Below, piece by piece: positions 1 to 64,000 of a stretch of 64,000 bases of DNA. This stretch comes from Pelagibacterium limicola (lineage in GTDB: Bacteria > Pseudomonadota > Alphaproteobacteria > Rhizobiales > Devosiaceae). The stretch's first letter is position 1; each line of letters opens with the position of its first letter. A model generated the notes under the pieces. That model was not told where the DNA came from. It saw only the letters and a list, made by a program, of their open reading frames with translations, and made no database searches. Made by a program: the position numbers and the translations under genes. The DNA lies in NCBI RefSeq assembly GCF_015694405.1, contig NZ_JADQDB010000005.1, positions 272,589 through 336,588 on the forward strand. The letters run 5' to 3'.

Positions 1-1491
1 ATCTGTCTGACCAAGGCAGAGCAGCAGGGGATGAATGGTGTCGAGCAGGTTGCAGGCAGTATAGGTCGCACCTGAAAAGCCGCCATATTGACGGTAATTG
101 AGCAGCACGGAATCGATCGCGCGCTCGGGCCTGGGCACGGCAATGCCGAATTGCGCATAGGTGCCGCGCGTGAGCCGGTAAAAGCCATTGACGGGCTGGA
201 GCAGGCCTTGCTCCAGGGTGGGTGAGCCCCACAGCCCCGTCCCCCTGTCCTGATGCAGCGCCAGCCAGCCGAACAGGGTTTCGCGCACCGTGCCAGAGGT
301 GAAATAGCGGGCGTTGAAATAGAGCGCGGTGCCGATGGTGTCCACGTCCGCGCCGGCTGCCCAGGCCCGTTCCCGCCAGGTCAGACTTTCGAGCCACTGG
401 CAGAGTTCATGGGCCGGGAGTTCCACCGCTGAAACCGGATGGAGCGGTCGTGCGCCCAGCACCTCAAGCGCATAACCGACAGCGAGAACGTTGTAGAGGG
501 CGAGGCCGTCCCGGCGCAATTCCGCGCCCGGAAGCGGTCGCTGCCAGGGGTCGGGAAAAAGACCGGTCACGGGCTCCTGGACGGCCTGAAGCCGCGTGAC
601 GGCCGCGTCCCGATCCAGCCCCTCGGGCGTACCGCCGAAGCCGGTGGCGATCTCGATGGCATCGCAGAGATGCCGGATGCTCATGCGATTTTCGCCATGG
701 TTCTCGCGCGAGAGATATTCGCCATTGTCCATGTTGCGCCTAAGAATGGCCTGGTGTTGCGCGGCGGCGCGGGCGCTCAGCGTCCGCAGCTGCTCGCGCA
801 CCCCGTCCTGCCTGCCGCGCCCGCGAAACCGCAGCACCTTGGCCGGAACTCCGCCGACAATGGCCAGCGGCGGCACGTCCTTGCTGACTACGGCCCCTGC
901 AGCGATCACCGCGCCGCGTCCGATGCGCACCCCGTCGACGACGACAGCATTGGCGCCGATCCACACATCGTCCTCGATTGTGATGCCGCGCGTTTCGTGC
1001 GCCTGCTTGTAGATCGGCACGTCCGGGTCGTCATAGCCGTGATTGAAGCCGACAAGCGAAGCATGACTGGCAATGCGCACGCCGTCGCCGCAACTGACCT
1101 TGCCAGACAGCGTCGCATAGGGGTTGACGGTGCAATGGGCGCCCAGCGTCACCTCTCCGCGCACCAGGGCATGACCGGCGATCCAGCTTTGCTCACCCAA
1201 GTCTAGCCGAGTGGTGAAAATGGCGGCTTCGGCGGCGATATAGGCGGTTGGGTGGATAGCGGCGCCAGCCCTTTCGCGCAGTAGCGCGAGACGCGCCTGG
1301 TGCTCGGGACTCGCAATGTCGTCGGCCTGGCGTTCCCAGGTCAGGAATTGCAGACGGGCGCGATGCAGGGCCGCTTCATCGGACTCATGCCGCGCGCCCT
1401 CCTCGGCTGCCCCTAATGCCTCTGCACGCTCTCGGTCGGTGTCGCGGTGGTGGTCCGCCAACGGGCCCGATGGGTGGGTTAGTCCGGACAT
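1..1491 (-). CDS. Hexapeptide-repeat acyltransferase with C-terminal helical domain (3' end outside window)
   Basis: An open frame of 497 codons runs off the left edge. Residues about 75–230 carry left-handed beta-helix hexapeptides ending in [19 protein letters not shown] and [10 protein letters not shown], the signature of O-/N-acetyltransferases of the LacA/WbbJ type. From about residue 280 the protein becomes an all-helical region ([23 protein letters not shown]) that resembles an alpha/alpha-toroid, so this is a two-domain protein rather than a plain 200-residue acetyltransferase. The ATG overlaps the stop of the upstream dehydrogenase as TAATG, which implies translational coupling in the saccharide operon. 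It probably adds or handles an acyl group on the imported sugar, but the substrate is unknown. The fold of the second domain is my impression only. Confidence 0.75.
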
Positions 1492-2498
1492 TACGCCAAC
1501 CTCTCGAGCAATTCGGGTACGATTTCATAGAGCAGGGGTTCGCCGCGCGTATAACGTTCGACTTCCTCCACGGCCATCAAGCCCAGCCGGGCCCGCTCCG
1601 TGCCAATGGCACCGGCGATGTGCGGGGTGAGAAAGACGTTGGGTAGCGTGAAAAAGGGCGATCCCGGCTCGGGGATTTCCGGATCGGTGACGTCGATCAC
1701 GGCATGGATGCGCCCGGTCTGCAGTTCGGCCAGCAGGGCTGCCTCGTCGACCAGGGCACCCCTTGCCGTATTGATGAACCCCGCGCCGTCCCGCATGAGC
1801 TTGAGCTGACTGGACCCGATCATGGCCCGTGTGGTTGGCAAGGAGGGGGCATGGAGCGAGACGACATCGGACCGGGCCATCAACGCGTCCAGTTCGACAA
1901 GTTCGACATGCTCGGTCACCGGATCGCCGGGCTGCACGAAGGGGTCGTAGAGCAGAACGGTGAAATCGAAACCTGCCAGCATGGCGGCCACCTTTCGACC
2001 GATGCGCGAAGCGCCGATCAGCCCTATGGTCCGGTGGAAATTGCCGATGTTCTCATCGGTCAGGGCGTGGCAGGAGCGGCGGCTGGGGTCGGCGCGGTAG
2101 AGGTCGCGCAATTCGAAGACGCGCTTGTTGGCAAAAAGGATCGCCGCCAGGGTGAATTCGGCCACAGGGACGGCATTGGCTTCCGCCGCGTGGGTGACGC
2201 GGATACCCAGATCGTAGGCAGAAGGATCGACGGTAAACTTTACCGTACCGGCAGCGTGGGCGATCAGCCGAAGATTGGGCGCCGAACGCAGGGCCTCGGA
2301 GGTGAGCATGGGCCCACCCCAGCCGGTGACCAGCACTTCGGCTTCCGCTAAAAGCCGGCGCGCCTCCGGCTCCCCGAGGCTTTCAATGGGCGCCGGCGAG
2401 AGCACCTCGCAACACGCGCCGAGCCGCTCGAGCGCCTCGCCATCGAAGACGTGGCGGGTCTTGTCCGCTCTGAAGGAAAAGGCGAGTTTGGGACGCAT
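1491..2498 (-). CDS. D-2-hydroxyacid dehydrogenase family protein
   Basis: 335 residues, the usual length for the NAD-dependent D-isomer-specific 2-hydroxyacid dehydrogenases. The Rossmann loop reads [11 protein letters not shown] (about residue 158). The catalytic trio is visible: Arg in [13 protein letters not shown], an acid in the [10 protein letters not shown] segment, and His in LTPHIAGA. The enzyme would interconvert a 2-keto acid and a 2-hydroxy acid in the cytoplasm. In this operon a keto acid derived from an unsaturated uronate is a plausible substrate, but that is inference. Both ends overlap their neighbours as TAATG, so it is translated in series between the DUF2264 protein and the acyltransferase. 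Confidence 0.88.
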
Positions 2499-4351
2499 TA
2501 GAACCGCTCCGGCACCAGAATGGCGTTCACATCAACGCCGTTGCTGGCAAATAGAGCCTCGAGCGCCGCAATTCCGGGCGCCTCGGGCGGGTTGGAAAGC
2601 GCCATGTCGGCCTCATCGCCTGCCGGCAGCGCCAGAGCCGCCGTCACCAGCACCGTGGCGCCGGGGGCGATCTCGCCGCGCAATTGCGGCACGATGGACT
2701 TGGAGACGATGAGATTTGTGTTGGGCAGGGTGCGGAACGCTCGCCCTTCGCGCTGGCCGACGAGATCGACAATGGCACTGAGATCGGTCCGGCTCCGCGC
2801 GATGGCCCTGCCGGTTTCGTCGATATAGGTATCGGCATTGAAATCGGCGCGAGCAATGGCAAAGCCGCCTTCAGTGGCATGCAGCGGGCGCGGGGTTTCG
2901 ATGCGATGGACGCGGACATGCCAATAGCCGGCATGAAGGAGATAGGTGTCCACCGTTACATCGGGCCAGGGCTTCCAGCGCGAGAACAGCGTGTCGCCGG
3001 CAATCCTGGCGATTTCGTTGGTTTCACGCACCCGGTAGTGGCGGCCATCGTCCGAAAAAGCGAGCATCCCGTCGAAGGCTCCGGAATGGTAGGCGCGCTC
3101 GTCCGCCTCGACGGAAAAACCGTAGCGGCTCGAATAGACGAACTTGGCGTATTTTTCGGCGCCAGCGCGCATCTGCCAGTTCTGCTGGCCGCTGGATAGC
3201 GCCACCACATTGCCCGGCGTGTGCTGCATGACCATGCCGGGATGCCGGAGCGGCACCGGTTCGGGAGAGAAGTCGGCGTCCACCTCCTCGGCTGTCCAGA
3301 AGGGATGATCCTTTGGCAGAGCCAGGGGCAGGAAGGCCTTGAGCGCCCAATAGGGCGAGCCGGCCGAATTATAGCTCTCGGACATCAGGAGGTTGGGATA
3401 GCCATAGCCAATCGAGAGGACGCCGTCCCCGCTGGCGATGGGCAGCTGGCTCCACCAGCGCAGATGCCGCAGGAAGTGGCCCTTGATGACACCCCAGGGC
3501 AAGGCCTCGACATCGGCAAAGGCCAGCGCGCCCCAGAAGCCGCTACAGGCAAACCGATAGGTCAGGCTGCGCCCGAAGGCCAGCGCGCCGCCATCCTCGT
3601 CGAACCAGTGCTGGATGTCTTTAGCAAAAAGCCGCGCGCGCTCCTTGTAGTCGGCCACGCGCTTGTCATCTCTATTGGCCAGCCTGGCATAGATCAGCCC
3701 GTAAAAATGCATGGCGAAGGGGATGTAATGGTCGATGCGCCGCACATTGCCGTCGCGGTACCAGCCATCGCCGAGATAGAAGTCCTCGAGCTCGCTCAGA
3801 TAGGCATCGGTGTAGGAACGGTCGAATTCGACCCCGCATTCCTCGAGTCCCAGATCGACCAGGATGCGGAAGAATTTCCAGTTGTTGTCCGCGTAGTCGA
3901 ATTTTCGCGCGTGCTTGAGATAGGCCGCCAGATTGTCCTTGGCCCGTTGCTCCAACGGGTCCCACACCAGATGGGGCAGCATTTTCATGGTAAAGCCGAT
4001 GGCCGCCAGTTCCACCTGACGCTGGTCGATGCCGTTGACCGCACCCCAGTATTCGGGATGCTCGGGATCGGTCCCGTTGGCAAGACCCTGGCGGTAGAGC
4101 GCCCAATGGTCGAAAAGGCCGCCGCCGGCCGCCAGCGGCGTCAGGCCCCAGAGCGGGCGGGCAAAGCCTTCGAGATCGGCTGCTGCCCGGTCGAAATGGG
4201 CCCCCACGCCGTCGAGCCGCACCCGCGCCCCGCCCTTGGAAAAATAGGGCAGAAGCGGCGTAAAGAGAGCGTTTAGCCCGCGTTCGACGTCATCGCGGGT
4301 GCGAAGCGGGTTGCCGAAGAGCGGATTGGCCGTGGCAGGATCATAGGTCAT
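2498..4351 (-). CDS. DUF2264 domain-containing protein
   Basis: 617 residues from the ATG at 4351, one base after the TGA of the ATPase gene (TGAAATG). The frame is open further upstream, but that part is the shadow of the ATPase gene. The N-terminal half is helical and rich in aromatic residues (GGLFDHWALYRQGLANG, YADNNWKFFRILVDLGLEE, DGWYRDGNVRRIDHYIPFAMHF), as in DUF2264 proteins, which have an alpha/alpha-toroid fold like polysaccharide lyases. The C-terminal half is beta-rich. No signal peptide, so it is cytoplasmic. DUF2264 genes often sit in carbohydrate-use clusters, and a glycoside- or uronide-processing role fits here. The exact reaction is unknown. Confidence 0.85.
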   Translation of the reverse strand: MTYDPATANPLFGNPLRTRDDVERGLNALFTPLLPYFSKGGARVRLDGVGAHFDRAAADLEGFARPLWGLTPLAAGGGLFDHWALYRQGLANGTDPEHPEYWGAVNGIDQRQVELAAIGFTMKMLPHLVWDPLEQRAKDNLAAYLKHARKFDYADNNWKFFRILVDLGLEECGVEFDRSYTDAYLSELEDFYLGDGWYRDGNVRRIDHYIPFAMHFYGLIYARLANRDDKRVADYKERARLFAKDIQHWFDEDGGALAFGRSLTYRFACSGFWGALAFADVEALPWGVIKGHFLRHLRWWSQLPIASGDGVLSIGYGYPNLLMSESYNSAGSPYWALKAFLPLALPKDHPFWTAEEVDADFSPEPVPLRHPGMVMQHTPGNVVALSSGQQNWQMRAGAEKYAKFVYSSRYGFSVEADERAYHSGAFDGMLAFSDDGRHYRVRETNEIARIAGDTLFSRWKPWPDVTVDTYLLHAGYWHVRVHRIETPRPLHATEGGFAIARADFNADTYIDETGRAIARSRTDLSAIVDLVGQREGRAFRTLPNTNLIVSKSIVPQLRGEIAPGATVLVTAALALPAGDEADMALSNPPEAPGIAALEALFASNGVDVNAILVPERF

Positions 4352-4352
4352 T

Positions 4353-5380
4353 TCAAGCGCTCGCCTTTTGCGGCGCCTCGAAGGCGCCCTGTAGTTCAAG
4401 GGCTTCGGCAAAATGGCAGGCGGCCATCTGGTCTGTGCCATCGATGGCGCGGAGCGCCGGCTTCTCGCTGCGGCAGCGGTCCTGGGCGTATTTGCAGCGC
4501 GTATGGAACGGGCACCCCTGCGGCCGGTTGCCGAGATAGGGGATTTCTCCCCTGGGCGTGGTGCTGCGGCCCTTGCGCCGGGTGGGATCGGCGACTGGCA
4601 GGGCGGCGAGCAGCATTTCCGTATAGGGATGGCGCGGGCGCTCGAACAGCAGGTCGGTGGGCGCGTTCTCCACCACATGACCCAGATACATCACCACCAC
4701 CCGGTCCGCGATGTAGTTGACCACCCCCAGATCGTGGCTGATGAAGATGTAGGTAAGGCCGAACTCTTCCTTGAGATCGTCGAGAAGGTTGAGCACCTGG
4801 GCCTGAATGGAAACGTCGAGCGCGGACACGGCCTCGTCGGCGATGACCAGCTTAGGATCGAGCACCAGGGCGCGGGCGATGCCGATGCGCTGGCGTTGGC
4901 CGCCCGAAAAGGCGTGCGGATAGCGCCCGGCGGCGTCCGATGGGATGCCGACCTTGGCCAGAACGTCGTAGACCCTTTCCTCGAGTTCGCGGCCGCGTGC
5001 GATGCGATGGATGCGCAACGGTTCTGCCACGAGGTCGAAGACCCGCATGTTCGGGTTGAGCGACGACATGGGATCCTGGAAGATCATGCGCACGTCGCGG
5101 CGCCAGGGCTTGAGTTCGCGCTTGGACAAAGCGGTCAGCTCAACCTTTGCGGCGTCCTTGGGATGATAATAGACGCGTCCTTCCGTTGCGGGTTGCGCCT
5201 GAATGATGCAGCGTCCGAGGGACGTCTTGCCGCATCCGCTTTCGCCCACGATGGCCAGGGTTTCGCCGGCCTTGACGGTGAGACTGATGTCGTTGAGCGC
5301 CACCAGCTCCCGCGAGGGCCCGAAAAGGCCGCTGCCAAGCGTATATATCTTGGAGAGGTTTTCGACCGAGAGGATCGTGC

Positions 5381-5384
<4 letters not shown>
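4353..5384 (-). CDS. Oligopeptide/oligosaccharide-type ABC importer ATP-binding protein (OppF/DppF class)
   Basis: 343 residues from the ATG at 5384, which overlaps the preceding ATPase stop as ATGA. Walker A is GESGCGKTSLGR, the signature is FSGGQRQRIGIARAL, and Walker B is LVIADEAVSALDVS. The C-terminal extension with the Cys-rich GCPFHTRCKYAQDRC segment is typical of the oligo_HPY domain in OppF/DppF proteins, where related cysteines can bind an Fe–S cluster. It powers the transporter made by the adjacent permeases and binding protein. The Opp family moves peptides but also many sugars in rhizobia; the lyase and DUF2264 neighbours favour a sugar. Confidence 0.92.
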
Positions 5385-6389
<1,005 letters not shown>

Positions 6390-6415
<26 letters not shown>

Positions 6416-7529
6416 CACGGAGGCCGTCTCCAAGGAAATTGAGGGCGAGAATGACCACGATGACGCAGAGGCCCGGCATCAAGAGCCAGGGTGCGGTCGC
6501 GAGCGTGCGGATGTTCTGGGCGTCCTGGAGTAGTGTGCCCCAGGAAACGATCGGGGCCTGCAGGCCCAGACCAAGGAAACTCAGCGCCGTTTCCGCAAGG
6601 ATCATGCCGGGAATGGCGAGCGTGGCCGCAGCGATAATATGGCTTGTGAAGCTCGGGACCATGTGACGGGTCACGATGCGCCAGTCGCTCGCCCCGTCGA
6701 GTTGCGCAGCGGTCACGAAATCCTCGGTCCTGAGGCTCAGGAAACGCCCGCGCACGACGCGCGCCAGTTCCGTCCAGCCGATCAGCGAGAGGATGATCGT
6801 GATCGCGAAATAGGTCTGAAGAGCGCTCCAGTCCCTGGGGAGCGCCGCGGCAAGACCGAGCCACAGCGGAATCGTGGGCATGGAGCGAATGAATTCGACT
6901 ACGCGCATGACGACGCCGTCGAACCTGCCGCCGTAAAAACCGGCAAAGCCCCCGATGACAATGCCAAAAAAGAGACTCAGCGTTACGCCGGCGAGCCCGA
7001 TCGAGAGCGAAATGCGCGTGCCGTGAATGAGACGGCTAAGCAGGTCCCGGCCCAGCCTGTCAGCGCCCAGGATATAGAACGGGTCGCGCGGGTTCTCGAG
7101 ACCGATAAAACGCGTCGACATCGGGATGAGGCCGGCCAGGCGATAAGGCGCACTCTCCGCAAAAAACCGGACCGGCAGGCGCACTTCCTCGTCTATGACG
7201 AAAGTCCGGCGCAAGGCGACCGGGTCGATCTCGGTCTTGTAGCCGTAGACGAAGGGACCGAAATACCAGCTGCCGTCCTCGTTCCGGTCGAAGAAATGGA
7301 TGCCCTGCGGCGGCGCATAGGTATAGCGGGCGTTGTAGGCCGAGGGATCGGTGGGCGACAGGAACTCGGCCAGAATGGCAACGGCGTAAAAGAAGACCAC
7401 CACCCAAAGGCTGATCAGCGCCAGCCGGTGCTGGCGGAAACGCCTCCACATCAGGCCGAGCTGGCTTTCGCGGGCGATCCTGCGCGGGGCAATTTCCGAA
7501 ACTGGCGTTTCCATGAGCAGGACGGCCAT
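6390..7529 (-). CDS. ABC importer permease (OppC/DppC class)
   Basis: 379 residues from the ATG at 7529, whose A is the last base of the upstream TGA (TGATG). A GTG one codon earlier is also possible. A cytoplasmic tail with HRLALISLWVVVFFYAVAILAEF forms the first membrane segment. It is followed by a long outside loop of over 100 residues (SPTDPSAYNARYTYAPP to YILGADRLGRDLLS), and then the BPD_transp_1 core with GWTELARVVRGRFLSLRTEDFV, the EAA-type loop that contacts the ATPase. OppC proteins are usually about 300 residues. The extra length is in the first outside loop, a form I associate with saccharide-importing members of the family. Confidence 0.9.
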
Positions 7530-8518
7530 CACCTGGCTCCGTAGCGAATGCGGGGATCAATAAGGGCAAGAAGGATGTCCGAGATCAGCGTGCCGATCAC
7601 GGTGAGGACGCTGAGCAACAGGATGATCGCGCCGGCCAGGTACATGTCCTGGGTGGTGAGGGACCGCAGCAGCATCGGTCCGGCTGTCGGCAGGTTCATG
7701 ACCACCGAGACGATCACCGAACCCGATACGAGGGCGGGCAACAGCCAGCCAATGGTGGAGATCAGCGGGTTGAGGGCGAGGCGGACGGGATATTTGAGGA
7801 TCACCTTCCACTCGGGCAGGCCTTTGGCGCGGGCGGTCACCACATAAGGCTTCTTCATCTCATCGAGCAGGTTGGCCCGCAGGATGCGGATCAGCTCGGC
7901 AGTGCCTGCGGTGGCGAGCACCAGAACCGGTGCCCAGGCGTGGCTGAGGAAATCCCAGACGCGCGGAAGGCTCCAGCGTGCCATCTCGAATTCCGGCGAG
8001 AACAACCCCCCGAGCGTGGTTCCGAACCAGGTATAAGCGAGGTACATCAGAATGAGCGCAAAGAGGAAGTTTGGTACCGCGAGGCCAATGAATCCCAGGA
8101 TGGTCGAGAGGTAGTCGCCCAGCGAATACTTGCGGACCGCCGCGTAAATGCCGATGGGCAGGGCGACGAACCACATGACGATGACGGCAAGTCCCTCAAG
8201 GAGGATGGAATTGCCGATGCGGCCCCAGATCAGTTCCCAGACCGGACGCTTCCATTCGAAGCTATGGCCGAAATTGCCCTGCACGACACCGGTAATCCAT
8301 TTCCAGTACTGGACATAGAAGGGCTCTCCCAGACCATATTGGGCGCGCAGGTTCTCGATAACGCGAGGATCGACCTGATCGCCGGTTGAGGCAAGCTGGG
8401 CAATATAGCTCGTCAGAAAGTCGCCGGGCGGCAACTGGATTATGGCGAAGGCCACGATGGAAACGGCCAACAGCGTGAGAAGCATGGCGATGAAGCGCCT
8501 GACGATGAAACCAACCAT
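7529..8518 (-). CDS. ABC importer permease (OppB/DppB class)
   Basis: 329 residues with about six membrane segments, beginning MVGFIVRRFIAMLLTLLAVS, the usual OppB start. The EAA loop is ELIRILRANLLDEMKKPYV followed by ARAKGLPEWKVI. It forms the inner-membrane channel with the OppC-class partner. It stands 78 bases after the binding-protein gene, a gap holding a GC-rich imperfect hairpin (about 8547–8571) that may damp read-through so that binding protein exceeds permease. Function is clear; the cargo is inferred from context. Confidence 0.92.
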   Translation of the reverse strand: MVGFIVRRFIAMLLTLLAVSIVAFAIIQLPPGDFLTSYIAQLASTGDQVDPRVIENLRAQYGLGEPFYVQYWKWITGVVQGNFGHSFEWKRPVWELIWGRIGNSILLEGLAVIVMWFVALPIGIYAAVRKYSLGDYLSTILGFIGLAVPNFLFALILMYLAYTWFGTTLGGLFSPEFEMARWSLPRVWDFLSHAWAPVLVLATAGTAELIRILRANLLDEMKKPYVVTARAKGLPEWKVILKYPVRLALNPLISTIGWLLPALVSGSVIVSVVMNLPTAGPMLLRSLTTQDMYLAGAIILLLSVLTVIGTLISDILLALIDPRIRYGAR

Positions 8519-8596
8519 AACCGGCCTCCGGGTATCTGGGGTTTCCCCCCGCAGCCTGATGCCGCGAGGGGACTAAGCGGGGTGGGAGATCCGCGC

Positions 8597-10504
8597 TTAT
8601 TCGAAATACCACGTAACCGGGTCCATTGGCGCCGGGGTCGGGAAGAGCCAGGCGTTGAACATGGTTTCGGGTGCGTTCCGGAGATTGTTGCGGATGATCG
8701 AGTAGGAGTCCGGCATCAGGCTCACCCCGATCACCGGGAACTGTTCCTTGGTGATGGCGAGGATCTGGCGCATCAGGTCGGCGCGTTCGTCGGGATCAGA
8801 CGAGGAGCGGATCTGGCGATAGAGTTCCATCTGCTCCTGGGCCCAATCTGCCGGCTCCTCGGCAATTTCGGGACGCGTGCCGTTGAACCACTGCGCCCAG
8901 CGATAGGCCCAGACCGATTCATCGCTGAAGGGGAAGTAGTAGCGGGGCTCCTGTACCACTTCGAGACCACCGTCGCCCGCCCAGACCTGAGCGTCGTAGT
9001 CATTGCTCGGGCGCTTCTCATAGAACAGCGTGCGATCGATATTGTTGAGTTCGATCTCGACACCGACAGCCGCAAGCTGGAGTTGCATGATTTCGAGAAT
9101 GTCGATCCATTCGGGACGGAGCGCCGAGATGACGTCGACGGTGATCCTGACCGGCTGGCCGTCGCTCATGAGGCGAACGCCATCGCCGTTCATTTCCGTC
9201 AGGCCCGCGGCTTCGAGGTGCTCGATGGCAAGCTCGGGGTTGAACTCGGTATACTGCTTGGCCAGTTCTTCGTCATAGAAGGGGGACTGGGGACGTGGCG
9301 CGACCTGGTAGGGCTCTCCCTGGCCGGTAAAGACCAGATCCACGATCTCCTCGCGGTCGATGGCATGAGAAATACCGATGCGGAAATCCCTGTTCTGGAA
9401 GAGTTCGCGCTTGACCGGATCGTCGTGGCTGAAATTGAGCTGGAACACCAGCGTATTGGAGGCGGAGGGAATCACCGCGCCCAGATGATATCCACCCTGC
9501 TCCTGTCCATCAAAGAACAGCGGCTTGTTCACGTTGGTGGCAATGTGGCGTTCCTGGAAGTCGATCTCGCCATTGAGCGCGGCGAGGGTCAGTTCCTCGA
9601 CGCCGCCCTGGCTGACACGCATGTCGAGCCTGTCGATATAGGGCAACTGGTTGCCTTCGCTGTCGACCTTCCAATAGTAGGGATTGCGCTTCCAGGTGAC
9701 GCGGGAGGCGTTGGCCGTCAGCGGTTGGTCGAGCACCCATGCATAAAGGGTGGGCAGGTCGGGATTGGCGAAGCGGATGGTTTCCCAGCCCCAGGCACAA
9801 CGGTCCTGCAAATGCAGGGCCCAGCTCGAGAAGCCCGCAGCTTCGGCATCGGCAGCCGCGTTCTCGTTGTAGCTGGGGTGGAACTGGCTGCAATAGGCCT
9901 TCTGAAGCGAAGTGATGTGGATGCCGTTGACGCTGGCCATCTCGTCCATCAGCATGCCGTTCGGCCGGTTGAACTTGAACTTGAAGGTCAGGTCATCGAT
10001 GACCTCGACGGTCGCCGGGTTGTTGATGTTGTCGATCCAGCTGCTCGCCGCATATTCGGGGTCCTGGTACATTTCGACGGTGAAGGCGATGTCGGCGCTG
10101 GTGAATGGTGCGCCATCCGACCACTTTACCCCTTCGCGCAGCTTGAAGGTGTATTCGGTCGCTTCGGCATTGGCCTCCCAACTTTCGGCAAGGTTGGGAA
10201 TGACGGTCTGCCATTCGCGGTCGAAGCGTACGAGGCCCTCATAGGCCACCGTTTTGGCGATGAGGCCATTGTCGCCCCCGCCATTCATTCCCATGCGCCA
10301 GGTGCCGCCATATTGGCCGATGCTCTCGGCGTCCAGCACTAGGGGGTTGGCTGGCAGCCGCTCCTCGAGGGGCGGGATTTCACCGCTCTGCACCAGGGCG
10401 TCGAGCATGGGCGACTGCCCTGCGCCGAGCGCCGGTCCTGCAGCGGTCAGCATGGCCACAATGGCCACGGCGCCCGCCGCCTTAAAACATTGGGTCTTGT
10501 TCAT
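8597..10504 (-). CDS. Extracellular solute-binding protein, family 5 (OppA-like)
   Basis: 635 residues with a cleavable signal peptide (MNKTQCFKAAGAVAIVAMLTAAGPALGA region). The mature part has the SBP_bac_5 layout, with WSDGAPFTSADIAFTVEMYQ about residue 125 and the C-terminal PDSYSIIRNNLRNAPE segment. It is longer than the usual 520–550 residues of peptide binders, as in rhizobial sugar-binding members of the family. It would capture the substrate in the periplasm and hand it to the OppB/OppC channel. The gene follows the lyase gene by 23 bases and has a good ribosome site (GGGAGG) before its ATG. Confidence 0.92.
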   Translation of the reverse strand: MNKTQCFKAAGAVAIVAMLTAAGPALGAGQSPMLDALVQSGEIPPLEERLPANPLVLDAESIGQYGGTWRMGMNGGGDNGLIAKTVAYEGLVRFDREWQTVIPNLAESWEANAEATEYTFKLREGVKWSDGAPFTSADIAFTVEMYQDPEYAASSWIDNINNPATVEVIDDLTFKFKFNRPNGMLMDEMASVNGIHITSLQKAYCSQFHPSYNENAAADAEAAGFSSWALHLQDRCAWGWETIRFANPDLPTLYAWVLDQPLTANASRVTWKRNPYYWKVDSEGNQLPYIDRLDMRVSQGGVEELTLAALNGEIDFQERHIATNVNKPLFFDGQEQGGYHLGAVIPSASNTLVFQLNFSHDDPVKRELFQNRDFRIGISHAIDREEIVDLVFTGQGEPYQVAPRPQSPFYDEELAKQYTEFNPELAIEHLEAAGLTEMNGDGVRLMSDGQPVRITVDVISALRPEWIDILEIMQLQLAAVGVEIELNNIDRTLFYEKRPSNDYDAQVWAGDGGLEVVQEPRYYFPFSDESVWAYRWAQWFNGTRPEIAEEPADWAQEQMELYRQIRSSSDPDERADLMRQILAITKEQFPVIGVSLMPDSYSIIRNNLRNAPETMFNAWLFPTPAPMDPVTWYFE

Positions 10505-10527
10505 TCTGGTCCTCCCTTTTCCGGGGC

Positions 10528-12444
10528 TCAGCGGCCACCGGGTTCCAATTCAAGGTCCGAACGCTCCTCCGCGTAGGACCCGCGCCTGATCTGCCCGATG
10601 CCGGACAGCCCTCTCCGCACCGAAAGCGGCGAGATTTCGAGCGCGACACTCCCCACCGGGCGCCTTTGCCTGGGGGTGAACACCACGCGCGTGAGGTCGA
10701 CGGCCGGCTGGTACTGTTTCTCCACGCCGGGATGATGCTCGAAAGCCACATCGAGCAAGCCGCTATCGAAGGTGATGCGTACCCCTGCATCAACTTCGCC
10801 AACGATGACGCTATCGCCTTCGAGCCGGGTATTCATGGGCGTTACCAGGACGGACTGGAAAAGGCTGTCCTCGGCATGGAAGCGATAGGTATCGTCAAGC
10901 AACACACGTCCGCCGGAATGGGACCGATCCAATGTCAGGCTGCGCCGAAGCGAGTCCAGCCCGGCGGCTTGCGGATAGGCCGCTGCCATTTCGAGCTCCA
11001 GCCGGTCTGCATCCACGCCGTGATGGTGGCTGATGACCTGGGCCGCGTGTGCCCGGCCCTCGACCTGCTCGAAGCCGTTGACCAGCGGCACGGAGTGGCC
11101 GCGCGATGACGCCATGAGGTTCTGATAGCGCTCAGGCCCGAAATAGGCCTTCGAGTAGCGGCCGCGGCCGGGATCGGTGAGCACGACCTTGCCGCCGGAT
11201 ACGACCATGAACGAACCGACATCGTTCTGGTTGTGCATTTCGTCGTTATGCCCCCCTTTGACGGCGAGCCGCAGCGCTGCCGGATCGGTGGGATCCAGGC
11301 GGCTGATCATCCAGGCCATCTCCTCATACCAGTCGTGGGGGCCGAGGCGGGCCGGTTCGGCCTCCGGGGGCAGCGGCCAGGCAAATTGGCGCAGGGGCCA
11401 GGCGAACTGGTTGAAGTGGGAAAGCACGTAGTCGTTCTTCATGCCCAGCCCCAGAAGACCGGGCAGCTCGAGACGGCGCGCCAGATAGGTGAGCAGGCCG
11501 GGATGGAACACGGGATTGCTGTCGCTGTCAGAAAAGCTCACCCACACGCCGGGGCCCAGCATGGTGCGTAACGGGAACTGAGCGATGTCGCGCAGGGCCG
11601 GCCCGGCGAGCAGGTCGATGGTGCCACCGGACCGCAGATCCAGCAGGTGGGCCAGCACCACGTAATTGCCGAAACCGTACGTCCAGTAGTCGGGCCCTTC
11701 GGACGATCCGCCCTGGGAATCGAATGTATCGAGATAGTCGGCCAGGCTGTGCAAGCCGCGGGTCACGATGCGCGCCAGCCTGTCTGTATCCGCCTCCAGA
11801 TAGAGCGCGGCGCCGACCACGCCGGCCACGCACACCGCCGTCCAGTTGTTGACCTGCTTGTGTGGCGTCGTGCGCAGCCACCAGTGATCGTCCCGATCGA
11901 GAAACGGCGCGACGACGCGGCGGTCGACCTCGGCCCGCAGGCGGGCCCGAAGGTTGGGGGAGAGGCGCTCCCCGACGAGATAATCGAGCTCGGCCATGTC
12001 GAGCGCGGACATGGCAGCCGCCAGGTCGAGCGTGGGGTGATCGGGATGGTCGAGGCCGCGGGCATGGGCGGGCCAGGACCAGTTCGTTTCCTCCAGCCGC
12101 GCCCAGGCAATCTCCTCGAGGGCCGGCACAAAGCGCCCTTCGCCTTCGAGCCACTCGGCCAGCGTCAGGCCATAGAGCATGGTGCGGCGGCGGCGCTGGG
12201 CGTCCTCGTAGCCCTCGCGGCGACCTGTCTTGCGGAACTCGTCATAGAGCCGGGCCGGAAGGGCGGGCATGGGAGCGTCCCGGTCGGCCTCGGCCCGGAC
12301 CAACAGATCGGCCATGGCCTCAGCGCCGAGTTCGGCAGAGAGTCGAACGCATTCGGGCGTACCGCTGCGCGGAAACGGCGCGAAGGCCTCGGCCTTCTTC
12401 AAGACCGAGGCAACCTGCCCAGAGCTCCATTGCCGCAAATCCAC
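10528..12444 (-). CDS. Heparinase II/III family protein (cytoplasmic lyase)
   Basis: 638 residues from the GTG at 12444, chosen because GGGAGG lies seven bases upstream; an in-frame GTG at 12483 has no such site. The N-terminal half is an alpha/alpha-toroid (HWWLRTTPHKQVNNWTAVCV at about residue 180). The C-terminal half is a beta-sandwich with GGHNDEMHNQNDVGSFMV, which matches the conserved His/Asn region of heparinase II/III lyases. These enzymes cleave uronic-acid-containing chains by beta-elimination. No signal peptide is present, so the cleavage would occur inside the cell on imported oligomers. First structural gene of the operon. The polymer (alginate, glycosaminoglycan or other) cannot be told from this. 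Confidence 0.88.
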   Translation of the reverse strand: MDLRQWSSGQVASVLKKAEAFAPFPRSGTPECVRLSAELGAEAMADLLVRAEADRDAPMPALPARLYDEFRKTGRREGYEDAQRRRRTMLYGLTLAEWLEGEGRFVPALEEIAWARLEETNWSWPAHARGLDHPDHPTLDLAAAMSALDMAELDYLVGERLSPNLRARLRAEVDRRVVAPFLDRDDHWWLRTTPHKQVNNWTAVCVAGVVGAALYLEADTDRLARIVTRGLHSLADYLDTFDSQGGSSEGPDYWTYGFGNYVVLAHLLDLRSGGTIDLLAGPALRDIAQFPLRTMLGPGVWVSFSDSDSNPVFHPGLLTYLARRLELPGLLGLGMKNDYVLSHFNQFAWPLRQFAWPLPPEAEPARLGPHDWYEEMAWMISRLDPTDPAALRLAVKGGHNDEMHNQNDVGSFMVVSGGKVVLTDPGRGRYSKAYFGPERYQNLMASSRGHSVPLVNGFEQVEGRAHAAQVISHHHGVDADRLELEMAAAYPQAAGLDSLRRSLTLDRSHSGGRVLLDDTYRFHAEDSLFQSVLVTPMNTRLEGDSVIVGEVDAGVRITFDSGLLDVAFEHHPGVEKQYQPAVDLTRVVFTPRQRRPVGSVALEISPLSVRRGLSGIGQIRRGSYAEERSDLELEPGGR

Positions 12445-12501
12445 CTGCTCGCCTCCCGCGGAGAGCCCGGAGCACCCGGGCACCCTGCAACGGTATGCAC
12501 A

Positions 12502-12515
12502 AAATTGCGCAATTT
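12502..12515. promoter_or_regulatory. Palindromic operator candidate for the LacI-family regulator
   Basis: A perfect 14-base palindrome, AAATTGCGCAATTT, 58 bases upstream of the lyase start. The central CpG inside a symmetric site is the normal shape of LacI-family operators. A related site lies in front of the regulator gene itself. Confidence 0.55.
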
Positions 12516-12534
12516 CAAGTTTTTTGCGTTATTC

Positions 12535-12566
12535 ATGCAAATTTTGCAAATTTTCGAAATTTGCAT
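12535..12566. promoter_or_regulatory. Second palindromic operator cluster upstream of the saccharide operon
   Basis: ATGCAAATTT (12535–12544) is followed directly by TGCAAATTT (12545–12553), then TCG, then AAATTTGCA (12557–12565). The last two form a perfect 9+3+9 inverted repeat, and the first copy makes a direct repeat of the left arm. The whole gap 12445–12652 between the lyase and the LacI gene is AT-rich compared with its surroundings and should hold the operon promoter. Confidence 0.5.
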
Positions 12567-12652
12567 TGGCTCTGGAACCGGATAGCTCGCTTGCTCGGGC
12601 GGGGTTGGCGACTCTTTTCAACAACCCCGCCCGAAATAATTGCGCCCGGGCC

Positions 12653-13660
12653 TCAGGAAATGGTGCGAACCGTTTCGCCCTCGACGAGGGAGACACCAAT
12701 CTCAAGTTGCTGAACGGCGCGCTCGCCGTTCAATTGATCGGCCAGCAGGCGCACGACCCCCCGGCCGATCGCTTCCCGATCGACGCGGACAGTGCTGAGG
12801 CGCGGATTGGCCATGCCCGCAATCGGCAGGTCGTCGAATCCCATGATGGAAAACCCCCTGGGCATCGGAGAATCCTGTCCCAAGAGCGTTTCGACCATCT
12901 CCACCGCAGCACTGTCGTTCCAGCAGAAGATCGCCGTCACATCGTGCTTGTGGGCGAGCAATGCAGCCAGAAGAACCTGGCTCGAGTGTTCGTTGGAAAT
13001 CACCACGCTTCCCGTGACGCCCGGATTGGCGGCAATCGCAGCCTCGAAGCCTCGCCGGCGTTGCAGAATGGTGGGGCGAAGGCGGTAGGTATAATGGAGG
13101 ATCTTGCGGTGCCCCGCCGCGATCAGGCGCTGGGTCGCCTGGAACGCGCCGTGGAAGTTGGCCGGTGCGACGGAGCTGACCCGCATTTGCGGATCGACAC
13201 CATTGGCCAGCACCATCGCGATGCCGGCGTCCTGGGTCCACTGAACGATCTCGTCGTCCGGATCGATGCCGGCCAGAATAAGGCCGTTGGCGCCGGTCTT
13301 GGAGACCTGCCGACGGAGGAAGTCCAGCGTAACGGTCTCCTCGTTGACCAGGCGCACGTCGAGCGCCATGCCCGCAGTCTGGGCCTGGGAGCGCATGCCC
13401 TCCACGATACCGTGATAAAAACTGGCGAGATTACCTATCGCGCTGTTGAGAGGCACCAGCGCCAAGGCCCTTTTGTCGAGATTTTCACCTGCAACAGGGT
13501 GCTTGGATTTGTAGCCCAGCTGACGCGCCACCCGCAGCACCTCGCCCCGGACACCTTCGCTGATCCCGATCTCATTGGCCAAGGCCCGCGACACCGTGCT
13601 AACGGAAACGCCCAGTCGCTCGGCGATATCGGCCTGGCTCGCGCGTTTTCTGGGCGCCAT
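12653..13660 (-). CDS. LacI-family transcriptional regulator of the saccharide operon
   Basis: 335 residues from the ATG at 13660 (GAGGGACAGGAC upstream). The N-terminal helix-turn-helix reads QADIAERLGVSVSTVSRAL followed by the hinge-region Arg/Leu pattern, and a periplasmic-binding-protein-like effector domain fills residues 60–335 (IMGFDDLPIAGMANPRLSTV is typical of the C-terminal lobe). It lies upstream of the lyase operon on the same strand, 208 bases away. The palindromes at 12502, 12545 and 13681 suit dimer binding with autoregulation. Most such proteins are repressors released by a sugar; that the ligand here is the imported oligomer or its product is inference. Confidence 0.92.
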   Translation of the reverse strand: MAPRKRASQADIAERLGVSVSTVSRALANEIGISEGVRGEVLRVARQLGYKSKHPVAGENLDKRALALVPLNSAIGNLASFYHGIVEGMRSQAQTAGMALDVRLVNEETVTLDFLRRQVSKTGANGLILAGIDPDDEIVQWTQDAGIAMVLANGVDPQMRVSSVAPANFHGAFQATQRLIAAGHRKILHYTYRLRPTILQRRRGFEAAIAANPGVTGSVVISNEHSSQVLLAALLAHKHDVTAIFCWNDSAAVEMVETLLGQDSPMPRGFSIMGFDDLPIAGMANPRLSTVRVDREAIGRGVVRLLADQLNGERAVQQLEIGVSLVEGETVRTIS

Positions 13661-13680
13661 GTCCTGTCCCTCACTCCCGT

Positions 13681-13697
13681 AACGCAATATTTGCGTT
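13681..13697. promoter_or_regulatory. Palindromic autoregulatory operator candidate before the LacI gene
   Basis: AACGCAA, TAT, TTGCGTT form a perfect 7+3+7 inverted repeat 20 bases upstream of the LacI start codon. It shares the TTGCG/CGCAA core with the palindrome at 12502, which suggests that the regulator binds both its own promoter and the operon promoter. Confidence 0.5.
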
Positions 13698-13978
13698 TCT
13701 TGAGCAAAGCAACCCCTCACTGTTGATTGTCACTGACAAAGCGCCGCGCCCATGGCGGCCCACCCGGGGACCGCAAATTTCGAAGACGTCGCCCCGCGAT
13801 GAGGGTTTGACCGACAGCTTTGGGGGAAAAATGGCACACCGAAGCAATACAGAGGGGCGCTGCAAATACCGGGACGTTTCTAGCGCGACCCATTGATGGT
13901 ACGGCATCTTTGCGCTCAAAATCGACAGTTCTGTTACGAACCCTTTGCCGCGAAAATGGGGAGATCCTCTTGACGACG

Positions 13979-14425
13979 TTAGGCGTTCCGGAACTCCGGC
14001 AAGAGATCCGTCATGGCGCGGCCACTTCCGTCCATTGCCATAGGGAAACTGGCATGTTCGTGGACAATTTTCCAGGACCCGGCGATACGCTTTAGCACGA
14101 TGGTTCGCCGACTCCAGGAGTCGACCGTTGTGCCATCGGTCTTCACGCCAGTCATGCGCGACAGCCCGAAGGCCACTGCAAGATCGCCGTTGATCATGAA
14201 CTGCGGGTCCGCCATGTGAACGGTGACGGCGTCGCGCCAAGTTGCAAACCAGGTATTTATCGCCTCGATGTCGCGTGCTTCTTCGCGTCGATACGCAAGG
14301 GGCGGCTGCAGATCGAAAATCACCACATCTGCGTCCATGGCATCGACTGTAGCGCGGGCGTCCCCCTTGGCAATTGCGTCTTCCTGGGCCCGGATAACGG
14401 ATAGAACTTCCTTTTCAGACATCAT
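13979..14425 (-). CDS. SnoaL/NTF2-like family protein
   Basis: 148 residues. A helical start (EVLSVIRAQEDAIAKGDARATVDAM) leads into a curved beta-sheet (GDLAVAFGLSRMTG, DSWSRRTIVLKRIAGSWKIVHEHASFPM), the pattern of the NTF2/SnoaL cone fold in YybH- and SgcJ-like proteins. GAAGGAGCAACG precedes a double ATG. Such proteins are small cytoplasmic enzymes or binding proteins with diverse roles, so no reaction is assigned. It stands alone: about 260 bases separate it from the LacI gene, and these hold no feature I can identify. The 338 bases upstream hold only three GGTACC motifs and no gene I can support. Confidence 0.75.
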   Translation of the reverse strand: MMSEKEVLSVIRAQEDAIAKGDARATVDAMDADVVIFDLQPPLAYRREEARDIEAINTWFATWRDAVTVHMADPQFMINGDLAVAFGLSRMTGVKTDGTTVDSWSRRTIVLKRIAGSWKIVHEHASFPMAMDGSGRAMTDLLPEFRNA

Positions 14426-14766
14426 CGTTGCTCCTTCATTTCTTGAACGACGAAGCCCGGGCGATCAATCCGACGTGGACACGCCACTCTTGGTTGCTGA
14501 TCTGGCAGGTCCTAGCTCCTGTTGCATGGTCGTATCCAGGGGATGAGCCGCTCATCTGCCGGACACAAGCGTCATCGGCTACGTCATCGTGTGCGGCCCG
14601 GGCTAAGCGCAGGTGATGCCGTGGGCACCAGAGCCCGTGCCCTTAGATACACATAAGCCACCAATACGGGTACCTATAGCCCAATGGAAAAGCCTCCAGG
14701 TACCGCACCCTTCAACCAGTGCCGGTACCGTTGGTGTTGTCATTAGGACAGTCAAAGAGGTCGATG

Positions 14767-14907
14767 ATGAGCTTAGCGGATAGTTGGAAGGTTTGCGAAG
14801 CGGCGCTTCTGCGGCATCAAGTGAACGACATTGAGCACATCATCTGCAAATCGCATATTCGGACGGGGATCGTCGCGGTGGGGCAGAAGAAGGATGAAGC
14901 GGCATGA
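14767..14907 (+). CDS. Small hypothetical protein upstream of a small membrane protein
   Basis: 46 residues. AAAGAGG ends six bases before the chosen ATG, and another ATG lies three bases earlier. Its TGA overlaps the ATG of the next small gene as ATGA, which is the main reason to believe it is translated. The product contains DSWKVCEAALLRHQ and has two cysteines, with no membrane segment. I do not recognise the family. Confidence 0.4.
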   Translation: MSLADSWKVCEAALLRHQVNDIEHIICKSHIRTGIVAVGQKKDEAA

Positions 14908-15146
14908 GATTGTTCACAGCAGGGGTCACACTCAGCCTGGCGCTTGTTCTCGCGGGGTTCCTTTACGATGTCTACTTCGCGGGAATCCCTTACCAGGATC
15001 CCACCCCAGAACTGCAATCTCGTTGGGCTTTTCATAAAGGCGTGTCGAAAACAATGATGCTCGCAGGCGCCATCGGCTTTGCCTTGGTGGCTTTGGCTGC
15101 TCTTATGGTCGGCCTCCGGCGTCGGCGGACAAGGGCCGACCCGTGA
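14904..15146 (+). CDS. Small two-helix membrane protein, unknown function
   Basis: 80 residues. Hydrophobic segments at about 4–22 (FTAGVTLSLALVLAGFLYD) and 51–70 (MLAGAIGFALVALAALMVG) flank an outside loop with GIPYQDPTPELQSRWAFH, and the chain ends in a basic RRRRTR tail. The topology is thus two helices with the loop outside. Start overlaps the upstream small gene (ATGA). The protein looks real from composition and topology, but I know no function for it. After it, about 200 bases to 15352 hold no gene I trust. Confidence 0.55.
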   Translation: MRLFTAGVTLSLALVLAGFLYDVYFAGIPYQDPTPELQSRWAFHKGVSKTMMLAGAIGFALVALAALMVGLRRRRTRADP

Positions 15147-15352
15147 ATGACGAAAGCGCCCCCGGCTCATGCGAAGGTGCCCCGCAAATCGCTCTACAAG
15201 TGTCGGCAATTGGCCCGAGGGGGCGGGCCGAGCTATGCGGGCACGTTGGCTCGACGTTTTGGTCTTCTAGCGTACGTAAATCTTTGTTCTGGAACCATTT
15301 TCCCCGGAATACCGTTGCCGTCCGGACTTAATTGCACAGACCGGAGGATCCA

Positions 15353-15835
15353 ATGGCCGAAAAAAATCTCAAGTCACTTTTCGAAGACACCTTGCGCGAC
15401 ATCTATTATGCCGAGCGCCAGATTCTCAAAGCTCTTCCCAAAATGGCCAAAGCGGCAAACTCGGAGGAACTGGCCCAAGGTTTCGAGCGTCATCGGCAGG
15501 AAACCGAAACCCATGTCGAACGGCTCGAGCAGATTTTTGAGATGCTCGACAAGCGTCCCCGCGGCAAGACCTGCGACGCCATTCTCGGCATTATCGAAGA
15601 AGGCAAGGAGGTGATGGAGGAATACAAGGACACCGTTGCGCTTGATGCCGGACTAACGGCTGCGGCACAGGCCGTCGAGCACTATGAAATCGCGCGCTAT
15701 GGCACCTTGAAATCGTGGGCTCAGCGGCTCGGGATGAAGGACGCGGTTCGCCTGCTTGACCAGACGCTCAACGAAGAAAAGGCGACCGATGAAAAACTGA
15801 CCGCACTCGCCGAGGCCGATGCCAAGGCGGCATGA
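15353..15835 (+). CDS. DUF892 (YciE/YciF-like) ferritin-like protein
   Basis: 160 residues from the ATG at 15353 with GGAGG five bases upstream. Four long helices with LFEDTLRDIYYAERQILKAL, FERHRQETETHVERLEQIF, EHYEIARYGTLKSWAQRLG and LLDQTLNEEKATDEKL place Glu, Asp and His residues at the spacing of the DUF892 di-metal bundle. Members are often stress-induced and their exact job is not settled. It lies in the loose accessory stretch near tRNA-Arg. The end overlaps a small downstream frame by 17 bases. Confidence 0.88.
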   Translation: MAEKNLKSLFEDTLRDIYYAERQILKALPKMAKAANSEELAQGFERHRQETETHVERLEQIFEMLDKRPRGKTCDAILGIIEEGKEVMEEYKDTVALDAGLTAAAQAVEHYEIARYGTLKSWAQRLGMKDAVRLLDQTLNEEKATDEKLTALAEADAKAA

Positions 15836-16025
15836 CACTGTGCCGCTGTATGACGGCATCGGCCCGGACGACGCCATCGATTTGCGCGCTATCCTCGAAG
15901 GCAGGCAACTGGAACCTTCCTTGGCGCAGAGGCTTGCAGCAAAGGGCTGGATCGATCCCAGCCCGCATGGCCATCTCCTCACGCTTGCGGGTCGTTGCGT
16001 GATCGATAGTTCAACCCTGCGCTGA
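15819..16025 (+). CDS. Small hypothetical protein overlapping the DUF892 gene
   Basis: 68 residues beginning in the last codons of the DUF892 gene; a GTG at 15840 is an alternative start. The chain (YDGIGPDDAIDLRAILEGRQ, LAAKGWIDPSPHGHLLTLAGRCVID) has the helix–helix–beta-hairpin look of a compact winged-helix unit (my impression). It is followed at once by a good terminator, which supports it as the last gene of a two-gene unit. No family recognised. Confidence 0.5.
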   Translation: MPRRHDTVPLYDGIGPDDAIDLRAILEGRQLEPSLAQRLAAKGWIDPSPHGHLLTLAGRCVIDSSTLR

Positions 16026-16033
16026 ACGTTTCG

Positions 16034-16072
16034 GAGCCTGTTCCAGAAATAGGAACAGGCTCTGCACTTTTT
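16034..16072 (+). terminator. Rho-independent terminator
   Basis: GAGCCTGTTCC (16034–16044) pairs perfectly with GGAACAGGCTC (16052–16062) around a seven-base loop, and a T5 run follows at 16068–16072. It closes the DUF892 unit. Confidence 0.85.
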
Positions 16073-16156
16073 AGGGCAAGTGGGCCTAATAGTCCCCGAC
16101 GTGCTTTGGGAATTATGACGTCTTCGCTCGGCGCTGCGATTTGCTGAAGAGAATAA

Positions 16157-16342
16157 GGGCTTTGCCGAGCGGTTCATCATCCTGAGACGTTTTATGGCCG
16201 TACCCAGGTTAGTCTGGAAATCGAACGCATCCGGCAAATCACCAAGGATGCCAAGGCCAACATCAAGCGTCTTCACCACGCCAACGTGCATGGCATAATC
16301 GATCTGAACGATGACGACTCCGCCAGCGCATTCAGGGTGTAA
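16157..16342 (+). pseudogene. Possible coding remnant, no start codon
   Basis: A frame open from 16157 to a TAA at 16340 encodes a charged helical tail (VSLEIERIRQITKDAKANIK, then HGIIDLNDDDSASAF) without any usable start. An overlapping frame just upstream (about 16110–16200) reads a similar-looking helical stretch with FAEENKGFAERFI, so a frameshifted old gene is possible. I do not recognise the family and the call rests only on protein-like composition. Confidence 0.25.
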
Positions 16343-16374
16343 GGCTCGAAGGCGGGACACCTCTGCAACGAGAT

Positions 16375-16451
16375 TGGCGCGCCCGAAAGGATTCGAACCT
16401 CTGACCCCCAGATTCGTAGTCTGGTGCTCTATCCAGCTGAGCTACGGGCGC
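16375..16451 (-). tRNA. tRNA-Arg (anticodon ACG)
   Basis: 77 bases with CCA encoded. The acceptor GCGCCCG pairs with CGGGCGC, the D arm is GCTC/GAGC, the anticodon stem CCAGA/TCTGG encloses loop CTACGAA, and the T loop is TTCGAAT. Anticodon bases ACG lie at 16415–16417 (as CGT on the plus strand). In bacteria A34 of this tRNA is normally changed to inosine by TadA. Confidence 0.97.
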
Positions 16452-16573
16452 GCAGTGCCGGTTTTGGGGGCTGGCCCCGACGGCAGGCGCAACGCTTATA
16501 CCGGGTTGGCAGGCAATGCAAGCCTTGAGGAAAGGGAAATTTGATTGCTGACGCGCGCTCCAAAGGACGTGGG

Positions 16574-17998
16574 TCAGACAAGGCTTGCGAGGGGAAAATC
16601 GAGGGCGAAGCGCGTGTCCTTGGGGGTATCGAGGAGGGTGAGCCGGCCTCCGTTCGCCTCGGTCAATTCGCGGGCGATGGCGAGCCCCAGCCCCGTGCCG
16701 CCGGCCCGCGCCGAACCCTCGAAAGCCACGAAAAGGTTGTCGCGCGCGCGGGGCGGCAGGCCGGGGCCGTTGTCGGCGATCACGATCCGCACCTGATCGC
16801 CCTCTCGCCCCGCGGTGAGGACCACTGCAGGGTCGGGGGTTTTTTCCCCCATCACCTCGAGAGCCTCGCGGGCATTCTTGAAGAGGTTCACCAGCACGCG
16901 CGAGACGTGATCGGGATCGAGTTTGAGATCGAGGGTTTCGGGCACCTGGTTGTCGAACCTGATCGTGGGATGCCCATGAAGCCCGGCTGCCTGGGCCGCT
17001 TCGTTGCCAAGCGCATGAAGGGAAAACCTGCGCGGGCGTGGCGGGGTGACCTGCTGGCGTCCATAATCGAGCACCGTCTGGGCAAAGCCGATAGCCTTGT
17101 CGAGCGTGGTCACTAGCCTGGGCGCGAGCCGCTGCACCTTGGGATCGTCGAGGGTTGCCACCTGATCGGAGAGCAATTGTGCAGAGGTCAGCATGTTGCG
17201 AAGGTCGTGATTGATCTTGGCGACTGCCAGCCCGAGATCGGCAAGGTGGCGGCGATGACGGAGCATCGAGAACAGCTCGGCCTGCGTTTCGGACAACGCG
17301 TTCTCGAGCACCCCGATTTCGTCGTCGCGATCGGGATCGGGCGTGATGATCAGCGTGCCGTTTTCGGGATTCCGGCGGAAGGCGAGAACGTTGCCGGTCA
17401 GCCGCTTGATGGGCGCAATCAGGAGCCGCTCGGCAAAGATATAGAGTACGGCCGCGGTCACCGCTGCAATAATGAAGCCGAGCGCCAGAATGTTGACCGA
17501 ATAGGTGAGCATGTCCGCCCGCAAGGGGCCTTCGGGCATCACCACCTCGACGACGATGTCCCCCGCTCCGGGCGGCACGCCGACGATCCGCAATACCCGC
17601 CGACCACCGAAGAGCAGAGTTTCCACCCCTTCCACGACGAGGCGCAGGGGGTTGCGGTCCCGCATGTCGGCGAGATGGGTCTCGGTGGGCATGGTCACCG
17701 CTTCGAGCGCAATCAGGTCGGTCTGCCCGGCGCGCCGGTAGACGATGGCCAAAGCGCCCGCAGATTGCAGCAGGGGATCGGTGATCTCCACCGGCAGGTC
17801 CGTGACGTCGGGCACTGCGTCGAATACACGCACCGCCACCCCGCCGACACGCAGGCGGTCGTCGAGCCAGCTCGCACGGTAATTGGCGAGCGAGGGGAAG
17901 AAGACCGCGACCTCGACCAGGAGGATGACAAAGGCAATGACCGAGATGAGCTTGAAGGACAAGCTTCTCACTCTCACCGTTTTGTCCCCAAGCGCCAT
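16574..17998 (-). CDS. Sensor histidine kinase, orphan
   Basis: 474 residues. A first membrane helix (about 17–37) and a second (about 173–196, LALGFIIAAVTAAVLYIFAE) flank a periplasmic sensor domain of about 135 residues. A HAMP-like linker follows, then an H-box KINHDLRNMLTS with the phosphoacceptor His, an N-box LVNLFKNAREALE, G1 IADNGPGLP and G2 GGTGLGLAI. The N-box and HDLRN form resemble kinases of the HPK4/HisKA type. No response regulator gene is next to it; it follows the flavoprotein gene by 26 bases on the same strand, so the two probably share an mRNA. The signal is unknown. Confidence 0.9.
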   Translation of the reverse strand: MALGDKTVRVRSLSFKLISVIAFVILLVEVAVFFPSLANYRASWLDDRLRVGGVAVRVFDAVPDVTDLPVEITDPLLQSAGALAIVYRRAGQTDLIALEAVTMPTETHLADMRDRNPLRLVVEGVETLLFGGRRVLRIVGVPPGAGDIVVEVVMPEGPLRADMLTYSVNILALGFIIAAVTAAVLYIFAERLLIAPIKRLTGNVLAFRRNPENGTLIITPDPDRDDEIGVLENALSETQAELFSMLRHRRHLADLGLAVAKINHDLRNMLTSAQLLSDQVATLDDPKVQRLAPRLVTTLDKAIGFAQTVLDYGRQQVTPPRPRRFSLHALGNEAAQAAGLHGHPTIRFDNQVPETLDLKLDPDHVSRVLVNLFKNAREALEVMGEKTPDPAVVLTAGREGDQVRIVIADNGPGLPPRARDNLFVAFEGSARAGGTGLGLAIARELTEANGGRLTLLDTPKDTRFALDFPLASLV

Positions 17999-18024
17999 GG
18001 CGGGAGTCTACAGGCGCATTTTCG

Positions 18025-19452
18025 CTATGGCAACAAACGCTTAAGCGTCCCCATAACCCTCCAGGCGAGGCTTTGGGGATGATCGGCGGCATATCGAGCG
18101 GCGGAAAGCGATGCGATTTCGCTGAGCGCGGGATAGGGAGCGAGAAGACCAGCAAGATCGTGGAGCGTCAGCCTTTGTGCGATGACAAGCCCAAAGAGGC
18201 CGGCCAATTCGCCCGCGCCGTCTCCACAAAACCCTGCCCCCACAAGCCTGCCTCTCCGGGTGGTAAGGAGCTTTGCGTGCCCCTCGCGCCGGGCGTGGAC
18301 ACGGGCCTTGTCGAGACCGGCCAGCGGAAAGCGGGTGACGGAGAAATTGAGCCCATGGCGCGCCCGCGCCTGGGCTTCGGTCAGCCCCACGGCCGCGATT
18401 TCGGGGTCGGTGGCAATCAACCGAGGCAGGACGGGGGGCAGAAACAGCCCCAAACGGGGGCCGAGCGCATGGGTCGCAGCCCAGGCGCCCATAAAGCGCG
18501 CAGCATGGACCGAGCGCGTGCCCGCGGCGTCCCCCACGCAATAGATACGGTGATTGGAGGTGCGGGAAACCATGTCGAGCGCCACCCCGCCCCGGCCCCT
18601 TTTCACCCGCGCTTTGCCCAGGTCGAGGGTGTCGAGATTGGCGCTACGGCCGGTCGCGACGAGCAGGTAGGAGCCTGAAATCGTTCGTTCGTCGGCTCCG
18701 GTCCTGAGCGTGACAACAACGTTATTTTCATCGCCCTCGACGGCAACGACGCCCGTGTTGGCAAAGATCGCGACACCCTCGCGTTCGAGACCGTCGAGAA
18801 CCGGCACGGCAAGTTCGACATCCTCATCCCCCAGAGGGGCGAGCATATCGACGAGCGTCACCTCGCAGCCGAGCCGCCGGTGCGCCTGTGCGAGCGTGGT
18901 TCCCGTCGCGCCGCCGCCAATGACGATGAGGTGTGCCGGCCGGCGGGTGATCTCGAATATGGTTTCCGGCGTGTGGAAGGGCACGCCCTCGAGCCCGGGT
19001 ATTTCGGGAATATGGGGACGGGAACCGGTGGCGAGGATGAACCGCCGGGCCTTTATGCGCCTTTCGCCGGCCGCGATTGTCGAGGGCGACGTAAATGCGG
19101 CCGGATGGCGAATGACCTCGGCCCCCTTGGCGGCCAGCCGCTCGGCCGATACGTTGGGCCGCGCGTCCTCGACGACAGATTTGATATGGGCATTGAGCCG
19201 AGCAAAGTTGACCCTCGGATCTTCAGCTCCAATACCCAGGTCGGCCGCGGTACGGATATCATGGGCCCGGCGCGCCGAGGCGGCGAGCGCATGGGCCGGC
19301 AAGGCGCCCCAGTTGAGGGCAACCCCGCCCATCTCGACCGCCTCGACAATGGCGGTAGACGCCCCGAGTTCGAGCGCCCTTTCGGCGGCGGCCAGCCCGG
19401 CCGGACCGGCGCCGATCACGCACAGATCGACCCTTTCGTTCCTCGTTGCCAC
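18025..19452 (-). CDS. Pyridine nucleotide-disulfide oxidoreductase-like flavoprotein lacking the redox cysteines
   Basis: 475 residues from a GTG at 19452; a much longer upstream frame is a shadow. FAD-binding GAGPAGLAAAERALELG at the N-terminus, a second Rossmann GGGATGTTLAQAHRRLG for NAD(P)H, and ATGRSANLDTLDL plus YCVGDAAG are the class-I layout of dihydrolipoamide dehydrogenase and mercuric reductase. The active-site segment that reads GGTCLNxGCIPSKAL in those enzymes here reads GGVALNWGALPAHAL, so both cysteines are alanine. The C-terminal HPTLSE motif reads YPALSE, so the catalytic His is also gone. It should still bind FAD and a nicotinamide nucleotide but cannot do disulfide chemistry. 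A co-transcribed kinase suggests a sensing or accessory role, which is inference. Confidence 0.88.
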   Translation of the reverse strand: MATRNERVDLCVIGAGPAGLAAAERALELGASTAIVEAVEMGGVALNWGALPAHALAASARRAHDIRTAADLGIGAEDPRVNFARLNAHIKSVVEDARPNVSAERLAAKGAEVIRHPAAFTSPSTIAAGERRIKARRFILATGSRPHIPEIPGLEGVPFHTPETIFEITRRPAHLIVIGGGATGTTLAQAHRRLGCEVTLVDMLAPLGDEDVELAVPVLDGLEREGVAIFANTGVVAVEGDENNVVVTLRTGADERTISGSYLLVATGRSANLDTLDLGKARVKRGRGGVALDMVSRTSNHRIYCVGDAAGTRSVHAARFMGAWAATHALGPRLGLFLPPVLPRLIATDPEIAAVGLTEAQARARHGLNFSVTRFPLAGLDKARVHARREGHAKLLTTRRGRLVGAGFCGDGAGELAGLFGLVIAQRLTLHDLAGLLAPYPALSEIASLSAARYAADHPQSLAWRVMGTLKRLLP

Positions 19453-19715
19453 GCTATTCCGAAGGCCCCTCGACCGGTTGTCCCCTATGTTCGCCTCGCT
19501 TGTAACGCGGCTTGGAGATGCTGACCAGACCGCCCAGGGCATGCCGGCGCAAATTCGGTCGCTGGCTCGATTGACTTGAGGGAGGCTTTTTTCTATAAGC
19601 CGCGCAACCTTTGCCATTGGCTCTGGGCGGGACCGCCCTTGCCCCATTGGCAGACATTAACGTCACAAAGACACCTAGACAAAGAGGATCGCGCCGGCGC
19701 GCGCGGTATGGATCA

Positions 19716-19850
19716 ATGAAGCGTACTTTCCAGCCGAGCAATCTCGTGCGCAAGCGCCGCCATGGTTTCCGGGCCCGTATGGCCACCAAGAATGGCCGCA
19801 AGGTTCTGGCCCGCCGCCGCGCGGTCGGCCGCAAGCGGCTTTCGGCGTAA
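19716..19850 (+). CDS. rpmH: 50S ribosomal protein L34
   Basis: 44 residues: [18 protein letters not shown], then [20 protein letters not shown]. The highly basic, short L34 sequence is unmistakable. It is the first gene of the conserved rpmH–rnpA–yidC–engB run. The 263 bases upstream, back to the flavoprotein start, should hold its promoter; I see a GGGCGG/CCGCCC hairpin near 19626 but no clear -35/-10 pair. Confidence 0.98.
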
Positions 19851-19879
19851 GCGTCCGGCTTTGCGCCGGAGGGCCTGGC

Positions 19880-20236
19880 TTGTCGCTGAGGCGCCTTACG
19901 AAACGGGCACAGTTTGTAAAAGCCGCGCGGGGCACGAGGGTAGCCCGGCGCGGTTTTGTGTTGCAGGCAGCAACGGTCGAGCAAGCAATCCCGGGGGTCG
20001 GATATACGGTCACCAAGAAGACCGGTAACGCCCCGGAGCGCAACAGGATCAAGCGCCGACTGCGCGCGGCTGTCGCAAAGGTGAGCGGCAAGCTTGTCGC
20101 AGGTCACGATTATGTCTTGATCGGACGGCGTGAGGCCTTAAATGAACCCTTCAATGTGCTCGTGGCCGAACTTTCGGGCTCCATCGAACGCATTCACGAG
20201 AGACAACGGCCCAAGGGCGAGCGGGTATTGAAATAG
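19880..20236 (+). CDS. rnpA: Ribonuclease P protein component
   Basis: 118 residues from a TTG with GGAGG seven bases upstream. The start RRLTKRAQFVKA and the RNR-like motif NAPERNRIKRRLRAAV are the family's RNA-binding hallmarks. It assists the catalytic RNA in maturing tRNA 5' ends. It follows rpmH by 29 bases and precedes yidC by 4 bases. Confidence 0.97.
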   Translation: MSLRRLTKRAQFVKAARGTRVARRGFVLQAATVEQAIPGVGYTVTKKTGNAPERNRIKRRLRAAVAKVSGKLVAGHDYVLIGRREALNEPFNVLVAELSGSIERIHERQRPKGERVLK

Positions 20237-20240
20237 AGCC

Positions 20241-22082
20241 ATGAACGACCAACGCAACATGATCCTGGCCATCGTCCTGAGCATGGTTGTGCTCTTTGGC
20301 TGGCAATATTTCATCGCGGGCCCGCAGCTCGAGCAGGCGCAACGCCAGGCCGAACTTGCCGCCGAGCAACAGGCGGCACAGCAGGCGCCGGACAGCCTCG
20401 ACATCGCCGCTCCTGCAGGAGAGCCGGGCGCTGTAGCGCCCGCCGGAACGGCAGCGCCGACGTCCGATATCACGACCTTTGCGACGCGTGACGCCGCGCT
20501 CGCCGCCAGCCCGCGCATCGCCATCCAGACACCGTCGGTTTCGGGCTCCATCAATCTTGTGGGCGCGCGGATCGACGATCTCCATCTCGTGAACTACCGC
20601 GAAACCATCGAGCCCGACAGCCCGACCATCACCCTGCTTTCGCCAGCCGGGTCGCCTGAACCCTATTTCCTCGAGCATGGTTGGGTCGCGCCTTCGGGCA
20701 GCACCGTTGCGCTGCCCAACGGGCAGACGGAGTGGGCGCTCGAGAGCGGGGAAACTCTTACCGCCAATTCGCCGGTAACGCTGGTATGGGACAATGGCGA
20801 AGGCCTCGTGTTCCGCCGCACAATCACTGTCGACGACCATTATCTCTTCACGGTCACCCAGAGCGTGACCAATACCGGAGCCAGCGAAGTGGCGCTTTAT
20901 CCCTATTCGCGCATCATGCGGCTCTATACACCGTGGACGCAGAATTTCTTCATTCTCCATGAAGGCCCGATCGGTGTCCTGGGCGCCGCCAACCTCGTCG
21001 AGATGAGCTATGGCGACCTGCAGGGCGATCGCCAGCGTGATTATGTCTCGACCGGCGGCTGGCTGGGCTTTACCGACAAATATTGGGCCACGGCGATCAT
21101 TCCCGATCAGACAGAGACGGTCAACGCGCGGTTCTTCCATTCGACCCGCAACGGCAATCTTGACGATTATCGCGCCAATTTCGTGTCCCAGACGGCCGTC
21201 GTCGCGCCGGCCGGCGGATCGGCGGAACATACGAGCCTTGCCTTTGCCGGGGCCAAGGTCGAGGCGATCATCGATTCTTACGAGCGCGCCTATACAATCG
21301 ACCGGTTCGAGCTTCTGATCGACTGGGGCTGGTTCCACTTCATCACCAAGCCCATGTTCATCGTTATCCGGTTCCTGCACCAGATCCTGGGCAATTTCGG
21401 TCTCGCCATCCTTGCGGTGACGGTGATCATCAAGGCGATCTTCTTCCCTCTGGCCAACAAGAGCTATGCCTCCATGGCCAACATGCGGCGCGTGCAGCCG
21501 CAGATGAAGGAGATCCAGGAAAAGCACAAGGATGACCGCGCCGCCCAGCAGCAGGCGATGATGGAGCTTTACAAGACCGAGAAGATCAATCCGCTCTCGG
21601 GCTGCTGGCCGATCCTGATCCAGATTCCGGTGTTCTTTGCGCTCTACAAGGTCCTGTTCGTTACCATCGAAATGCGGCACGCGCCGTTCTTTGGCTGGAT
21701 TCAGGACCTTGCGGCGCAGGACCCCACGACGATCTTCAACCTCTTCGGGCTCCTGCCCTACGACCCCACGATCGTGCCGATCATCGGGCCGTTCCTGCAG
21801 GTGGGCGTCTGGCCGCTCATCATGGGTGTCACCATGTGGGTGCAGATGAAATTGAACCCGCCCCCGACCGATCCGACGCAGCAGATGATTTTCGGGCTGA
21901 TGCCGATCATCTTCACCTTCATGCTGGCGACCTTCCCGGCCGGTCTGGTGATCTACTGGGCGTGGAACAACTTCCTTTCGATCGTCCAGCAATGGTTCAT
22001 CATGAAGCGCCACGGCGTCGAGGTGGACCTTCTGGGCAACATAAAGAACAGTTTCAAGCGCAAGCCCAAGGCTGCGGAATAG
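20241..22082 (+). CDS. yidC: Membrane protein insertase YidC
   Basis: 613 residues. An N-terminal membrane helix (MILAIVLSMVVLFGWQYF region) is followed by an Ala/Gln/Pro-rich linker, a large periplasmic beta-domain (about 95–345) and the conserved five-helix insertase core from about 370 (ILGNFGLAILAVTVIIKAIF, NPLSGCWPILIQIPVFFALY, MLATFPAGLVIYWAWNNFLS). The basic tail ends in SFKRKPKAAE. It inserts and folds inner-membrane proteins with or without SecYEG. Length is normal for an alphaproteobacterial YidC. Confidence 0.98.
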   Translation: MNDQRNMILAIVLSMVVLFGWQYFIAGPQLEQAQRQAELAAEQQAAQQAPDSLDIAAPAGEPGAVAPAGTAAPTSDITTFATRDAALAASPRIAIQTPSVSGSINLVGARIDDLHLVNYRETIEPDSPTITLLSPAGSPEPYFLEHGWVAPSGSTVALPNGQTEWALESGETLTANSPVTLVWDNGEGLVFRRTITVDDHYLFTVTQSVTNTGASEVALYPYSRIMRLYTPWTQNFFILHEGPIGVLGAANLVEMSYGDLQGDRQRDYVSTGGWLGFTDKYWATAIIPDQTETVNARFFHSTRNGNLDDYRANFVSQTAVVAPAGGSAEHTSLAFAGAKVEAIIDSYERAYTIDRFELLIDWGWFHFITKPMFIVIRFLHQILGNFGLAILAVTVIIKAIFFPLANKSYASMANMRRVQPQMKEIQEKHKDDRAAQQQAMMELYKTEKINPLSGCWPILIQIPVFFALYKVLFVTIEMRHAPFFGWIQDLAAQDPTTIFNLFGLLPYDPTIVPIIGPFLQVGVWPLIMGVTMWVQMKLNPPPTDPTQQMIFGLMPIIFTFMLATFPAGLVIYWAWNNFLSIVQQWFIMKRHGVEVDLLGNIKNSFKRKPKAAE

Positions 22083-22095
22083 AAAAGACGAAAAG

Positions 22096-22117
22096 AAGGG
22101 CCGGGAGACCGGCCTTT
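22096..22117 (+). terminator. Hairpin after yidC
   Basis: GGCCGG and CCGGCC with a GAGA loop, extended by A/T pairs and followed by TTTCT. A plausible weak terminator or mRNA boundary before engB, which starts 17 bases later. Confidence 0.5.
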
Positions 22118-22133
22118 CTGCTATTGGTGGCCC

Positions 22134-22760
22134 ATGTCCGAGATTCCAGAAACCGTTCGCCTGCTCTTTGCCCGCCCCTGGGTTTTTCTCAAGGGGTGCG
22201 TGCGTGTTTCCGATCTGCCTGCCGATGACGTGGTGGAAGTTGCCTTCGCGGGTCGCTCCAATGTGGGCAAGTCCTCGCTCATCAACGCGCTTGTCGGCCA
22301 GCGGGCGCTCGCGCGCACGTCCAATACGCCGGGTCGCACGCAGGAGCTCAATCTCTTTGCGCCCGAACAGGGCGGGATGCGGATTGTCGACATGCCGGGT
22401 TACGGCTTTGCCAAGGCGCCCAAGCCGGCGGTCGAGAAGTGGAACAAGCTCATCCACCAGTTCCTGCGCGGCCGCCCCAATCTGCGCCGGGTCTACGTTC
22501 TCGTCGATGCGCGGCACGGACCCAAGGCCAATGACGCAACGGTCATGAACGAGCTCGACAAGGCCGCCGTCAGCTACCAGATCGTCTTGACCAAGGCCGA
22601 CAAGCTGACCGGGAAGGCCCTTGAGGGCATCATCGAGGCTTGCGTCAAATCAGTTGCCAAGCGCCCTGCCGCGCATCCCGAGATCATCGTCACCTCAAGC
22701 GAAAAAGCAGAGGGGATCGACCGGCTGCGAGCGGAAATCGCGGCGTTCCTTCCCAACTAG
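22134..22760 (+). CDS. engB: Ribosome biogenesis GTP-binding protein EngB (YihA/YsxC)
   Basis: 208 residues with all GTPase motifs: G1 [11 protein letters not shown], the switch [13 protein letters not shown]3 [12 protein letters not shown]4 LTKADKL and G5 TSSEKAEG. It acts in late assembly of the large ribosomal subunit. Start is the ATG 17 bases after the yidC hairpin. Its stop overlaps the end of the convergent hydrolase gene by four bases. Confidence 0.97.
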
Positions 22761-23569
22761 TCGGGCTGGCCCGCAATAAAATCGAGCACGGTCTGCCTGA
22801 ACAACTCGGGCTGGTCGAGATTGGCGCAGTGCCCGGCTCCGTCCATGCGCACGATGGTCACATTGGGCAGCGCGTCGAGCGCAGCAAGCGCAGGATCGAG
22901 CTTCCGATTGACAGCCCGGTCCCGGGCCCCGCGAATGATGAGCAGCGGCTTTTTGCAGGCGAGCACATTGGCGCTGAGGTCGTATCGCGACACCACGCCG
23001 CCGACCGCCTTGCCAACTTCGGGATCGAACGTGCGGATCAGCGCCGCCACGACCTCGCGGCCCTCCCTTGCCGGCGTGGTCACGTGCGCGGTCAATCGGG
23101 AAACAACCGTCTTTCCAGCCAGCCGATAGCTCAGTGGAATGAGCGCGCTCGTGAAACCTGGGAGGTTGAGCGCCGGCGCGGTGCCGAATGTGGTCAGCGT
23201 ATTAAAGCAGGTCGCGTGATCCTTGAGCAGATGCAGCGCCAGGATTCCGCCCAGGGAATTGCCGACATAATCGATCGGCCCTGCACCGGCATCCTCGAAG
23301 ATTTCGAGGAGGTCTTGCGCCATCCGCGCGATCGAATAGTCCTTGGATGCGGGTTTGCCCGAGCGCCCATGCCCGCGCAGATCCGGCACGATGACGCGGA
23401 ACCCCTTGCCGGCAAAATGCCGCGCGTCGGCATCAAACTGGTCGGCGCCCGCCGCCAACCCGTGAACCAGCGCGAGGGTACGGCCGCCCGGCTCGCCATA
23501 ATCGAACCAGACGAGTTCAACCCCGTCGCTCGAGGATGTCACGCGTTCGAAGCGGAGTTCAGATTTCAT
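22757..23569 (-). CDS. Alpha/beta hydrolase
   Basis: 270 residues from the ATG at 23569. Oxyanion-side [11 protein letters not shown], nucleophile elbow VGNSLGG (Ser about 103), acid in GARDRAVNR and His in [12 protein letters not shown] form a full catalytic triad. A family level call only: esterase, lactonase or similar. ATG overlaps the mbfA stop as ATGA, so it is the second gene of the iron-controlled mbfA unit, an unusual partner. Confidence 0.88.
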
Positions 23570-24546
23570 GCGCTCCCGATCAGTATGCCTGCCGCAAAGA
23601 CCAGCGAGCCACCCAGCACCACTTGCAGGACGGCACGCCAGAAGGGCGTGTCCATGAATCGCTTCTGGATATAGGCGATAGCCCATAGCTCGATAAAGAC
23701 CACGATGGTCGCAATCGTTGTCGCTGTCCAGAAGTCGGCGATGAGATAGGGCAGGGCGTGGCCGAGCCCGCCAATTGTCGTCATGATGCCCGAGGCAAAG
23801 CCGCGCTTTACGGGCGAGCCGCGCCCGGTCAGCCTGCCATCGTCGCTTGCCGCCTCGGTAAAGCCCATCGAAATCCCCGCACCGACCGATGCGGCAAGCC
23901 CCACGAGAAACGTCGTCCAGGTGTCGCCGGTGGCAAAAGCAGCGGCAAAGATCGGGGCGAGAGTCGAGACCGAACCGTCCATCAGGCCCGCAAGGCCGGG
24001 CTGGACATAGGTGAGGAGAAACTTTTTGTGGGCCGATTGCTGCTCGGTCTCGCGCGCTTGCGGGTCGAGATGGGCGGTCTCGAGCGCTTCAGCGGCGCGC
24101 TCATGCCCGCGCTCTTCGCGCTCGAGGTCACCGAGCAGCTTGCGGATCGCGGAGTCTGCGGTGCGCTTGATGGCCTCGGCGTAAAATCGGGCTGCGCCCT
24201 GTTCCATGTCGCGCGCCTGCGCGCGAACGATCTCGATGTCGAGCTCGGACATCAGCCAAACGGGCTTGCGGGTGAAAAAGCCGCGCACGTGCTCGCGCCG
24301 TATCGGCACAATATGTGCGCCGAACTTTTCGGTATAGAGATCGATCAGCTTGCGCCGGTGCTCATCCTCTTCTGCCGCCATGCCCTCGAAGATCGCCGCC
24401 GAGGCAGGGTAGTCGGACCGCAGCCGGTCGGCATAGGCTGCATAAATGCGCCCGTCCTCTTCTTCGGATGAGATGGCGAGGGCCAGGATCTCGCGTTCGG
24501 ACAGGGAGGAAAAGTCGCGCTTGGAGGAGAGAACGCGGGCGAGCAT
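23566..24546 (-). CDS. mbfA: Membrane-bound ferritin-like iron exporter (MbfA type)
   Basis: 326 residues. The N-terminal 150 residues are a rubrerythrin/erythrin-type bundle (EREILALAISSEEEDGRIYA, AAEEDEHRRKLIDLY, EQGAARFYAEAIKRT, LEREERGHERAAE) with the Glu/His iron ligands. The C-terminal half is a VIT1/CCC1-type transporter (GLAGLMDGSVSTLAPIFAAA, VGAGISMGFTEAASDD). This fusion is MbfA, which lowers iron and peroxide stress in rhizobia and Agrobacterium and is repressed by Irr. The Irr-type box at 24562–24582 sits 16 bases before its ATG and would block transcription. Confidence 0.95.
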   Translation of the reverse strand: MLARVLSSKRDFSSLSEREILALAISSEEEDGRIYAAYADRLRSDYPASAAIFEGMAAEEDEHRRKLIDLYTEKFGAHIVPIRREHVRGFFTRKPVWLMSELDIEIVRAQARDMEQGAARFYAEAIKRTADSAIRKLLGDLEREERGHERAAEALETAHLDPQARETEQQSAHKKFLLTYVQPGLAGLMDGSVSTLAPIFAAAFATGDTWTTFLVGLAASVGAGISMGFTEAASDDGRLTGRGSPVKRGFASGIMTTIGGLGHALPYLIADFWTATTIATIVVFIELWAIAYIQKRFMDTPFWRAVLQVVLGGSLVFAAGILIGSA

Positions 24547-24561
24547 GACGAAACTCCGTGA

Positions 24562-24582
24562 AGTTTAGAACTATTCTAAACT
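24562..24582. promoter_or_regulatory. Irr-binding iron control element (ICE) upstream of mbfA
   Basis: Perfect inverted repeat AGTTTAGAA (24562–24570), CTA, TTCTAAACT (24574–24582). The core TTTAGAA-N3-TTCTAAA is the known Irr/ICE motif of Hyphomicrobiales. It overlaps the stop codon of the LysR gene. Confidence 0.88.
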
Positions 24583-25458
24583 AGAACCGGCCATCTCGTC
24601 TATCAGCCAGGCCCGGAATTTTCGCGTGCGGGACGGCAATTGCCGCCCCTTTGCCGTTGCGAACCAATAGCCATTGGCCGGCTCGACGCTTTGCGCAAAG
24701 GGCCGCACCAGCTGCCCATGCTTGAGCGCATAATCGGCCATGATGCCGACCGCCAGCAGCACGCCCTCCCCAGCCGTCGCCGCATCGAAGGACAGGGCGG
24801 GGTCGGCATAGACCGGGCCGTTGAGCGGCAATCCCGCCACGCCGGCGGCTTCGAGCCAATCGGCCCAGGACAACATCGTCATCATGTCGCAAATGACCGG
24901 CACCCGGGCGAGGTCGCCGGGGGCCTTGAGCTTTTCCGCCAGCGCAGGTGCGCAGACCGGGAACACCCGCGCCCGCGCCAGCTTGACCGCGTCAACGTCT
25001 GGCCAGTCACCGCGTCCGAAACGGATGCCGCAATCGATATCGGGACGCGAGAGATCGACAAGCTTGTCGGTCGGCAGGAGCCGCACCTCGATATCGGGAT
25101 GGGCGGCATAGAACCTTGAAAGCCGCCACACCAGCCAGCGCGACGCGGAAACGTTGCCGAGCGTCACGTTGAGCACCTGTCCTTCATCGGCCACCAGCCG
25201 CGCGCTGGCCGAGGCCAGCATCTCAAAGCCGGAACGCAATTGAGGCAGCAGCTCTGTCAAGGCGGGCGTCGGAATCAGTCCCCGCGGGGTTCGCTCGAAC
25301 AACAAGAGGCCGGCCCGTTCTTCGGCGCGACGGATGTGCTGGCTTACCGCCCCCGGCGTCACGCCCAGCACCTCTGCCGCCGCCGAGAGACCGCCCAGCC
25401 GCGCCACCGTTTGGATGGCCCGCAAAGCATTGAGGGGAATGGCCAGTTCGTCGCGCAT
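24571..25458 (-). CDS. LysR-family transcriptional regulator (GcvA-like)
   Basis: 295 residues. Helix-turn-helix LNALRAIQTVARLGGLSAAA with VTPGAVSQHIRRAEERAG, then a LysR substrate domain (SASRWLVWRLSRFYAAHPDI, CGIRFGRGDWPDVDAVKL, AATAGEGVLLAVGIMADYAL). The GDWP and GxGVxL features resemble GcvA-type members. Its stop codon lies inside the mbfA iron box, so transcription from this gene would run straight into the mbfA promoter. It is divergent from a 53-residue protein; the palindrome at 25474–25489 between them is a likely binding site. Confidence 0.92.
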   Translation of the reverse strand: MRDELAIPLNALRAIQTVARLGGLSAAAEVLGVTPGAVSQHIRRAEERAGLLLFERTPRGLIPTPALTELLPQLRSGFEMLASASARLVADEGQVLNVTLGNVSASRWLVWRLSRFYAAHPDIEVRLLPTDKLVDLSRPDIDCGIRFGRGDWPDVDAVKLARARVFPVCAPALAEKLKAPGDLARVPVICDMMTMLSWADWLEAAGVAGLPLNGPVYADPALSFDAATAGEGVLLAVGIMADYALKHGQLVRPFAQSVEPANGYWFATAKGRQLPSRTRKFRAWLIDEMAGSSLE

Positions 25459-25473
25459 ATAGTTTTTCTAAAG

Positions 25474-25489
25474 CAAGCTTGAGAGCTTG
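25474..25489. promoter_or_regulatory. Candidate LysR operator in the divergent gap
   Basis: CAAGCT, TGAG, AGCTTG: a perfect 6+4+6 inverted repeat between the divergent LysR and small-protein genes, 16 bases before the LysR start. Confidence 0.4.
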
Positions 25490-25551
25490 TCGATTGAGAT
25501 GACCGATAAACGAGCGGAAAATGCTTCAACGTTCAAGTTGGAGACGAGAAA

Positions 25552-25713
25552 ATGTTTAAGCTTATCCGGAAACTTCTTACCTCGCCGATCTATTTTGCGC
25601 CCCGGACCGAATGCTCGAACGCCCTGCCCGATTACCTCACCTTGCGCGAATGGGCCGACCTTCCGGCCTGGCATCCCCCGAGGCCTGAAAATCGGCGTGA
25701 AACGCGGCGTTAA
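25552..25713 (+). CDS. Small protein divergent from the LysR regulator
   Basis: 53 residues, starting [12 protein letters not shown] with GGAG eight bases before the ATG. The C-terminal half, with [13 protein letters not shown], is Trp/Pro-rich and the tail is strongly basic (ENRRETRR). Short proteins of this look (an RDLADLP/HHP-type motif) often stand divergent to GcvA-like regulators in Hyphomicrobiales, as far as I recall. Function unknown. It is probably regulated by the neighbour. The reading is supported by ribosome site, position and composition, although the frame is short. Confidence 0.6.
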
Positions 25714-25766
25714 GTGGCGATAAACCATCTTCCCCAGCATGGGGCTTGCTGGTAAACGCTAGCCCC

Positions 25767-27581
25767 ATGACAAAGCCGAAAACGCCGCTCACCCACATCC
25801 GCAACTTCTCGATCGTCGCGCATATCGACCACGGGAAATCGACGCTTGCCGACCGTCTGATCCAGATGACCGGCGGGCTCGATGCGCGCGAGATGAAAGA
25901 GCAGGTGCTCGATTCGATGGACATCGAGCGCGAGCGCGGCATCACCATCAAGGCGCAGACGGTGCGGCTCGAATATGAGCATACCGATGGCCAGCATTAC
26001 GTGCTCAATCTCATCGATACGCCGGGCCACGTGGACTTCGCCTACGAGGTCAACCGCTCGCTGGCAGCCTGCGAAGGCTCGCTTCTGGTGGTCGATGCGG
26101 CGCAGGGCGTCGAAGCCCAGACGCTGGCCAATGTCTATCACGCCATCGAGGTCAATCACGAGATTGTCCCGGTCCTCAACAAGATCGACCTACCTGCCGC
26201 CGAGCCCGAGCGCGTCAAGCAGCAGATCGAGGACGTCATCGGAATCGATGCCTCCGACGCCGTCGAGATTTCGGCCAAGACGGGGCTGGGAATCGAAAAG
26301 GTTCTCGCCGCCATCGTCGAGCGGCTGCCCGCGCCCAAAGGCAACGAGGACGCGCCATTGAAGGCGCTGCTGGTCGACAGCTGGTATGATCTCTACCTCG
26401 GCGTCGTCGTGCTCATTCGCGTCATCGATGGGCGGATACGGAAGGGCCAGAAGATCCGCATGATGGCGACCGGAGCGGCCTATGAGCTCGACCGCGTGGG
26501 TGTCTTCACCCCCAAGCTGGTCGATGTGGGCGAACTCGGTCCTGGCGAGATCGGCTTTTTTACAGCCTCGATCAAGGAGGTTGCAGATACCAATGTCGGC
26601 GACACCATCACCGACGACCGCAAGCCCACCGATACCCCGCTCGAGGGCTTCCGGCCCGCCCAGCCCGTCGTCTTCTGCGGGCTCTTTCCGGTCGATGCTT
26701 CCGATTTCGAGGATCTGCGCGCCGCCATGGGCAAGCTCAGGCTCAACGATGCGAGCTTTTCATTCGAGATGGAAACCTCGGCCGCACTCGGGTTCGGCTT
26801 CCGATGCGGGTTCCTGGGGCTCCTGCACCTCGAGATCATTCAGGAACGCCTCGCACGCGAATTCGATCTCGATCTCATCACCACTGCCCCTTCGGTGGTC
26901 TATCAGATCCAGATGACCGACGGCACCGAGATCGAGCTGCACAATCCGGCCGACATGCCCGACGTCGTCAAGATCGCCGAGATTCGCGAGCCATGGATCA
27001 AGGCAACCATCCTCACGCCCGACGACTATCTCGGGGCGATCCTCAAACTTTGTCAGGACCGGCGCGGCATCCAGACCAATCTCTCTTATGTCGGCAACCG
27101 GGCGATGATCGAATACGACCTGCCGCTCAACGAGGTGGTGTTCGATTTCTACGACCGGCTGAAATCGATCTCCAAGGGCTATGCGAGCTTTGACTACCAG
27201 CTTTCCGATTATCGCGAAGGCGATCTGGTCAAGATGAGCATTCTCGTCAATGCCGAGCCGGTCGATGCGCTCTCGATGCTCGTCCACCGCTCGGCCGCCG
27301 AATATCGCGGGCGGCAGATGTGCGAAAAGCTCAAGGAGCTGATCCCGCCCCACCTCTTCGTCATCCCCATCCAGGCCGCCATCGGGGGCCGCATCATCGC
27401 CCGCGAGACCGTGCGGGCGCTGCGCAAGGACGTGACCGCCAAATGCTATGGCGGCGACGCCACGCGCAAACGGAAACTGCTCGAAAAGCAGAAAGAGGGG
27501 AAAAAGAAGATGCGCCAGTTCGGCAAGGTCGAAATCCCGCAGGAAGCCTTCATCAAGGCCCTCAAGATGGGCGACCAGTAA
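25767..27581 (+). CDS. lepA: Elongation factor 4 (LepA)
   Basis: 604 residues from the ATG at 25767 (a TTG 21 bases earlier is unlikely). GTPase motifs are [14 protein letters not shown], the switch [20 protein letters not shown] and NKIDLP. The LepA-specific C-terminal domain ends with [20 protein letters not shown] and [16 protein letters not shown], which is diagnostic against EF-G. It back-translocates or remodels stalled ribosomes and aids ribosome assembly. Confidence 0.98.
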
Positions 27582-27688
27582 CGGCACGAAAATGCCGGAA
27601 AAAAGTCCGGTGGCGAATTGTCGGCTTCGATGCTTGCGCGCCGTCCTGCGTTCGGGTCCAATCCCGGGCCGCCATCGGAGCATCAACC

Positions 27689-28036
27689 ATGAAATATATC
27701 GGTATCGTCAGAACCACCAATCCCGAAGCGCTTGGTGAGCCGCCTGCGGCGCTTTTCGAGGCCATCGACAAGCAGAGCGCGGAGGCCGGCGCCAAGCTTT
27801 TAGCCGGCGGTCCCATGTTCAAGACCGGCATCGGCCGCGTGCGCGGGGGCAAGCTCACCTTGGACGGCCCCTATACCGAGACCAAGGAAGTCATTGCGGG
27901 CTATGCGATGTACGAGCTCGACAGCGACGAGGAAATGATCGCCTTCACGCGTGATTTTCTCGAGATTCACCGCCAGCACTGGCCCGAATGGGAAGGCGAG
28001 GTTGAAGTGATCGAACTTGGCGACGGGCTCGGCTGA
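27689..28036 (+). CDS. YciI family (DGPF-domain) protein
   Basis: 115 residues from the ATG at 27689; the longer open frame upstream is the lepA shadow. GGKLTLDGPYTETKEVIAGY is the DGPF motif, here with Tyr in place of Phe. The compact alpha/beta barrel fold is ferredoxin-like. Paralogues occur beside sigma factors, but none is next to this one. The reaction is unknown. Confidence 0.88.
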   Translation: MKYIGIVRTTNPEALGEPPAALFEAIDKQSAEAGAKLLAGGPMFKTGIGRVRGGKLTLDGPYTETKEVIAGYAMYELDSDEEMIAFTRDFLEIHRQHWPEWEGEVEVIELGDGLG

Positions 28037-28134
28037 CCCTTTCTAGGGTGCCCGCCAACCCGCTTTCCCGCCAGCCGGCCACGACAGCCATTGTGAAATC
28101 GTGCTAGTTTCTTCCCCGGGCCAGGGGAGCTTGG

Positions 28135-29256
28135 ATGAAACGGCTGGCGGTTTTCTGCGACGGCACATGGAACAGGATGAGCGCCGAGTACCCGTCCAAC
28201 GTGGTGCTTGCGGCGCAATCCGTCCTGCCGCGCGACGAAACGGGGATCGAGCAACTCACCTTCTACGATGAAGGCGTAGGTACTTCGCCGGCGCTGGGAC
28301 GGATGGAGGCGTGGCTCGCAGGCGCTTTCGGGCTCGGGCTTCTGGCCAAGATCGCGGCGGCCTACAGGTTCCTCATTTTCAACTATGAGCCCGGCGACGA
28401 GATCTACATCTTCGGATTTTCGCGCGGGGCCTATACCGCCCGCTCGCTGGCCGGGATGATCCGCAAATGCGGCATCGTTCCGCGCGCCAACGGCCGCGCG
28501 ATCCGCGACGTCTTCGATTTCTACAAACGCTACGATGTGCATCCCGACGACGATACGGCACGCGCCTTCCGCGCGGTCAACTCTCCGGGGCTGGTGACCA
28601 AACCTTCGGACAGGCCCTGGTATGTCAGGCATGGCATGCCCGAAGCGGAGGCCGCGGCGCTGAACCTGATTGCGCTAAGTTATGTCGGGGTCTGGGATAC
28701 GGTTGGCGCGCTTGGCATTCCGGCGCATCTGCCGATCGTTTCGGCTTTCACGCGCAAGAAGTACCAGTTCCACGACCATGACCTTTCCAGCCTCGTCAGA
28801 TCAGCGCGGCATGCGGTGGCGGTGGATGAAAACCGGCGCAGCTTCGAGCCTTCGCTGTGGACCAACCTCGCAAGGCTCAACGGCAAGCCGCCGAGCGGAA
28901 AGTACCGGCAGATGTATTTCCCCGGCGATCACGGTTCGGTGGGCGGCGGTGGGGACATTGTGGGGCTGTCGGACAACGCGCTTCTCTGGGTGCTGGAAGG
29001 TGCCGAGCATCAGGGCCTCGCCTTCGACATGGAGGCACTGGCCCGCCACCGCGCGCGGGTCGACCCCCTCGTGCCACTGCGCAACATGACCGCGCCCGAG
29101 GGGCCGATGGGCTCGCTTTATCGCCGCGCGCCGCGCAAGCCTCCGATGCCCGATTGCGAGGTTTCCCCTTCGGCGATCTACCGCATGAACTACGCTGCGC
29201 CCGGATGGACGCCCTACCGTCCCGCGACCTTGCGACCTTTCTGGCCAAAGCCTTGA
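28135..29256 (+). CDS. DUF2235 domain-containing alpha/beta hydrolase
   Basis: 373 residues. The DUF2235 start LAVFCDGTWNRM is followed by the nucleophile motif FGFSRGAYTARSLAG (Ser about 104) and AVDENRRSFEPSLW. The same domain forms the Tle1 phospholipase effectors of type VI secretion, but no secretion gene is nearby and the protein has no signal peptide or VgrG/PAAR-like tag. A housekeeping lipase or esterase role is therefore as likely. It stands alone with 75–98 bases on each side. Confidence 0.88.
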   Translation: MKRLAVFCDGTWNRMSAEYPSNVVLAAQSVLPRDETGIEQLTFYDEGVGTSPALGRMEAWLAGAFGLGLLAKIAAAYRFLIFNYEPGDEIYIFGFSRGAYTARSLAGMIRKCGIVPRANGRAIRDVFDFYKRYDVHPDDDTARAFRAVNSPGLVTKPSDRPWYVRHGMPEAEAAALNLIALSYVGVWDTVGALGIPAHLPIVSAFTRKKYQFHDHDLSSLVRSARHAVAVDENRRSFEPSLWTNLARLNGKPPSGKYRQMYFPGDHGSVGGGGDIVGLSDNALLWVLEGAEHQGLAFDMEALARHRARVDPLVPLRNMTAPEGPMGSLYRRAPRKPPMPDCEVSPSAIYRMNYAAPGWTPYRPATLRPFWPKP

Positions 29257-29331
29257 AAAGAGTTCATCAAATGCGCGAACCGCTATAGGCTCCGCATCCG
29301 TTCCCGATCCGAGACGACGCATAACGCCACC

Positions 29332-31644
29332 ATGCCCAGCCGCCTTTTCCATCCATTCCGCATTCTGGCCGTCCTCATCGTTCTGGGCCTCGGGGCGCTT
29401 GTCGCCGGTCCGGCAATAGGACAGACCGCCCAAGCCCAGACCGAGACCGACGCAGCGCTCGCTCGGCTCATCGAGGTTCTGCGCGACGACGAAGCGCGCC
29501 AGCGCCTGATCGCCGAGCTCGAACGCGCGGCCGACACCGCCGAGGCAGGGAATGGTGCTGCCCCGCAAAGCGTGATCGAATTGCGGTCGGTCGGAGGGCA
29601 GATCGCCGATTTCACGCAATGGGCCGCGGAAAGCACGGGGCGGTCGCTCAGCGAGCTCGGCAGGCAGATCCTTGCCGCGCCCACGATCTTTTCGGCGCTT
29701 TCAGTCCAGGATCTGCGGCTGGTCGGCACGCTCGCCGTCGACCTCCTGGCGCTTGTCGTCATAACCTATGGCGGCTATTATGGCTTGCGTTACCTGACCG
29801 GAAATTTCCGCCGCCGAATCAAGGGAACGGTTGGCGAGGACAGCGTTCTGGGAAAGCTGATCGTTCTTGCCATCACGCTCGTGCTCGATCTGGGGGCGGC
29901 GGTCCTGCCCTGGGCGCTCGGCTATATCGTTGCGCTTTCCGTGCTCGGCGATCCGGGCGATATCAGCTTTGCCCACTCGCTCTATCTCAACGCCTTCGTC
30001 CTCATCGAGGTGGCGCTGGCCTTCCTGCGATTCCTGGTTTCGCCCTATCGCGCCCAAGCCAGGCTTATCCGGCTCGAGGATGCTCACGCACTTGCCGTCA
30101 TCCGCTGGGGGCGGCTGCTGACGAGTGTTTTCGTTTTTAGCCAGATGCTGATCCTGCCGCTCTTTTCGCGCATGATCTCGACGGGCGCGGGGCGCGCCAT
30201 CGGGGTAATCGGGCTCCTGATGGTGCTGGGCTTCGCCGTCGCCGCCGTTCTCAAGGCCAATCGCCCCGTGTCGCGTCGGCTGGCACGGCGAGCGGGGGTA
30301 GGGCGCAACCGCAATACGCTGCGCTTTATCGCGCGCTACTGGCACATGCCGGTGCTCGCCTATCTCGCCGGGCTCGGCGTACTCGCCATCACGCGACCAC
30401 TGGGCGATTTCTATTCGATTCTGGTCGCCAACGGGCAGATCGCCATCGCCGTCGTCATCGGTATCGTGGTTTCCAACCTGCTGGGCAAAATGATCGGGCG
30501 GGGCATCGTCCTTCCACCCGAGCTTTCCCGGCGCGTGCCCCTGCTCGAAAGACGGCTCAACACCTTCGTGCCACGGGCGCTGTCGGCCCTGCGCTTCGCG
30601 ATCTTTGCCGCGGTCGTCGTCTTCTGCCTCCATACGCTCGGGGTCATCGACTTTTTTGCCCTGCTCGAAAGCCAGGTCGGCGGGCGCATGGCCAATGCCA
30701 TCGTCACGATTGCGCTGATTCTCATCGTTACCTTCGTCGCCTGGCTGGTCCTCAATTCCTGGGTCGATTATCGCATCAACCCCGAACTGGCGGTCATCGT
30801 CTCGGCGCGCGAACGCACCCTGCTCGTCCTGTTGCGGAACGCGCTCACCATCACGCTGCTCGTCGTCTCGCTGATGATCGTGCTGTCGGAACTGGGGCTC
30901 AACATTGCGCCGCTGCTCGCCTCGGCCGGTGTGATCGGCCTTGCCATCGGCTTTGGCGCGCAAAAGCTCGTGCAGGACATCATCACGGGGATTTTCATCC
31001 AGCTCGAGGGCGCGATCGATGTCGGCGACGTCGTTTCGATCGGCGGCATTTCGGGGGTAGTCGAAAGGCTGACCATCCGCTCGGCGGCATTGCGCGATGT
31101 CGAAGGCTCATATCACATCATCCCGTTTTCCTCGGTGGATACGGTGACGAACTTCATGCGCGGGTTCTCCTTTGCCCTCATCGACATGGGCGTCGCCTAC
31201 CGCGAGAACACCGAGGAAGCCAAGGCTGCCATGTTCGACGCCTTTGCAGAACTGCGCGCCAATCCGGATTTCAAATCGCAGATCATTGCCGAGTTCGAAT
31301 GGATGGGCGTCAACGCCTTCGGGCCGAGCGAGGTGGTCCTGCGTGCGCGCATCAAGACGCTTCCCGGCAAGCAGTGGGGAATCAGACGCGCCTACAGCGC
31401 TATCGTCAAACGCATATTCGACGAGCGGAACATCGAAATCCCCTTTCCGCACCAGACGGTCTATTTCGGCACCGACAAGCGCGGCAAGGCCCCGCCGATC
31501 CACTTGGCACGCGAGGACAATGGGGAGCCCGAACCCAGAAAGAGGCCGCGCAAATCGACCCCGTCCGAGGCCAAGCCCGCCCGCCGCAGGCGGCGAAAAC
31601 CGGATGTCGACCTCCCCGATGTCGATGCCGGCCCCGAGCGCTAG
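29332..31644 (+). CDS. Large mechanosensitive channel, MscS family
   Basis: 770 residues. A signal-peptide-like start is followed by a periplasmic helical domain (about 30–130), then roughly ten membrane segments, and the MscS core at about 510–720 (GLAIGFGAQKLVQDIITGIF, EGAIDVGDVVSIGGISGVVE, IIPFSSVDTVTNF). The tail is basic and disordered (RKRPRKST, RRRRKPD). It is built like MscM/YbdG- and Bradyrhizobium-type long forms rather than 280-residue MscS. It relieves osmotic pressure. Which ion or solute it prefers is not visible. Confidence 0.93.
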   Translation: MPSRLFHPFRILAVLIVLGLGALVAGPAIGQTAQAQTETDAALARLIEVLRDDEARQRLIAELERAADTAEAGNGAAPQSVIELRSVGGQIADFTQWAAESTGRSLSELGRQILAAPTIFSALSVQDLRLVGTLAVDLLALVVITYGGYYGLRYLTGNFRRRIKGTVGEDSVLGKLIVLAITLVLDLGAAVLPWALGYIVALSVLGDPGDISFAHSLYLNAFVLIEVALAFLRFLVSPYRAQARLIRLEDAHALAVIRWGRLLTSVFVFSQMLILPLFSRMISTGAGRAIGVIGLLMVLGFAVAAVLKANRPVSRRLARRAGVGRNRNTLRFIARYWHMPVLAYLAGLGVLAITRPLGDFYSILVANGQIAIAVVIGIVVSNLLGKMIGRGIVLPPELSRRVPLLERRLNTFVPRALSALRFAIFAAVVVFCLHTLGVIDFFALLESQVGGRMANAIVTIALILIVTFVAWLVLNSWVDYRINPELAVIVSARERTLLVLLRNALTITLLVVSLMIVLSELGLNIAPLLASAGVIGLAIGFGAQKLVQDIITGIFIQLEGAIDVGDVVSIGGISGVVERLTIRSAALRDVEGSYHIIPFSSVDTVTNFMRGFSFALIDMGVAYRENTEEAKAAMFDAFAELRANPDFKSQIIAEFEWMGVNAFGPSEVVLRARIKTLPGKQWGIRRAYSAIVKRIFDERNIEIPFPHQTVYFGTDKRGKAPPIHLAREDNGEPEPRKRPRKSTPSEAKPARRRRRKPDVDLPDVDAGPER

Positions 31645-31700
31645 TTCGCATTGACGCGGCGCATCGGGCCCGGTATTGAGCGGCTTTGAAGGGTCTCTCA

Positions 31701-32417
31701 ATGCCGCTCTCCCACCCTTTCGACGCCGTCATCTTCGATATGGACGGCACCTTGCTCGATACCGAAGCCGTTTTCCGCGCCATCGTCTTCGATGTTTGCG
31801 GCGAGCTCGGTTTCGAAATGACCGATCCGATTCACAACTCGCTCGTCGGGAGCTCGCACGAATCCACCGCGCGCCTGCTGGTCGCCGCCTATGGCGAAGA
31901 TTTTCCCTATCCCCGGTTCGACGAGATGTGTCGCGTCCATATGCACCGGCGCATGAAGGACGCGCCGATTCCCTTAAAGCCCGGCGCCGCCGAGCTGATC
32001 GCGGCGCTCAAGACGCACGGCGTGCCGATGGCCGTTGCGACCTCCTCGCGGCGGGCCCATGCCGAAGCCCATCTCGATGCGGTCGGGATCTACCTGTCCT
32101 TCGATACCATCGTGACCCGCGACGATGTGCAAAATCCCAAACCGCATCCCGAGCCCTACCTGACGGCGGCGGAGCGGCTGAGGGCCCTGCCCAGGCATTG
32201 CGTGGCCTTCGAGGACTCCCATGCGGGCGTCAGGGCCGCCCATGCGGCGGGCATGCGCACCATCATGGTGCCCGACCTCGTCCACCCGACCGAGGATATC
32301 GCCGCCCTTTGTCACCTGGTCATCGAGACCCTCGAACATGCGCACGCCTCCTTTGCGTCCACCCCGCGTTCTGCAACTCGTTTGCAATCTCATTTGCAAG
32401 TAAAAACAAAGGGATAG
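31701..32417 (+). CDS. HAD-superfamily hydrolase, subfamily IA
   Basis: 238 residues from the ATG at 31701; a TTG at 31686 is less likely. Motif I FDMDGTLLDTEA, motif II ATSSRRAHAEAHL, motif III with Lys in NPKPHPEPYL and motif IV AFEDSHAGVRAAHAAG define a phosphatase of the beta-phosphoglucomutase/phosphoglycolate-like group. The cap domain is inserted after motif I. Substrate not inferable. Confidence 0.93.
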   Translation: MPLSHPFDAVIFDMDGTLLDTEAVFRAIVFDVCGELGFEMTDPIHNSLVGSSHESTARLLVAAYGEDFPYPRFDEMCRVHMHRRMKDAPIPLKPGAAELIAALKTHGVPMAVATSSRRAHAEAHLDAVGIYLSFDTIVTRDDVQNPKPHPEPYLTAAERLRALPRHCVAFEDSHAGVRAAHAAGMRTIMVPDLVHPTEDIAALCHLVIETLEHAHASFASTPRSATRLQSHLQVKTKG

Positions 32418-32476
32418 ACAGGGAAACGCCACTCGCATAAGGGTTTGCGACACCCGTTTTGTTGCGAGACCCGCCG

Positions 32477-33370
32477 ATGTTCAACACCTCACCGGTCCAC
32501 CTGGCCATCGGCTCGATCGTTGTCGGCATTGCAGTGCTTGCGCTCAAGTTCTGGGCGGCGCAGATCACCGGGTCGGTGGCGCTGCTCTCGGATGCGCTCG
32601 AAAGCGTGGTGAACGTGGTTGCCGCCTTCGCGGCCCTGATTGCGGTGCGTCTCGCCGCCCGGCCGGCCGATGCAACGGCCCCCTATGGCTACCACAAGGC
32701 CGAATATTTCTCGGCAGTCCTCGAAGGCATTTTCATTCTCATCGCCGCCCTTCTGATCTTCCACCAGTCGTGGCAGGCGATCGCCGATCCCCAGCCGGTC
32801 GATCTTTCAGGCGAGGGTATCGCCATCGTCCTTGCCGCGACGGCGATCAACGGCGCGTGGTGTGCTGTATTGATCCGGATGGGACGCAAGCTGCGCTCGC
32901 CGGCCATTGAAGCTGACGGACGGCACCTTTGGACGGACGTTCTTTCGTCGGTCGGCGTCATCGTCGGGCTCGGGATCGCTATCGTGAGCGGATGGCAGAT
33001 TCTCGACGCGATCATCGCCGTTCTGGTCGGGACCAACATCCTGTGGTCAGGATCGACGCTTGTCGCCCGTTCGGTCGGCGGGCTGATGGACGTGGCGGTC
33101 CCCCCCGAGGAACTCGAAACCATCCGCCAGACCATAAAGAAAAGCGCCGAAGGTGCGCTCGAAGCCCACGATGTCAGGACCCGGCGCGCCGGGCCGGTGA
33201 CCTTCATCGATTTCCACCTCGTCGTCCCGCGCGAGATGAGCGTCGAGACGGCGCACGGGATTTGCGACCGGATCGAAGCCGCGCTCAAGACGGCCACCGA
33301 AGGCGCCCATGTCACGATCCATGTCGAACCCGACCACAAGGCCAAGCATTCGGGGATCGTGGTTCTATGA
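32477..33370 (+). CDS. Cation diffusion facilitator family transporter
   Basis: 297 residues from the ATG at 32477. Six membrane segments. Metal-site motifs are LLSDALESVVNV in helix II, YGYHKAEYFSA after it and DGRHLWTDVLSSVGV in helix V (HxxxD). The cytoplasmic C-terminal domain ends in HVTIHVEPDHKAKH, a metal-binding tail. The protein exports divalent metals, with Zn, Fe, Mn or Co possible. The DxxxE/HxxxD pattern does not settle which. The stop overlaps the convergent MFS gene by six bases. Confidence 0.93.
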   Translation: MFNTSPVHLAIGSIVVGIAVLALKFWAAQITGSVALLSDALESVVNVVAAFAALIAVRLAARPADATAPYGYHKAEYFSAVLEGIFILIAALLIFHQSWQAIADPQPVDLSGEGIAIVLAATAINGAWCAVLIRMGRKLRSPAIEADGRHLWTDVLSSVGVIVGLGIAIVSGWQILDAIIAVLVGTNILWSGSTLVARSVGGLMDVAVPPEELETIRQTIKKSAEGALEAHDVRTRRAGPVTFIDFHLVVPREMSVETAHGICDRIEAALKTATEGAHVTIHVEPDHKAKHSGIVVL

Positions 33371-34636
33371 CGCTGCGGTTGCCGCAACCTGGGCACGGAG
33401 CCGTTCACGCAGGAAGAAATAAAAGACGCTGATGGCAAAGCAATAGGCGGCAAGCGCGAAGCCTTGCCCGGGCAGCGAAAAGCCAAGATCGATAAAACCG
33501 CCCACAATCCCCGGGCCAATGGCTGAAGCCAGAACCGTACCCGCCGTCACCATCGCGCGGACCGCGCCCAGATGAACCGTGCCGAAAAGTTCGGCCCACA
33601 GCGCGCTGATCGTCGTGCCGACCATGCCGTTGGACAGGCCGAGAAGAAAGAAGAACACCGGGATGGTCCAGACCGGCGTCAGGAGCGCAATCACGAGGCA
33701 GCACGTGCCCAGCGGCAGAAGAAAAATCGGCATGAGCCGGTAGGCGGCGAAACGGTCGATCAACCAGCCCGTTCCCAGCGAGGCGATGATGGAACTTGCG
33801 GCCATGACCGGAAAGAACCCGGCAAAGATCAGGAGATCCCAGCCTTTTTCGCCAATCAGGTGCATCTGGTGGAAAAAGATGGCCGTACTTATGGCCGGGC
33901 TGGTCGCCACCCCCATCATGACGATCCAGAACAGGGGAAGGGCCAGCACACGCCGGCGCGTATAATGGCCACCCGTCAGGCGCTCGGCCCCGCTGTCGGG
34001 ATTGACGAGGCCGGCCGCCCTGGCCTTTTTGCCGTCGGGCGGATTGGCAAAGCACCACAGGATCGCCGGCGCGAGCACCAGGGCAAGCGCGCCGGCCGTC
34101 ACGAACCACACCGTGCGCCAGCCCAATCCCGCGATCCCAAGCGCCACGGCAAAGGGCAATACCGCCTCGCCGGTCGAAAATCCCAATTGAGCCAGGGCCA
34201 GCGCGCGGCCACGGAAACGGTTGAACCAGCGGCCCAATGCGGTGATCGCGTTCAGTGTCAAAAGGCCCTGCCCGAAGAAGCGCAAACCGAACAGTGCCAG
34301 CCCCAGCATCCAGATTTCGCCTGCCAGTCCCATCAGAAGGCTGACAAGCGCAAGGCTCAACGTCGCCCCGCTGCCCACAATGGCCGCCGGTATCTTGTCG
34401 GCCATGCGTCCGGCCGCAACAAGGCACATGGCGGAACCGAGCGTTGCCAGCGTATAGAGCAATCCGAACTGGCCGTCGCTCAGGCCGAACTCGGACCGGA
34501 TATGCGCGCCGAACAGCGCGATGAAAAAGGTCTGCCCCGCCAGCGAGGACAGCATTGAGACATAGCCGCCAGCGATCCACCGGATCTGACGGGGCTGAAG
34601 TTCGGAGAGGGGCGGAGCGGGGGCGAGAAGAGACAT
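33365..34636 (-). CDS. Major facilitator superfamily transporter
   Basis: 423 residues with about 12 membrane segments. The conserved loop 2–3 motif appears as AAGRMADKIPAA, a loose form of GxxxDRxGR. The second half repeats the pattern with GTGWLIDRFAAYR. Type is general: CynX/NimT- or YbfB-like members look similar. The gene is divergent from the cell-wall hydrolase gene, with the 251-base gap containing the CtrA boxes nearer the hydrolase. Confidence 0.85.
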   Translation of the reverse strand: MSLLAPAPPLSELQPRQIRWIAGGYVSMLSSLAGQTFFIALFGAHIRSEFGLSDGQFGLLYTLATLGSAMCLVAAGRMADKIPAAIVGSGATLSLALVSLLMGLAGEIWMLGLALFGLRFFGQGLLTLNAITALGRWFNRFRGRALALAQLGFSTGEAVLPFAVALGIAGLGWRTVWFVTAGALALVLAPAILWCFANPPDGKKARAAGLVNPDSGAERLTGGHYTRRRVLALPLFWIVMMGVATSPAISTAIFFHQMHLIGEKGWDLLIFAGFFPVMAASSIIASLGTGWLIDRFAAYRLMPIFLLPLGTCCLVIALLTPVWTIPVFFFLLGLSNGMVGTTISALWAELFGTVHLGAVRAMVTAGTVLASAIGPGIVGGFIDLGFSLPGQGFALAAYCFAISVFYFFLRERLRAQVAATAAS

Positions 34637-34769
34637 GGTGTGCCTCGCTCCCTACGCCAACGGCCCCCGGCCAGCAAGGCAAATTAGGTTAAATGCCCGC
34701 ATTCCGGCTAACAAAACCGACACGCCCGCCCCTTAAGCAAGACCCGCCAGAACCGGTGGCCCGATCGTG

Positions 34770-34784
34770 TTAACCATTGATTAA
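34770..34784. promoter_or_regulatory. CtrA-type box 1
   Basis: TTAA, seven bases, TTAA (TTAA-CCATTGA-TTAA). It matches the full CtrA binding consensus of Alphaproteobacteria. It lies 103 bases before the cell-wall hydrolase ATG. Confidence 0.65.
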
Positions 34785-34786
34785 GC

Positions 34787-34801
34787 TTAATATCGCGTTA
34801 A
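34787..34801. promoter_or_regulatory. CtrA-type box 2
   Basis: TTAA, seven bases (TATCGCG), TTAA, starting two bases after box 1. A third lone TTAA lies at 34815–34818. Two full boxes in tandem are unlikely by chance in this GC-rich sequence. Confidence 0.65.
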
Positions 34802-34887
34802 TACTAAGGTCTGGTTAAAAGGCGAACCAACAAAGCAGGCCGTGCCGATCAAGGCGCGGTGCGCAAGACAAGGGCTTGGGACAGACG

Positions 34888-35484
34888 ATGGCGCGGGGTG
34901 GCAACGCCATAAGAGTGGTTTTTGCGCGGCTGAGGGCAGCCGCCCTCGCGATGCCGTTTCTTGCCTTTGCCGCGACTGCACCTCTCGCCCAGGACACTCT
35001 GACGCCCGAACTCGTCGCCCATTACGTCGCCTCTCCTCAGTTCCAGTTGACCGAAGAGCGCAAGGCCTTCGCGTCCAAGGAAATCTATTGCTTGGGGCAA
35101 GCCGTTTATCACGAGGCACGCGGCGAGCCGGAAGCGGGGCAATGGGCCGTCGCATCGGTGATCCTCAACCGGGTCGATTCGCGGCAATATCCCAGCAGCG
35201 TCTGCGGCGTGGTGTTCCAGAACGCCCACCTCATCAATCGCTGCCAGTTCTCGTTTGCCTGCGACGGGCGGCCCGACGATGGGGGCCATGGCAATACGCT
35301 CGACCGGGAATCCTGGGTCAAGTCCCACCTCATCGCCCGGATCGCCTATAACAAGCACCTGCGCGGCGTCCGCCACGAAGACGGGCTGACCACCGCGATG
35401 CACTTCCACACCACAACGGTCCAGCCCAATTGGGCCTCCGCCTATGTCGCGGTGGCGACCATCGGGGCGCATATCTTTTATTAG
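34888..35484 (+). CDS. Cell-wall hydrolase, SleB family
   Basis: 198 residues from the ATG at 34888; a TTG 12 bases upstream is less likely. A signal peptide ends near AATAPLAQ. The hydrolase_2 domain starts at [19 protein letters not shown], with the Glu expected to be catalytic, followed by [12 protein letters not shown] and QFSFACDG. SleB-type proteins cleave peptidoglycan between MurNAc and GlcNAc. Outside spore formers they act in wall growth and division. Two CtrA boxes upstream suggest cell-cycle control. Confidence 0.92.
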
Positions 35485-35490
35485 GCGACA

Positions 35491-35519
35491 AGAAAAAAGC
35501 CCCGGACGTGTCCGGGGCT
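35491..35519 (-). terminator. Bidirectional terminator between pckA and the hydrolase gene
   Basis: AGCCCCGGAC (35498–35507) and GTCCGGGGCT (35510–35519) form a perfect stem. On the minus strand it is followed by a T6 run, so it mainly ends pckA. Confidence 0.88.
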
Positions 35520-35542
35520 CTGGGTTTGCGAGATAGGCTTTT

Positions 35543-37141
35543 CTATTCCGCCGCGACGGCAAGACGCGGGCCGGCTTCCGCGATCTGGGCGTCCGCTGCG
35601 GCGAACTTCTCGAAATTGGTTTCGAACAGCCCGACGAGCCTTGCCGACTGACGGTCGTAGGCGCCCTTGTCGGCCCAGGTCTCGCGCGGGTCGAGGAGCC
35701 GGCTTTCGACGCCCGGCACCTCGACCGGCACCTTAAAGCCGAAAACGGGATCAATCCGTGAGGGCACGTTGACGAGCGCGCCCGACAGCGCCGCGTTGAG
35801 CAGGGCGCGCGTGTCCCTGATCGAAATGCGCTTGCCAACGCCATAGGGGCCGCCTGTCCAGCCGGTGTTGAGGAGCCAGCACTCGGCGAGGCTTTCCCTG
35901 ATGCGCTTTTTCAGCATCCGGCCATAGACGGTGGGGTGGAGGCTCATGAACGGCGCGCCGAAGCAGGCCGAGAAGGTCGCCTCGGGCTCGGTCACGCCGC
36001 GCTCGGTCCCCGCAACCTTGGCAGTATAGCCCGAAAGGAAGTGATAGATCGCCTGTTCGGGGCTCAGCCGCGCGATCGGGGGCAAGACCCCAAATGCATC
36101 CGCGGTCAAAAGCACGATGTTGGTCGGCGTCTGGCCCGTCCCCGTGCGCGAAACGTTATCGAGCACATAAAGCGGGTAGGCGGCGCGGGTATTTTCAGTG
36201 CGCGAGCCATCGTTGAAATCGAGCTCGCGGCTTTGCGCGTCCATTGCGACGTTTTCGAGCACCGTCCCGAAGGCCTTGGTCGCCCCGAAGATTTCGGGCT
36301 CGTTCTTTTCCGAGAGATTGATCGTCTTGGCGTAGCACCCACCCTCGAGGTTGAAGACGCCGTCCTCGGACCAGCCGTGCTCGTCGTCCCCGATCAGCAC
36401 GCGTTCGGGATCGGTCGAAAGCGTCGTCTTGCCCGTTCCTGAAAGCCCGAAAAAGAGCGCTGTGTCGCCGCCCTTGCCGGTATTGGCCGAGCAGTGCATG
36501 GGCAGCACCCCTTGCGAGGGGGCGTGGAAATTGAAGAGCGAGAAGACCGATTTCTTGATTTCGCCCGCATAGGCCGTGCCGCCGATGAGGACGATGTTGC
36601 GCGACAGATCGAGCGCGATGACGGTCCCGCTGCGCGTTCCGTGCTTTTCCAGGTCGGCCTTGAATGCGGGGTTGTGAATGATGGTGACGTCGGGCGCGAA
36701 CCCCTCGAGCGCCGCGCGGGCCGGGCGGATCAGGAGGTTACGGATGAAGAGCGCATGCCAGGCCGAAGGCGTCAGTACGCTCACGTTGAGCTGATGCTTG
36801 AGATCGGCACCGGCGTAAAGCTCTTGGCAGAAGAGCTCGGCGCCTTCGAGGCCGGCGGTGAAATCAGCCAGAAGCGCATCGAAGTTCTCGCGGCTCATCG
36901 CGGCGGTGTTGTCCCACCAGACCAGCTTTTCAGTCAATTCGTCGCGAACGATGAACTTGTCCTTGGGCGAGCGGCCGGTGAACTGGCCGGTATCGGTGAC
37001 AAAGGCGCCATCGACGCTCAAGGAGCCTTCCTTGCGCGCAATCGCAGCCTCGACTAGGGCAGGCGCGGCGTCGTTGAAATGGACCGTCCCCGCTTTGCGG
37101 GCGAGGTCGGTAGCAAGGCTCTGGCACGTCACTTTTGTCAT
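35543..37141 (-). CDS. pckA: Phosphoenolpyruvate carboxykinase (ATP)
   Basis: 532 residues from the ATG at 37141. The phosphate loop is [14 protein letters not shown], the kinase-2 region is [22 protein letters not shown] and the substrate-side motif [11 protein letters not shown] is intact, so the ATP-dependent enzyme is complete. It converts oxaloacetate to PEP in gluconeogenesis. The gene is divergent from chvI, an arrangement conserved in rhizobia, and PckA is linked to ChvI control in Sinorhizobium. The start lies 294 bases from chvI. Confidence 0.98.
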
Positions 37142-37306
37142 CGAAAAACTCTGGGCACGTGTTGGTCGGCAAAGCCGTCCCGGCTCCGCCAATGTGGTGC
37201 GCAGATTACCCGGCCAGGGCGCCAAAGGACCATCTGGCAATGGGTCGTAAGACGTTTGTCTAGCCAGCGAGGGCGGGAGCCCTCCACACGGTCGAAAGGG
37301 AACCAA

Positions 37307-37335
37307 TTGGCCTTGCCTTATTTTCCGCGTAATAT
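37307..37335 (+). promoter_or_regulatory. Putative sigma-70 promoter for chvI
   Basis: TTGGCC (37307–37312), a 17-base spacer, TAATAT (37330–37335). It lies 100 bases before the chvI ATG. The 294-base gap holds nothing else I can name. Confidence 0.45.
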
Positions 37336-37435
37336 AGGGGCCAAAACGAGGTCGACCAATTGTGACGGCAATTCCGGCGCCTGCGGAGCCCCCCCATCGG
37401 CTGGCATCCCGCGCGGCAAACACGAAGGAAAATGC

Positions 37436-38152
37436 ATGCCCAAAATCGCTCTCGTCGATGACGATCGCAACATTCTCACCTCGGTCTCGATGACGCTTGA
37501 AGCCGAGGGCTACAATGTCGCAACCTATACCGACGGCGCCTCTGGCCTCGAGGGCCTGACCAACGACCGGCCTGATCTCGCCATCCTCGACATCAAGATG
37601 CCGCGCATGGACGGCATGGAACTCTTGCGCCGCCTGCGCCAGAAATCGGACGTCCCGGTGATCTTCCTGACCTCCAAGGACGAGGAGATCGACGAATTGT
37701 TCGGGCTCAAGATGGGCGCGGACGATTTCATCACCAAGCCGTTTTCCCAGCGCCTGCTCGTCGAGCGCGTCAAGGCCGTGCTGCGACGCGCCGCCGCGCC
37801 CAAGGAGACCAGCCCGGCGCCCGCCAATGGCGAGGACAGCGGGGTACGCTCCTCAATCGAACGCGGCGCGCTGATCATGGATCAGGAGCGGCACACCTGC
37901 ACCTGGAAGGGGCAGCGCGTGACCCTGACGGTCACCGAATTCCTGATTCTTCTGGCCCTCGCCCAGCGCCCGGGGGTCGTCAAGAGCCGCAATGCCCTCA
38001 TGGATGCCGCCTATGACGATCAGGTCTATGTTGACGACCGGACGATCGACAGCCACATCAAGCGCCTTCGCAAGAAGTTCAAAAGCGTGGATCAGGCCTT
38101 CGACATGATCGAAACCCTTTATGGGGTGGGATACCGCTTCAAGGAGCAATAG
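37436..38152 (+). CDS. chvI: Response regulator ChvI
   Basis: 238 residues from the ATG at 37436. Receiver domain with acidic pocket VDDDRN, phosphoacceptor Asp52 in [13 protein letters not shown] and Lys in FITKPF. The OmpR-type winged helix is at about 140–238 ([40 protein letters not shown]). The partner kinase gene follows by six bases. ChvI controls acid stress, envelope and symbiosis/virulence genes in rhizobia. Confidence 0.95.
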
Positions 38153-38158
38153 TCCGGC

Positions 38159-39952
38159 TTGGACGTAACCGAGACCATCGAAGATACCCCTCCGCCCTCA
38201 AAGGCAGAGGAAAAGGCGCGCGCGGCCGCCGAGCGCCGTGCCGCGCGCAAACCGCTGCTGCGTCCGGTGTTCGCCTTTTTCCGGGGCCTGGGGCGGCTCA
38301 TAAATTTCACCTTCTTTTCCTCGCTCACCCGCCGGATTGTCATCCTCAACCTCGTCGCGCTCGCGGCGCTGGTCTCCGGGATCATGTATCTCAATACCTT
38401 CCGCGCCGGGCTGATCGACGTGCGGGTGCAATCGCTGCGCGTGCAGGGCGAGATCATTTCGGCCGCCGTCGCGGCTTCGGCCACCGCCGATTCCAACGTC
38501 ATCGAAGTCAATCCGGACCGGCTGCTCGATCTCTATATGGGCGAGTTTTCCTCGCCCTTTTCGTTTTTCGACCCCACGCTCGAGTTTCCCATCAATCCCG
38601 AGCGCGTGGCCCCGCTTCTGCGCAATATCGTTGCCCCGACCCGAACCCGCGCGCGGATATACGACCGCGACGGCATGATGATCCTCGATTCCAACGACAT
38701 CTTCGCCAGCGGGGAAATCCTGCGCGCCCCCGGCCCGCCCCCCCAGACCAACGGCACCGGGTTTTTTCTTTTCGATGCCTGGAACTGGGTGGCGCGCTTC
38801 CTGCCGGGGGGCACCTATCCGCTCTATCAGGACTATCCCGCGACCGAGGGGCTGCGCTATCCCGAGGTCGCCTCCGCTCTTACGGGTTCGCCCGCCGATA
38901 TCGTGCGCGTCGATGCGCGCGGCCAGCTCGTGGTTTCGGTGGCCGTGCCGGTGCAGCGCCAGCGTTCGGTGGTGGGCGTATTGCTGCTCTCGACCTCGCC
39001 TGGGGATATCGATGCGATCGTCTCCCAGGAGCGTTGGTCGATCCTGAGGATCGCGCTCGTTGCAGCGCTCGTCACCGGCTCGCTTTCGGCGCTGATGGCC
39101 GGGACGATCGCGGGGCCGATGCGGCGGCTTTCGGCGGCGGCCGAGCGCGTCCAGGCGTCGATGACCGCGCGCGAGGAAATTCCCGATTTCACCGACCGGT
39201 CCGACGAGATCGGACATCTTTCCGGCTCGCTGCGCGCCATGACCAACGCGCTCTACAACCGGATCGACGCCATCGAGCGTTTCGCCGCCGATGTTGCGCA
39301 CGAGCTCAAGAACCCCCTGACCTCCCTGCGCAGCGCCGTCGAAACCCTGCCGCTGGCCAAGAAAGCCGCCGATCGCCAACGGCTGGTCGAAATCATCCAG
39401 CACGATGTGCGCCGGCTCGACCGGCTGATTTCCGACATTTCCAACGCAAGCCGGATCGATGCCGAGCTGGCGCGCGAGAATACCGAGCCCGTGGACATCG
39501 CGGGGCTGGCGCAGGCCATCGTCGCCATCCAGTCCGACCTTGCGGCCAACCGCGGGGTTTCGGTGGTGTTCGCGGAGAAAAAGGGAAAGGGCGGGCCGTT
39601 GGTGCTCGGCCATGACACGCGGCTGGCCCAGATCTTCACCAATCTCATCGACAATGCGGTTTCATTTTCGCCCGAAGGCGGCACGGTCGAGGTTCTTGTC
39701 GCGATCGAGGGTGATCGCGTGATTGCGCGGGTCACGGACGAGGGGCGGGGGATCGCGGACACCGAAAAGGTGTTCCAGCGTTTTTATACCGACCGTCCGG
39801 AAACCGAATCCTTTGGAGATCACTCGGGATTGGGGCTTTCGATCTCACGCCAGATTGCACAGGCGCATAAAGGCACGCTAGAAGCAGGAAACAGGGATGA
39901 CGGGAGGACCGGCGCCGTGTTCACTCTAACCTTACCGAAAGCGAAGACGTGA
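38159..39952 (+). CDS. chvG: Sensor histidine kinase ChvG (ExoS)
   Basis: 597 residues from a TTG at 38159; no ATG lies near. A basic N-terminus is followed by a membrane helix (about 58–78), a periplasmic domain with VQSLRVQGEIISAAVAASAT, a second helix (about 295–315) and a HAMP linker. The H-box is FAADVAHELKNPLTSLRSA, and G boxes GRGIADTEKVFQRFY and GLGLSISRQIAQAH follow. In rhizobia the periplasmic repressor ExoR holds ChvG off. exoR is not in this window. The stop overlaps the hprK start (GTGA). Confidence 0.95.
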   Translation: MDVTETIEDTPPPSKAEEKARAAAERRAARKPLLRPVFAFFRGLGRLINFTFFSSLTRRIVILNLVALAALVSGIMYLNTFRAGLIDVRVQSLRVQGEIISAAVAASATADSNVIEVNPDRLLDLYMGEFSSPFSFFDPTLEFPINPERVAPLLRNIVAPTRTRARIYDRDGMMILDSNDIFASGEILRAPGPPPQTNGTGFFLFDAWNWVARFLPGGTYPLYQDYPATEGLRYPEVASALTGSPADIVRVDARGQLVVSVAVPVQRQRSVVGVLLLSTSPGDIDAIVSQERWSILRIALVAALVTGSLSALMAGTIAGPMRRLSAAAERVQASMTAREEIPDFTDRSDEIGHLSGSLRAMTNALYNRIDAIERFAADVAHELKNPLTSLRSAVETLPLAKKAADRQRLVEIIQHDVRRLDRLISDISNASRIDAELARENTEPVDIAGLAQAIVAIQSDLAANRGVSVVFAEKKGKGGPLVLGHDTRLAQIFTNLIDNAVSFSPEGGTVEVLVAIEGDRVIARVTDEGRGIADTEKVFQRFYTDRPETESFGDHSGLGLSISRQIAQAHKGTLEAGNRDDGRTGAVFTLTLPKAKT

Positions 39953-40413
39953 CGGAAAAGCATAACACTCACGGCACGGGAATCCTCATCGGCGATCACG
40001 GCATTCTGCTCACAGGCGTTTCGGGAGCGGGTAAATCGCTTCTGGCGCTCGACCTTATCGAACAGGCGCGGCTGCGGGGCGAAACCGCGCTGCTGATCTC
40101 GGACGATCGGGTTCTGCTCTCGACCGACGAGGACGGGCTCGTGATGGAGCCGGTTCCCACCATTGCGGGGATGATCGAATTGCGCGGGCGCGGGATCATC
40201 ACCCTGCCCTATGCCCAATCGGCGCATGTACATCTGGTGGTCGACCTGGTCGACCAGGAGCATCGCCTGCTCGAGGAATCGGAAATGACCACGAAGATAC
40301 ACGGCATCTGGGTGCCGCGTTGCCCCGTGCCCCGGCGCGGGCAGATCGACGGGCTGCATCAGCGGTTTCTCGTTCATGCCGCGCTCAGGGCGCTCGGTGC
40401 CGGGATCGCGTGA
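39949..40413 (+). CDS. hprK: HPr kinase/phosphorylase, short form
   Basis: 154 residues from a GTG. Walker A is GVSGAGKSLLALDL, a later acidic strand is ALLISDDRV, and the C-terminal region RGRGIITLPYAQSAHVHLVVDL fits the HprK catalytic core. The N-terminal domain of Firmicutes HprK (about 310 residues in all) is absent, as is normal in alphaproteobacteria. It would phosphorylate HPr on serine. Confidence 0.92.
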   Translation: MTEKHNTHGTGILIGDHGILLTGVSGAGKSLLALDLIEQARLRGETALLISDDRVLLSTDEDGLVMEPVPTIAGMIELRGRGIITLPYAQSAHVHLVVDLVDQEHRLLEESEMTTKIHGIWVPRCPVPRRGQIDGLHQRFLVHAALRALGAGIA

Positions 40414-40509
40414 ATTTTTCCCGAAAAGGCTTGAAACGCGCGGCGGCGCGGTCAACACTCCGGACATGTCGCGGTGGGCCGGTTCAAACTACAGGGATTA
40501 GATAACCCC

Positions 40510-40908
40510 ATGATTGGCATGGTCCTTGTGACCCACGGCAGACTGGCTGAAGAATTCCAATCTGCGCTTGAGCACGTCGTCGGCCCCCAGGAGGCTGTCG
40601 CTGCGGTATCGATCGGTCCGGACGACGACATGGAAGGCCGTCGCAACGACATCATCAAGGCGGTCGAAACCGTCGATGACGGCAAGGGGGTCGTCATCCT
40701 CACCGACATGTTCGGAGGCACGCCCTCGAATCTTGCAATCTCCGTGATGCAGGACCGCAATATCGAGGTCATTGCCGGGCTCAACCTGCCCATGCTGGTC
40801 AAGCTCGCCCGCATCCGGGGCGAGACCGAGATGCGCGATGCCGTGCGCCTTGCGCAGGAGGCGGGGCGCAAATATATCAACGTGGCCAACGACGTTCTGG
40901 GCAAATGA
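40510..40908 (+). CDS. PTS EIIA component, mannose family
   Basis: 132 residues from the ATG at 40510. MIGMVLVTHGRLAEEF places the phospho-accepting His at position 9 and MFGGTPSNLA is the ManX dimer-type motif. No EIIB, EIIC or EIID gene is present here, so as in other alphaproteobacteria the chain is regulatory and not for sugar uptake. It overlaps ptsH by four bases. Confidence 0.95.
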   Translation: MIGMVLVTHGRLAEEFQSALEHVVGPQEAVAAVSIGPDDDMEGRRNDIIKAVETVDDGKGVVILTDMFGGTPSNLAISVMQDRNIEVIAGLNLPMLVKLARIRGETEMRDAVRLAQEAGRKYINVANDVLGK

Positions 40909-41225
40909 GCACAACCGGCGAAACCGACCGCGCAATCTGCCAGCGCCTGACGATCTGCAACAAGCGCGGCCTGCATGCGCGTGCTTCGGCGCGGTTCGTC
41001 CATATCGCCGATTATTTCGATGCCAATGTCACCGTCACGCGCGACGGGGTTACGGTGGGCGGCACCTCGATCATGGGGCTGATGATGCTCGCGGCCGGTC
41101 CGGGTTCGACCATTCTCGTCCAGGCGACGGGCCGGGAGGCCCGCCAGGCCATCGAAGCGCTGACCGACCTCGTCAACAACGGCTTCGACGAAGATAGCGA
41201 GGGCGCTGCCCGCGCCGAGGATTGA
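40905..41225 (+). CDS. ptsH: Phosphocarrier protein HPr
   Basis: 106 residues. GLHARASARFV holds the EI-phosphorylated His (His24) and VGGTSIMGLMML holds the serine that HprK would phosphorylate (Ser54). Final gene of the chvI–chvG–hprK–EIIA–ptsH run. A GC-rich hairpin (CCCCGT at 41231 pairing with ACGGGG at 41254) follows, without a T run. Confidence 0.95.
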   Translation: MSTTGETDRAICQRLTICNKRGLHARASARFVHIADYFDANVTVTRDGVTVGGTSIMGLMMLAAGPGSTILVQATGREARQAIEALTDLVNNGFDEDSEGAARAED

Positions 41226-41266
41226 GGAAGCCCCGTCCGCGCATGGCGCGCGAACGGGGAGCTTAA

Positions 41267-43450
41267 TCAGTCCGAGCCTCTGACGAGCGTGCGCGCGTTC
41301 ACGAAGCGCTTCTGGTAGACAAACACCGCCAGCCCCACGCCGAGCCCCACGATATCGGACATCCAGCCACCCTGGATCATGGCCAGCGCGCCCGCGAGCA
41401 GCACGACGCGCAGGAGTTTGCCGAGGTTGCCGAAGAAATAGCCCTGGACTGCGGAGGAGAGCAGCAGGATGCCCAGCAGCGCGGTGATGAAGACATGGAG
41501 GATTTCGTGCCATTCGCCCTGCATGAGCAGTTCGTGCGAATAAAAGAACATGAAAGGCACGACGAATGCGGCAAGGCCGAGCTTGAACGCTTCCACCGAG
41601 GTCTTCATGGGGTCGGACCCCGATAGCCCGGCCCCCGCATAGGCGGCGAGCGCCACGGGCGGGGTGATGGCCGACATCACCGCATAATAGAAGACGAAAA
41701 AGTGGGCGATCAGCACCGGGATGCCGAGCTGGATCAGTCCGGGCGCAACCACCGCCGCGGCAACCGCATAGGCCGCCGTGGTCGGCATGCCCATGCCGAG
41801 GATGATCGATATGCACATGGCAAAGAACAGGGCAAAGATCTGGTTCTGTTCGGCAATGCCCAGGAGCAGCGAGGAGAACCGTGCGCCGACGCCGGTGAGA
41901 GCAATGACGCCGACAATGACGCCCGCCGCCGCGCACACCGCGACGAGCTGGATGCTCATCTTGGCGGCGAGTTCCAGCGCCTTGAGCACCGCGCGCGGGC
42001 CCATCTTGTAGGGCGTGAGCCATGAAACCACGGCCGCCGAGGCCATCGCCATCGTGCCGGCGCGGATCACCGAATAACCCGCAAAAAGCGTATAGATGAG
42101 GATGATGATGGGCAGGAACAGGTAGGCTTGCTTGGCCAGAACGGCGAATTTGGGCAACTCGCTCTTGGGCAGGCCCTTCATGCCCAGCTTGAGGGCCTGG
42201 AGATCCACCATCAGATAGACCGAAACGAAATAGAGCACCGCAGGGATGATCGCGGCAACCACGATGTCGGTATAGGGGATGCCGGTGACCTCGGCCATGA
42301 TGAAGGCACCCGCGCCCATGATCGGGGGCAGGATCTGTCCGCCCGAGGAGGCCGTCGCCTCGATGGCGCCGGCGCTGCGCGCGGGATAGCCGACCTTCTT
42401 CATCAGGGGAATGGTGAGCGAACCGGTGGAGACGACATTGCCCGCCGAAGTGCCGTTGATCATCCCCATCAGGCCCGAGGCAAAGACCGCGACCTTTGCC
42501 GGCCCACCGCGCCAGCCACCGGCCATGGCGAAGGCGAAATTGACGAAATAGTCGCCCACGCGCGAGGCCTGGAGGAAGGCCGCGAAAGTGATGAAGAGGA
42601 TGATATAGGTCGAGGAGACGGCAATCGGGTCGCCGAGAATTCCCTGGTCGGTAAAGATGTAGGTGAAGAACCGTTCGGGCGAATAGCCGCGATGGGTCAA
42701 AAACCCCGGCAGCCAGGGACCAAGGAAGGAATAGGCAATGAAGACGCCTGCAATGATCACGAGCGCAAGCCCGGCCACACGCCGGGTCAATTCAAGAATG
42801 AGGATCACGCCGACCAGCGCGGCATAGAAATCGGGGGCCTGCGCCAGCGCCGTGCCGGCGCGCAAGCGGATCGGCCCAACATTGAACAGGATGTAGCCCA
42901 GCACGGCGATCGATGCCGCTGCCAGCACCCAGTCGCTCCAGTGGACGCGCGACTTGGCGCGCTCGGGGAAGAACCAGCCGGCAACGAGTGCGGCAACCGT
43001 ACCGACCAGAAGGGGAATGCCGAAGGTCTGGAAAACAAATGCCTGCGGTGCGCGCACACCGGCAAACCACAGCCCGCCCCAGGCGAAAACCACCATCGCG
43101 AGGCCATAGCCGACGCCCAGAATGCCGGCCCCCGCGAGGGCCAGTTCGAGCGGGCTCCGTTTTGCCGCCTGATTTTCGGCATCGGGCTTGAGGCTCAGCG
43201 CAGAATAGATGACGAAACCGAGGAACAACCCGCCCGAGAGGTGGATCATACGATAGGTCCACGTTTCAAGCGGGTAGAGGTTCATGATCGCGACGTGAAA
43301 GCCCGTATAGGCAATGCACAAGGCGACGAGAAACCAGTTCAGGCGCCCGCTGAGGTCGCGCTGGTTGGTGGCAAGCGGCTCCTCGTCGACGCCCTTGGCG
43401 ATCATCGGGCCTGCATCGGTTGCCTGCGCCGTCTTTTCGGTCTGAACCAT
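41267..43450 (-). CDS. TRAP transporter fused small/large permease (TAXI type)
   Basis: 727 residues from the ATG at 43450 (GGAGGAGATCAG upstream). The N-terminal segment carries a few helices that correspond to DctQ, followed by the multi-helix DctM part with GLMGMINGTSAGNVVSTGSL and GAGAFIMAEVTGIPY. The fusion is the usual form of TAXI-class permeases. It couples solute entry to Na+ or H+. The substrate is probably a dicarboxylate or similar acid; DctBD control supports that only weakly. Confidence 0.93.
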   Translation of the reverse strand: MVQTEKTAQATDAGPMIAKGVDEEPLATNQRDLSGRLNWFLVALCIAYTGFHVAIMNLYPLETWTYRMIHLSGGLFLGFVIYSALSLKPDAENQAAKRSPLELALAGAGILGVGYGLAMVVFAWGGLWFAGVRAPQAFVFQTFGIPLLVGTVAALVAGWFFPERAKSRVHWSDWVLAAASIAVLGYILFNVGPIRLRAGTALAQAPDFYAALVGVILILELTRRVAGLALVIIAGVFIAYSFLGPWLPGFLTHRGYSPERFFTYIFTDQGILGDPIAVSSTYIILFITFAAFLQASRVGDYFVNFAFAMAGGWRGGPAKVAVFASGLMGMINGTSAGNVVSTGSLTIPLMKKVGYPARSAGAIEATASSGGQILPPIMGAGAFIMAEVTGIPYTDIVVAAIIPAVLYFVSVYLMVDLQALKLGMKGLPKSELPKFAVLAKQAYLFLPIIILIYTLFAGYSVIRAGTMAMASAAVVSWLTPYKMGPRAVLKALELAAKMSIQLVAVCAAAGVIVGVIALTGVGARFSSLLLGIAEQNQIFALFFAMCISIILGMGMPTTAAYAVAAAVVAPGLIQLGIPVLIAHFFVFYYAVMSAITPPVALAAYAGAGLSGSDPMKTSVEAFKLGLAAFVVPFMFFYSHELLMQGEWHEILHVFITALLGILLLSSAVQGYFFGNLGKLLRVVLLAGALAMIQGGWMSDIVGLGVGLAVFVYQKRFVNARTLVRGSD

Positions 43451-43464
43451 CTGATCTCCTCCCA

Positions 43465-43482
43465 GGCCGCGTAAGCGCGGCC
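43465..43482 (-). promoter_or_regulatory. Hairpin next to the permease ribosome site
   Basis: GGCCGCG, TAAG, CGCGGCC. A perfect seven-pair stem six bases from the GGAGGAG ribosome site of the permease. Possible translational control or mRNA end. Confidence 0.4.
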
Positions 43483-43504
43483 GCTCAATCGGTTCCTGCA
43501 GAAA

Positions 43505-43529
43505 CGGGTGGCAGAGCAACTGCCACCCG
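43505..43529 (-). terminator. Attenuator-like hairpin between binding protein and permease
   Basis: CGGGTGGCAG and CTGCCACCCG around AGCAA, a perfect ten-pair stem with only a T3 tail. It probably limits read-through or protects the 3' end of the binding-protein mRNA. Confidence 0.55.
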
Positions 43530-43557
43530 CAAGTTTTACCGGAAGGTTCCGCGCTTG

Positions 43558-44532
43558 TTAGCCGCGCAGTTCAGCCGGGATCTCCACGCCGATTTCATCG
43601 AAGTAGCGGACAGCCCCGGGATGATACGGCAGGAAGGTGTTTTTATCCACATTTGCCGGAACGGTTTCGGCCGCCGTCGCGTGGATCTGCACCATGCGCT
43701 CGGTGTTTTCCATGACGAGCTTGGTAATCTCGTAGGCGAGGCTCTCGGGCAGGTCGGCATGGGTGACCGCGAAATTCCAGAGGGCGATGGTCAGGGCGGG
43801 TTCGTCAAAGCCCTGATATGTGCCTGCGGGAACGTCGAACGCAGCGAGCTCGGGCCGGGCCTGAAGGATCTGGCCGCGCTGTTCTTCGGTGAAGCTGAAG
43901 ATATTCACTTCGTTTTCAGCCGCGATCTGGGCAAAGGCCGCGATCGGCACGCCGGCGGCGAAGGCGAAGGCATCGATCAGACCATCCTTGACCTGGCTCA
44001 CCGCGTCGTTGGCGCCCGAATAAGACACATCGGGAGACACGCCCACGATCTCGAAAAAGCGCGGCCAGTAGGTCGCAGCGGTGCCACCGGCGGGACCGAC
44101 CGAGACGCGCTTGCCGTCAAGGTCGGCAACGTTCGAAATGCCCGAGGAGGTCAGCGCGACCGCCTGGAACGGCGTCTGGTACATCGGGAACAGCGCACGC
44201 AGGTTCTTGTGCTCAAGGCCGGGCGCAAGTTCGGATTCCCCAACCCAGGCTTCATAGGCCGGGCCCATGGTGACAAGCCCGATCTGGTGATCGCCGGTCT
44301 CGACGAGCGTTGCGTTCTGAACCGGGCCGCCGGTCACTTCACCGGAGGCGTTGATGCCGAGTTCCTCGGTAATCAGCCCACCGAGCCCGGTGCCGTAGAT
44401 GAAGTAGGTGCCGCCCTGGCTCGCGGTGCCGATGGTCAGGCTCGAGGGCCAGCCCTCGCGGTCCTGTGCAAAGGCCGGGCTTGCGGCAAGCGCTGTCGCT
44501 GCCGCGAGCGCGGCAAGAGAAAGAAGACGCAT
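43558..44532 (-). CDS. TAXI family TRAP transporter solute-binding protein
   Basis: 324 residues from the ATG at 44532 (GGGAGGATATCG upstream). The signal peptide ends AASPAFAQ. The TAXI hallmark SLTIGTASQGGTYFIYGTGLG follows, then RVSVGPAGGTAATYWPRFFE and TEEQRGQILQARPEL. It captures an organic acid, glutamate or an unknown solute in the periplasm. The gene has its own promoter region containing a sigma-54-like site and a perfect palindrome near the end of dctD. Confidence 0.95.
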   Translation of the reverse strand: MRLLSLAALAAATALAASPAFAQDREGWPSSLTIGTASQGGTYFIYGTGLGGLITEELGINASGEVTGGPVQNATLVETGDHQIGLVTMGPAYEAWVGESELAPGLEHKNLRALFPMYQTPFQAVALTSSGISNVADLDGKRVSVGPAGGTAATYWPRFFEIVGVSPDVSYSGANDAVSQVKDGLIDAFAFAAGVPIAAFAQIAAENEVNIFSFTEEQRGQILQARPELAAFDVPAGTYQGFDEPALTIALWNFAVTHADLPESLAYEITKLVMENTERMVQIHATAAETVPANVDKNTFLPYHPGAVRYFDEIGVEIPAELRG

Positions 44533-44660
44533 CGATATCCTCCCATAGGATTTGGTCGCTGGGCATGATGCCCATCCGGTCCCCGGTTTGCCGGAGCCGG
44601 ACATGGCCGCAATCAACGCCCTGGAGTGGCCCGCGCGCAACAGCCCGAATCCCGCGGGCT

Positions 44661-44674
44661 GCATTTTTTCCGCC
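44661..44674 (-). promoter_or_regulatory. Putative sigma-54 (-24/-12) promoter for the TAXI operon
   Basis: Read on the minus strand: GG (44674–44673), ten bases, GC (44662–44661), in the context AAGGGCGGAAAAAATGCAG. The GG-N10-GC spacing is correct, but the flanks match the TGGCACG…TTGCA consensus only in part. It lies 128 bases before the binding-protein ATG. Confidence 0.4.
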
Positions 44675-44720
44675 CTTGGGGCCGGTCAATGGGTGGATTC
44701 GGTAACATTAGGCGTCGAGT

Positions 44721-44740
44721 ACGGGTGGAAATCCACCCGT
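44721..44740. promoter_or_regulatory. Candidate DctD enhancer site (perfect palindrome)
   Basis: ACGGGTGGA (44721–44729), AA, TCCACCCGT (44732–44740). A single half site GGGTGGA repeats at 44691–44697. No T run follows, so it is not a normal terminator for dctD, which stops two bases away. Its place about 50–60 bases upstream of the sigma-54 site suits an activator site. Confidence 0.45.
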
Positions 44741-44741
44741 T

Positions 44742-46106
44742 CTAGTCGTCCCCTGCCGGCTCCCCGCCGAAGCGCGTGCGGTCGAGATCGTATTTCTGCA
44801 TCTTTTCATAGAGCGACTTGCGCGAAAGCCCCAGCGATTCATAGACGGGCTTGAGGCTGCCACCATGGGCGATCAGCGCGTTCTCGATGACGCTTTTCTC
44901 GAACGCTGCGACCCTGTCGGCCAGCCGGGCGGGCGCGACGCCCCCATTGACGGCGCCCTGCTCGGTCACCGGCAGGCCCAGATCGAGGGCGTAGCGATCC
45001 GCCGCGTTGCGCAGCTCGCGGACATTGCCCGGCCAGTTGCGCCCGGCGATCGCTGCGATGACATTGGGCGGCACCGGCGCGGGGTCACGCCGGTAGCGCG
45101 CGGCGGCTTCGGTCAAAAGCTGCATGAAGAGCAGCGGGATGTCCTCGCGCCGCGCGGAAAGCGGCGGGATGTGAAGCGTTATGACGTTAAGCCGATAGAG
45201 CAGGTCGGCGCGGAAGCGCCCGGCCGCCACGTCGTCCTCGAGCCCTGTCTTGCTGGTGGCGAGAAACCGCACATCGAGGGGCAGCGGATCGTTGGAGCCC
45301 AGCCGGGTGATGACGCGATCCTGGATGACGCGCAGGAGCTTGCCCTGCACGTCGAGGGGCATCGAGCCGATCTCGTCGAGCAGGATGGTTCCCCCCTGCG
45401 CAAGCTCGAACTTGCCGAACCTTGCGCGCAGGGCGCCGGGAAAGGCGCCCGCTTCGTGACCGAAAAGCTCGCTTTCGATGAGGTTGGCGGGCAGCGCGGC
45501 GCAATTGATGACGATGAAGGGCTTGTTGGCGCGGGCAGACAGATCGTGCAGCGCGCGGGCCACGACCTCCTTGCCAGAACCGGTCTCGCCGACGATCAGC
45601 ACATCGGCATCGGTGGGCCCTACGGTGCGCACCTTGCGCCTTAAATCGATCATGGCGTTGGAGCGCCCGATGAGGCGCTGCTCGACATCGTCGCGCTGGC
45701 CGGCGGCGGCGCGTAGCACGCGATTTTCGAGCACCAGCCGGCGATAGTCGAGCGCGCGGGTGGCGATCTCGGCGAGCTGGGAAGAGACGAACGGCTTTTC
45801 GATGAAATCGTAGGCGCCCTCGCGCATGGCACGCACGGCAAGCTGCACGTCGCCATGCCCGGTGACGAGGATCACCGGAATGTCGCGGTCGATCTCGTGC
45901 AGGCGGTTCATGAGGGTCAGCCCGTCCATCCCGGGCATGCGGATATCGGTGATGACGATGCCCTGGAACCCGAACCCGGCCAGCTCGAGCACGCGCTCGG
46001 GGTTGGAAAAATCCTTGACGTCGAACTCTGCAAGATCGAGCGTCTGGGCCGTCGAGAGCCTCAGCTCCTCCTCGTCATCGACCAGAAGTATGCGGCCCCA
46101 GCTCAT
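44742..46106 (-). CDS. dctD: C4-dicarboxylate-type sigma-54 response regulator DctD
   Basis: 454 residues from the ATG at 46106; the longer frame is a shadow of dctB. Receiver with LVDDEEELR, phosphoacceptor in IVITDIRMPGMDG and Lys in FIEKPF. AAA+ domain with Walker A GETGSGKEVVARAL and the sigma-54 contact loop GAFPGALRARFGKFELA (GAFTGA in most activators; Pro in place of Thr here). Fis-type helix-turn-helix at the end (HGGSLKPVYESLGLSRKSLY). It activates sigma-54 promoters upon phosphorylation by DctB. Start overlaps dctB stop (ATGA). Confidence 0.93.
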   Translation of the reverse strand: MSWGRILLVDDEEELRLSTAQTLDLAEFDVKDFSNPERVLELAGFGFQGIVITDIRMPGMDGLTLMNRLHEIDRDIPVILVTGHGDVQLAVRAMREGAYDFIEKPFVSSQLAEIATRALDYRRLVLENRVLRAAAGQRDDVEQRLIGRSNAMIDLRRKVRTVGPTDADVLIVGETGSGKEVVARALHDLSARANKPFIVINCAALPANLIESELFGHEAGAFPGALRARFGKFELAQGGTILLDEIGSMPLDVQGKLLRVIQDRVITRLGSNDPLPLDVRFLATSKTGLEDDVAAGRFRADLLYRLNVITLHIPPLSARREDIPLLFMQLLTEAAARYRRDPAPVPPNVIAAIAGRNWPGNVRELRNAADRYALDLGLPVTEQGAVNGGVAPARLADRVAAFEKSVIENALIAHGGSLKPVYESLGLSRKSLYEKMQKYDLDRTRFGGEPAGDD

Positions 46107-47965
46107 TGGGCGGGCTCCAGCGCGGTGTCCGAGGTCTGCCCGGCGGGCTTGAGGACGATGGTGAATACCGCCCCGCCCTCGGGGTGGTTTTCGGCCCTGA
46201 GCTCGCCGCCGAAATCCTTGATGATGTTGTAGGAGATCGAGAGCCCGAGCCCCAGGCCCTTGCCCACGCCCTTGGTCGAAAAGAACGGGTCGAAAATGCG
46301 TCCGCCGAGCCCGGTCGGGATGCCCGGCCCGTGGTCGCGTACGGTGATGGTCACCGCGTCGTCGGTATGCCGCGCGGCAAGTTCGACCCGCTTGTCCTCG
46401 CCCTCGCTCACCGCATCGATGGCGTTGCCGAGGATATTGACCAGCACCTGTTCGAGCCGCACGGGCCCGGCAAGGACGCGCACCGGCACGTCGCCCAGAT
46501 CGATCGTGAGCTCCGCCTCGCCGGCCTTGATCCGCCAGTCGATGATTTCGAGCGTGTCGCGCACCACCTCGCCGAGATCGATGGCGCTCAGGCGCTGGTT
46601 GGGCTTGCGGGCGAAATTGCGCAGGTGCCGCGAGATCGAGGCCATGCGGTCGATCAGTCCTGAAATGCGGGTGACGTTGCCGCGCGCATCCTCGATCCGC
46701 CCGCGTTCGATCAGCACCAGTGCGTTGTCGGCATAATTGCGGGCTGCCGAGAGCGGCTGGTTGAATTCGTGGGAAAGCGCCGCCGACATCTGCCCCAATG
46801 CGGCTAGCTTTCCGGCCTGGATGAGATCGGACTGGGTTTTTCTCAAGACGGCTTCGGTCGCTTTGCGTTCGCCGATCTCCTCTTCGAGCTTGGTGTTGAC
46901 CGCGGCAAGCTCGGCGGTGCGCTCGGCGACGCGGCGTTCCAATTGCTCTTGCGCGGCCCGTTCGAGCTGGCGCCGCTCGCGCAGCCGCGCGCGACGCTGG
47001 AGATAGATGGCGGCGGAGAGCGTAATGAGCCCGACGACCAGCACGGCGAGGATCACGGCGGACAGTGCCTGGGCGCGGGCGGGGGTCGTGTCGAGCAGAA
47101 CCTTCACCGTCCAGCCGGCCTCCGCCATTTCCTCGGTCAGCATCAGGAACTCGCGGAACGTTCCGCCATCCTCGACGAGCAACAATTCGTGGTCGGCATA
47201 GGCGCCGCGCGAGGTCGGCAGGTCGCGCAGTTGCGCATCGGCATAGCGCCTCGTCTCCGCCGTGCGTTCGAGCAGGTCGCCGGTGAGCGGGGGGACCGAC
47301 ATGAACAGCCAGTCGGTCTTGCTGGTCATGAAGATGACCCCCTCGGGGTCGGTCACGAAAATCTCGTAGTCCCCGCCGCGCCAATTGTCCTCAATGGCGT
47401 CGATGTCGATCTTGATGACCACCACACCAGCCACGTCGCCGCCGATGATCACCGGCGCCCCGAAATAGTAACCCCTTTTGAGCGAGGTCGTCCCGAGGGC
47501 GAAAAACCGGCCGGGCCTGCCCTCCATGGGATCAAGGAAATAGGGCCGATAGGCGAAATTGCCGCCCACAAAGGAGGTATCGGTATCGAAATTGCTCGCC
47601 GCCAGCGTGTCGCCATTGGGGAGCATGACGTAGAGGTCCGAGGATTCAAGCAGCGCGTTGATCGATTTGAGCCAGAGATTCATCTCCTCGACGAATTCGT
47701 CATCCCCGGGGTTGGAAACCAGCCGCCTGATGTCCTCATGATCGGCGAGGAGCTGGGGCAGGCGCTCGAAGCGGGCGAGATGCCCGCGCAGCACGGCCAC
47801 GGCCAGCCTCAACGTGTTCTGGCCGCGCGCTTCGGCTTCGGAGAAATAGAACCGCGTCGCGTAGCTGCCGCCCCAGCTCACGATCATGACAAGCAGTACC
47901 AGCGCGATGGCGCCGGGCCATAGCCAGCGCCCGCGGGGGGTCGTCACTGCGGTCGTCTCGATCAT
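46103..47965 (-). CDS. dctB: Sensor histidine kinase DctB
   Basis: 620 residues from the ATG at 47965; an ATG at 48010 is an alternative. A membrane helix (about 14–34), a periplasmic PDC/Cache pair (about 45–285, with SNFDTDTSFVGGNFAYRPYF and RGYYFGAPVIIGGDVAGVVV), a second helix (about 298–316), a coiled coil and the DHp H-box ALSHEFNQPLSAARNYAD follow. G1 DHGPGIPTGLG and G2 GKGLGLGLSISY are intact. PDC domains of DctB bind C4-dicarboxylates. Whether this one does too is inference. Confidence 0.93.
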   Translation of the reverse strand: MIETTAVTTPRGRWLWPGAIALVLLVMIVSWGGSYATRFYFSEAEARGQNTLRLAVAVLRGHLARFERLPQLLADHEDIRRLVSNPGDDEFVEEMNLWLKSINALLESSDLYVMLPNGDTLAASNFDTDTSFVGGNFAYRPYFLDPMEGRPGRFFALGTTSLKRGYYFGAPVIIGGDVAGVVVIKIDIDAIEDNWRGGDYEIFVTDPEGVIFMTSKTDWLFMSVPPLTGDLLERTAETRRYADAQLRDLPTSRGAYADHELLLVEDGGTFREFLMLTEEMAEAGWTVKVLLDTTPARAQALSAVILAVLVVGLITLSAAIYLQRRARLRERRQLERAAQEQLERRVAERTAELAAVNTKLEEEIGERKATEAVLRKTQSDLIQAGKLAALGQMSAALSHEFNQPLSAARNYADNALVLIERGRIEDARGNVTRISGLIDRMASISRHLRNFARKPNQRLSAIDLGEVVRDTLEIIDWRIKAGEAELTIDLGDVPVRVLAGPVRLEQVLVNILGNAIDAVSEGEDKRVELAARHTDDAVTITVRDHGPGIPTGLGGRIFDPFFSTKGVGKGLGLGLSISYNIIKDFGGELRAENHPEGGAVFTIVLKPAGQTSDTALEPAQ

Positions 47966-48212
47966 ACGCAAGCGTCGGTCATCCGATCGTGATGCAACTG
48001 GCGTGAACATGGTGCCGCTGCCAGCCTCATGCCCAGCCAGCGTCAGGCGCAAGGTACGCCACGAGCGAACGGGAGGTAAATAGGCGGCGTGCAGACGCCA
48101 GAAATGTGTACATGGCCGTCTCGGAGGCCCGCAATATTTGCTATGCAGCATAACATACAGCGCGTCGTTTCGCGAATAATGCGTTTCACCTCTTGGCGCA
48201 TGCACGATCTTA

Positions 48213-48220
48213 TGTATACA
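48213..48220. promoter_or_regulatory. GntR/FCD operator, perfect TGTATACA, upstream of the ABC importer
   Basis: TGTATACA palindrome 79 bases before the importer binding-protein ATG. The same eight bases occur before metF and the demethylase gene. Confidence 0.65.
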
Positions 48221-48298
48221 ATTTCCCGAACGGGAACACGCCAGGGTGCGCAACCTATGCGCGGTCGTCCCGTCACAACGGAACCAAGGGAGGATTCC

Positions 48299-49477
48299 AT
48301 GTTGGGAAGAACAGCGACGGTCGTGGTGCTGGGCCTGGGTTTGGCCTTCAGCACGGCCGCATCGGCGCAGGAGCCGCTCAAGATCGGCGTCATCCTGCCC
48401 TATTCGGGCCCGTTCGCGGACGCGGCAAATCAGCTTCAGGCCGGTATCGATCTTTATCTTGCAACGCATGGCAACGAGGTTGCCGGCCGCACCATCGAGA
48501 TCGTCCGGCGCGACACGGGCGGCCCGGCGGCCGATGTGGCCCAGCGCCTTGCCCAGGAACTCGTGGTGCGCGACGGCGTCGACATCCTTGCCGGCTTTGC
48601 GCTGACCCCCGAAGCGCTCGGCGCGGCGCCGGTATCGGCGGAAGCGGGCAAGCTCATGGTGGTAATGAACGCCGCCACCTCAATCGTCACCGAGCAGTCG
48701 CCCTATATCGTGCGGACCTCGGTCACCATTCCCCAGCTCAATTACGCCTTCGGCCAGTGGGCGCATGAGGTGGCCGGGGTCGGTGAAGCCTATACGCTGG
48801 TGGCCGATTATGGCCCGGGACACGATGCTGAAGCTGCGTTCTCACGCGGGTTCACCGAAGCGGGCGGAACGGTCGTGGGGTCCGACCGCACCCCGGTCGC
48901 CAATCCGGACTTTTCGGCCTTTGTGCAACGGGTGCGCGATGCCAATCCCGAGGCAGTCTATATCTTCGTACCCGGCGGCGCCCAGCCCGCCGCCATCGGA
49001 AGGGCGCTGGCCGACCGCGGCCTTGCACCCCCCGACACAGCGATCTTCGCGCAGGGCGAGTTGACCCATCCCGAGGCTCTGGAATCGATGGGTGAAACCG
49101 CTCTCGGCATCATCACCACCTTCCACTACACGCTCGAACGCGACGACCCGCTCAACAACGAGTTCGTCGCCGCCTATACCGCCGCCAACAATGGCCGCGA
49201 ACCAGACCTGTTCTCGATCGGGGGCTATGACGGCATGCACCTCATCTTCGAGGCGCTCAAGGCCACCGATGGCGATGCTTCCGGAGATGCGCTGGTCGAG
49301 GCCGCCAAGGGTATGAGCTGGCAGAGCCCGCGCGGCCCGATGTGGATCGACCCCGAGACTCGCGACGTCGTCCAGACGGTCTATATTCGCGAAATCCAGG
49401 ATGTCGATGGCGAACTCCAGAACGTCATCATCCACGAGATCCCGGACGTCAAGGACCCACTGCACGGCAGCAACTAA
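48299..49477 (+). CDS. Branched-chain amino-acid/aromatic-acid-type ABC substrate-binding protein
   Basis: 392 residues from the ATG at 48299 (AGGGAGG upstream); the longer frame is not needed. The signal peptide ends TAASAQ. The Peripla_BP_6 fold opens with LKIGVILPYSGPFADAANQL and continues with GAAPVSAEAGKLMVVMNAAT. LivJ/LivK relatives often bind aromatic acids rather than amino acids. The TGTATACA site and the neighbour genes suggest a methoxylated aromatic ligand. First gene of the importer operon. Confidence 0.92.
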   Translation: MLGRTATVVVLGLGLAFSTAASAQEPLKIGVILPYSGPFADAANQLQAGIDLYLATHGNEVAGRTIEIVRRDTGGPAADVAQRLAQELVVRDGVDILAGFALTPEALGAAPVSAEAGKLMVVMNAATSIVTEQSPYIVRTSVTIPQLNYAFGQWAHEVAGVGEAYTLVADYGPGHDAEAAFSRGFTEAGGTVVGSDRTPVANPDFSAFVQRVRDANPEAVYIFVPGGAQPAAIGRALADRGLAPPDTAIFAQGELTHPEALESMGETALGIITTFHYTLERDDPLNNEFVAAYTAANNGREPDLFSIGGYDGMHLIFEALKATDGDASGDALVEAAKGMSWQSPRGPMWIDPETRDVVQTVYIREIQDVDGELQNVIIHEIPDVKDPLHGSN

Positions 49478-49619
49478 GTTTGAACGGCACTTTTGGCTTT
49501 CCGCCTATCCGGGCGGAAGGCCCTTTCTCCCGGCTCCCTGCGGGATGGAGAATGGACGCGGGCAATCGGCGAAACGGCTTGCTTTCAGGTGGCTTCACCG
49601 AGCACTCCAACCTCTCCAG

Positions 49620-49652
49620 CCGTCATCACCCGGCTTGTCCGGGTAATGACGG
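49620..49652. repeat. Palindromic intergenic repeat (REP-like)
   Basis: CCGTCAT, c, ACCCGG, CTTGT, CCGGGT, a, ATGACGG. A 33-base imperfect palindrome in the 254-base gap between the binding protein and livH. It looks like the dispersed palindromes of alphaproteobacteria; no second copy was found by eye. It may also act as an mRNA stabiliser for the binding-protein gene. Confidence 0.55.
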
Positions 49653-49731
49653 AGGAAGCGGCGGTGCGTGGTCCAGCCGGGGCGAATTATGGTCTAATGC
49701 CAAAACGAAAATCCAGTAGGGGTCCGCGGTC

Positions 49732-50595
49732 ATGACCGGCCAGATCGCCATTGTCTTGTTCGACGGCTTCGCCTTCGGGATGTTGCTGTTCCTGCTCTCG
49801 GTCGGGCTCTCGGTGACGCTCGGGCTCATGGGCTTCATCAACCTCGCCCACGGCGCGTTCGGGATGCTGGGCGGCTATGTGACGATATTGGCTATGCGCC
49901 AGCTCGGCCTGCCCTTCCTTGTCGCGCTGCCGCTCGCCTTCATCGCCGCCGCACTGGTTTCGGTGGTCCTCGAAAGAACGCTGTTCCGCAGGCTTTACCG
50001 GGCGGGCGAGCTTAACCAGGTGCTGTTCACCATCGGGCTGGTCTTTGTCGCCACGGCCGCGGCGACCTTTCTTTTCGGCACCGTGCAGCAGGTGGTCATC
50101 CTGCCGTCATGGCTGCGCGGTTCGGTGCAGTTCGCGGGGCTCAATTTCACCACCTACCGCATCTTCCTCATCGTTGTCGCATTGCTGGTCACCGCGCTTC
50201 TGGTGTTCGGCCTCGAGCGCACGCGGCTAGGCGCGCAGATCCGGGCTGCGGTGGATAACCAGCGGGTGGCGCAGGGGCTGGGCCTTAATGTCGAGCGCGT
50301 CTTTGCCATCACCTTTGCGCTGGGGAGCGGGCTTGCAGGGCTAGGCGGCGCGCTGGCCATCGACATCGTGGGGCTTTCGCCCTCCTTTGCCTTCCATTTC
50401 CTCGTTTACGTCCTGATCGTGGTTTCGGTGGGCGGGCTCGGTTCGATCACCGGCTCGTTCGTCGGCGCGGCGCTCTTGGGGATCGGGGATGTGGCGGGAA
50501 AATACTTCATGCCCGAGTTCGGTGGATTCTTCATTTACCTGTTCCTCGTGGCGATCCTTCTGGTCAGGCCGCTGGGCCTGTTCGGCAAGCGCTAG
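49732..50595 (+). CDS. livH: Liv-type ABC importer permease, LivH class
   Basis: 287 residues, eight or so membrane segments. GLMGFINLAHGAFGMLGGYV and TRLGAQIRAAVDNQRVAQGLG (EAA-like contact loop) are LivH hallmarks. Forms the channel with the next protein. Starts 254 bases after the binding-protein gene and 14 bases before livM. Confidence 0.93.
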   Translation: MTGQIAIVLFDGFAFGMLLFLLSVGLSVTLGLMGFINLAHGAFGMLGGYVTILAMRQLGLPFLVALPLAFIAAALVSVVLERTLFRRLYRAGELNQVLFTIGLVFVATAAATFLFGTVQQVVILPSWLRGSVQFAGLNFTTYRIFLIVVALLVTALLVFGLERTRLGAQIRAAVDNQRVAQGLGLNVERVFAITFALGSGLAGLGGALAIDIVGLSPSFAFHFLVYVLIVVSVGGLGSITGSFVGAALLGIGDVAGKYFMPEFGGFFIYLFLVAILLVRPLGLFGKR

Positions 50596-50609
50596 GAGGG
50601 ATTCGAACG

Positions 50610-51605
50610 ATGAGTGCAACCGACCCCACGACCGGCACCACCGATCCCAAGATCTGGATGCGCCGCCAGGGCCGCTGGTCGGCCTTTGAAATCCTCGCCT
50701 GGCTCGCGGCGCTGACCCCGTTCTTTCTGTTTCCCACCTATCTGCCGCTGGCCAACCAGATCGCCATCGCCGCGCTCTTTGCCATTTCGGTCGATCTGAT
50801 CCTTGGCTATGCGGGGATCGTGACGCTCGGGCACGCCATGTTCTTCGGGCTTGGGGCCTATTTCGCCGGGATCATCTCGGTCTATGGGTGGGGCGAGCCG
50901 ATCACCGGGCTTTTGATGGCCGGGGCATTTGCCGGGCTCATCGGGTTCATCGCCTCGTTCCTCATCACCCGCGTGCAGCACCTTGCGCTCATCATGGTGA
51001 CGCTGGGCCTGGGCTTTCTGACCCTCGAACTCGCCAACGCCATGTCGTGGCTCACGGGCGGAACGGACGGATTGCGGGGCATGAACCGCTGGCCGGTTTT
51101 CGGCCAGTTCCGCTTCGATCTCTGGGGCTATACGTCCTACACCTATTCGCTCATCGTTCTATTTATCTGCTTCCTACTCAGCCGCCGGCTGGTCAACTCC
51201 TCTTTCGGGCTGGCGCTGCGCGGGGTGCGCGAGAACGTCAAGCGCATGCCCGCCATCGGCTCGGACCATAAATGGCACCTGCGCAAGATCTATACGATCT
51301 CGGCGGCAATTGCCGGGCTGGCCGGGGCGCTGATGGCGCAAACGACCAATGTGGTGACGCTCGATGCGCTCTCGTTCCAGCGCTCGGCCGATGTCGTCGT
51401 CATGCTGATCCTGGGCGGCACCGGGCGTCTCTACGGCGCGATCCTCGGGGCCTTCATTTTCTTGATGGCGCGTGACCAGCTCGCCGGGGTCAATCCGCAA
51501 TACTGGTATTTCGGCATCGGCATTTTGCTGATGCTGGTCGTCCTGTTCATGCCCAAGGGGATATTGGGCTTTCTGTCGGGCCTTGTGTCGAGGCGCGGAA
51601 AATGA
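50610..51605 (+). CDS. livM: Liv-type ABC importer permease, LivM class
   Basis: 331 residues with GGAGGG before the ATG. Motifs are DLILGYAGIVTLGHAMFFGLGAY, as in LivM, and SFGLALRGVRENVKRMPAIG for the ATPase contact loop. It ends in the next gene's start (ATGA overlap). Confidence 0.93.
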   Translation: MSATDPTTGTTDPKIWMRRQGRWSAFEILAWLAALTPFFLFPTYLPLANQIAIAALFAISVDLILGYAGIVTLGHAMFFGLGAYFAGIISVYGWGEPITGLLMAGAFAGLIGFIASFLITRVQHLALIMVTLGLGFLTLELANAMSWLTGGTDGLRGMNRWPVFGQFRFDLWGYTSYTYSLIVLFICFLLSRRLVNSSFGLALRGVRENVKRMPAIGSDHKWHLRKIYTISAAIAGLAGALMAQTTNVVTLDALSFQRSADVVVMLILGGTGRLYGAILGAFIFLMARDQLAGVNPQYWYFGIGILLMLVVLFMPKGILGFLSGLVSRRGK

Positions 51606-52363
51606 GCCCGATGACCGATGTTCTTGTCACCGAAGGGCTCAACAAGAGCTTTGGCAAGCTCGAGGTGACCCGCAACGTGTCGATCGCGCTGCCTCAGGGT
51701 GCGCGCCATGCGCTGATCGGGCCGAACGGGGCCGGCAAGACGACGCTCATCAACCTGATCACCGGACAGATCAGGCCCGATTCGGGCCGTATCGCGCTTG
51801 ATGGCGAGGAGGTCACCGGCCTGGCACCTTATGCCCGCGTCAAGCGCGGGCTCACGCGGACCTTCCAGATCAACACGCTCTTTCCCGATCTCGCTCCCAT
51901 CGAAGCGGTAACGCTGGCGGTCTGCGAGCGGGACGGGAAGGCCGGCCAGTTCTGGCGGCGGCTGCCCGCCCATGCCGATGCGATCGACGAGGCCTTTGCC
52001 ATTCTCACCCAGCTCGGGCTTGCCGATGTCGCGATGCGCACGACGCGGCACCTGCCCTATGGGCAGCAGCGGTTGCTCGAAATCGCGCTGGCACTCGCCA
52101 CACGGCCGCGCGTGCTCCTGCTCGACGAGCCGGCGGCGGGGGTGCCCAAGGACGAAAGCGCGGCGCTTTTTGCCGTCATCTCGGCGCTGCCCCAGGACAT
52201 CTCGGTGCTGTTCATCGAGCACGACATGGACATCGTCTTCAAATTCGCCTCGCGCATCATCGTGCTCGTTTCGGGCGCGGTTCTGCTCGAGGCCGACCCC
52301 GAAACCGTGCGCAACGATCCGCGCGTGCGCGAAGTCTATCTCGGGCAGGGACATCATGGCTGA
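51602..52363 (+). CDS. livG: Liv-type ABC importer ATP-binding protein, LivG class
   Basis: 253 residues. Walker A is GPNGAGKTTLINL, the LivG-type switch reads RGLTRTFQINTLFP, the signature LPYGQQRLLEIALAL replaces LSGGQQ in a form common in LivG-like proteins for aromatic uptake, and Walker B is VLLLDEPAAGVPKDE. Eight bases overlap the next gene. Confidence 0.93.
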   Translation: MSPMTDVLVTEGLNKSFGKLEVTRNVSIALPQGARHALIGPNGAGKTTLINLITGQIRPDSGRIALDGEEVTGLAPYARVKRGLTRTFQINTLFPDLAPIEAVTLAVCERDGKAGQFWRRLPAHADAIDEAFAILTQLGLADVAMRTTRHLPYGQQRLLEIALALATRPRVLLLDEPAAGVPKDESAALFAVISALPQDISVLFIEHDMDIVFKFASRIIVLVSGAVLLEADPETVRNDPRVREVYLGQGHHG

Positions 52364-53072
52364 ACCGCTCCTCCAGTTCAAAGGCGTCCGCTCGGGCTAT
52401 GGCGAGGCGGTCGTGCTCGACGACATTTCGTTCGCGCTTGCCGCGCAAGGGTCCCTTGCGCTTTTAGGCCGCAACGGCGTCGGCAAGACGACGCTGCTTT
52501 TGACCGCCATGGGGTTCGTGCCGCTGGCACGCGGGGAAATCTTCTTTTCCGGCGCGGACATTTCGCACCTCGCGCCCCACAGGCGGGCGCGGGCCGGGCT
52601 CGGTTGGGTACCCCAGGAGCGCGACATCTTCCCATCGCTTTCGGTCGAGGAGAACCTCACCGTCGCCGCACGGCCCGGCCGCTGGGACGTTGCCGCCATT
52701 TATGCGCTCTTCCCGCGCCTCAAGGAGCGCCGCACCAATATGGGCAACCAGCTTTCGGGCGGCGAGCAGCAGATGCTCACCATCGCCCGCACGCTGATGA
52801 CCAATCCCTCGCTGCTGCTTTTGGACGAGCCCTTCGAGGGGCTGGCGCCCATCATCATCGAGGAGCTGACGGCTGCGGTGAGGAAGATGGCCGAGGATGA
52901 GGGCATCGCCATCATCCTTGTCGAGCAGCATGCCGAGGTCGCACTCGCCCTCACCGAGAACGCCCTCATCATAGAGCGCGGGCGCATCGCCCACAGCGCA
53001 ACCTCGGCCCAGCTGCTCAAGGACCGCAACACGCTCGACCGCTATCTGGGGCTAAAGCTCGGCGACGCCTAG
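52356..53072 (+). CDS. livF: Liv-type ABC importer ATP-binding protein, LivF class
   Basis: 238 residues from the ATG at 52356. Walker A GRNGVGKTTLLLTAMG, signature LSGGEQQMLTIARTL, Walker B LLLLDEPFEGLAPI. Last gene of the importer operon; the terminator at 53086 follows. Confidence 0.93.
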   Translation: MAEPLLQFKGVRSGYGEAVVLDDISFALAAQGSLALLGRNGVGKTTLLLTAMGFVPLARGEIFFSGADISHLAPHRRARAGLGWVPQERDIFPSLSVEENLTVAARPGRWDVAAIYALFPRLKERRTNMGNQLSGGEQQMLTIARTLMTNPSLLLLDEPFEGLAPIIIEELTAAVRKMAEDEGIAIILVEQHAEVALALTENALIIERGRIAHSATSAQLLKDRNTLDRYLGLKLGDA

Positions 53073-53085
53073 AAGGGGCAAAAAA

Positions 53086-53107
53086 AGCCCGGCGCGACGG
53101 CCGGGCT
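53086..53107 (-). terminator. Shared terminator between livF and the methyltransferase gene
   Basis: AGCCCGG (53086–53092) and CCGGGCT (53101–53107). The minus strand then has a T7 run, so it ends the methyltransferase gene best and may also serve livF. Confidence 0.8.
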
Positions 53108-53133
53108 CTTGTCCTGCCTTGGAAACTGTGGCT

Positions 53134-54258
53134 CTAGACCTCGCCCCAGATCGCCTCGGCGGTCTTGACCACCAGTTCGAGCTTGCGCTTCTGGTCCTCG
53201 ATCGTGATGTCGTTGCCTTCCTCGGTCGAGGAGAAGCCGCATTGCGGGGCGATGCCGAACTGGTCGAGGTCGGCATATTTGGCCACCTCGTCGAACTTGC
53301 GCCTCAGATCGTCGATCGATTCGAGTTCGCCGGTCTTGGTGGTGATGAAGCCCGGCAGCACGCGCTTGTTGCCCTTGGGCAAAAGCCGCAGGGGCTCGAG
53401 TCCGCCGGCGCGCTCGGTATCGTATTCCATGAAATAGATGTCGACGCCGGTCTTGTTGAACACCGCGTCGGCCGCCGGGTCATAGGCGCCTTCGGCGATC
53501 CATGTGGATTTGAAATTGCCCCGGCACATGTGCATGCCGATCAGCATATCGTCAGGACGGCCCTCGATCGCATCGTGCATCATCTTGGCGTACTGGTCGA
53601 TCAGCCAATCGGGATCGAGCCCCTCGGCCTGTTTTTCGGCGCGGATCTTGGGATCGCACAGATAGGCGAAAAAGATGTCGTCCATCTGCAGATAGCGGCA
53701 CCCGGCGTCATAGAAGGCCTTGACGGCTTTCTTGTAGGCCTTGGCGAGATCGGCGAACAGCAGTTCGAGATCGTCGGCATAAGGCTTGTGGCCGATATCG
53801 GCCTTTGCCACACGGAAATGGCAGCAGGAGGGGCCGGGGATCGAGATCTTGGGCATCACCTTGGTGTTTTCAGCCACGAACCTGTAATGCGCGATCATCG
53901 GGTGATCGTCGGGAAAATCGACAGGTCCGGTGATGGTGGGGAAGATCGGCCTGGTGTTGGCGCCCTTGAAGTTGTGGCCGGTCGCGACATCGCGCTGGAC
54001 GAACTTGAAGCCCTCGAGATCCTCCATGAAATCGTAGTGCCAGAACGAGCGGCGCAGTTCGCCATCGGTCACGACCGGCAGGCCGACATCTTCCTGGAGT
54101 TTGATCGCGTCGCGGATCGCACCGTCCTCGACAGCCGTCAGTTCGTCGCGACTTTTGGCCTCGCCGCCGAAGAACTTGGCGCGCGCATCCTTGACCGCCT
54201 GGCTGCGCAGGAGCGAACCGACGTGATCGGCACGGTAGGGGGGCGGCTTTACGGTCAT
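53134..54258 (-). CDS. Core-MetE-type (cobalamin-independent) methyltransferase
   Basis: 374 residues from the ATG at 54258 with GAGGAG nine bases upstream. It aligns by eye with the C-terminal catalytic half of MetE only. The zinc site of that family is visible: His and Cys in GMHMCRGNF, Glu in YFMEYD and Cys in IAPQCGFSS, so the protein should bind a thiol substrate. The folate-binding N-terminal half of full MetE is absent, as in YxjG/YxjH-like proteins. It may move a methyl group from methyl-tetrahydrofolate or an associated protein to homocysteine. Its site in this regulon supports use of the methyl group removed from the aromatic. Not proven. Confidence 0.85.
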   Translation of the reverse strand: MTVKPPPYRADHVGSLLRSQAVKDARAKFFGGEAKSRDELTAVEDGAIRDAIKLQEDVGLPVVTDGELRRSFWHYDFMEDLEGFKFVQRDVATGHNFKGANTRPIFPTITGPVDFPDDHPMIAHYRFVAENTKVMPKISIPGPSCCHFRVAKADIGHKPYADDLELLFADLAKAYKKAVKAFYDAGCRYLQMDDIFFAYLCDPKIRAEKQAEGLDPDWLIDQYAKMMHDAIEGRPDDMLIGMHMCRGNFKSTWIAEGAYDPAADAVFNKTGVDIYFMEYDTERAGGLEPLRLLPKGNKRVLPGFITTKTGELESIDDLRRKFDEVAKYADLDQFGIAPQCGFSSTEEGNDITIEDQKRKLELVVKTAEAIWGEV

Positions 54259-54302
54259 GGGCATTCTCCTCAATCGACGCGCCGTGCTGGCGTTGACGCT
54301 CA

Positions 54303-54310
54303 TGTACACA
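54303..54310. promoter_or_regulatory. GntR/FCD operator variant TGTACACA before the methyltransferase
   Basis: One mismatch from TGTATACA, 45 bases before the ATG. A second variant, TGTATACC, lies at 54367–54374 in the same 131-base gap. Confidence 0.4.
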
Positions 54311-54334
54311 GGCTTGCCCCTGCCGGGCAAGCCT
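54310..54334 (-). promoter_or_regulatory. Perfect hairpin between metF and the methyltransferase gene
   Basis: AGGCTTGCCC and GGGCAAGCCT around CTGCC. There is no T run. It may be a metF mRNA end or an attenuator. Confidence 0.45.
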
Positions 54335-54389
54335 TACGCTCACGGCAGGCGCAATTGGCGCGGTGCTGTATACCGAATTTGGAGGCGCG

Positions 54390-55310
54390 CTAGCCGACGG
54401 CGGCCTTTACGGCCTCGCCGCCATTCTCGTTCATCCAGTTGGCCGCCGCCTTGATTCCCCCCAGGGGGAAGACATGCAACTGGGCAATGAGGCTGTCGGG
54501 GTTCTGCGCCTTGTGCGTGGCCAACCCATTGACGACCTCGGTCGGCTCATAGGGCACGAGCAGCTTGGTGATGTCTCGGGCGCGCTTCTGGAGCACGCCG
54601 ATCGAGGGACCGACGCCGCAGCTCAGCGCGAACTGGATCAGCGTCTGGAGCTTGGCCGGGCCGGCGATGCCCACGTGCACGGGGAGGGTGACGCCCATCG
54701 CCCTGATGCGCTCGGCCCATGCGATCACCGCCTCCGCGTCGAAGGCGAACTGCGTGGCAATTGCCATTTGCGCATCGGTGCGGGTGGAAAAATCCTGCTT
54801 GAACATCAGGGCCGCATCGACATTGGCACTGCCCTGCGTGTCGATGTCCTTGTTGCCCTCGGGATGGCCGGCGACATGGAGATGGGTAAAGCTGTATCTG
54901 TCGAACAGCCCGGTCTCGATCAGCTGGATCGAACTCTCGAACGCGCCGCGCGGGCTGGCTATGCCGCCCCCCAGAAGAAGGGCCTGCCGGACGTCGGCGG
55001 CATCGCGGTAGCGCTTGATCCAGTCCTCGAGCGTTGCCTTGTCGGGGATCGATCGCGCCGGAAAATGCGGCATGACCGGAAAGCCCTCGGCGTGGAGCCG
55101 GGCGGCGGTGGCCAGCATGTCCTCGATGGGGGTGCCGTCGATATGGGCGATATAGACGCGGGTGCCTTCTGGAAGAATGGCGCGAAAATCTTCGACCTTG
55201 GCGGCGGTGCGCGGCATGACTTCGATCGAATAACCTTCGATCATCCCCGAAATCGCAGGGCTTTTCGGCTTTGCGTCCGTGTGCCGGGGCCCGAAATTCA
55301 AGATGGTCAT
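54390..55310 (-). CDS. metF: Methylenetetrahydrofolate reductase
   Basis: 306 residues from the ATG at 55310 with GGAGGAT seven bases upstream; the ATG at 55328 has none. The TIM-barrel markers are YSIEVMPRTAAKVEDF at the start, YIAHIDGTPIEDMLATAARL, ALLLGGGIASPRG, FTHLHVAGHPEG and FKQDFSTRTDAQMAIATQF. It is an FAD enzyme that interconverts 5,10-methylene- and 5-methyl-tetrahydrofolate. Next to a demethylase it would run toward oxidation of the methyl group. A TGTATACA site lies 26 bases upstream. Confidence 0.93.
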   Translation of the reverse strand: MTILNFGPRHTDAKPKSPAISGMIEGYSIEVMPRTAAKVEDFRAILPEGTRVYIAHIDGTPIEDMLATAARLHAEGFPVMPHFPARSIPDKATLEDWIKRYRDAADVRQALLLGGGIASPRGAFESSIQLIETGLFDRYSFTHLHVAGHPEGNKDIDTQGSANVDAALMFKQDFSTRTDAQMAIATQFAFDAEAVIAWAERIRAMGVTLPVHVGIAGPAKLQTLIQFALSCGVGPSIGVLQKRARDITKLLVPYEPTEVVNGLATHKAQNPDSLIAQLHVFPLGGIKAAANWMNENGGEAVKAAVG

Positions 55311-55335
55311 GCCGATCCTCCATTTCATCGGTCTA

Positions 55336-55343
55336 TGTATACA
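55336..55343. promoter_or_regulatory. GntR/FCD operator, perfect TGTATACA, upstream of metF
   Basis: TGTATACA in the 207-base gap between divergent metF and the dioxygenase gene, 26 bases before the metF ATG. A variant TGCATACA (55444–55451) lies on the dioxygenase side. Confidence 0.65.
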
Positions 55344-55443
55344 ATGAACTGGCGAGGCAAATCAAGCGTGGACTCAAAACGCCCCGGAATTGCGAAAAAA
55401 CTGCCGCATACGCCGTTGCGCTGGATTTTGAGTTGCCCCATAA

Positions 55444-55451
55444 TGCATACA
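55444..55451. promoter_or_regulatory. GntR/FCD operator variant TGCATACA before the dioxygenase
   Basis: One mismatch from TGTATACA, 66 bases before the dioxygenase ATG. Confidence 0.4.
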
Positions 55452-55517
55452 AAGCCGCGTGTGGGCCGCTAAACGCCGCCGCGCTGGCAGGGGGCCGGGA
55501 TCCCGGGAGGAAAAGCG

Positions 55518-56480
55518 ATGGCTGAGCCCGTTTACGACGTTGCCCATCTCGGGCATGTCGAGATCTATACCGACAAGTACGAGGAGAGCCTCGACTTCTT
55601 TACCCGTGTCTATGGGCTCAAGCTTTCCGGACAGGACGAACGCTCGGCCTATCTGCGGGCCTGGGAGGATTACGAGTTTCATTCCCTCAAGCTCACGCGC
55701 CACACGACCACCGGGGTCGGGCATATTGCCTATCGCGTGTCATCGCCCGAAGCGCTCGAGCGCCGCGTCAAGGCGATCGAGGCCTCGGAATATAAAGTCC
55801 TCGGCTGGGTCGATGGCGATCTCGGCCACGGACGGGCCTTTCGCTTCGAAGACCCCTTCGGCCATGTGTTCGAGCTTTACTGGGACACGCACCGCTATAT
55901 CCCGGACGAAAACGACCGGCCCGCACTCAAGAACATGGCGAGCCGGTTCCACGCGCAGGGCGCCTGCCCCCGCCGGATCGACCACCTCAACCTCCTTTCG
56001 GCCGACGTTACCCGGTTCCGCGATTTCATGATCACCTGCCTCGGCTCGCGGGTCACCGAACAGATCATGCTCGACAACGGGCGGCTGGGCGGATGCTGGT
56101 TCACGGTCAACAACAAGACCTACGATCTCGCCTGTACCGAGGAGCACGGTGGGGGGCATGGGCGGTTCCACCACGTCACCTACGCCACCGACCAGCGCGA
56201 GGATATCCTGCGCGCGGCCGACATTTTTCTCGAGAACGGAGTGCATATCGAGACCGGCCCGCACAAGCATGCGATTCAGGGCACATTCTTTCTCTATGTG
56301 TGGGAGCCGGCGGGCAACCGGGTGGAACTGGCCAATGCGGGCGCGCGGCTGATCCTTGCACCGGACTGGGAAACCGTCACCTGGACCGAGGCCGACCGCA
56401 AGAAGGGACAGGCCTGGGGCTTGAAAACAATCGAAACCTTCCATACCCACGGCACGCCGCCGGTGGAGAAGAAGGGTTGA
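55518..56480 (+). CDS. Type I extradiol (catechol 2,3-dioxygenase-like) VOC-family dioxygenase
   Basis: 320 residues with GGGAGGAAAAGCG before the ATG. Two tandem VOC domains (about 8–130 and 155–270) are typical of two-domain type I extradiol enzymes. Fe(II) ligands are His in [10 protein letters not shown], Glu in NRVELAN and a His in the second domain's first strand (RIDHLNLL). It should open a catechol ring next to one hydroxyl. Product-processing genes are not in the window. Its substrate would be the catechol left after demethylation. Confidence 0.88.
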
Positions 56481-56556
56481 GGACCGACCCCTCGCATCAT
56501 CACATCGTTTCAGGGTATGCGGTCCCCAGCGCGCGGCCGCAATGGAGGCACTAGAC

Positions 56557-57405
56557 GTGACAGACTATATTTTGACCCTCTCCTGCACCAACCGCAGCGG
56601 GATCGTGGCGGCGGTAGCAACGCGTATTGCCAAGCATGACGGCGACATTCTCGAAGCGCATCAGTTCGATGACGCCACGACCGGCATGTTCTTCATGCGC
56701 GTGGTTTTTTCCATGCAGACCGAGGAGGCAGCCTTCCGTACCGGAATAGCCGAGGAGGTCGAACGATTCGGCCTCGATTTCACGCTGCGGGTCGCTGGCG
56801 CGCGGCGCAAGGTCCTCTTTCTCGTTTCCAAGTTCGACCATTGCCTGGGGGATTTGCTTTACCGCAATCGCATTGGCGAATTGAACATCGATCCGGTGGG
56901 GATCGTCTCGAACCATCCGCGCGATGCGCTCAATCTGACCCTCATGGAGGGCATTCCCTACCATTACCTGCCGATTTCCAGGGACACCAAGGCCAGCCAG
57001 GAAGCGCAGATCAAGGCGATCATCGAGGAGACGGGTGCCGAACTGGTCGTCCTGGCGCGCTATATGCAAATCCTCTCGGACGATTTCTCGGCTTATCTCG
57101 CGGGCCGCTGCATCAACATCCACCACTCGTTCCTGCCGGGGTTCAAGGGCGCCAAGCCCTATCACCAGGCCCACGAGCGGGGGGTGAAGATGATCGGGGC
57201 GACCGCCCACTACGTCACCGCCGATCTCGATGAGGGCCCGATCATCTGCCAGGACGTCGAGCCGGTGAGCCATGCCGACACGCCCGAGGACCTCGTGGGC
57301 AAGGGCCGCGACATCGAGCGCCGGGTTCTGGCCCGCGCGGTGGCCTGGCATTTGGAAGACCGCGTGCTCATCAACAAGCACAAGACGGTGGTTTTCACCA
57401 AATAA
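56557..57405 (+). CDS. purU: Formyltetrahydrofolate deformylase
   Basis: 282 residues from a GTG at 56557 with GGAGG eight bases upstream; an ATG at 56542 is possible but lies on that site. N-terminal ACT domain ([18 protein letters not shown]), then the formyl-transferase fold with [43 protein letters not shown] and [17 protein letters not shown], the PurU active-site Asn, His and Asp. Splits 10-formyl-tetrahydrofolate to formate and tetrahydrofolate. This regenerates the demethylase's methyl acceptor. Confidence 0.95.
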
Positions 57406-57486
57406 TCGGGGGCTGACGCCGGCCGGTCGCCGCCCGGTCTCGCCTATCGGCATAGCGTGGTGTTATACAGCATCGGGTCAAAGCAG

Positions 57487-58233
57487 ATGGGGAAGGCTAT
57501 GAGGAACAGCGAAGTCGCAACGCACGGCCGCCGCGCCGTCATCGAGTTGCGCGAAAAGATCATCAACGGCGAGTTGCCGGGCGGAATGCGTCTTTTCGAG
57601 GTGTCGCTGGCCGAAACGCTGGAGATTTCCCGTACCCCCGTACGCGAGGCCCTGTCGCGGCTCGCCGAGGAGGGCCTGCTCGACCGCCTTCCCAGCGGCG
57701 GGTTCGTCGTCAGGCGTTTCGGCTATGCCGACGTTGTCGATTCCATCGAGTTGCGTGGGGTTCTCGAGGGGACCGCCGCGCGGATCGCCGCCGAACGCGG
57801 CCCAACCCCGGATGGGCTCGGGCGCCTCAAGGCGATCGTTGAAAAACTCGATACCTGCTTTGGCCCCAATGAGGGCGATGTCGATTTCGACACCTATGCC
57901 GAACTCAACGAGCAGTTCCACAACGAACTCGCCGGGCTTTCGGGAAGCGACATCGTCCGCCGTGAGGTCGAGCGCGCTGCCGCTCTTCCCTTTGCTTCGC
58001 CCTCGGCCTTCCTGCCCAACAAGCTCGAGATCGCCGCGTTCAAGCGCTCCCTGCGCACCGCGCAGGACCAGCATCACGCGATGCTCAATGCCATTGTCGC
58101 CCGGGAGGGTGCGCGGGCCGAATTCATCGCCCGCGAGCATGCGCGGATCGCGCGGCAGAACCTTGAATACATTTTCAGCCAGGACCCCGAACTGCTCCAG
58201 AAAATTCCGGGCCTGGCGCTGATCCACCGCTGA
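57487..58233 (+). CDS. GntR-family regulator, FCD (FadR-type) domain
   Basis: 248 residues from the ATG at 57487; an ATG at 57499 is nearly as good. Winged helix-turn-helix AVIELREKIINGELPGG with LAETLEISRTPVREALSRL, then an all-helical FCD domain with metal-ligand-type residues in TYAELNEQFHNELAG and DQHHAMLNAIVAREG. The likely regulator of the TGTATACA sites around it, including its own region (TGTTATACA at 57461). Followed by a perfect ten-pair hairpin at 58275–58300. Confidence 0.9.
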   Translation: MGKAMRNSEVATHGRRAVIELREKIINGELPGGMRLFEVSLAETLEISRTPVREALSRLAEEGLLDRLPSGGFVVRRFGYADVVDSIELRGVLEGTAARIAAERGPTPDGLGRLKAIVEKLDTCFGPNEGDVDFDTYAELNEQFHNELAGLSGSDIVRREVERAAALPFASPSAFLPNKLEIAAFKRSLRTAQDQHHAMLNAIVAREGARAEFIAREHARIARQNLEYIFSQDPELLQKIPGLALIHR

Positions 58234-58274
58234 GGCCAGAAAAACCGGCCCCTCCTCTTGCTTATTCACACCGG

Positions 58275-58300
58275 CGCGATGCAGGCGATTCTGCATCGCG
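58275..58300 (+). promoter_or_regulatory. Hairpin between gntR and the demethylase gene
   Basis: CGCGATGCAG and CTGCATCGCG around GCGATT. No T run follows. It probably marks the end of the regulator mRNA. Confidence 0.5.
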
Positions 58301-58352
58301 GCCGAAAAACGCGTCAAAATGGACTTGCTTTTCACTCACGATCGAGCACATA

Positions 58353-58360
58353 TGTATACA
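58353..58360. promoter_or_regulatory. GntR/FCD operator, perfect TGTATACA, upstream of the demethylase
   Basis: Context CATATGTATACATC; 30 bases before the demethylase ATG, where a repressor would block the promoter or first steps. Confidence 0.65.
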
Positions 58361-58390
58361 TCAAAAACGTGACACAAGGGAGGGGCCACT

Positions 58391-59794
58391 ATGGCGCACA
58401 CCAGTCTTGCCGACATCATGAAGGAAAACCCGGACATTGTGGACCGGCTCCGCAACTCCAAGATCGGGATGTATGTATACCCGGTCGTGGCGCCCGAGTT
58501 CCAGAACTGGCGCAACGAACAATGGGCGTGGCGCAATTCGGCTGTGCTGTTCGACCAGAGCCACCACATGGACGAGTTGATCGTCGAGGGTCCGGACGCC
58601 GAGAAATTCCTCGCCTATCACGGCATCAATTCCTTCGCCAATTTCGGTCTCAACCGCGCCAAGCATTACGTGCCCGTCACGCCTGCCGGTCACGTGATCG
58701 GCGACCACATCATTTTCCGCGAGCGTGAGGACAAGTTCGTTCTCGTCGGCCGCGCGCCGACCTCGAACTGGCTGATGTTCTGTGCGTCCTATGGCAAGTG
58801 GAATGTGCGCATCAAGCACGATCCGCGCTCCAATTCCCGCCCCGAGGGCGAGCGCGTGCTGCGCACCCATTACCGCTACCAGATCCAGGGTCCGGAAGCC
58901 TACAAGATCTTCGAGAAGATGAACCGCGGGCCGATTCCGGACATCAAGTTCTTCCATGTCGACTGGATCAATATCGGCTCCAAGAAGGTTCAGGCCCTGC
59001 GTCACGGCATGTCCGGCGCACCCGGTCTTGAAATCTGGGGTCCTTACGAGGACAAGAACTACATCCTCTCGGCAATTCTCGATGCCGCCAAGGAAGCCAA
59101 TGTCGATATCGTGCGTTGCGGCAGCCGCGCCTATTCGACCAACACGCTCGAATCGGGCTGGATTCCCTCCCCGCTTCCGGGCATCTACACCGGCGACGGC
59201 ATGCTGGCGGCCTATCGCGAATGGCTTGGTGCCGACAGCTACGAGGCCTCGGGCGCCATCGGCGGCAGCTTTGTCTCGAACAATATCGAGGACTACTACG
59301 TCAATCCGTTCGAGCTCGGCTATGATTTCTATATCGGCTGGAAGAAGGACGACTTCATCGGCAAGGCCGCCCTTGAAAAGATGAAGACCCAAAAGAACCG
59401 CAAGAAGGTCACCTTCGAGTGGAACCGCGAGGACGTCCTCAAGGTCATCGCCTCGGCCTTCGAGCAAGGTACGCCCTACAAGTGGATCGACTTCCCGCAG
59501 CCCAACTATGCTTCCTCATCGGCCGATATGGTGATGGCCGACGGCAAGATGGTCGGCATGTCGATGTTCAACGGCTATTCGTTCAACGAACGCTGCGTGC
59601 TCTCGCTCGGCGTTGTCGATGCTGACGTGCAGGAAGGCGACATCCTCACAATGCTCTGGGGCGAGCCGGAGCCGACCGGCAAGACCTCGACCGAGCATCA
59701 CAAGCAGACCGAAATCCGCGTGCGCGTGTCCCCCACGCCCTACGCCGCCGAGGCCCGCGAGAACTACGCCGACAGCTGGCGCACCCGCAAGTAA
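58391..59794 (+). CDS. Tetrahydrofolate-dependent aromatic O-demethylase (LigM-like aminomethyltransferase family)
   Basis: 467 residues, the size of LigM and DesA rather than the 360 of GcvT. N-terminal LRNSKIGMYVYPVVAPEFQN, VLFDQSHHMDELIVEGPDA, then LRHGMSGAPGLEIWGPY and NTLESGWIPSPLPGIYTG, and C-terminal NNIEDYYVNPFELGYDF, which are strongly like the vanillate/3-O-methylgallate demethylase LigM as I remember it. It moves an aromatic O-methyl group to tetrahydrofolate and leaves a free phenol. The precise substrate (vanillate, 3-O-methylgallate, syringate or another) is not fixed by sequence. A terminator closes the gene at 59822. Confidence 0.9.
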   Translation: MAHTSLADIMKENPDIVDRLRNSKIGMYVYPVVAPEFQNWRNEQWAWRNSAVLFDQSHHMDELIVEGPDAEKFLAYHGINSFANFGLNRAKHYVPVTPAGHVIGDHIIFREREDKFVLVGRAPTSNWLMFCASYGKWNVRIKHDPRSNSRPEGERVLRTHYRYQIQGPEAYKIFEKMNRGPIPDIKFFHVDWINIGSKKVQALRHGMSGAPGLEIWGPYEDKNYILSAILDAAKEANVDIVRCGSRAYSTNTLESGWIPSPLPGIYTGDGMLAAYREWLGADSYEASGAIGGSFVSNNIEDYYVNPFELGYDFYIGWKKDDFIGKAALEKMKTQKNRKKVTFEWNREDVLKVIASAFEQGTPYKWIDFPQPNYASSSADMVMADGKMVGMSMFNGYSFNERCVLSLGVVDADVQEGDILTMLWGEPEPTGKTSTEHHKQTEIRVRVSPTPYAAEARENYADSWRTRK

Positions 59795-59821
59795 GCCGGT
59801 TGCCCACCGAAATCCTCAAGG

Positions 59822-59851
59822 ACGCCGCTTCCATTTGGAAGCGGCGTTTTT
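59822..59851 (+). terminator. Rho-independent terminator after the demethylase gene
   Basis: ACGCCGCTTCC, ATTT, GGAAGCGGCGT with a T5 tail (59847–59851). Confidence 0.95.
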
Positions 59852-59891
59852 GCCTCTACCGGTGGAAATAAGTTCTGGTAAAAGGAGCGCC

Positions 59892-60428
59892 ATGAACCTG
59901 ATGCTTCGCCGCGACTTTCTGCTTGGCCTTGCCGCGACCGGCGGGGCCCTGCTTGTTTCCGGGTGCTCGACCGCGCCCGTCATCATGGCCACCGAGCGCG
60001 CAACCCCAGTCTCCTCGGTTTCGCCCGCGGAAGCGCGCGTGGCGCTCAATGCCATGCGGCGCGAGAACGGGCTGGCCGAGTTGACGCACAATGCGATGCT
60101 GCAGGCTGTCGCCGAAGAGCAGGCGGGGATCATGGCGCGCACCACCAAGGTGGCGCACACCGCCGAAAAGGACCAACCCTTCATCGAGCGCCTGCGGCGC
60201 GCCGGCTTCTGGGGCGGGGCGGGCGAAAATCTTGCGGGCGGACCGCCGAACCTCGCGACGGTCATCGACGGCTGGATGAAATCCCCCGCCCATCACAAGG
60301 TGATGATCAATCCCGACTATGTGCAGTTCGGCATTTCGGTCAAACGCGGACCCGCGACCACCTTCAACACCTATGGCACCTATTGGGCGCTGATCATGGG
60401 CGTACGCTCGCCGGGCATGACGGCGTAG
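59892..60428 (+). CDS. CAP (SCP/PR1) domain lipoprotein
   Basis: 178 residues from the ATG at 59892 with AAAGGAG upstream. The signal has RRDF and a lipobox LLVSGC (Cys25), so export may use Tat and the mature protein is lipid-anchored. The CAP domain is short: VALNAMRRENGLAELTHNAM, HTAEKDQPFIERL, GGAGENLAGG and WMKSPAHHKVMINPDYVQFG, the family's His/Glu cleft residues. CAP proteins bind wall or lipid ligands; a function cannot be assigned. A GC hairpin at 60474–60494 follows. Confidence 0.92.
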   Translation: MNLMLRRDFLLGLAATGGALLVSGCSTAPVIMATERATPVSSVSPAEARVALNAMRRENGLAELTHNAMLQAVAEEQAGIMARTTKVAHTAEKDQPFIERLRRAGFWGGAGENLAGGPPNLATVIDGWMKSPAHHKVMINPDYVQFGISVKRGPATTFNTYGTYWALIMGVRSPGMTA

Positions 60429-60473
60429 TCCCTCCCTATCTCTGGCGACAACGGCTGGGTCACCATCGCTGGC

Positions 60474-60494
60474 CCTCTCCCGCGCGGGGAGAGG
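60474..60494. terminator. GC-rich hairpin between convergent genes
   Basis: CCTCTCCC and GGGAGAGG around GCGCG, without a T run on either side. It sits in the gap between the convergent CAP and pseudo-receiver genes. Confidence 0.4.
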
Positions 60495-60532
60495 CGCGCG
60501 CGATGCCTACCCAATATTGCGGCTGATCAACC

Positions 60533-61078
60533 TTACCCCGCGTGGCGGGTCGGCTTTTTGCTCTGGGACAGGATCTTGATCCCGTGTACGGGGTCGCGCT
60601 GGACGGTGAAGCGCTCGACGATGTCCTCCTCGTCCCCTTCGCGCAGGTTCGGGCGATCGAGCCCGAAATAATCGCCGGCATGGACATAATCGATCCTGCG
60701 CCCGAGCTGATTGGAAAGCCGCTCGGCGAGATAATCGAGGGTGCAGGGGAAGGTTATGATGTCGTCGCACCCCATCTTGAGGAAGTGTACCGCCGTCGCC
60801 GCGCTCGAATCGCGGCTGAAGACGATAATGGGCATGAACCTGACGCCCGTTTCGCGGTGATGGCGCACCTCGGCGATGGCCTGCTCGATGTCGGCGGCGT
60901 CGGTCTTGTAGCTGATGATGAGGAACTGGACCGGGGTCTTGCGTACGCGGCGGGCGATGTCGTCAACGCCGAGGAACAGGCAGGATTCCCCCATCCCGGT
61001 CCCACGGACGATCTCCCCGCACCGCGTGCTCCAATCGCGATGGGGCGCCAGGTGAATGGCGGCGCAGTGGTCGAGCAT
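60533..61078 (-). CDS. Pseudo-receiver (REC-like) domain protein
   Basis: 181 residues from the ATG at 61078 with GGAGG five bases upstream. The chain follows the response-regulator receiver fold (FLIISYKTDAADIEQAI, PIIVFSRDSSAATAVHFLKM, GCDDIITFPCTLDYLAERL). The phosphoacceptor Asp at the end of strand 3 is missing (IISY), and the strand-5 Lys is Phe (ITFP), so phosphorylation is unlikely. A tail of about 55 residues with LDRPNLREGDEEDIVERF follows. I do not recognise the protein. The 252 bases upstream to polA show no further gene. Confidence 0.75.
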   Translation of the reverse strand: MLDHCAAIHLAPHRDWSTRCGEIVRGTGMGESCLFLGVDDIARRVRKTPVQFLIISYKTDAADIEQAIAEVRHHRETGVRFMPIIVFSRDSSAATAVHFLKMGCDDIITFPCTLDYLAERLSNQLGRRIDYVHAGDYFGLDRPNLREGDEEDIVERFTVQRDPVHGIKILSQSKKPTRHAG

Positions 61079-61330
61079 TTTTGCCTCCGCTCTCCCGATT
61101 GACGCAATTATAGGCACGGGCGGTTACAAATTCGTCTATTTTTATGAGAAAAGCACCGGTGGTTCGCGCTCTTGCCCGGGCGGCGAGAACGCGCCAAGGT
61201 GCGCGGGGAATTTTCACGATTCTTGCAATGGTGAGGGTTCCGCTTTTTTGTGTTGCGCTTTCGGGCTTTTAGGGTGGTCTCCCCTTTTGCCGGAATCGCT
61301 CTGGCCAAATCACCCTGCCGGACGCCTCTC

Positions 61331-64000
61331 ATGCATCTCGTACTTGTCGACGGTTCGTCTTTCATCTTCCGCGCCTATCACGCCTTGCCGCCCCTAACGC
61401 GCAAGTCCGACGGGCTGCCGGTCGGAGCGGTGGCGGGGTTCTGCAACATGCTCTTCAAGCTTTCCGAAGACCTCAAGGGCGAGAAGACCCCCACCCACAT
61501 GGCGGTCATCTTCGATTATTCGGGCAAGAGCTTCCGCAACGATCTTTACGACCAGTACAAGGCCCACCGGCCCGAGGCGCCCGAGGACCTCGTGCCGCAG
61601 TTTCCCCTGACCCGCGACGCCACCCGCGCCTTCAACCTGCCCTCGATCGAGCAGGAGGGTTATGAGGCCGACGACATCATCGCCACCTATGCCTGCCAGA
61701 TGCGCGACCGTGGGGGCAAGGTCACCATCGTCTCCTCGGACAAGGATCTGATGCAGCTTGTCGATGAGAACGTCTCGATGCTCGACACCATCGCCCGCCC
61801 CGGCCAGCCGCCAATGCGCTGGATCGGCCCGGACGAGGTGTTCGAGAAGTTCGGCGTCACGCCCGACAAGGTGGTCGACGTGCAATCGCTGTGCGGGGAT
61901 GCCGTCGACAACGTGCCCGGCATTCCCGGCATCGGGATCAAGACCGCCGCGCTCCTGATCAACGAATATGGCGATCTCGAAACGCTCCTTGCGCGCGCCG
62001 GCGAGATCAAGCAGCAGAAGCGCCGCGAAACCATTATCGAGAATGCGGAACTGGCGCGCATCTCGCGAAAGCTCGTCGCACTCGATTGCAACACGCCAGT
62101 CCAAATTCCTCTCGACGATCTGGTGCGCCAGCCCATCGACGCCAAGCTCCTCGTGCCTTTCCTCAAGGCGATGGAATTTGCCGCCTTCACCCGCCGCGTC
62201 TCGACGCTGCTGGAGGTCGATCCGGACGATTTTTCCGCCGACGCCGCGCTTTCCGCCACCGCCGAAGGGCATTCGGGCCAGTCGGGCACCTCCGCCGATA
62301 CCGGCGCGGCGCACCGGACCAATCACGGGCCGGAGGCCCATGCCGAAGCGGTGCTCGAAAAAATCCGCGCCATTCCCTGCCGCCACGAGGGGTACGAGAT
62401 CGTTCGCGATGCCCACCAGCTTGCCGGCTGGGTCGAAAAGATCATTGAGATGGGCCATGTCGCGGTCGATACCGAAACGACCGGGCTCGACAATCAGCAG
62501 GCCGATCTCGTGGGCATCTGCCTTGCCACCGAGCCGGGCGCGGCCTGCTACATTCCGCTCGGCCATGTCGATGGGGTGGGCGACATGTTCGGGGGCGGGC
62601 GCGCCGAGGGGCAGATGGATCTGCGCACCGCGCTCGATATGCTCAAGCCCATCCTCGAGGACCCGGCGATCTTAAAGATCGGCCAGAACATCAAATACGA
62701 TCTGGGCATTTTCGCGCGCTACGGCATCACGCTCACCCCGATCGATGACACCATGCTCATGAGCTATGCGCTCGATGGTGCGCGCAACAACGGCATGGAT
62801 GCCCTGGCCGAGCGCTGGCTCAGCCACACCTGCATAAAGTTCTCCGACATTGCCGGCACCGGCAAAAGCCAGCTCACCTTCGACAAGCTTTCGATTGAAA
62901 AGGCTGCGACCTATGCCGCCGAGGACGCCGACATTACCTTGCGGCTCTGGCATGTCCTCAAGCCGCGCCTTGCCGCTTTCAATGCCACGACCGTCTATGA
63001 AACCATCGATCGCCCGCTCGTCCCGGTGCTGGCGCGGATGGAAGCGCGCGGGGTGAGCGTCGACCGCCAGATCCTGTCGCGCCTTTCAGGCGATTTCGCC
63101 CAGCGCGCCGCCGCGCTCGAGGAAGAGGCCCATGAATTGGCGGGCGAGCGCTTCAACCTCGGCTCGCCAAAGCAGCTTGGCGATATCCTCTTCGGCAGGA
63201 TGGGGCTCGAGGGCGGCACGAAAACCAAGACGGGCGCCTGGGCCACCGGCGCGTCGGTGCTCGACGATCTCGCGCTGCAAGGCGTGCCGCTCGCCAAGGT
63301 CCTGCTCGATTGGCGCGGGGTGACCAAGCTCAAATCGACCTATACCGACGCCCTACCCGATTACATCAACCCGCGCACCAATCGCGTCCACACCTCATAC
63401 CATCAGGCGGCGGTCGCGACGGGGCGGCTGTCCTCGACCGATCCGAATCTGCAGAACATCCCCATCCGCACCGAGGACGGGCGCAAGATCAGGACCGCGT
63501 TTATCGCGGCGCCCGGCAATCTCCTGATTTCGGCCGATTACAGCCAGATCGAACTGCGCGTTCTGGCTCATATCGCCGATATCGATGCCCTCAAGGATGC
63601 CTTCGAGGAGGGGCTCGACATTCACGCCATGACGGCGAGCGAGATGTTCGGCGTGCCCATCGAGGGCATCGACCCGATGATCCGCCGCCGCGCAAAGGCG
63701 ATCAATTTCGGCATCATCTATGGCATTTCCGCCTTCGGGCTGGCCAACCAGCTGGGCATCGCGCGCTCGGAGGCGGGCGATTACATCAAGACCTATTTCC
63801 AGCGTTTCCCGGGCATCCAGGACTATATGGAGCAGCAAAAGCGGCTGGTCAAAGCGCAAGGGTTCGTCTCCACCATCTTCGGGCGCAAGATCCCCTTCGA
63901 GAACGCCAACACCAAGAACCCCTCCGAACGCGCCTTCATCGAACGCGCCTCGATCAATGCCCCGATCCAGGGCAGCGCAGCGGACATCATCCGCCGCGCC
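61331..64000 (+). CDS. polA: DNA polymerase I (3' end outside window)
   Basis: 890 codons read to the right edge without a stop. All three parts are visible: 5' nuclease (LVLVDGSSFIFRAYHAL, GYEADDIIAT, VTIVSSDKDLMQLV, LCGDAVDNVPGIPGIGIKTA), 3'–5' exonuclease (about 370–570, VAVDTETTGLDNQ, YAAEDADITLRLW) with its acidic residues kept, and the polymerase fingers/palm (ATGRLSSTDPNLQNIPIRT, LISADYSQIELRVLAHI, RRRAKAINFGIIYGISAFG). It fills repair and Okazaki gaps. The C-terminal palm with the HDE motif is cut off. Confidence 0.98.
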   Translation, partial: MHLVLVDGSSFIFRAYHALPPLTRKSDGLPVGAVAGFCNMLFKLSEDLKGEKTPTHMAVIFDYSGKSFRNDLYDQYKAHRPEAPEDLVPQFPLTRDATRAFNLPSIEQEGYEADDIIATYACQMRDRGGKVTIVSSDKDLMQLVDENVSMLDTIARPGQPPMRWIGPDEVFEKFGVTPDKVVDVQSLCGDAVDNVPGIPGIGIKTAALLINEYGDLETLLARAGEIKQQKRRETIIENAELARISRKLVALDCNTPVQIPLDDLVRQPIDAKLLVPFLKAMEFAAFTRRVSTLLEVDPDDFSADAALSATAEGHSGQSGTSADTGAAHRTNHGPEAHAEAVLEKIRAIPCRHEGYEIVRDAHQLAGWVEKIIEMGHVAVDTETTGLDNQQADLVGICLATEPGAACYIPLGHVDGVGDMFGGGRAEGQMDLRTALDMLKPILEDPAILKIGQNIKYDLGIFARYGITLTPIDDTMLMSYALDGARNNGMDALAERWLSHTCIKFSDIAGTGKSQLTFDKLSIEKAATYAAEDADITLRLWHVLKPRLAAFNATTVYETIDRPLVPVLARMEARGVSVDRQILSRLSGDFAQRAAALEEEAHELAGERFNLGSPKQLGDILFGRMGLEGGTKTKTGAWATGASVLDDLALQGVPLAKVLLDWRGVTKLKSTYTDALPDYINPRTNRVHTSYHQAAVATGRLSSTDPNLQNIPIRTEDGRKIRTAFIAAPGNLLISADYSQIELRVLAHIADIDALKDAFEEGLDIHAMTASEMFGVPIEGIDPMIRRRAKAINFGIIYGISAFGLANQLGIARSEAGDYIKTYFQRFPGIQDYMEQQKRLVKAQGFVSTIFGRKIPFENANTKNPSERAFIERASINAPIQGSAADIIRRA

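Follow-up and report, generated by a model that had tools for sequence, protein, structure and literature searches.

A MerA-like reductase homologue without redox cysteines, encoded beside a membrane histidine kinase in Pelagibacterium

In the Pelagibacterium line, a homologue of MerA-like FAD-dependent reductases has lost both redox cysteines, and the TVP38/TMEM64 gene that adjoins it in relatives is gone as well; the motifs for FAD, NADH and dimer formation are retained. The copy analysed here is found in a stretch of 64,000 nucleotides from P. limicola (the window). It is under purifying selection, and its gene immediately precedes that of a membrane histidine kinase. From its sequence and its place at the conserved rpmH/rnpA/yidC locus, the gene is assigned as the orthologue of a TVP38-linked MerA-like FAD-dependent reductase. 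The explanation that accounts best for these features is that the reductase no longer carries out dithiol chemistry and has been retained as a flavin- and NADH-binding partner of the kinase, a reading in which our confidence and our doubt are evenly balanced.

Residues and gene context of the window protein

The reading frame is unbroken, as the preliminary description had stated. It is open over 475 codons on the minus strand, from a GTG start at 19452 to the stop at 18025 (Table 1). The Pfam domains Pyr_redox_2 (165 bits) and Pyr_redox_dim (74 bits) cover the full length of the product, which with its FAD and NAD(P)H motifs belongs to the flavoprotein (pyridine nucleotide) disulfide oxidoreductase fold family defined by this combination. 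The FAD motif GAGPAG, ATG, the NAD motif GGGATG and VGD were all found intact, in agreement with the same description, and strand beta2 ends in Asp202, which is of the NADH type. The best NCBIfam models are those of a PRK06370-type FAD oxidoreductase, of MerA and of lipoamide dehydrogenase, all with scores well under the curated cut-offs. An AlphaFold2 run on three sequences gave a pLDDT of 44.8, too low to support conclusions on structure.

The window protein has neither the CxxxxC redox-active dithiol nor the C-terminal catalytic His-Glu pair that characterize group 1 of the flavoprotein disulfide reductases. Residues 42-56 read GGVALNWGALPAHAL, with Ala45 and Ala50 at the CxxxxC positions, while residues 436-445 read LLAPYPALSE, with Tyr440 where GR and LPD carry the catalytic His, followed by Glu445. 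The LPD- and GR-like paralogues of the same genome retain both CxxxxC and the His. The replacement of three catalytic residues had been proposed, and this holds for the two cysteines but not for the Tyr. A Tyr occupies this position of the C-terminal motif in all 54 full-length homologues with the Cys pair that were surveyed within the order, and MerA has a catalytically important Tyr at the same C-terminal position (PMC4500099; PMC10587081). The Tyr is thus the ancestral, MerA-like state, so that the His was not lost in the window lineage and the catalytic residues lost number two, not three. Note that a His is found at the Tyr position in a few Pelagibacterium copies (L038, L043, L044, L045 and L050).

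Pelagibacterium, the host genus, belongs to the Devosiaceae. Both cysteines are absent in the 13 Pelagibacterium genomes searched, so the changes are clade-wide for the Cys pair, the Tyr being ancestral rather than a change of the clade. Cysteines in near-identical orthologues, which would have pointed to a recent loss or a sequencing error, were looked for and not found: neither cysteine is present in the nearest orthologue, which comes from P. sediminicola (L035/L037) and shares 70% identity, or in any of the 12 other Pelagibacterium genomes. The letters at the two positions in other Pelagibacterium are A/A, A/S, S/A, S/S, S/T, A/T, G/A and P/G. The same loss across 13 genomes rules out a sequencing error and, with several sister genera in agreement, leaves a negligible chance that an assembly artefact or a recent mutation of one strain is responsible.

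The kinase gene begins 26 nt past the oxidoreductase stop. Clustering of the neighbouring ORFs over the first 48 loci, with TVP38 identified by PF09335 and the kinase by PF02518, yielded a single conserved order in which yihA-yidC-rnpA, reading away, are followed by the (TVP38/TMEM64) - oxidoreductase - histidine kinase genes. The public annotation of S. meliloti pSymB lists yidC, rpmH, a TVP38/TMEM64 family protein, a NAD(P)/FAD-dependent oxidoreductase and a HAMP domain-containing histidine kinase. The window shows the synteny that delimits this orthologue group in Hyphomicrobiales, namely rpmH/rnpA/yidC and (TVP38) - oxidoreductase - histidine kinase, with TVP38 absent. Neither a TVP38 gene nor a detectable remnant of it is present in the gap between the oxidoreductase gene and rpmH. 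No close TVP38 homologue was found anywhere in the genome of the window, which has one other VTT-domain protein, or in 11 of the 13 Pelagibacterium genomes overall; the remaining two have one or two homologues elsewhere in the genome.

Two further ORFs of the window were noted by eye. The product of 23566-24546 (minus strand) resembles a ferritin-like domain in its amino-terminal half and a membrane iron transporter of the VIT/CCC1 type in its carboxyl-terminal half, and the small ORF 15332-15835 (plus strand) resembles YciE/DUF892 ferritin-like proteins.

Table 1. Features of the oxidoreductase locus in the window
Feature	Position	Strand	Basis or remark
tRNA-Arg(acg)	16375-16451	-	directly downstream of the histidine kinase
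Membrane histidine kinase	16574..17998	-	two TM segments (by eye); H-box INHDLRN; HATPase_c PF02518, 66 bits
Cys-less MerA/LPD-like FAD-dependent pyridine nucleotide-disulfide oxidoreductase homologue	18025..19452	-	Pyr_redox_2 and Pyr_redox_dim over full length
Tyr440 codon, GR/LPD catalytic His position	18133..18135	-	Tyr in 54/54 Cys-pair homologues
Ala50 codon, second Cys position of CxxxxC	19303..19305	-	alignment columns
Ala45 codon, first Cys position of CxxxxC	19318..19320	-	alignment columns
Intergenic gap at the TVP38/TMEM64 site of Cys-pair relatives	19453..19715	.	neighbour clustering, survey, S. meliloti gene order
rpmH (ribosomal protein L34), divergent neighbour	19716..19850	+	read from the sequence; rpmH annotated likewise in S. 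meliloti
rnpA (RNase P protein), synteny anchor	19880..20236	+	ORF; conserved neighbour cluster c4
yidC (membrane insertase), synteny anchor	20241..22082	+	ORF; cluster c2; yidC annotated in the S. meliloti locus

Distribution of the cysteine pair, TVP38 and the kinase

The first survey comprised 155 full-length proteins, 54 with both cysteines and 101 without the pair, the latter including one that retains a single Cys (L088). TVP38 is adjacent to 52 of the 54 Cys-pair copies and to none of the 101 others. The kinase adjoins 36 Cys-pair copies and all 101 copies without the pair, where it is on the same strand; the rnpA/yidC anchor is present beside 98 of these 101. The absence of TVP38 from the copies without the pair and the constant presence of the histidine kinase directly after them both give weight to redox sensing, one of the roles that the preliminary description had offered. 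Two Cys-pair loci in which no TVP38 match was found (L065 and L109) are both on short contigs. In L138 (~3338-5479) one frame of ~713 aa fuses TVP38 to an oxidoreductase with an intact Cys pair. Several Devosiaceae (L097, L103, L104, L106, L108, L110-L113) code for a second oxidoreductase, which has the Cys pair and lies beside TVP38, at a site separate from the rnpA locus and from the kinase; it coexists with the kinase-linked copy that lacks the pair.

Of 136 Devosiaceae genomes, 132 have the kinase, and in 124 of these the oxidoreductase gene is directly upstream of it. Departures from this arrangement are due to contig ends, a small number of broken copies, one clean absence and two Cys-pair genomes (G014 and G026) in which the oxidoreductase is kept and the kinase lies elsewhere. 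The clean absence is a natural deletion in G077 (L143, 5300-7500), where rnpA adjoins the histidine kinase gene. Some of the broken oxidoreductase copies come from assemblies that also have a broken yidC or kinase gene. The H-box HDLR of the kinase is kept in 108 of 110 loci of the Cys-less type. This genomic linkage may reflect a physical or functional coupling of kinase and oxidoreductase; no fusion of the two was found in ~190 loci, an apparent one of 958 aa (L076) being an overlapping frame. The histidine kinase gene of two Cys-pair genomes (G034 and G155, genus g6) has one internal TAA.

The positions of the FAD, NAD, Tyr and Glu motifs are essentially invariant in the 54 Cys-pair copies. 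Of the 101 copies that lack the pair, 99-100 retain the glycines of the FAD Rossmann motif, but ~60 have lost the third Gly of the NAD motif, 73 the Asp of GD that binds FAD and 69 the C-terminal Tyr. The window protein shows none of these losses. Most of the erosion falls in one Devosia-like genus (g16), possibly Devosia itself, and there the kinase stays.

On a tree of kinase and YidC sequences from 54 loci, the Cys pair must have been lost three times independently, each time along with TVP38. Sampling was widened by 20 further loci from other families and by additional matches, which added Cys losses in L193, L194, L195, L205, L207, L209, L216, L218 and L220; on the supported branches of the wider kinase tree there are at least seven Cys-state changes. 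TVP38 changes in the same direction in ~4.5 of seven independent pairs and in the opposite direction in none; the remaining pairs show no difference in TVP38 (p 0.0625-0.125 by sign test, not significant). A perfect tracking of TVP38 with the Cys pair is weakened by L203/L204 (family f19), which retain the pair with TVP38 not adjacent, and by L217/L219 (family f40), which have lost one Cys with TVP38 present. The joint loss is a strong tendency and not a proven law.

Selection and the role retained by the Cys-less protein

By the NG86 method, applied to 23 close Cys-less pairs with medians taken by hand and some dS values above 1, dN/dS of the Cys-less oxidoreductases is roughly 0.08-0.33 (median 0.17), well below 1 in all pairs. 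The adjacent kinase has a median of 0.06 in the same pairs and the Cys-pair oxidoreductases one of ~0.08. The Cys-less protein is thereby under purifying selection, with a constraint that is relaxed relative to the kinase and to the Cys-pair copies. A dN/dS of ~0.2 between the window protein and its orthologue of 70% identity upholds the earlier claim that the protein is being kept.

A relaxed constraint would also be displayed by a slowly decaying relic that became non-essential after TVP38 loss and drifts, held in part by its place between promoter and kinase. Such a relic would fit the dN/dS of the oxidoreductase, two to three times as high as in the adjacent kinase, the free variation of the active-site letters between species, and the occurrence of a clean deletion (G077) and of some broken copies. 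We nevertheless regard it as improbable: the 101 full-length proteins without the Cys pair are open frames, and dN/dS is well below 1 in 23 of 23 Cys-less pairs. Moreover, N168, K171, L172, R241, G244 and G246 (window numbering) are near-invariant in the Devosia-like copies and variable in the Cys-pair copies, a pattern that speaks for newly acquired constraint and against simple decay.

Another possibility is that the protein is a residual Cys-less NADH dehydrogenase or diaphorase that has a metabolic role of its own and in which quinones, O2 or other acceptors take up the electrons of FADH2; its linkage to the kinase would then reflect only co-regulation. The FAD, NADH (Asp202) and dimer motifs of the window protein are all intact, in line with such a role, and LpdA and Irc15p, which lost the dithiol, are quinone reductases in vitro (PMC6296175). 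The Devosia-like clade, however, has retained the gene and the neighbouring kinase despite losing the third Gly of the NAD motif and the GD Asp, so catalysis is not the feature conserved across the set, and a diaphorase is unlikely, if still worth considering, as the general explanation. It is chiefly this erosion of catalytic and cofactor sites, which leaves the kinase linkage untouched, that makes the role as kinase partner preferable, and it suggests that the kinase-linked role may have no need of catalysis.

As a partner of the kinase, the window protein would still bind FAD and NADH, with a flavin reducible by NADH, and would pass no electrons onward to a disulfide or a metal on the si face. 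Its retained role may be to report the NADH/flavin state to the adjacent histidine kinase or to be the cytosolic partner of that kinase. Weighing against this reading are the negative search for fusions, the clean deletion in G077, the position of the kinase elsewhere in G014 and G026, the non-significant sign test for joint loss, and the exceptions L203/L204 and L217/L219. The Cys-deficient homologues Irc15p and LpdA have no disulfide reductase activity and pass electrons to quinones, Irc15p being also reduced by NADH (PMC6296175). In Caulobacter, the NADH-binding oxidoreductase homologue KidO is a negative regulator of the CtrA pathway (PMC7083601).

For Hyphomicrobiales as a whole we tentatively propose, with confidence somewhat short of even, that the TVP38-linked MerA-like reductase repeatedly lost its dithiol and its membrane partner and is now a non-catalytic FAD/NADH-binding input of the adjacent orphan histidine kinase, in a convergent conversion from enzyme to sensor. 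The stages of such a conversion would be represented by copies with the Cys pair and TVP38, by Cys-less copies whose cofactor sites are intact, like that of the window, and by copies of the Devosia-like genus, where further drift would have removed residues of the FAD and NAD sites and kept the link to the kinase.

Relation to known systems

Flavoprotein disulfide reductase homologues without the cysteines are already known as a kind. Likewise, fusions of COG0398 DedA proteins with reductases of MerA-like type are known as their most common fusions, and COG0398 DedA proteins are reported to be essential in Caulobacter and Dinoroseobacter, their job being unknown (PMC10127716). For the alphaproteobacterial three-gene module TVP38/TMEM64 - MerA-like reductase - histidine kinase beside rpmH-rnpA-yidC, no description was found in the open-access literature; the same holds there for a recurrent Cys loss tied to TVP38, for a constant kinase partner and for the pairing of such a pseudoenzyme with the kinase. 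The Cys-less lineages are natural loss-of-function variants of this module. They suggest that the dithiol chemistry of the reductase may serve the TVP38 partner and the rest of the protein the kinase.

The closest counterpart with a Cys pair is S. meliloti pSymB LZK74_18360, which has the same position by rpmH/yidC, the same type of downstream kinase and 44% identity to the window protein. Tyr replaces His in this family as in the window copy, but the family has CLNxGCVPSKAL and an adjacent TVP38 gene, both of which are missing in the window. MerA (Tn501, RC607 type) shares the fold and the Tyr at the His position; the window protein differs from it in having neither the redox Cys pair nor the C-terminal Cys pair, and its score of 282.7 bits with the MerA model TIGR02053, far below the curated 454.45, places it outside MerA proper.

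Cys loss is also found in M. tuberculosis LpdA (Rv3303c) and in SthA, which are flavoprotein disulfide reductase homologues too. One Cys is missing in LpdA and at least one in STH, whereas both are missing in the window protein. The latter scores 205.9 of 479 bits with the model of LpdA-type NAD(P)H-quinone dehydrogenases (NF005883) and 186 of 465 bits with that of soluble transhydrogenase, below the cut-off in both cases. Yeast Irc15p is a flavoenzyme with a non-disulfide job in which both redox cysteines are lost as well (Tyr and Ala). Unlike the window protein, it is of LPD lineage, keeps the His-Glu dyad, comes from a eukaryote and has a microtubule role. Caulobacter KidO, which belongs to a different oxidoreductase family, offers an alphaproteobacterial precedent for an oxidoreductase homologue as regulator, a role demonstrated experimentally for KidO and proposed here for the window protein.
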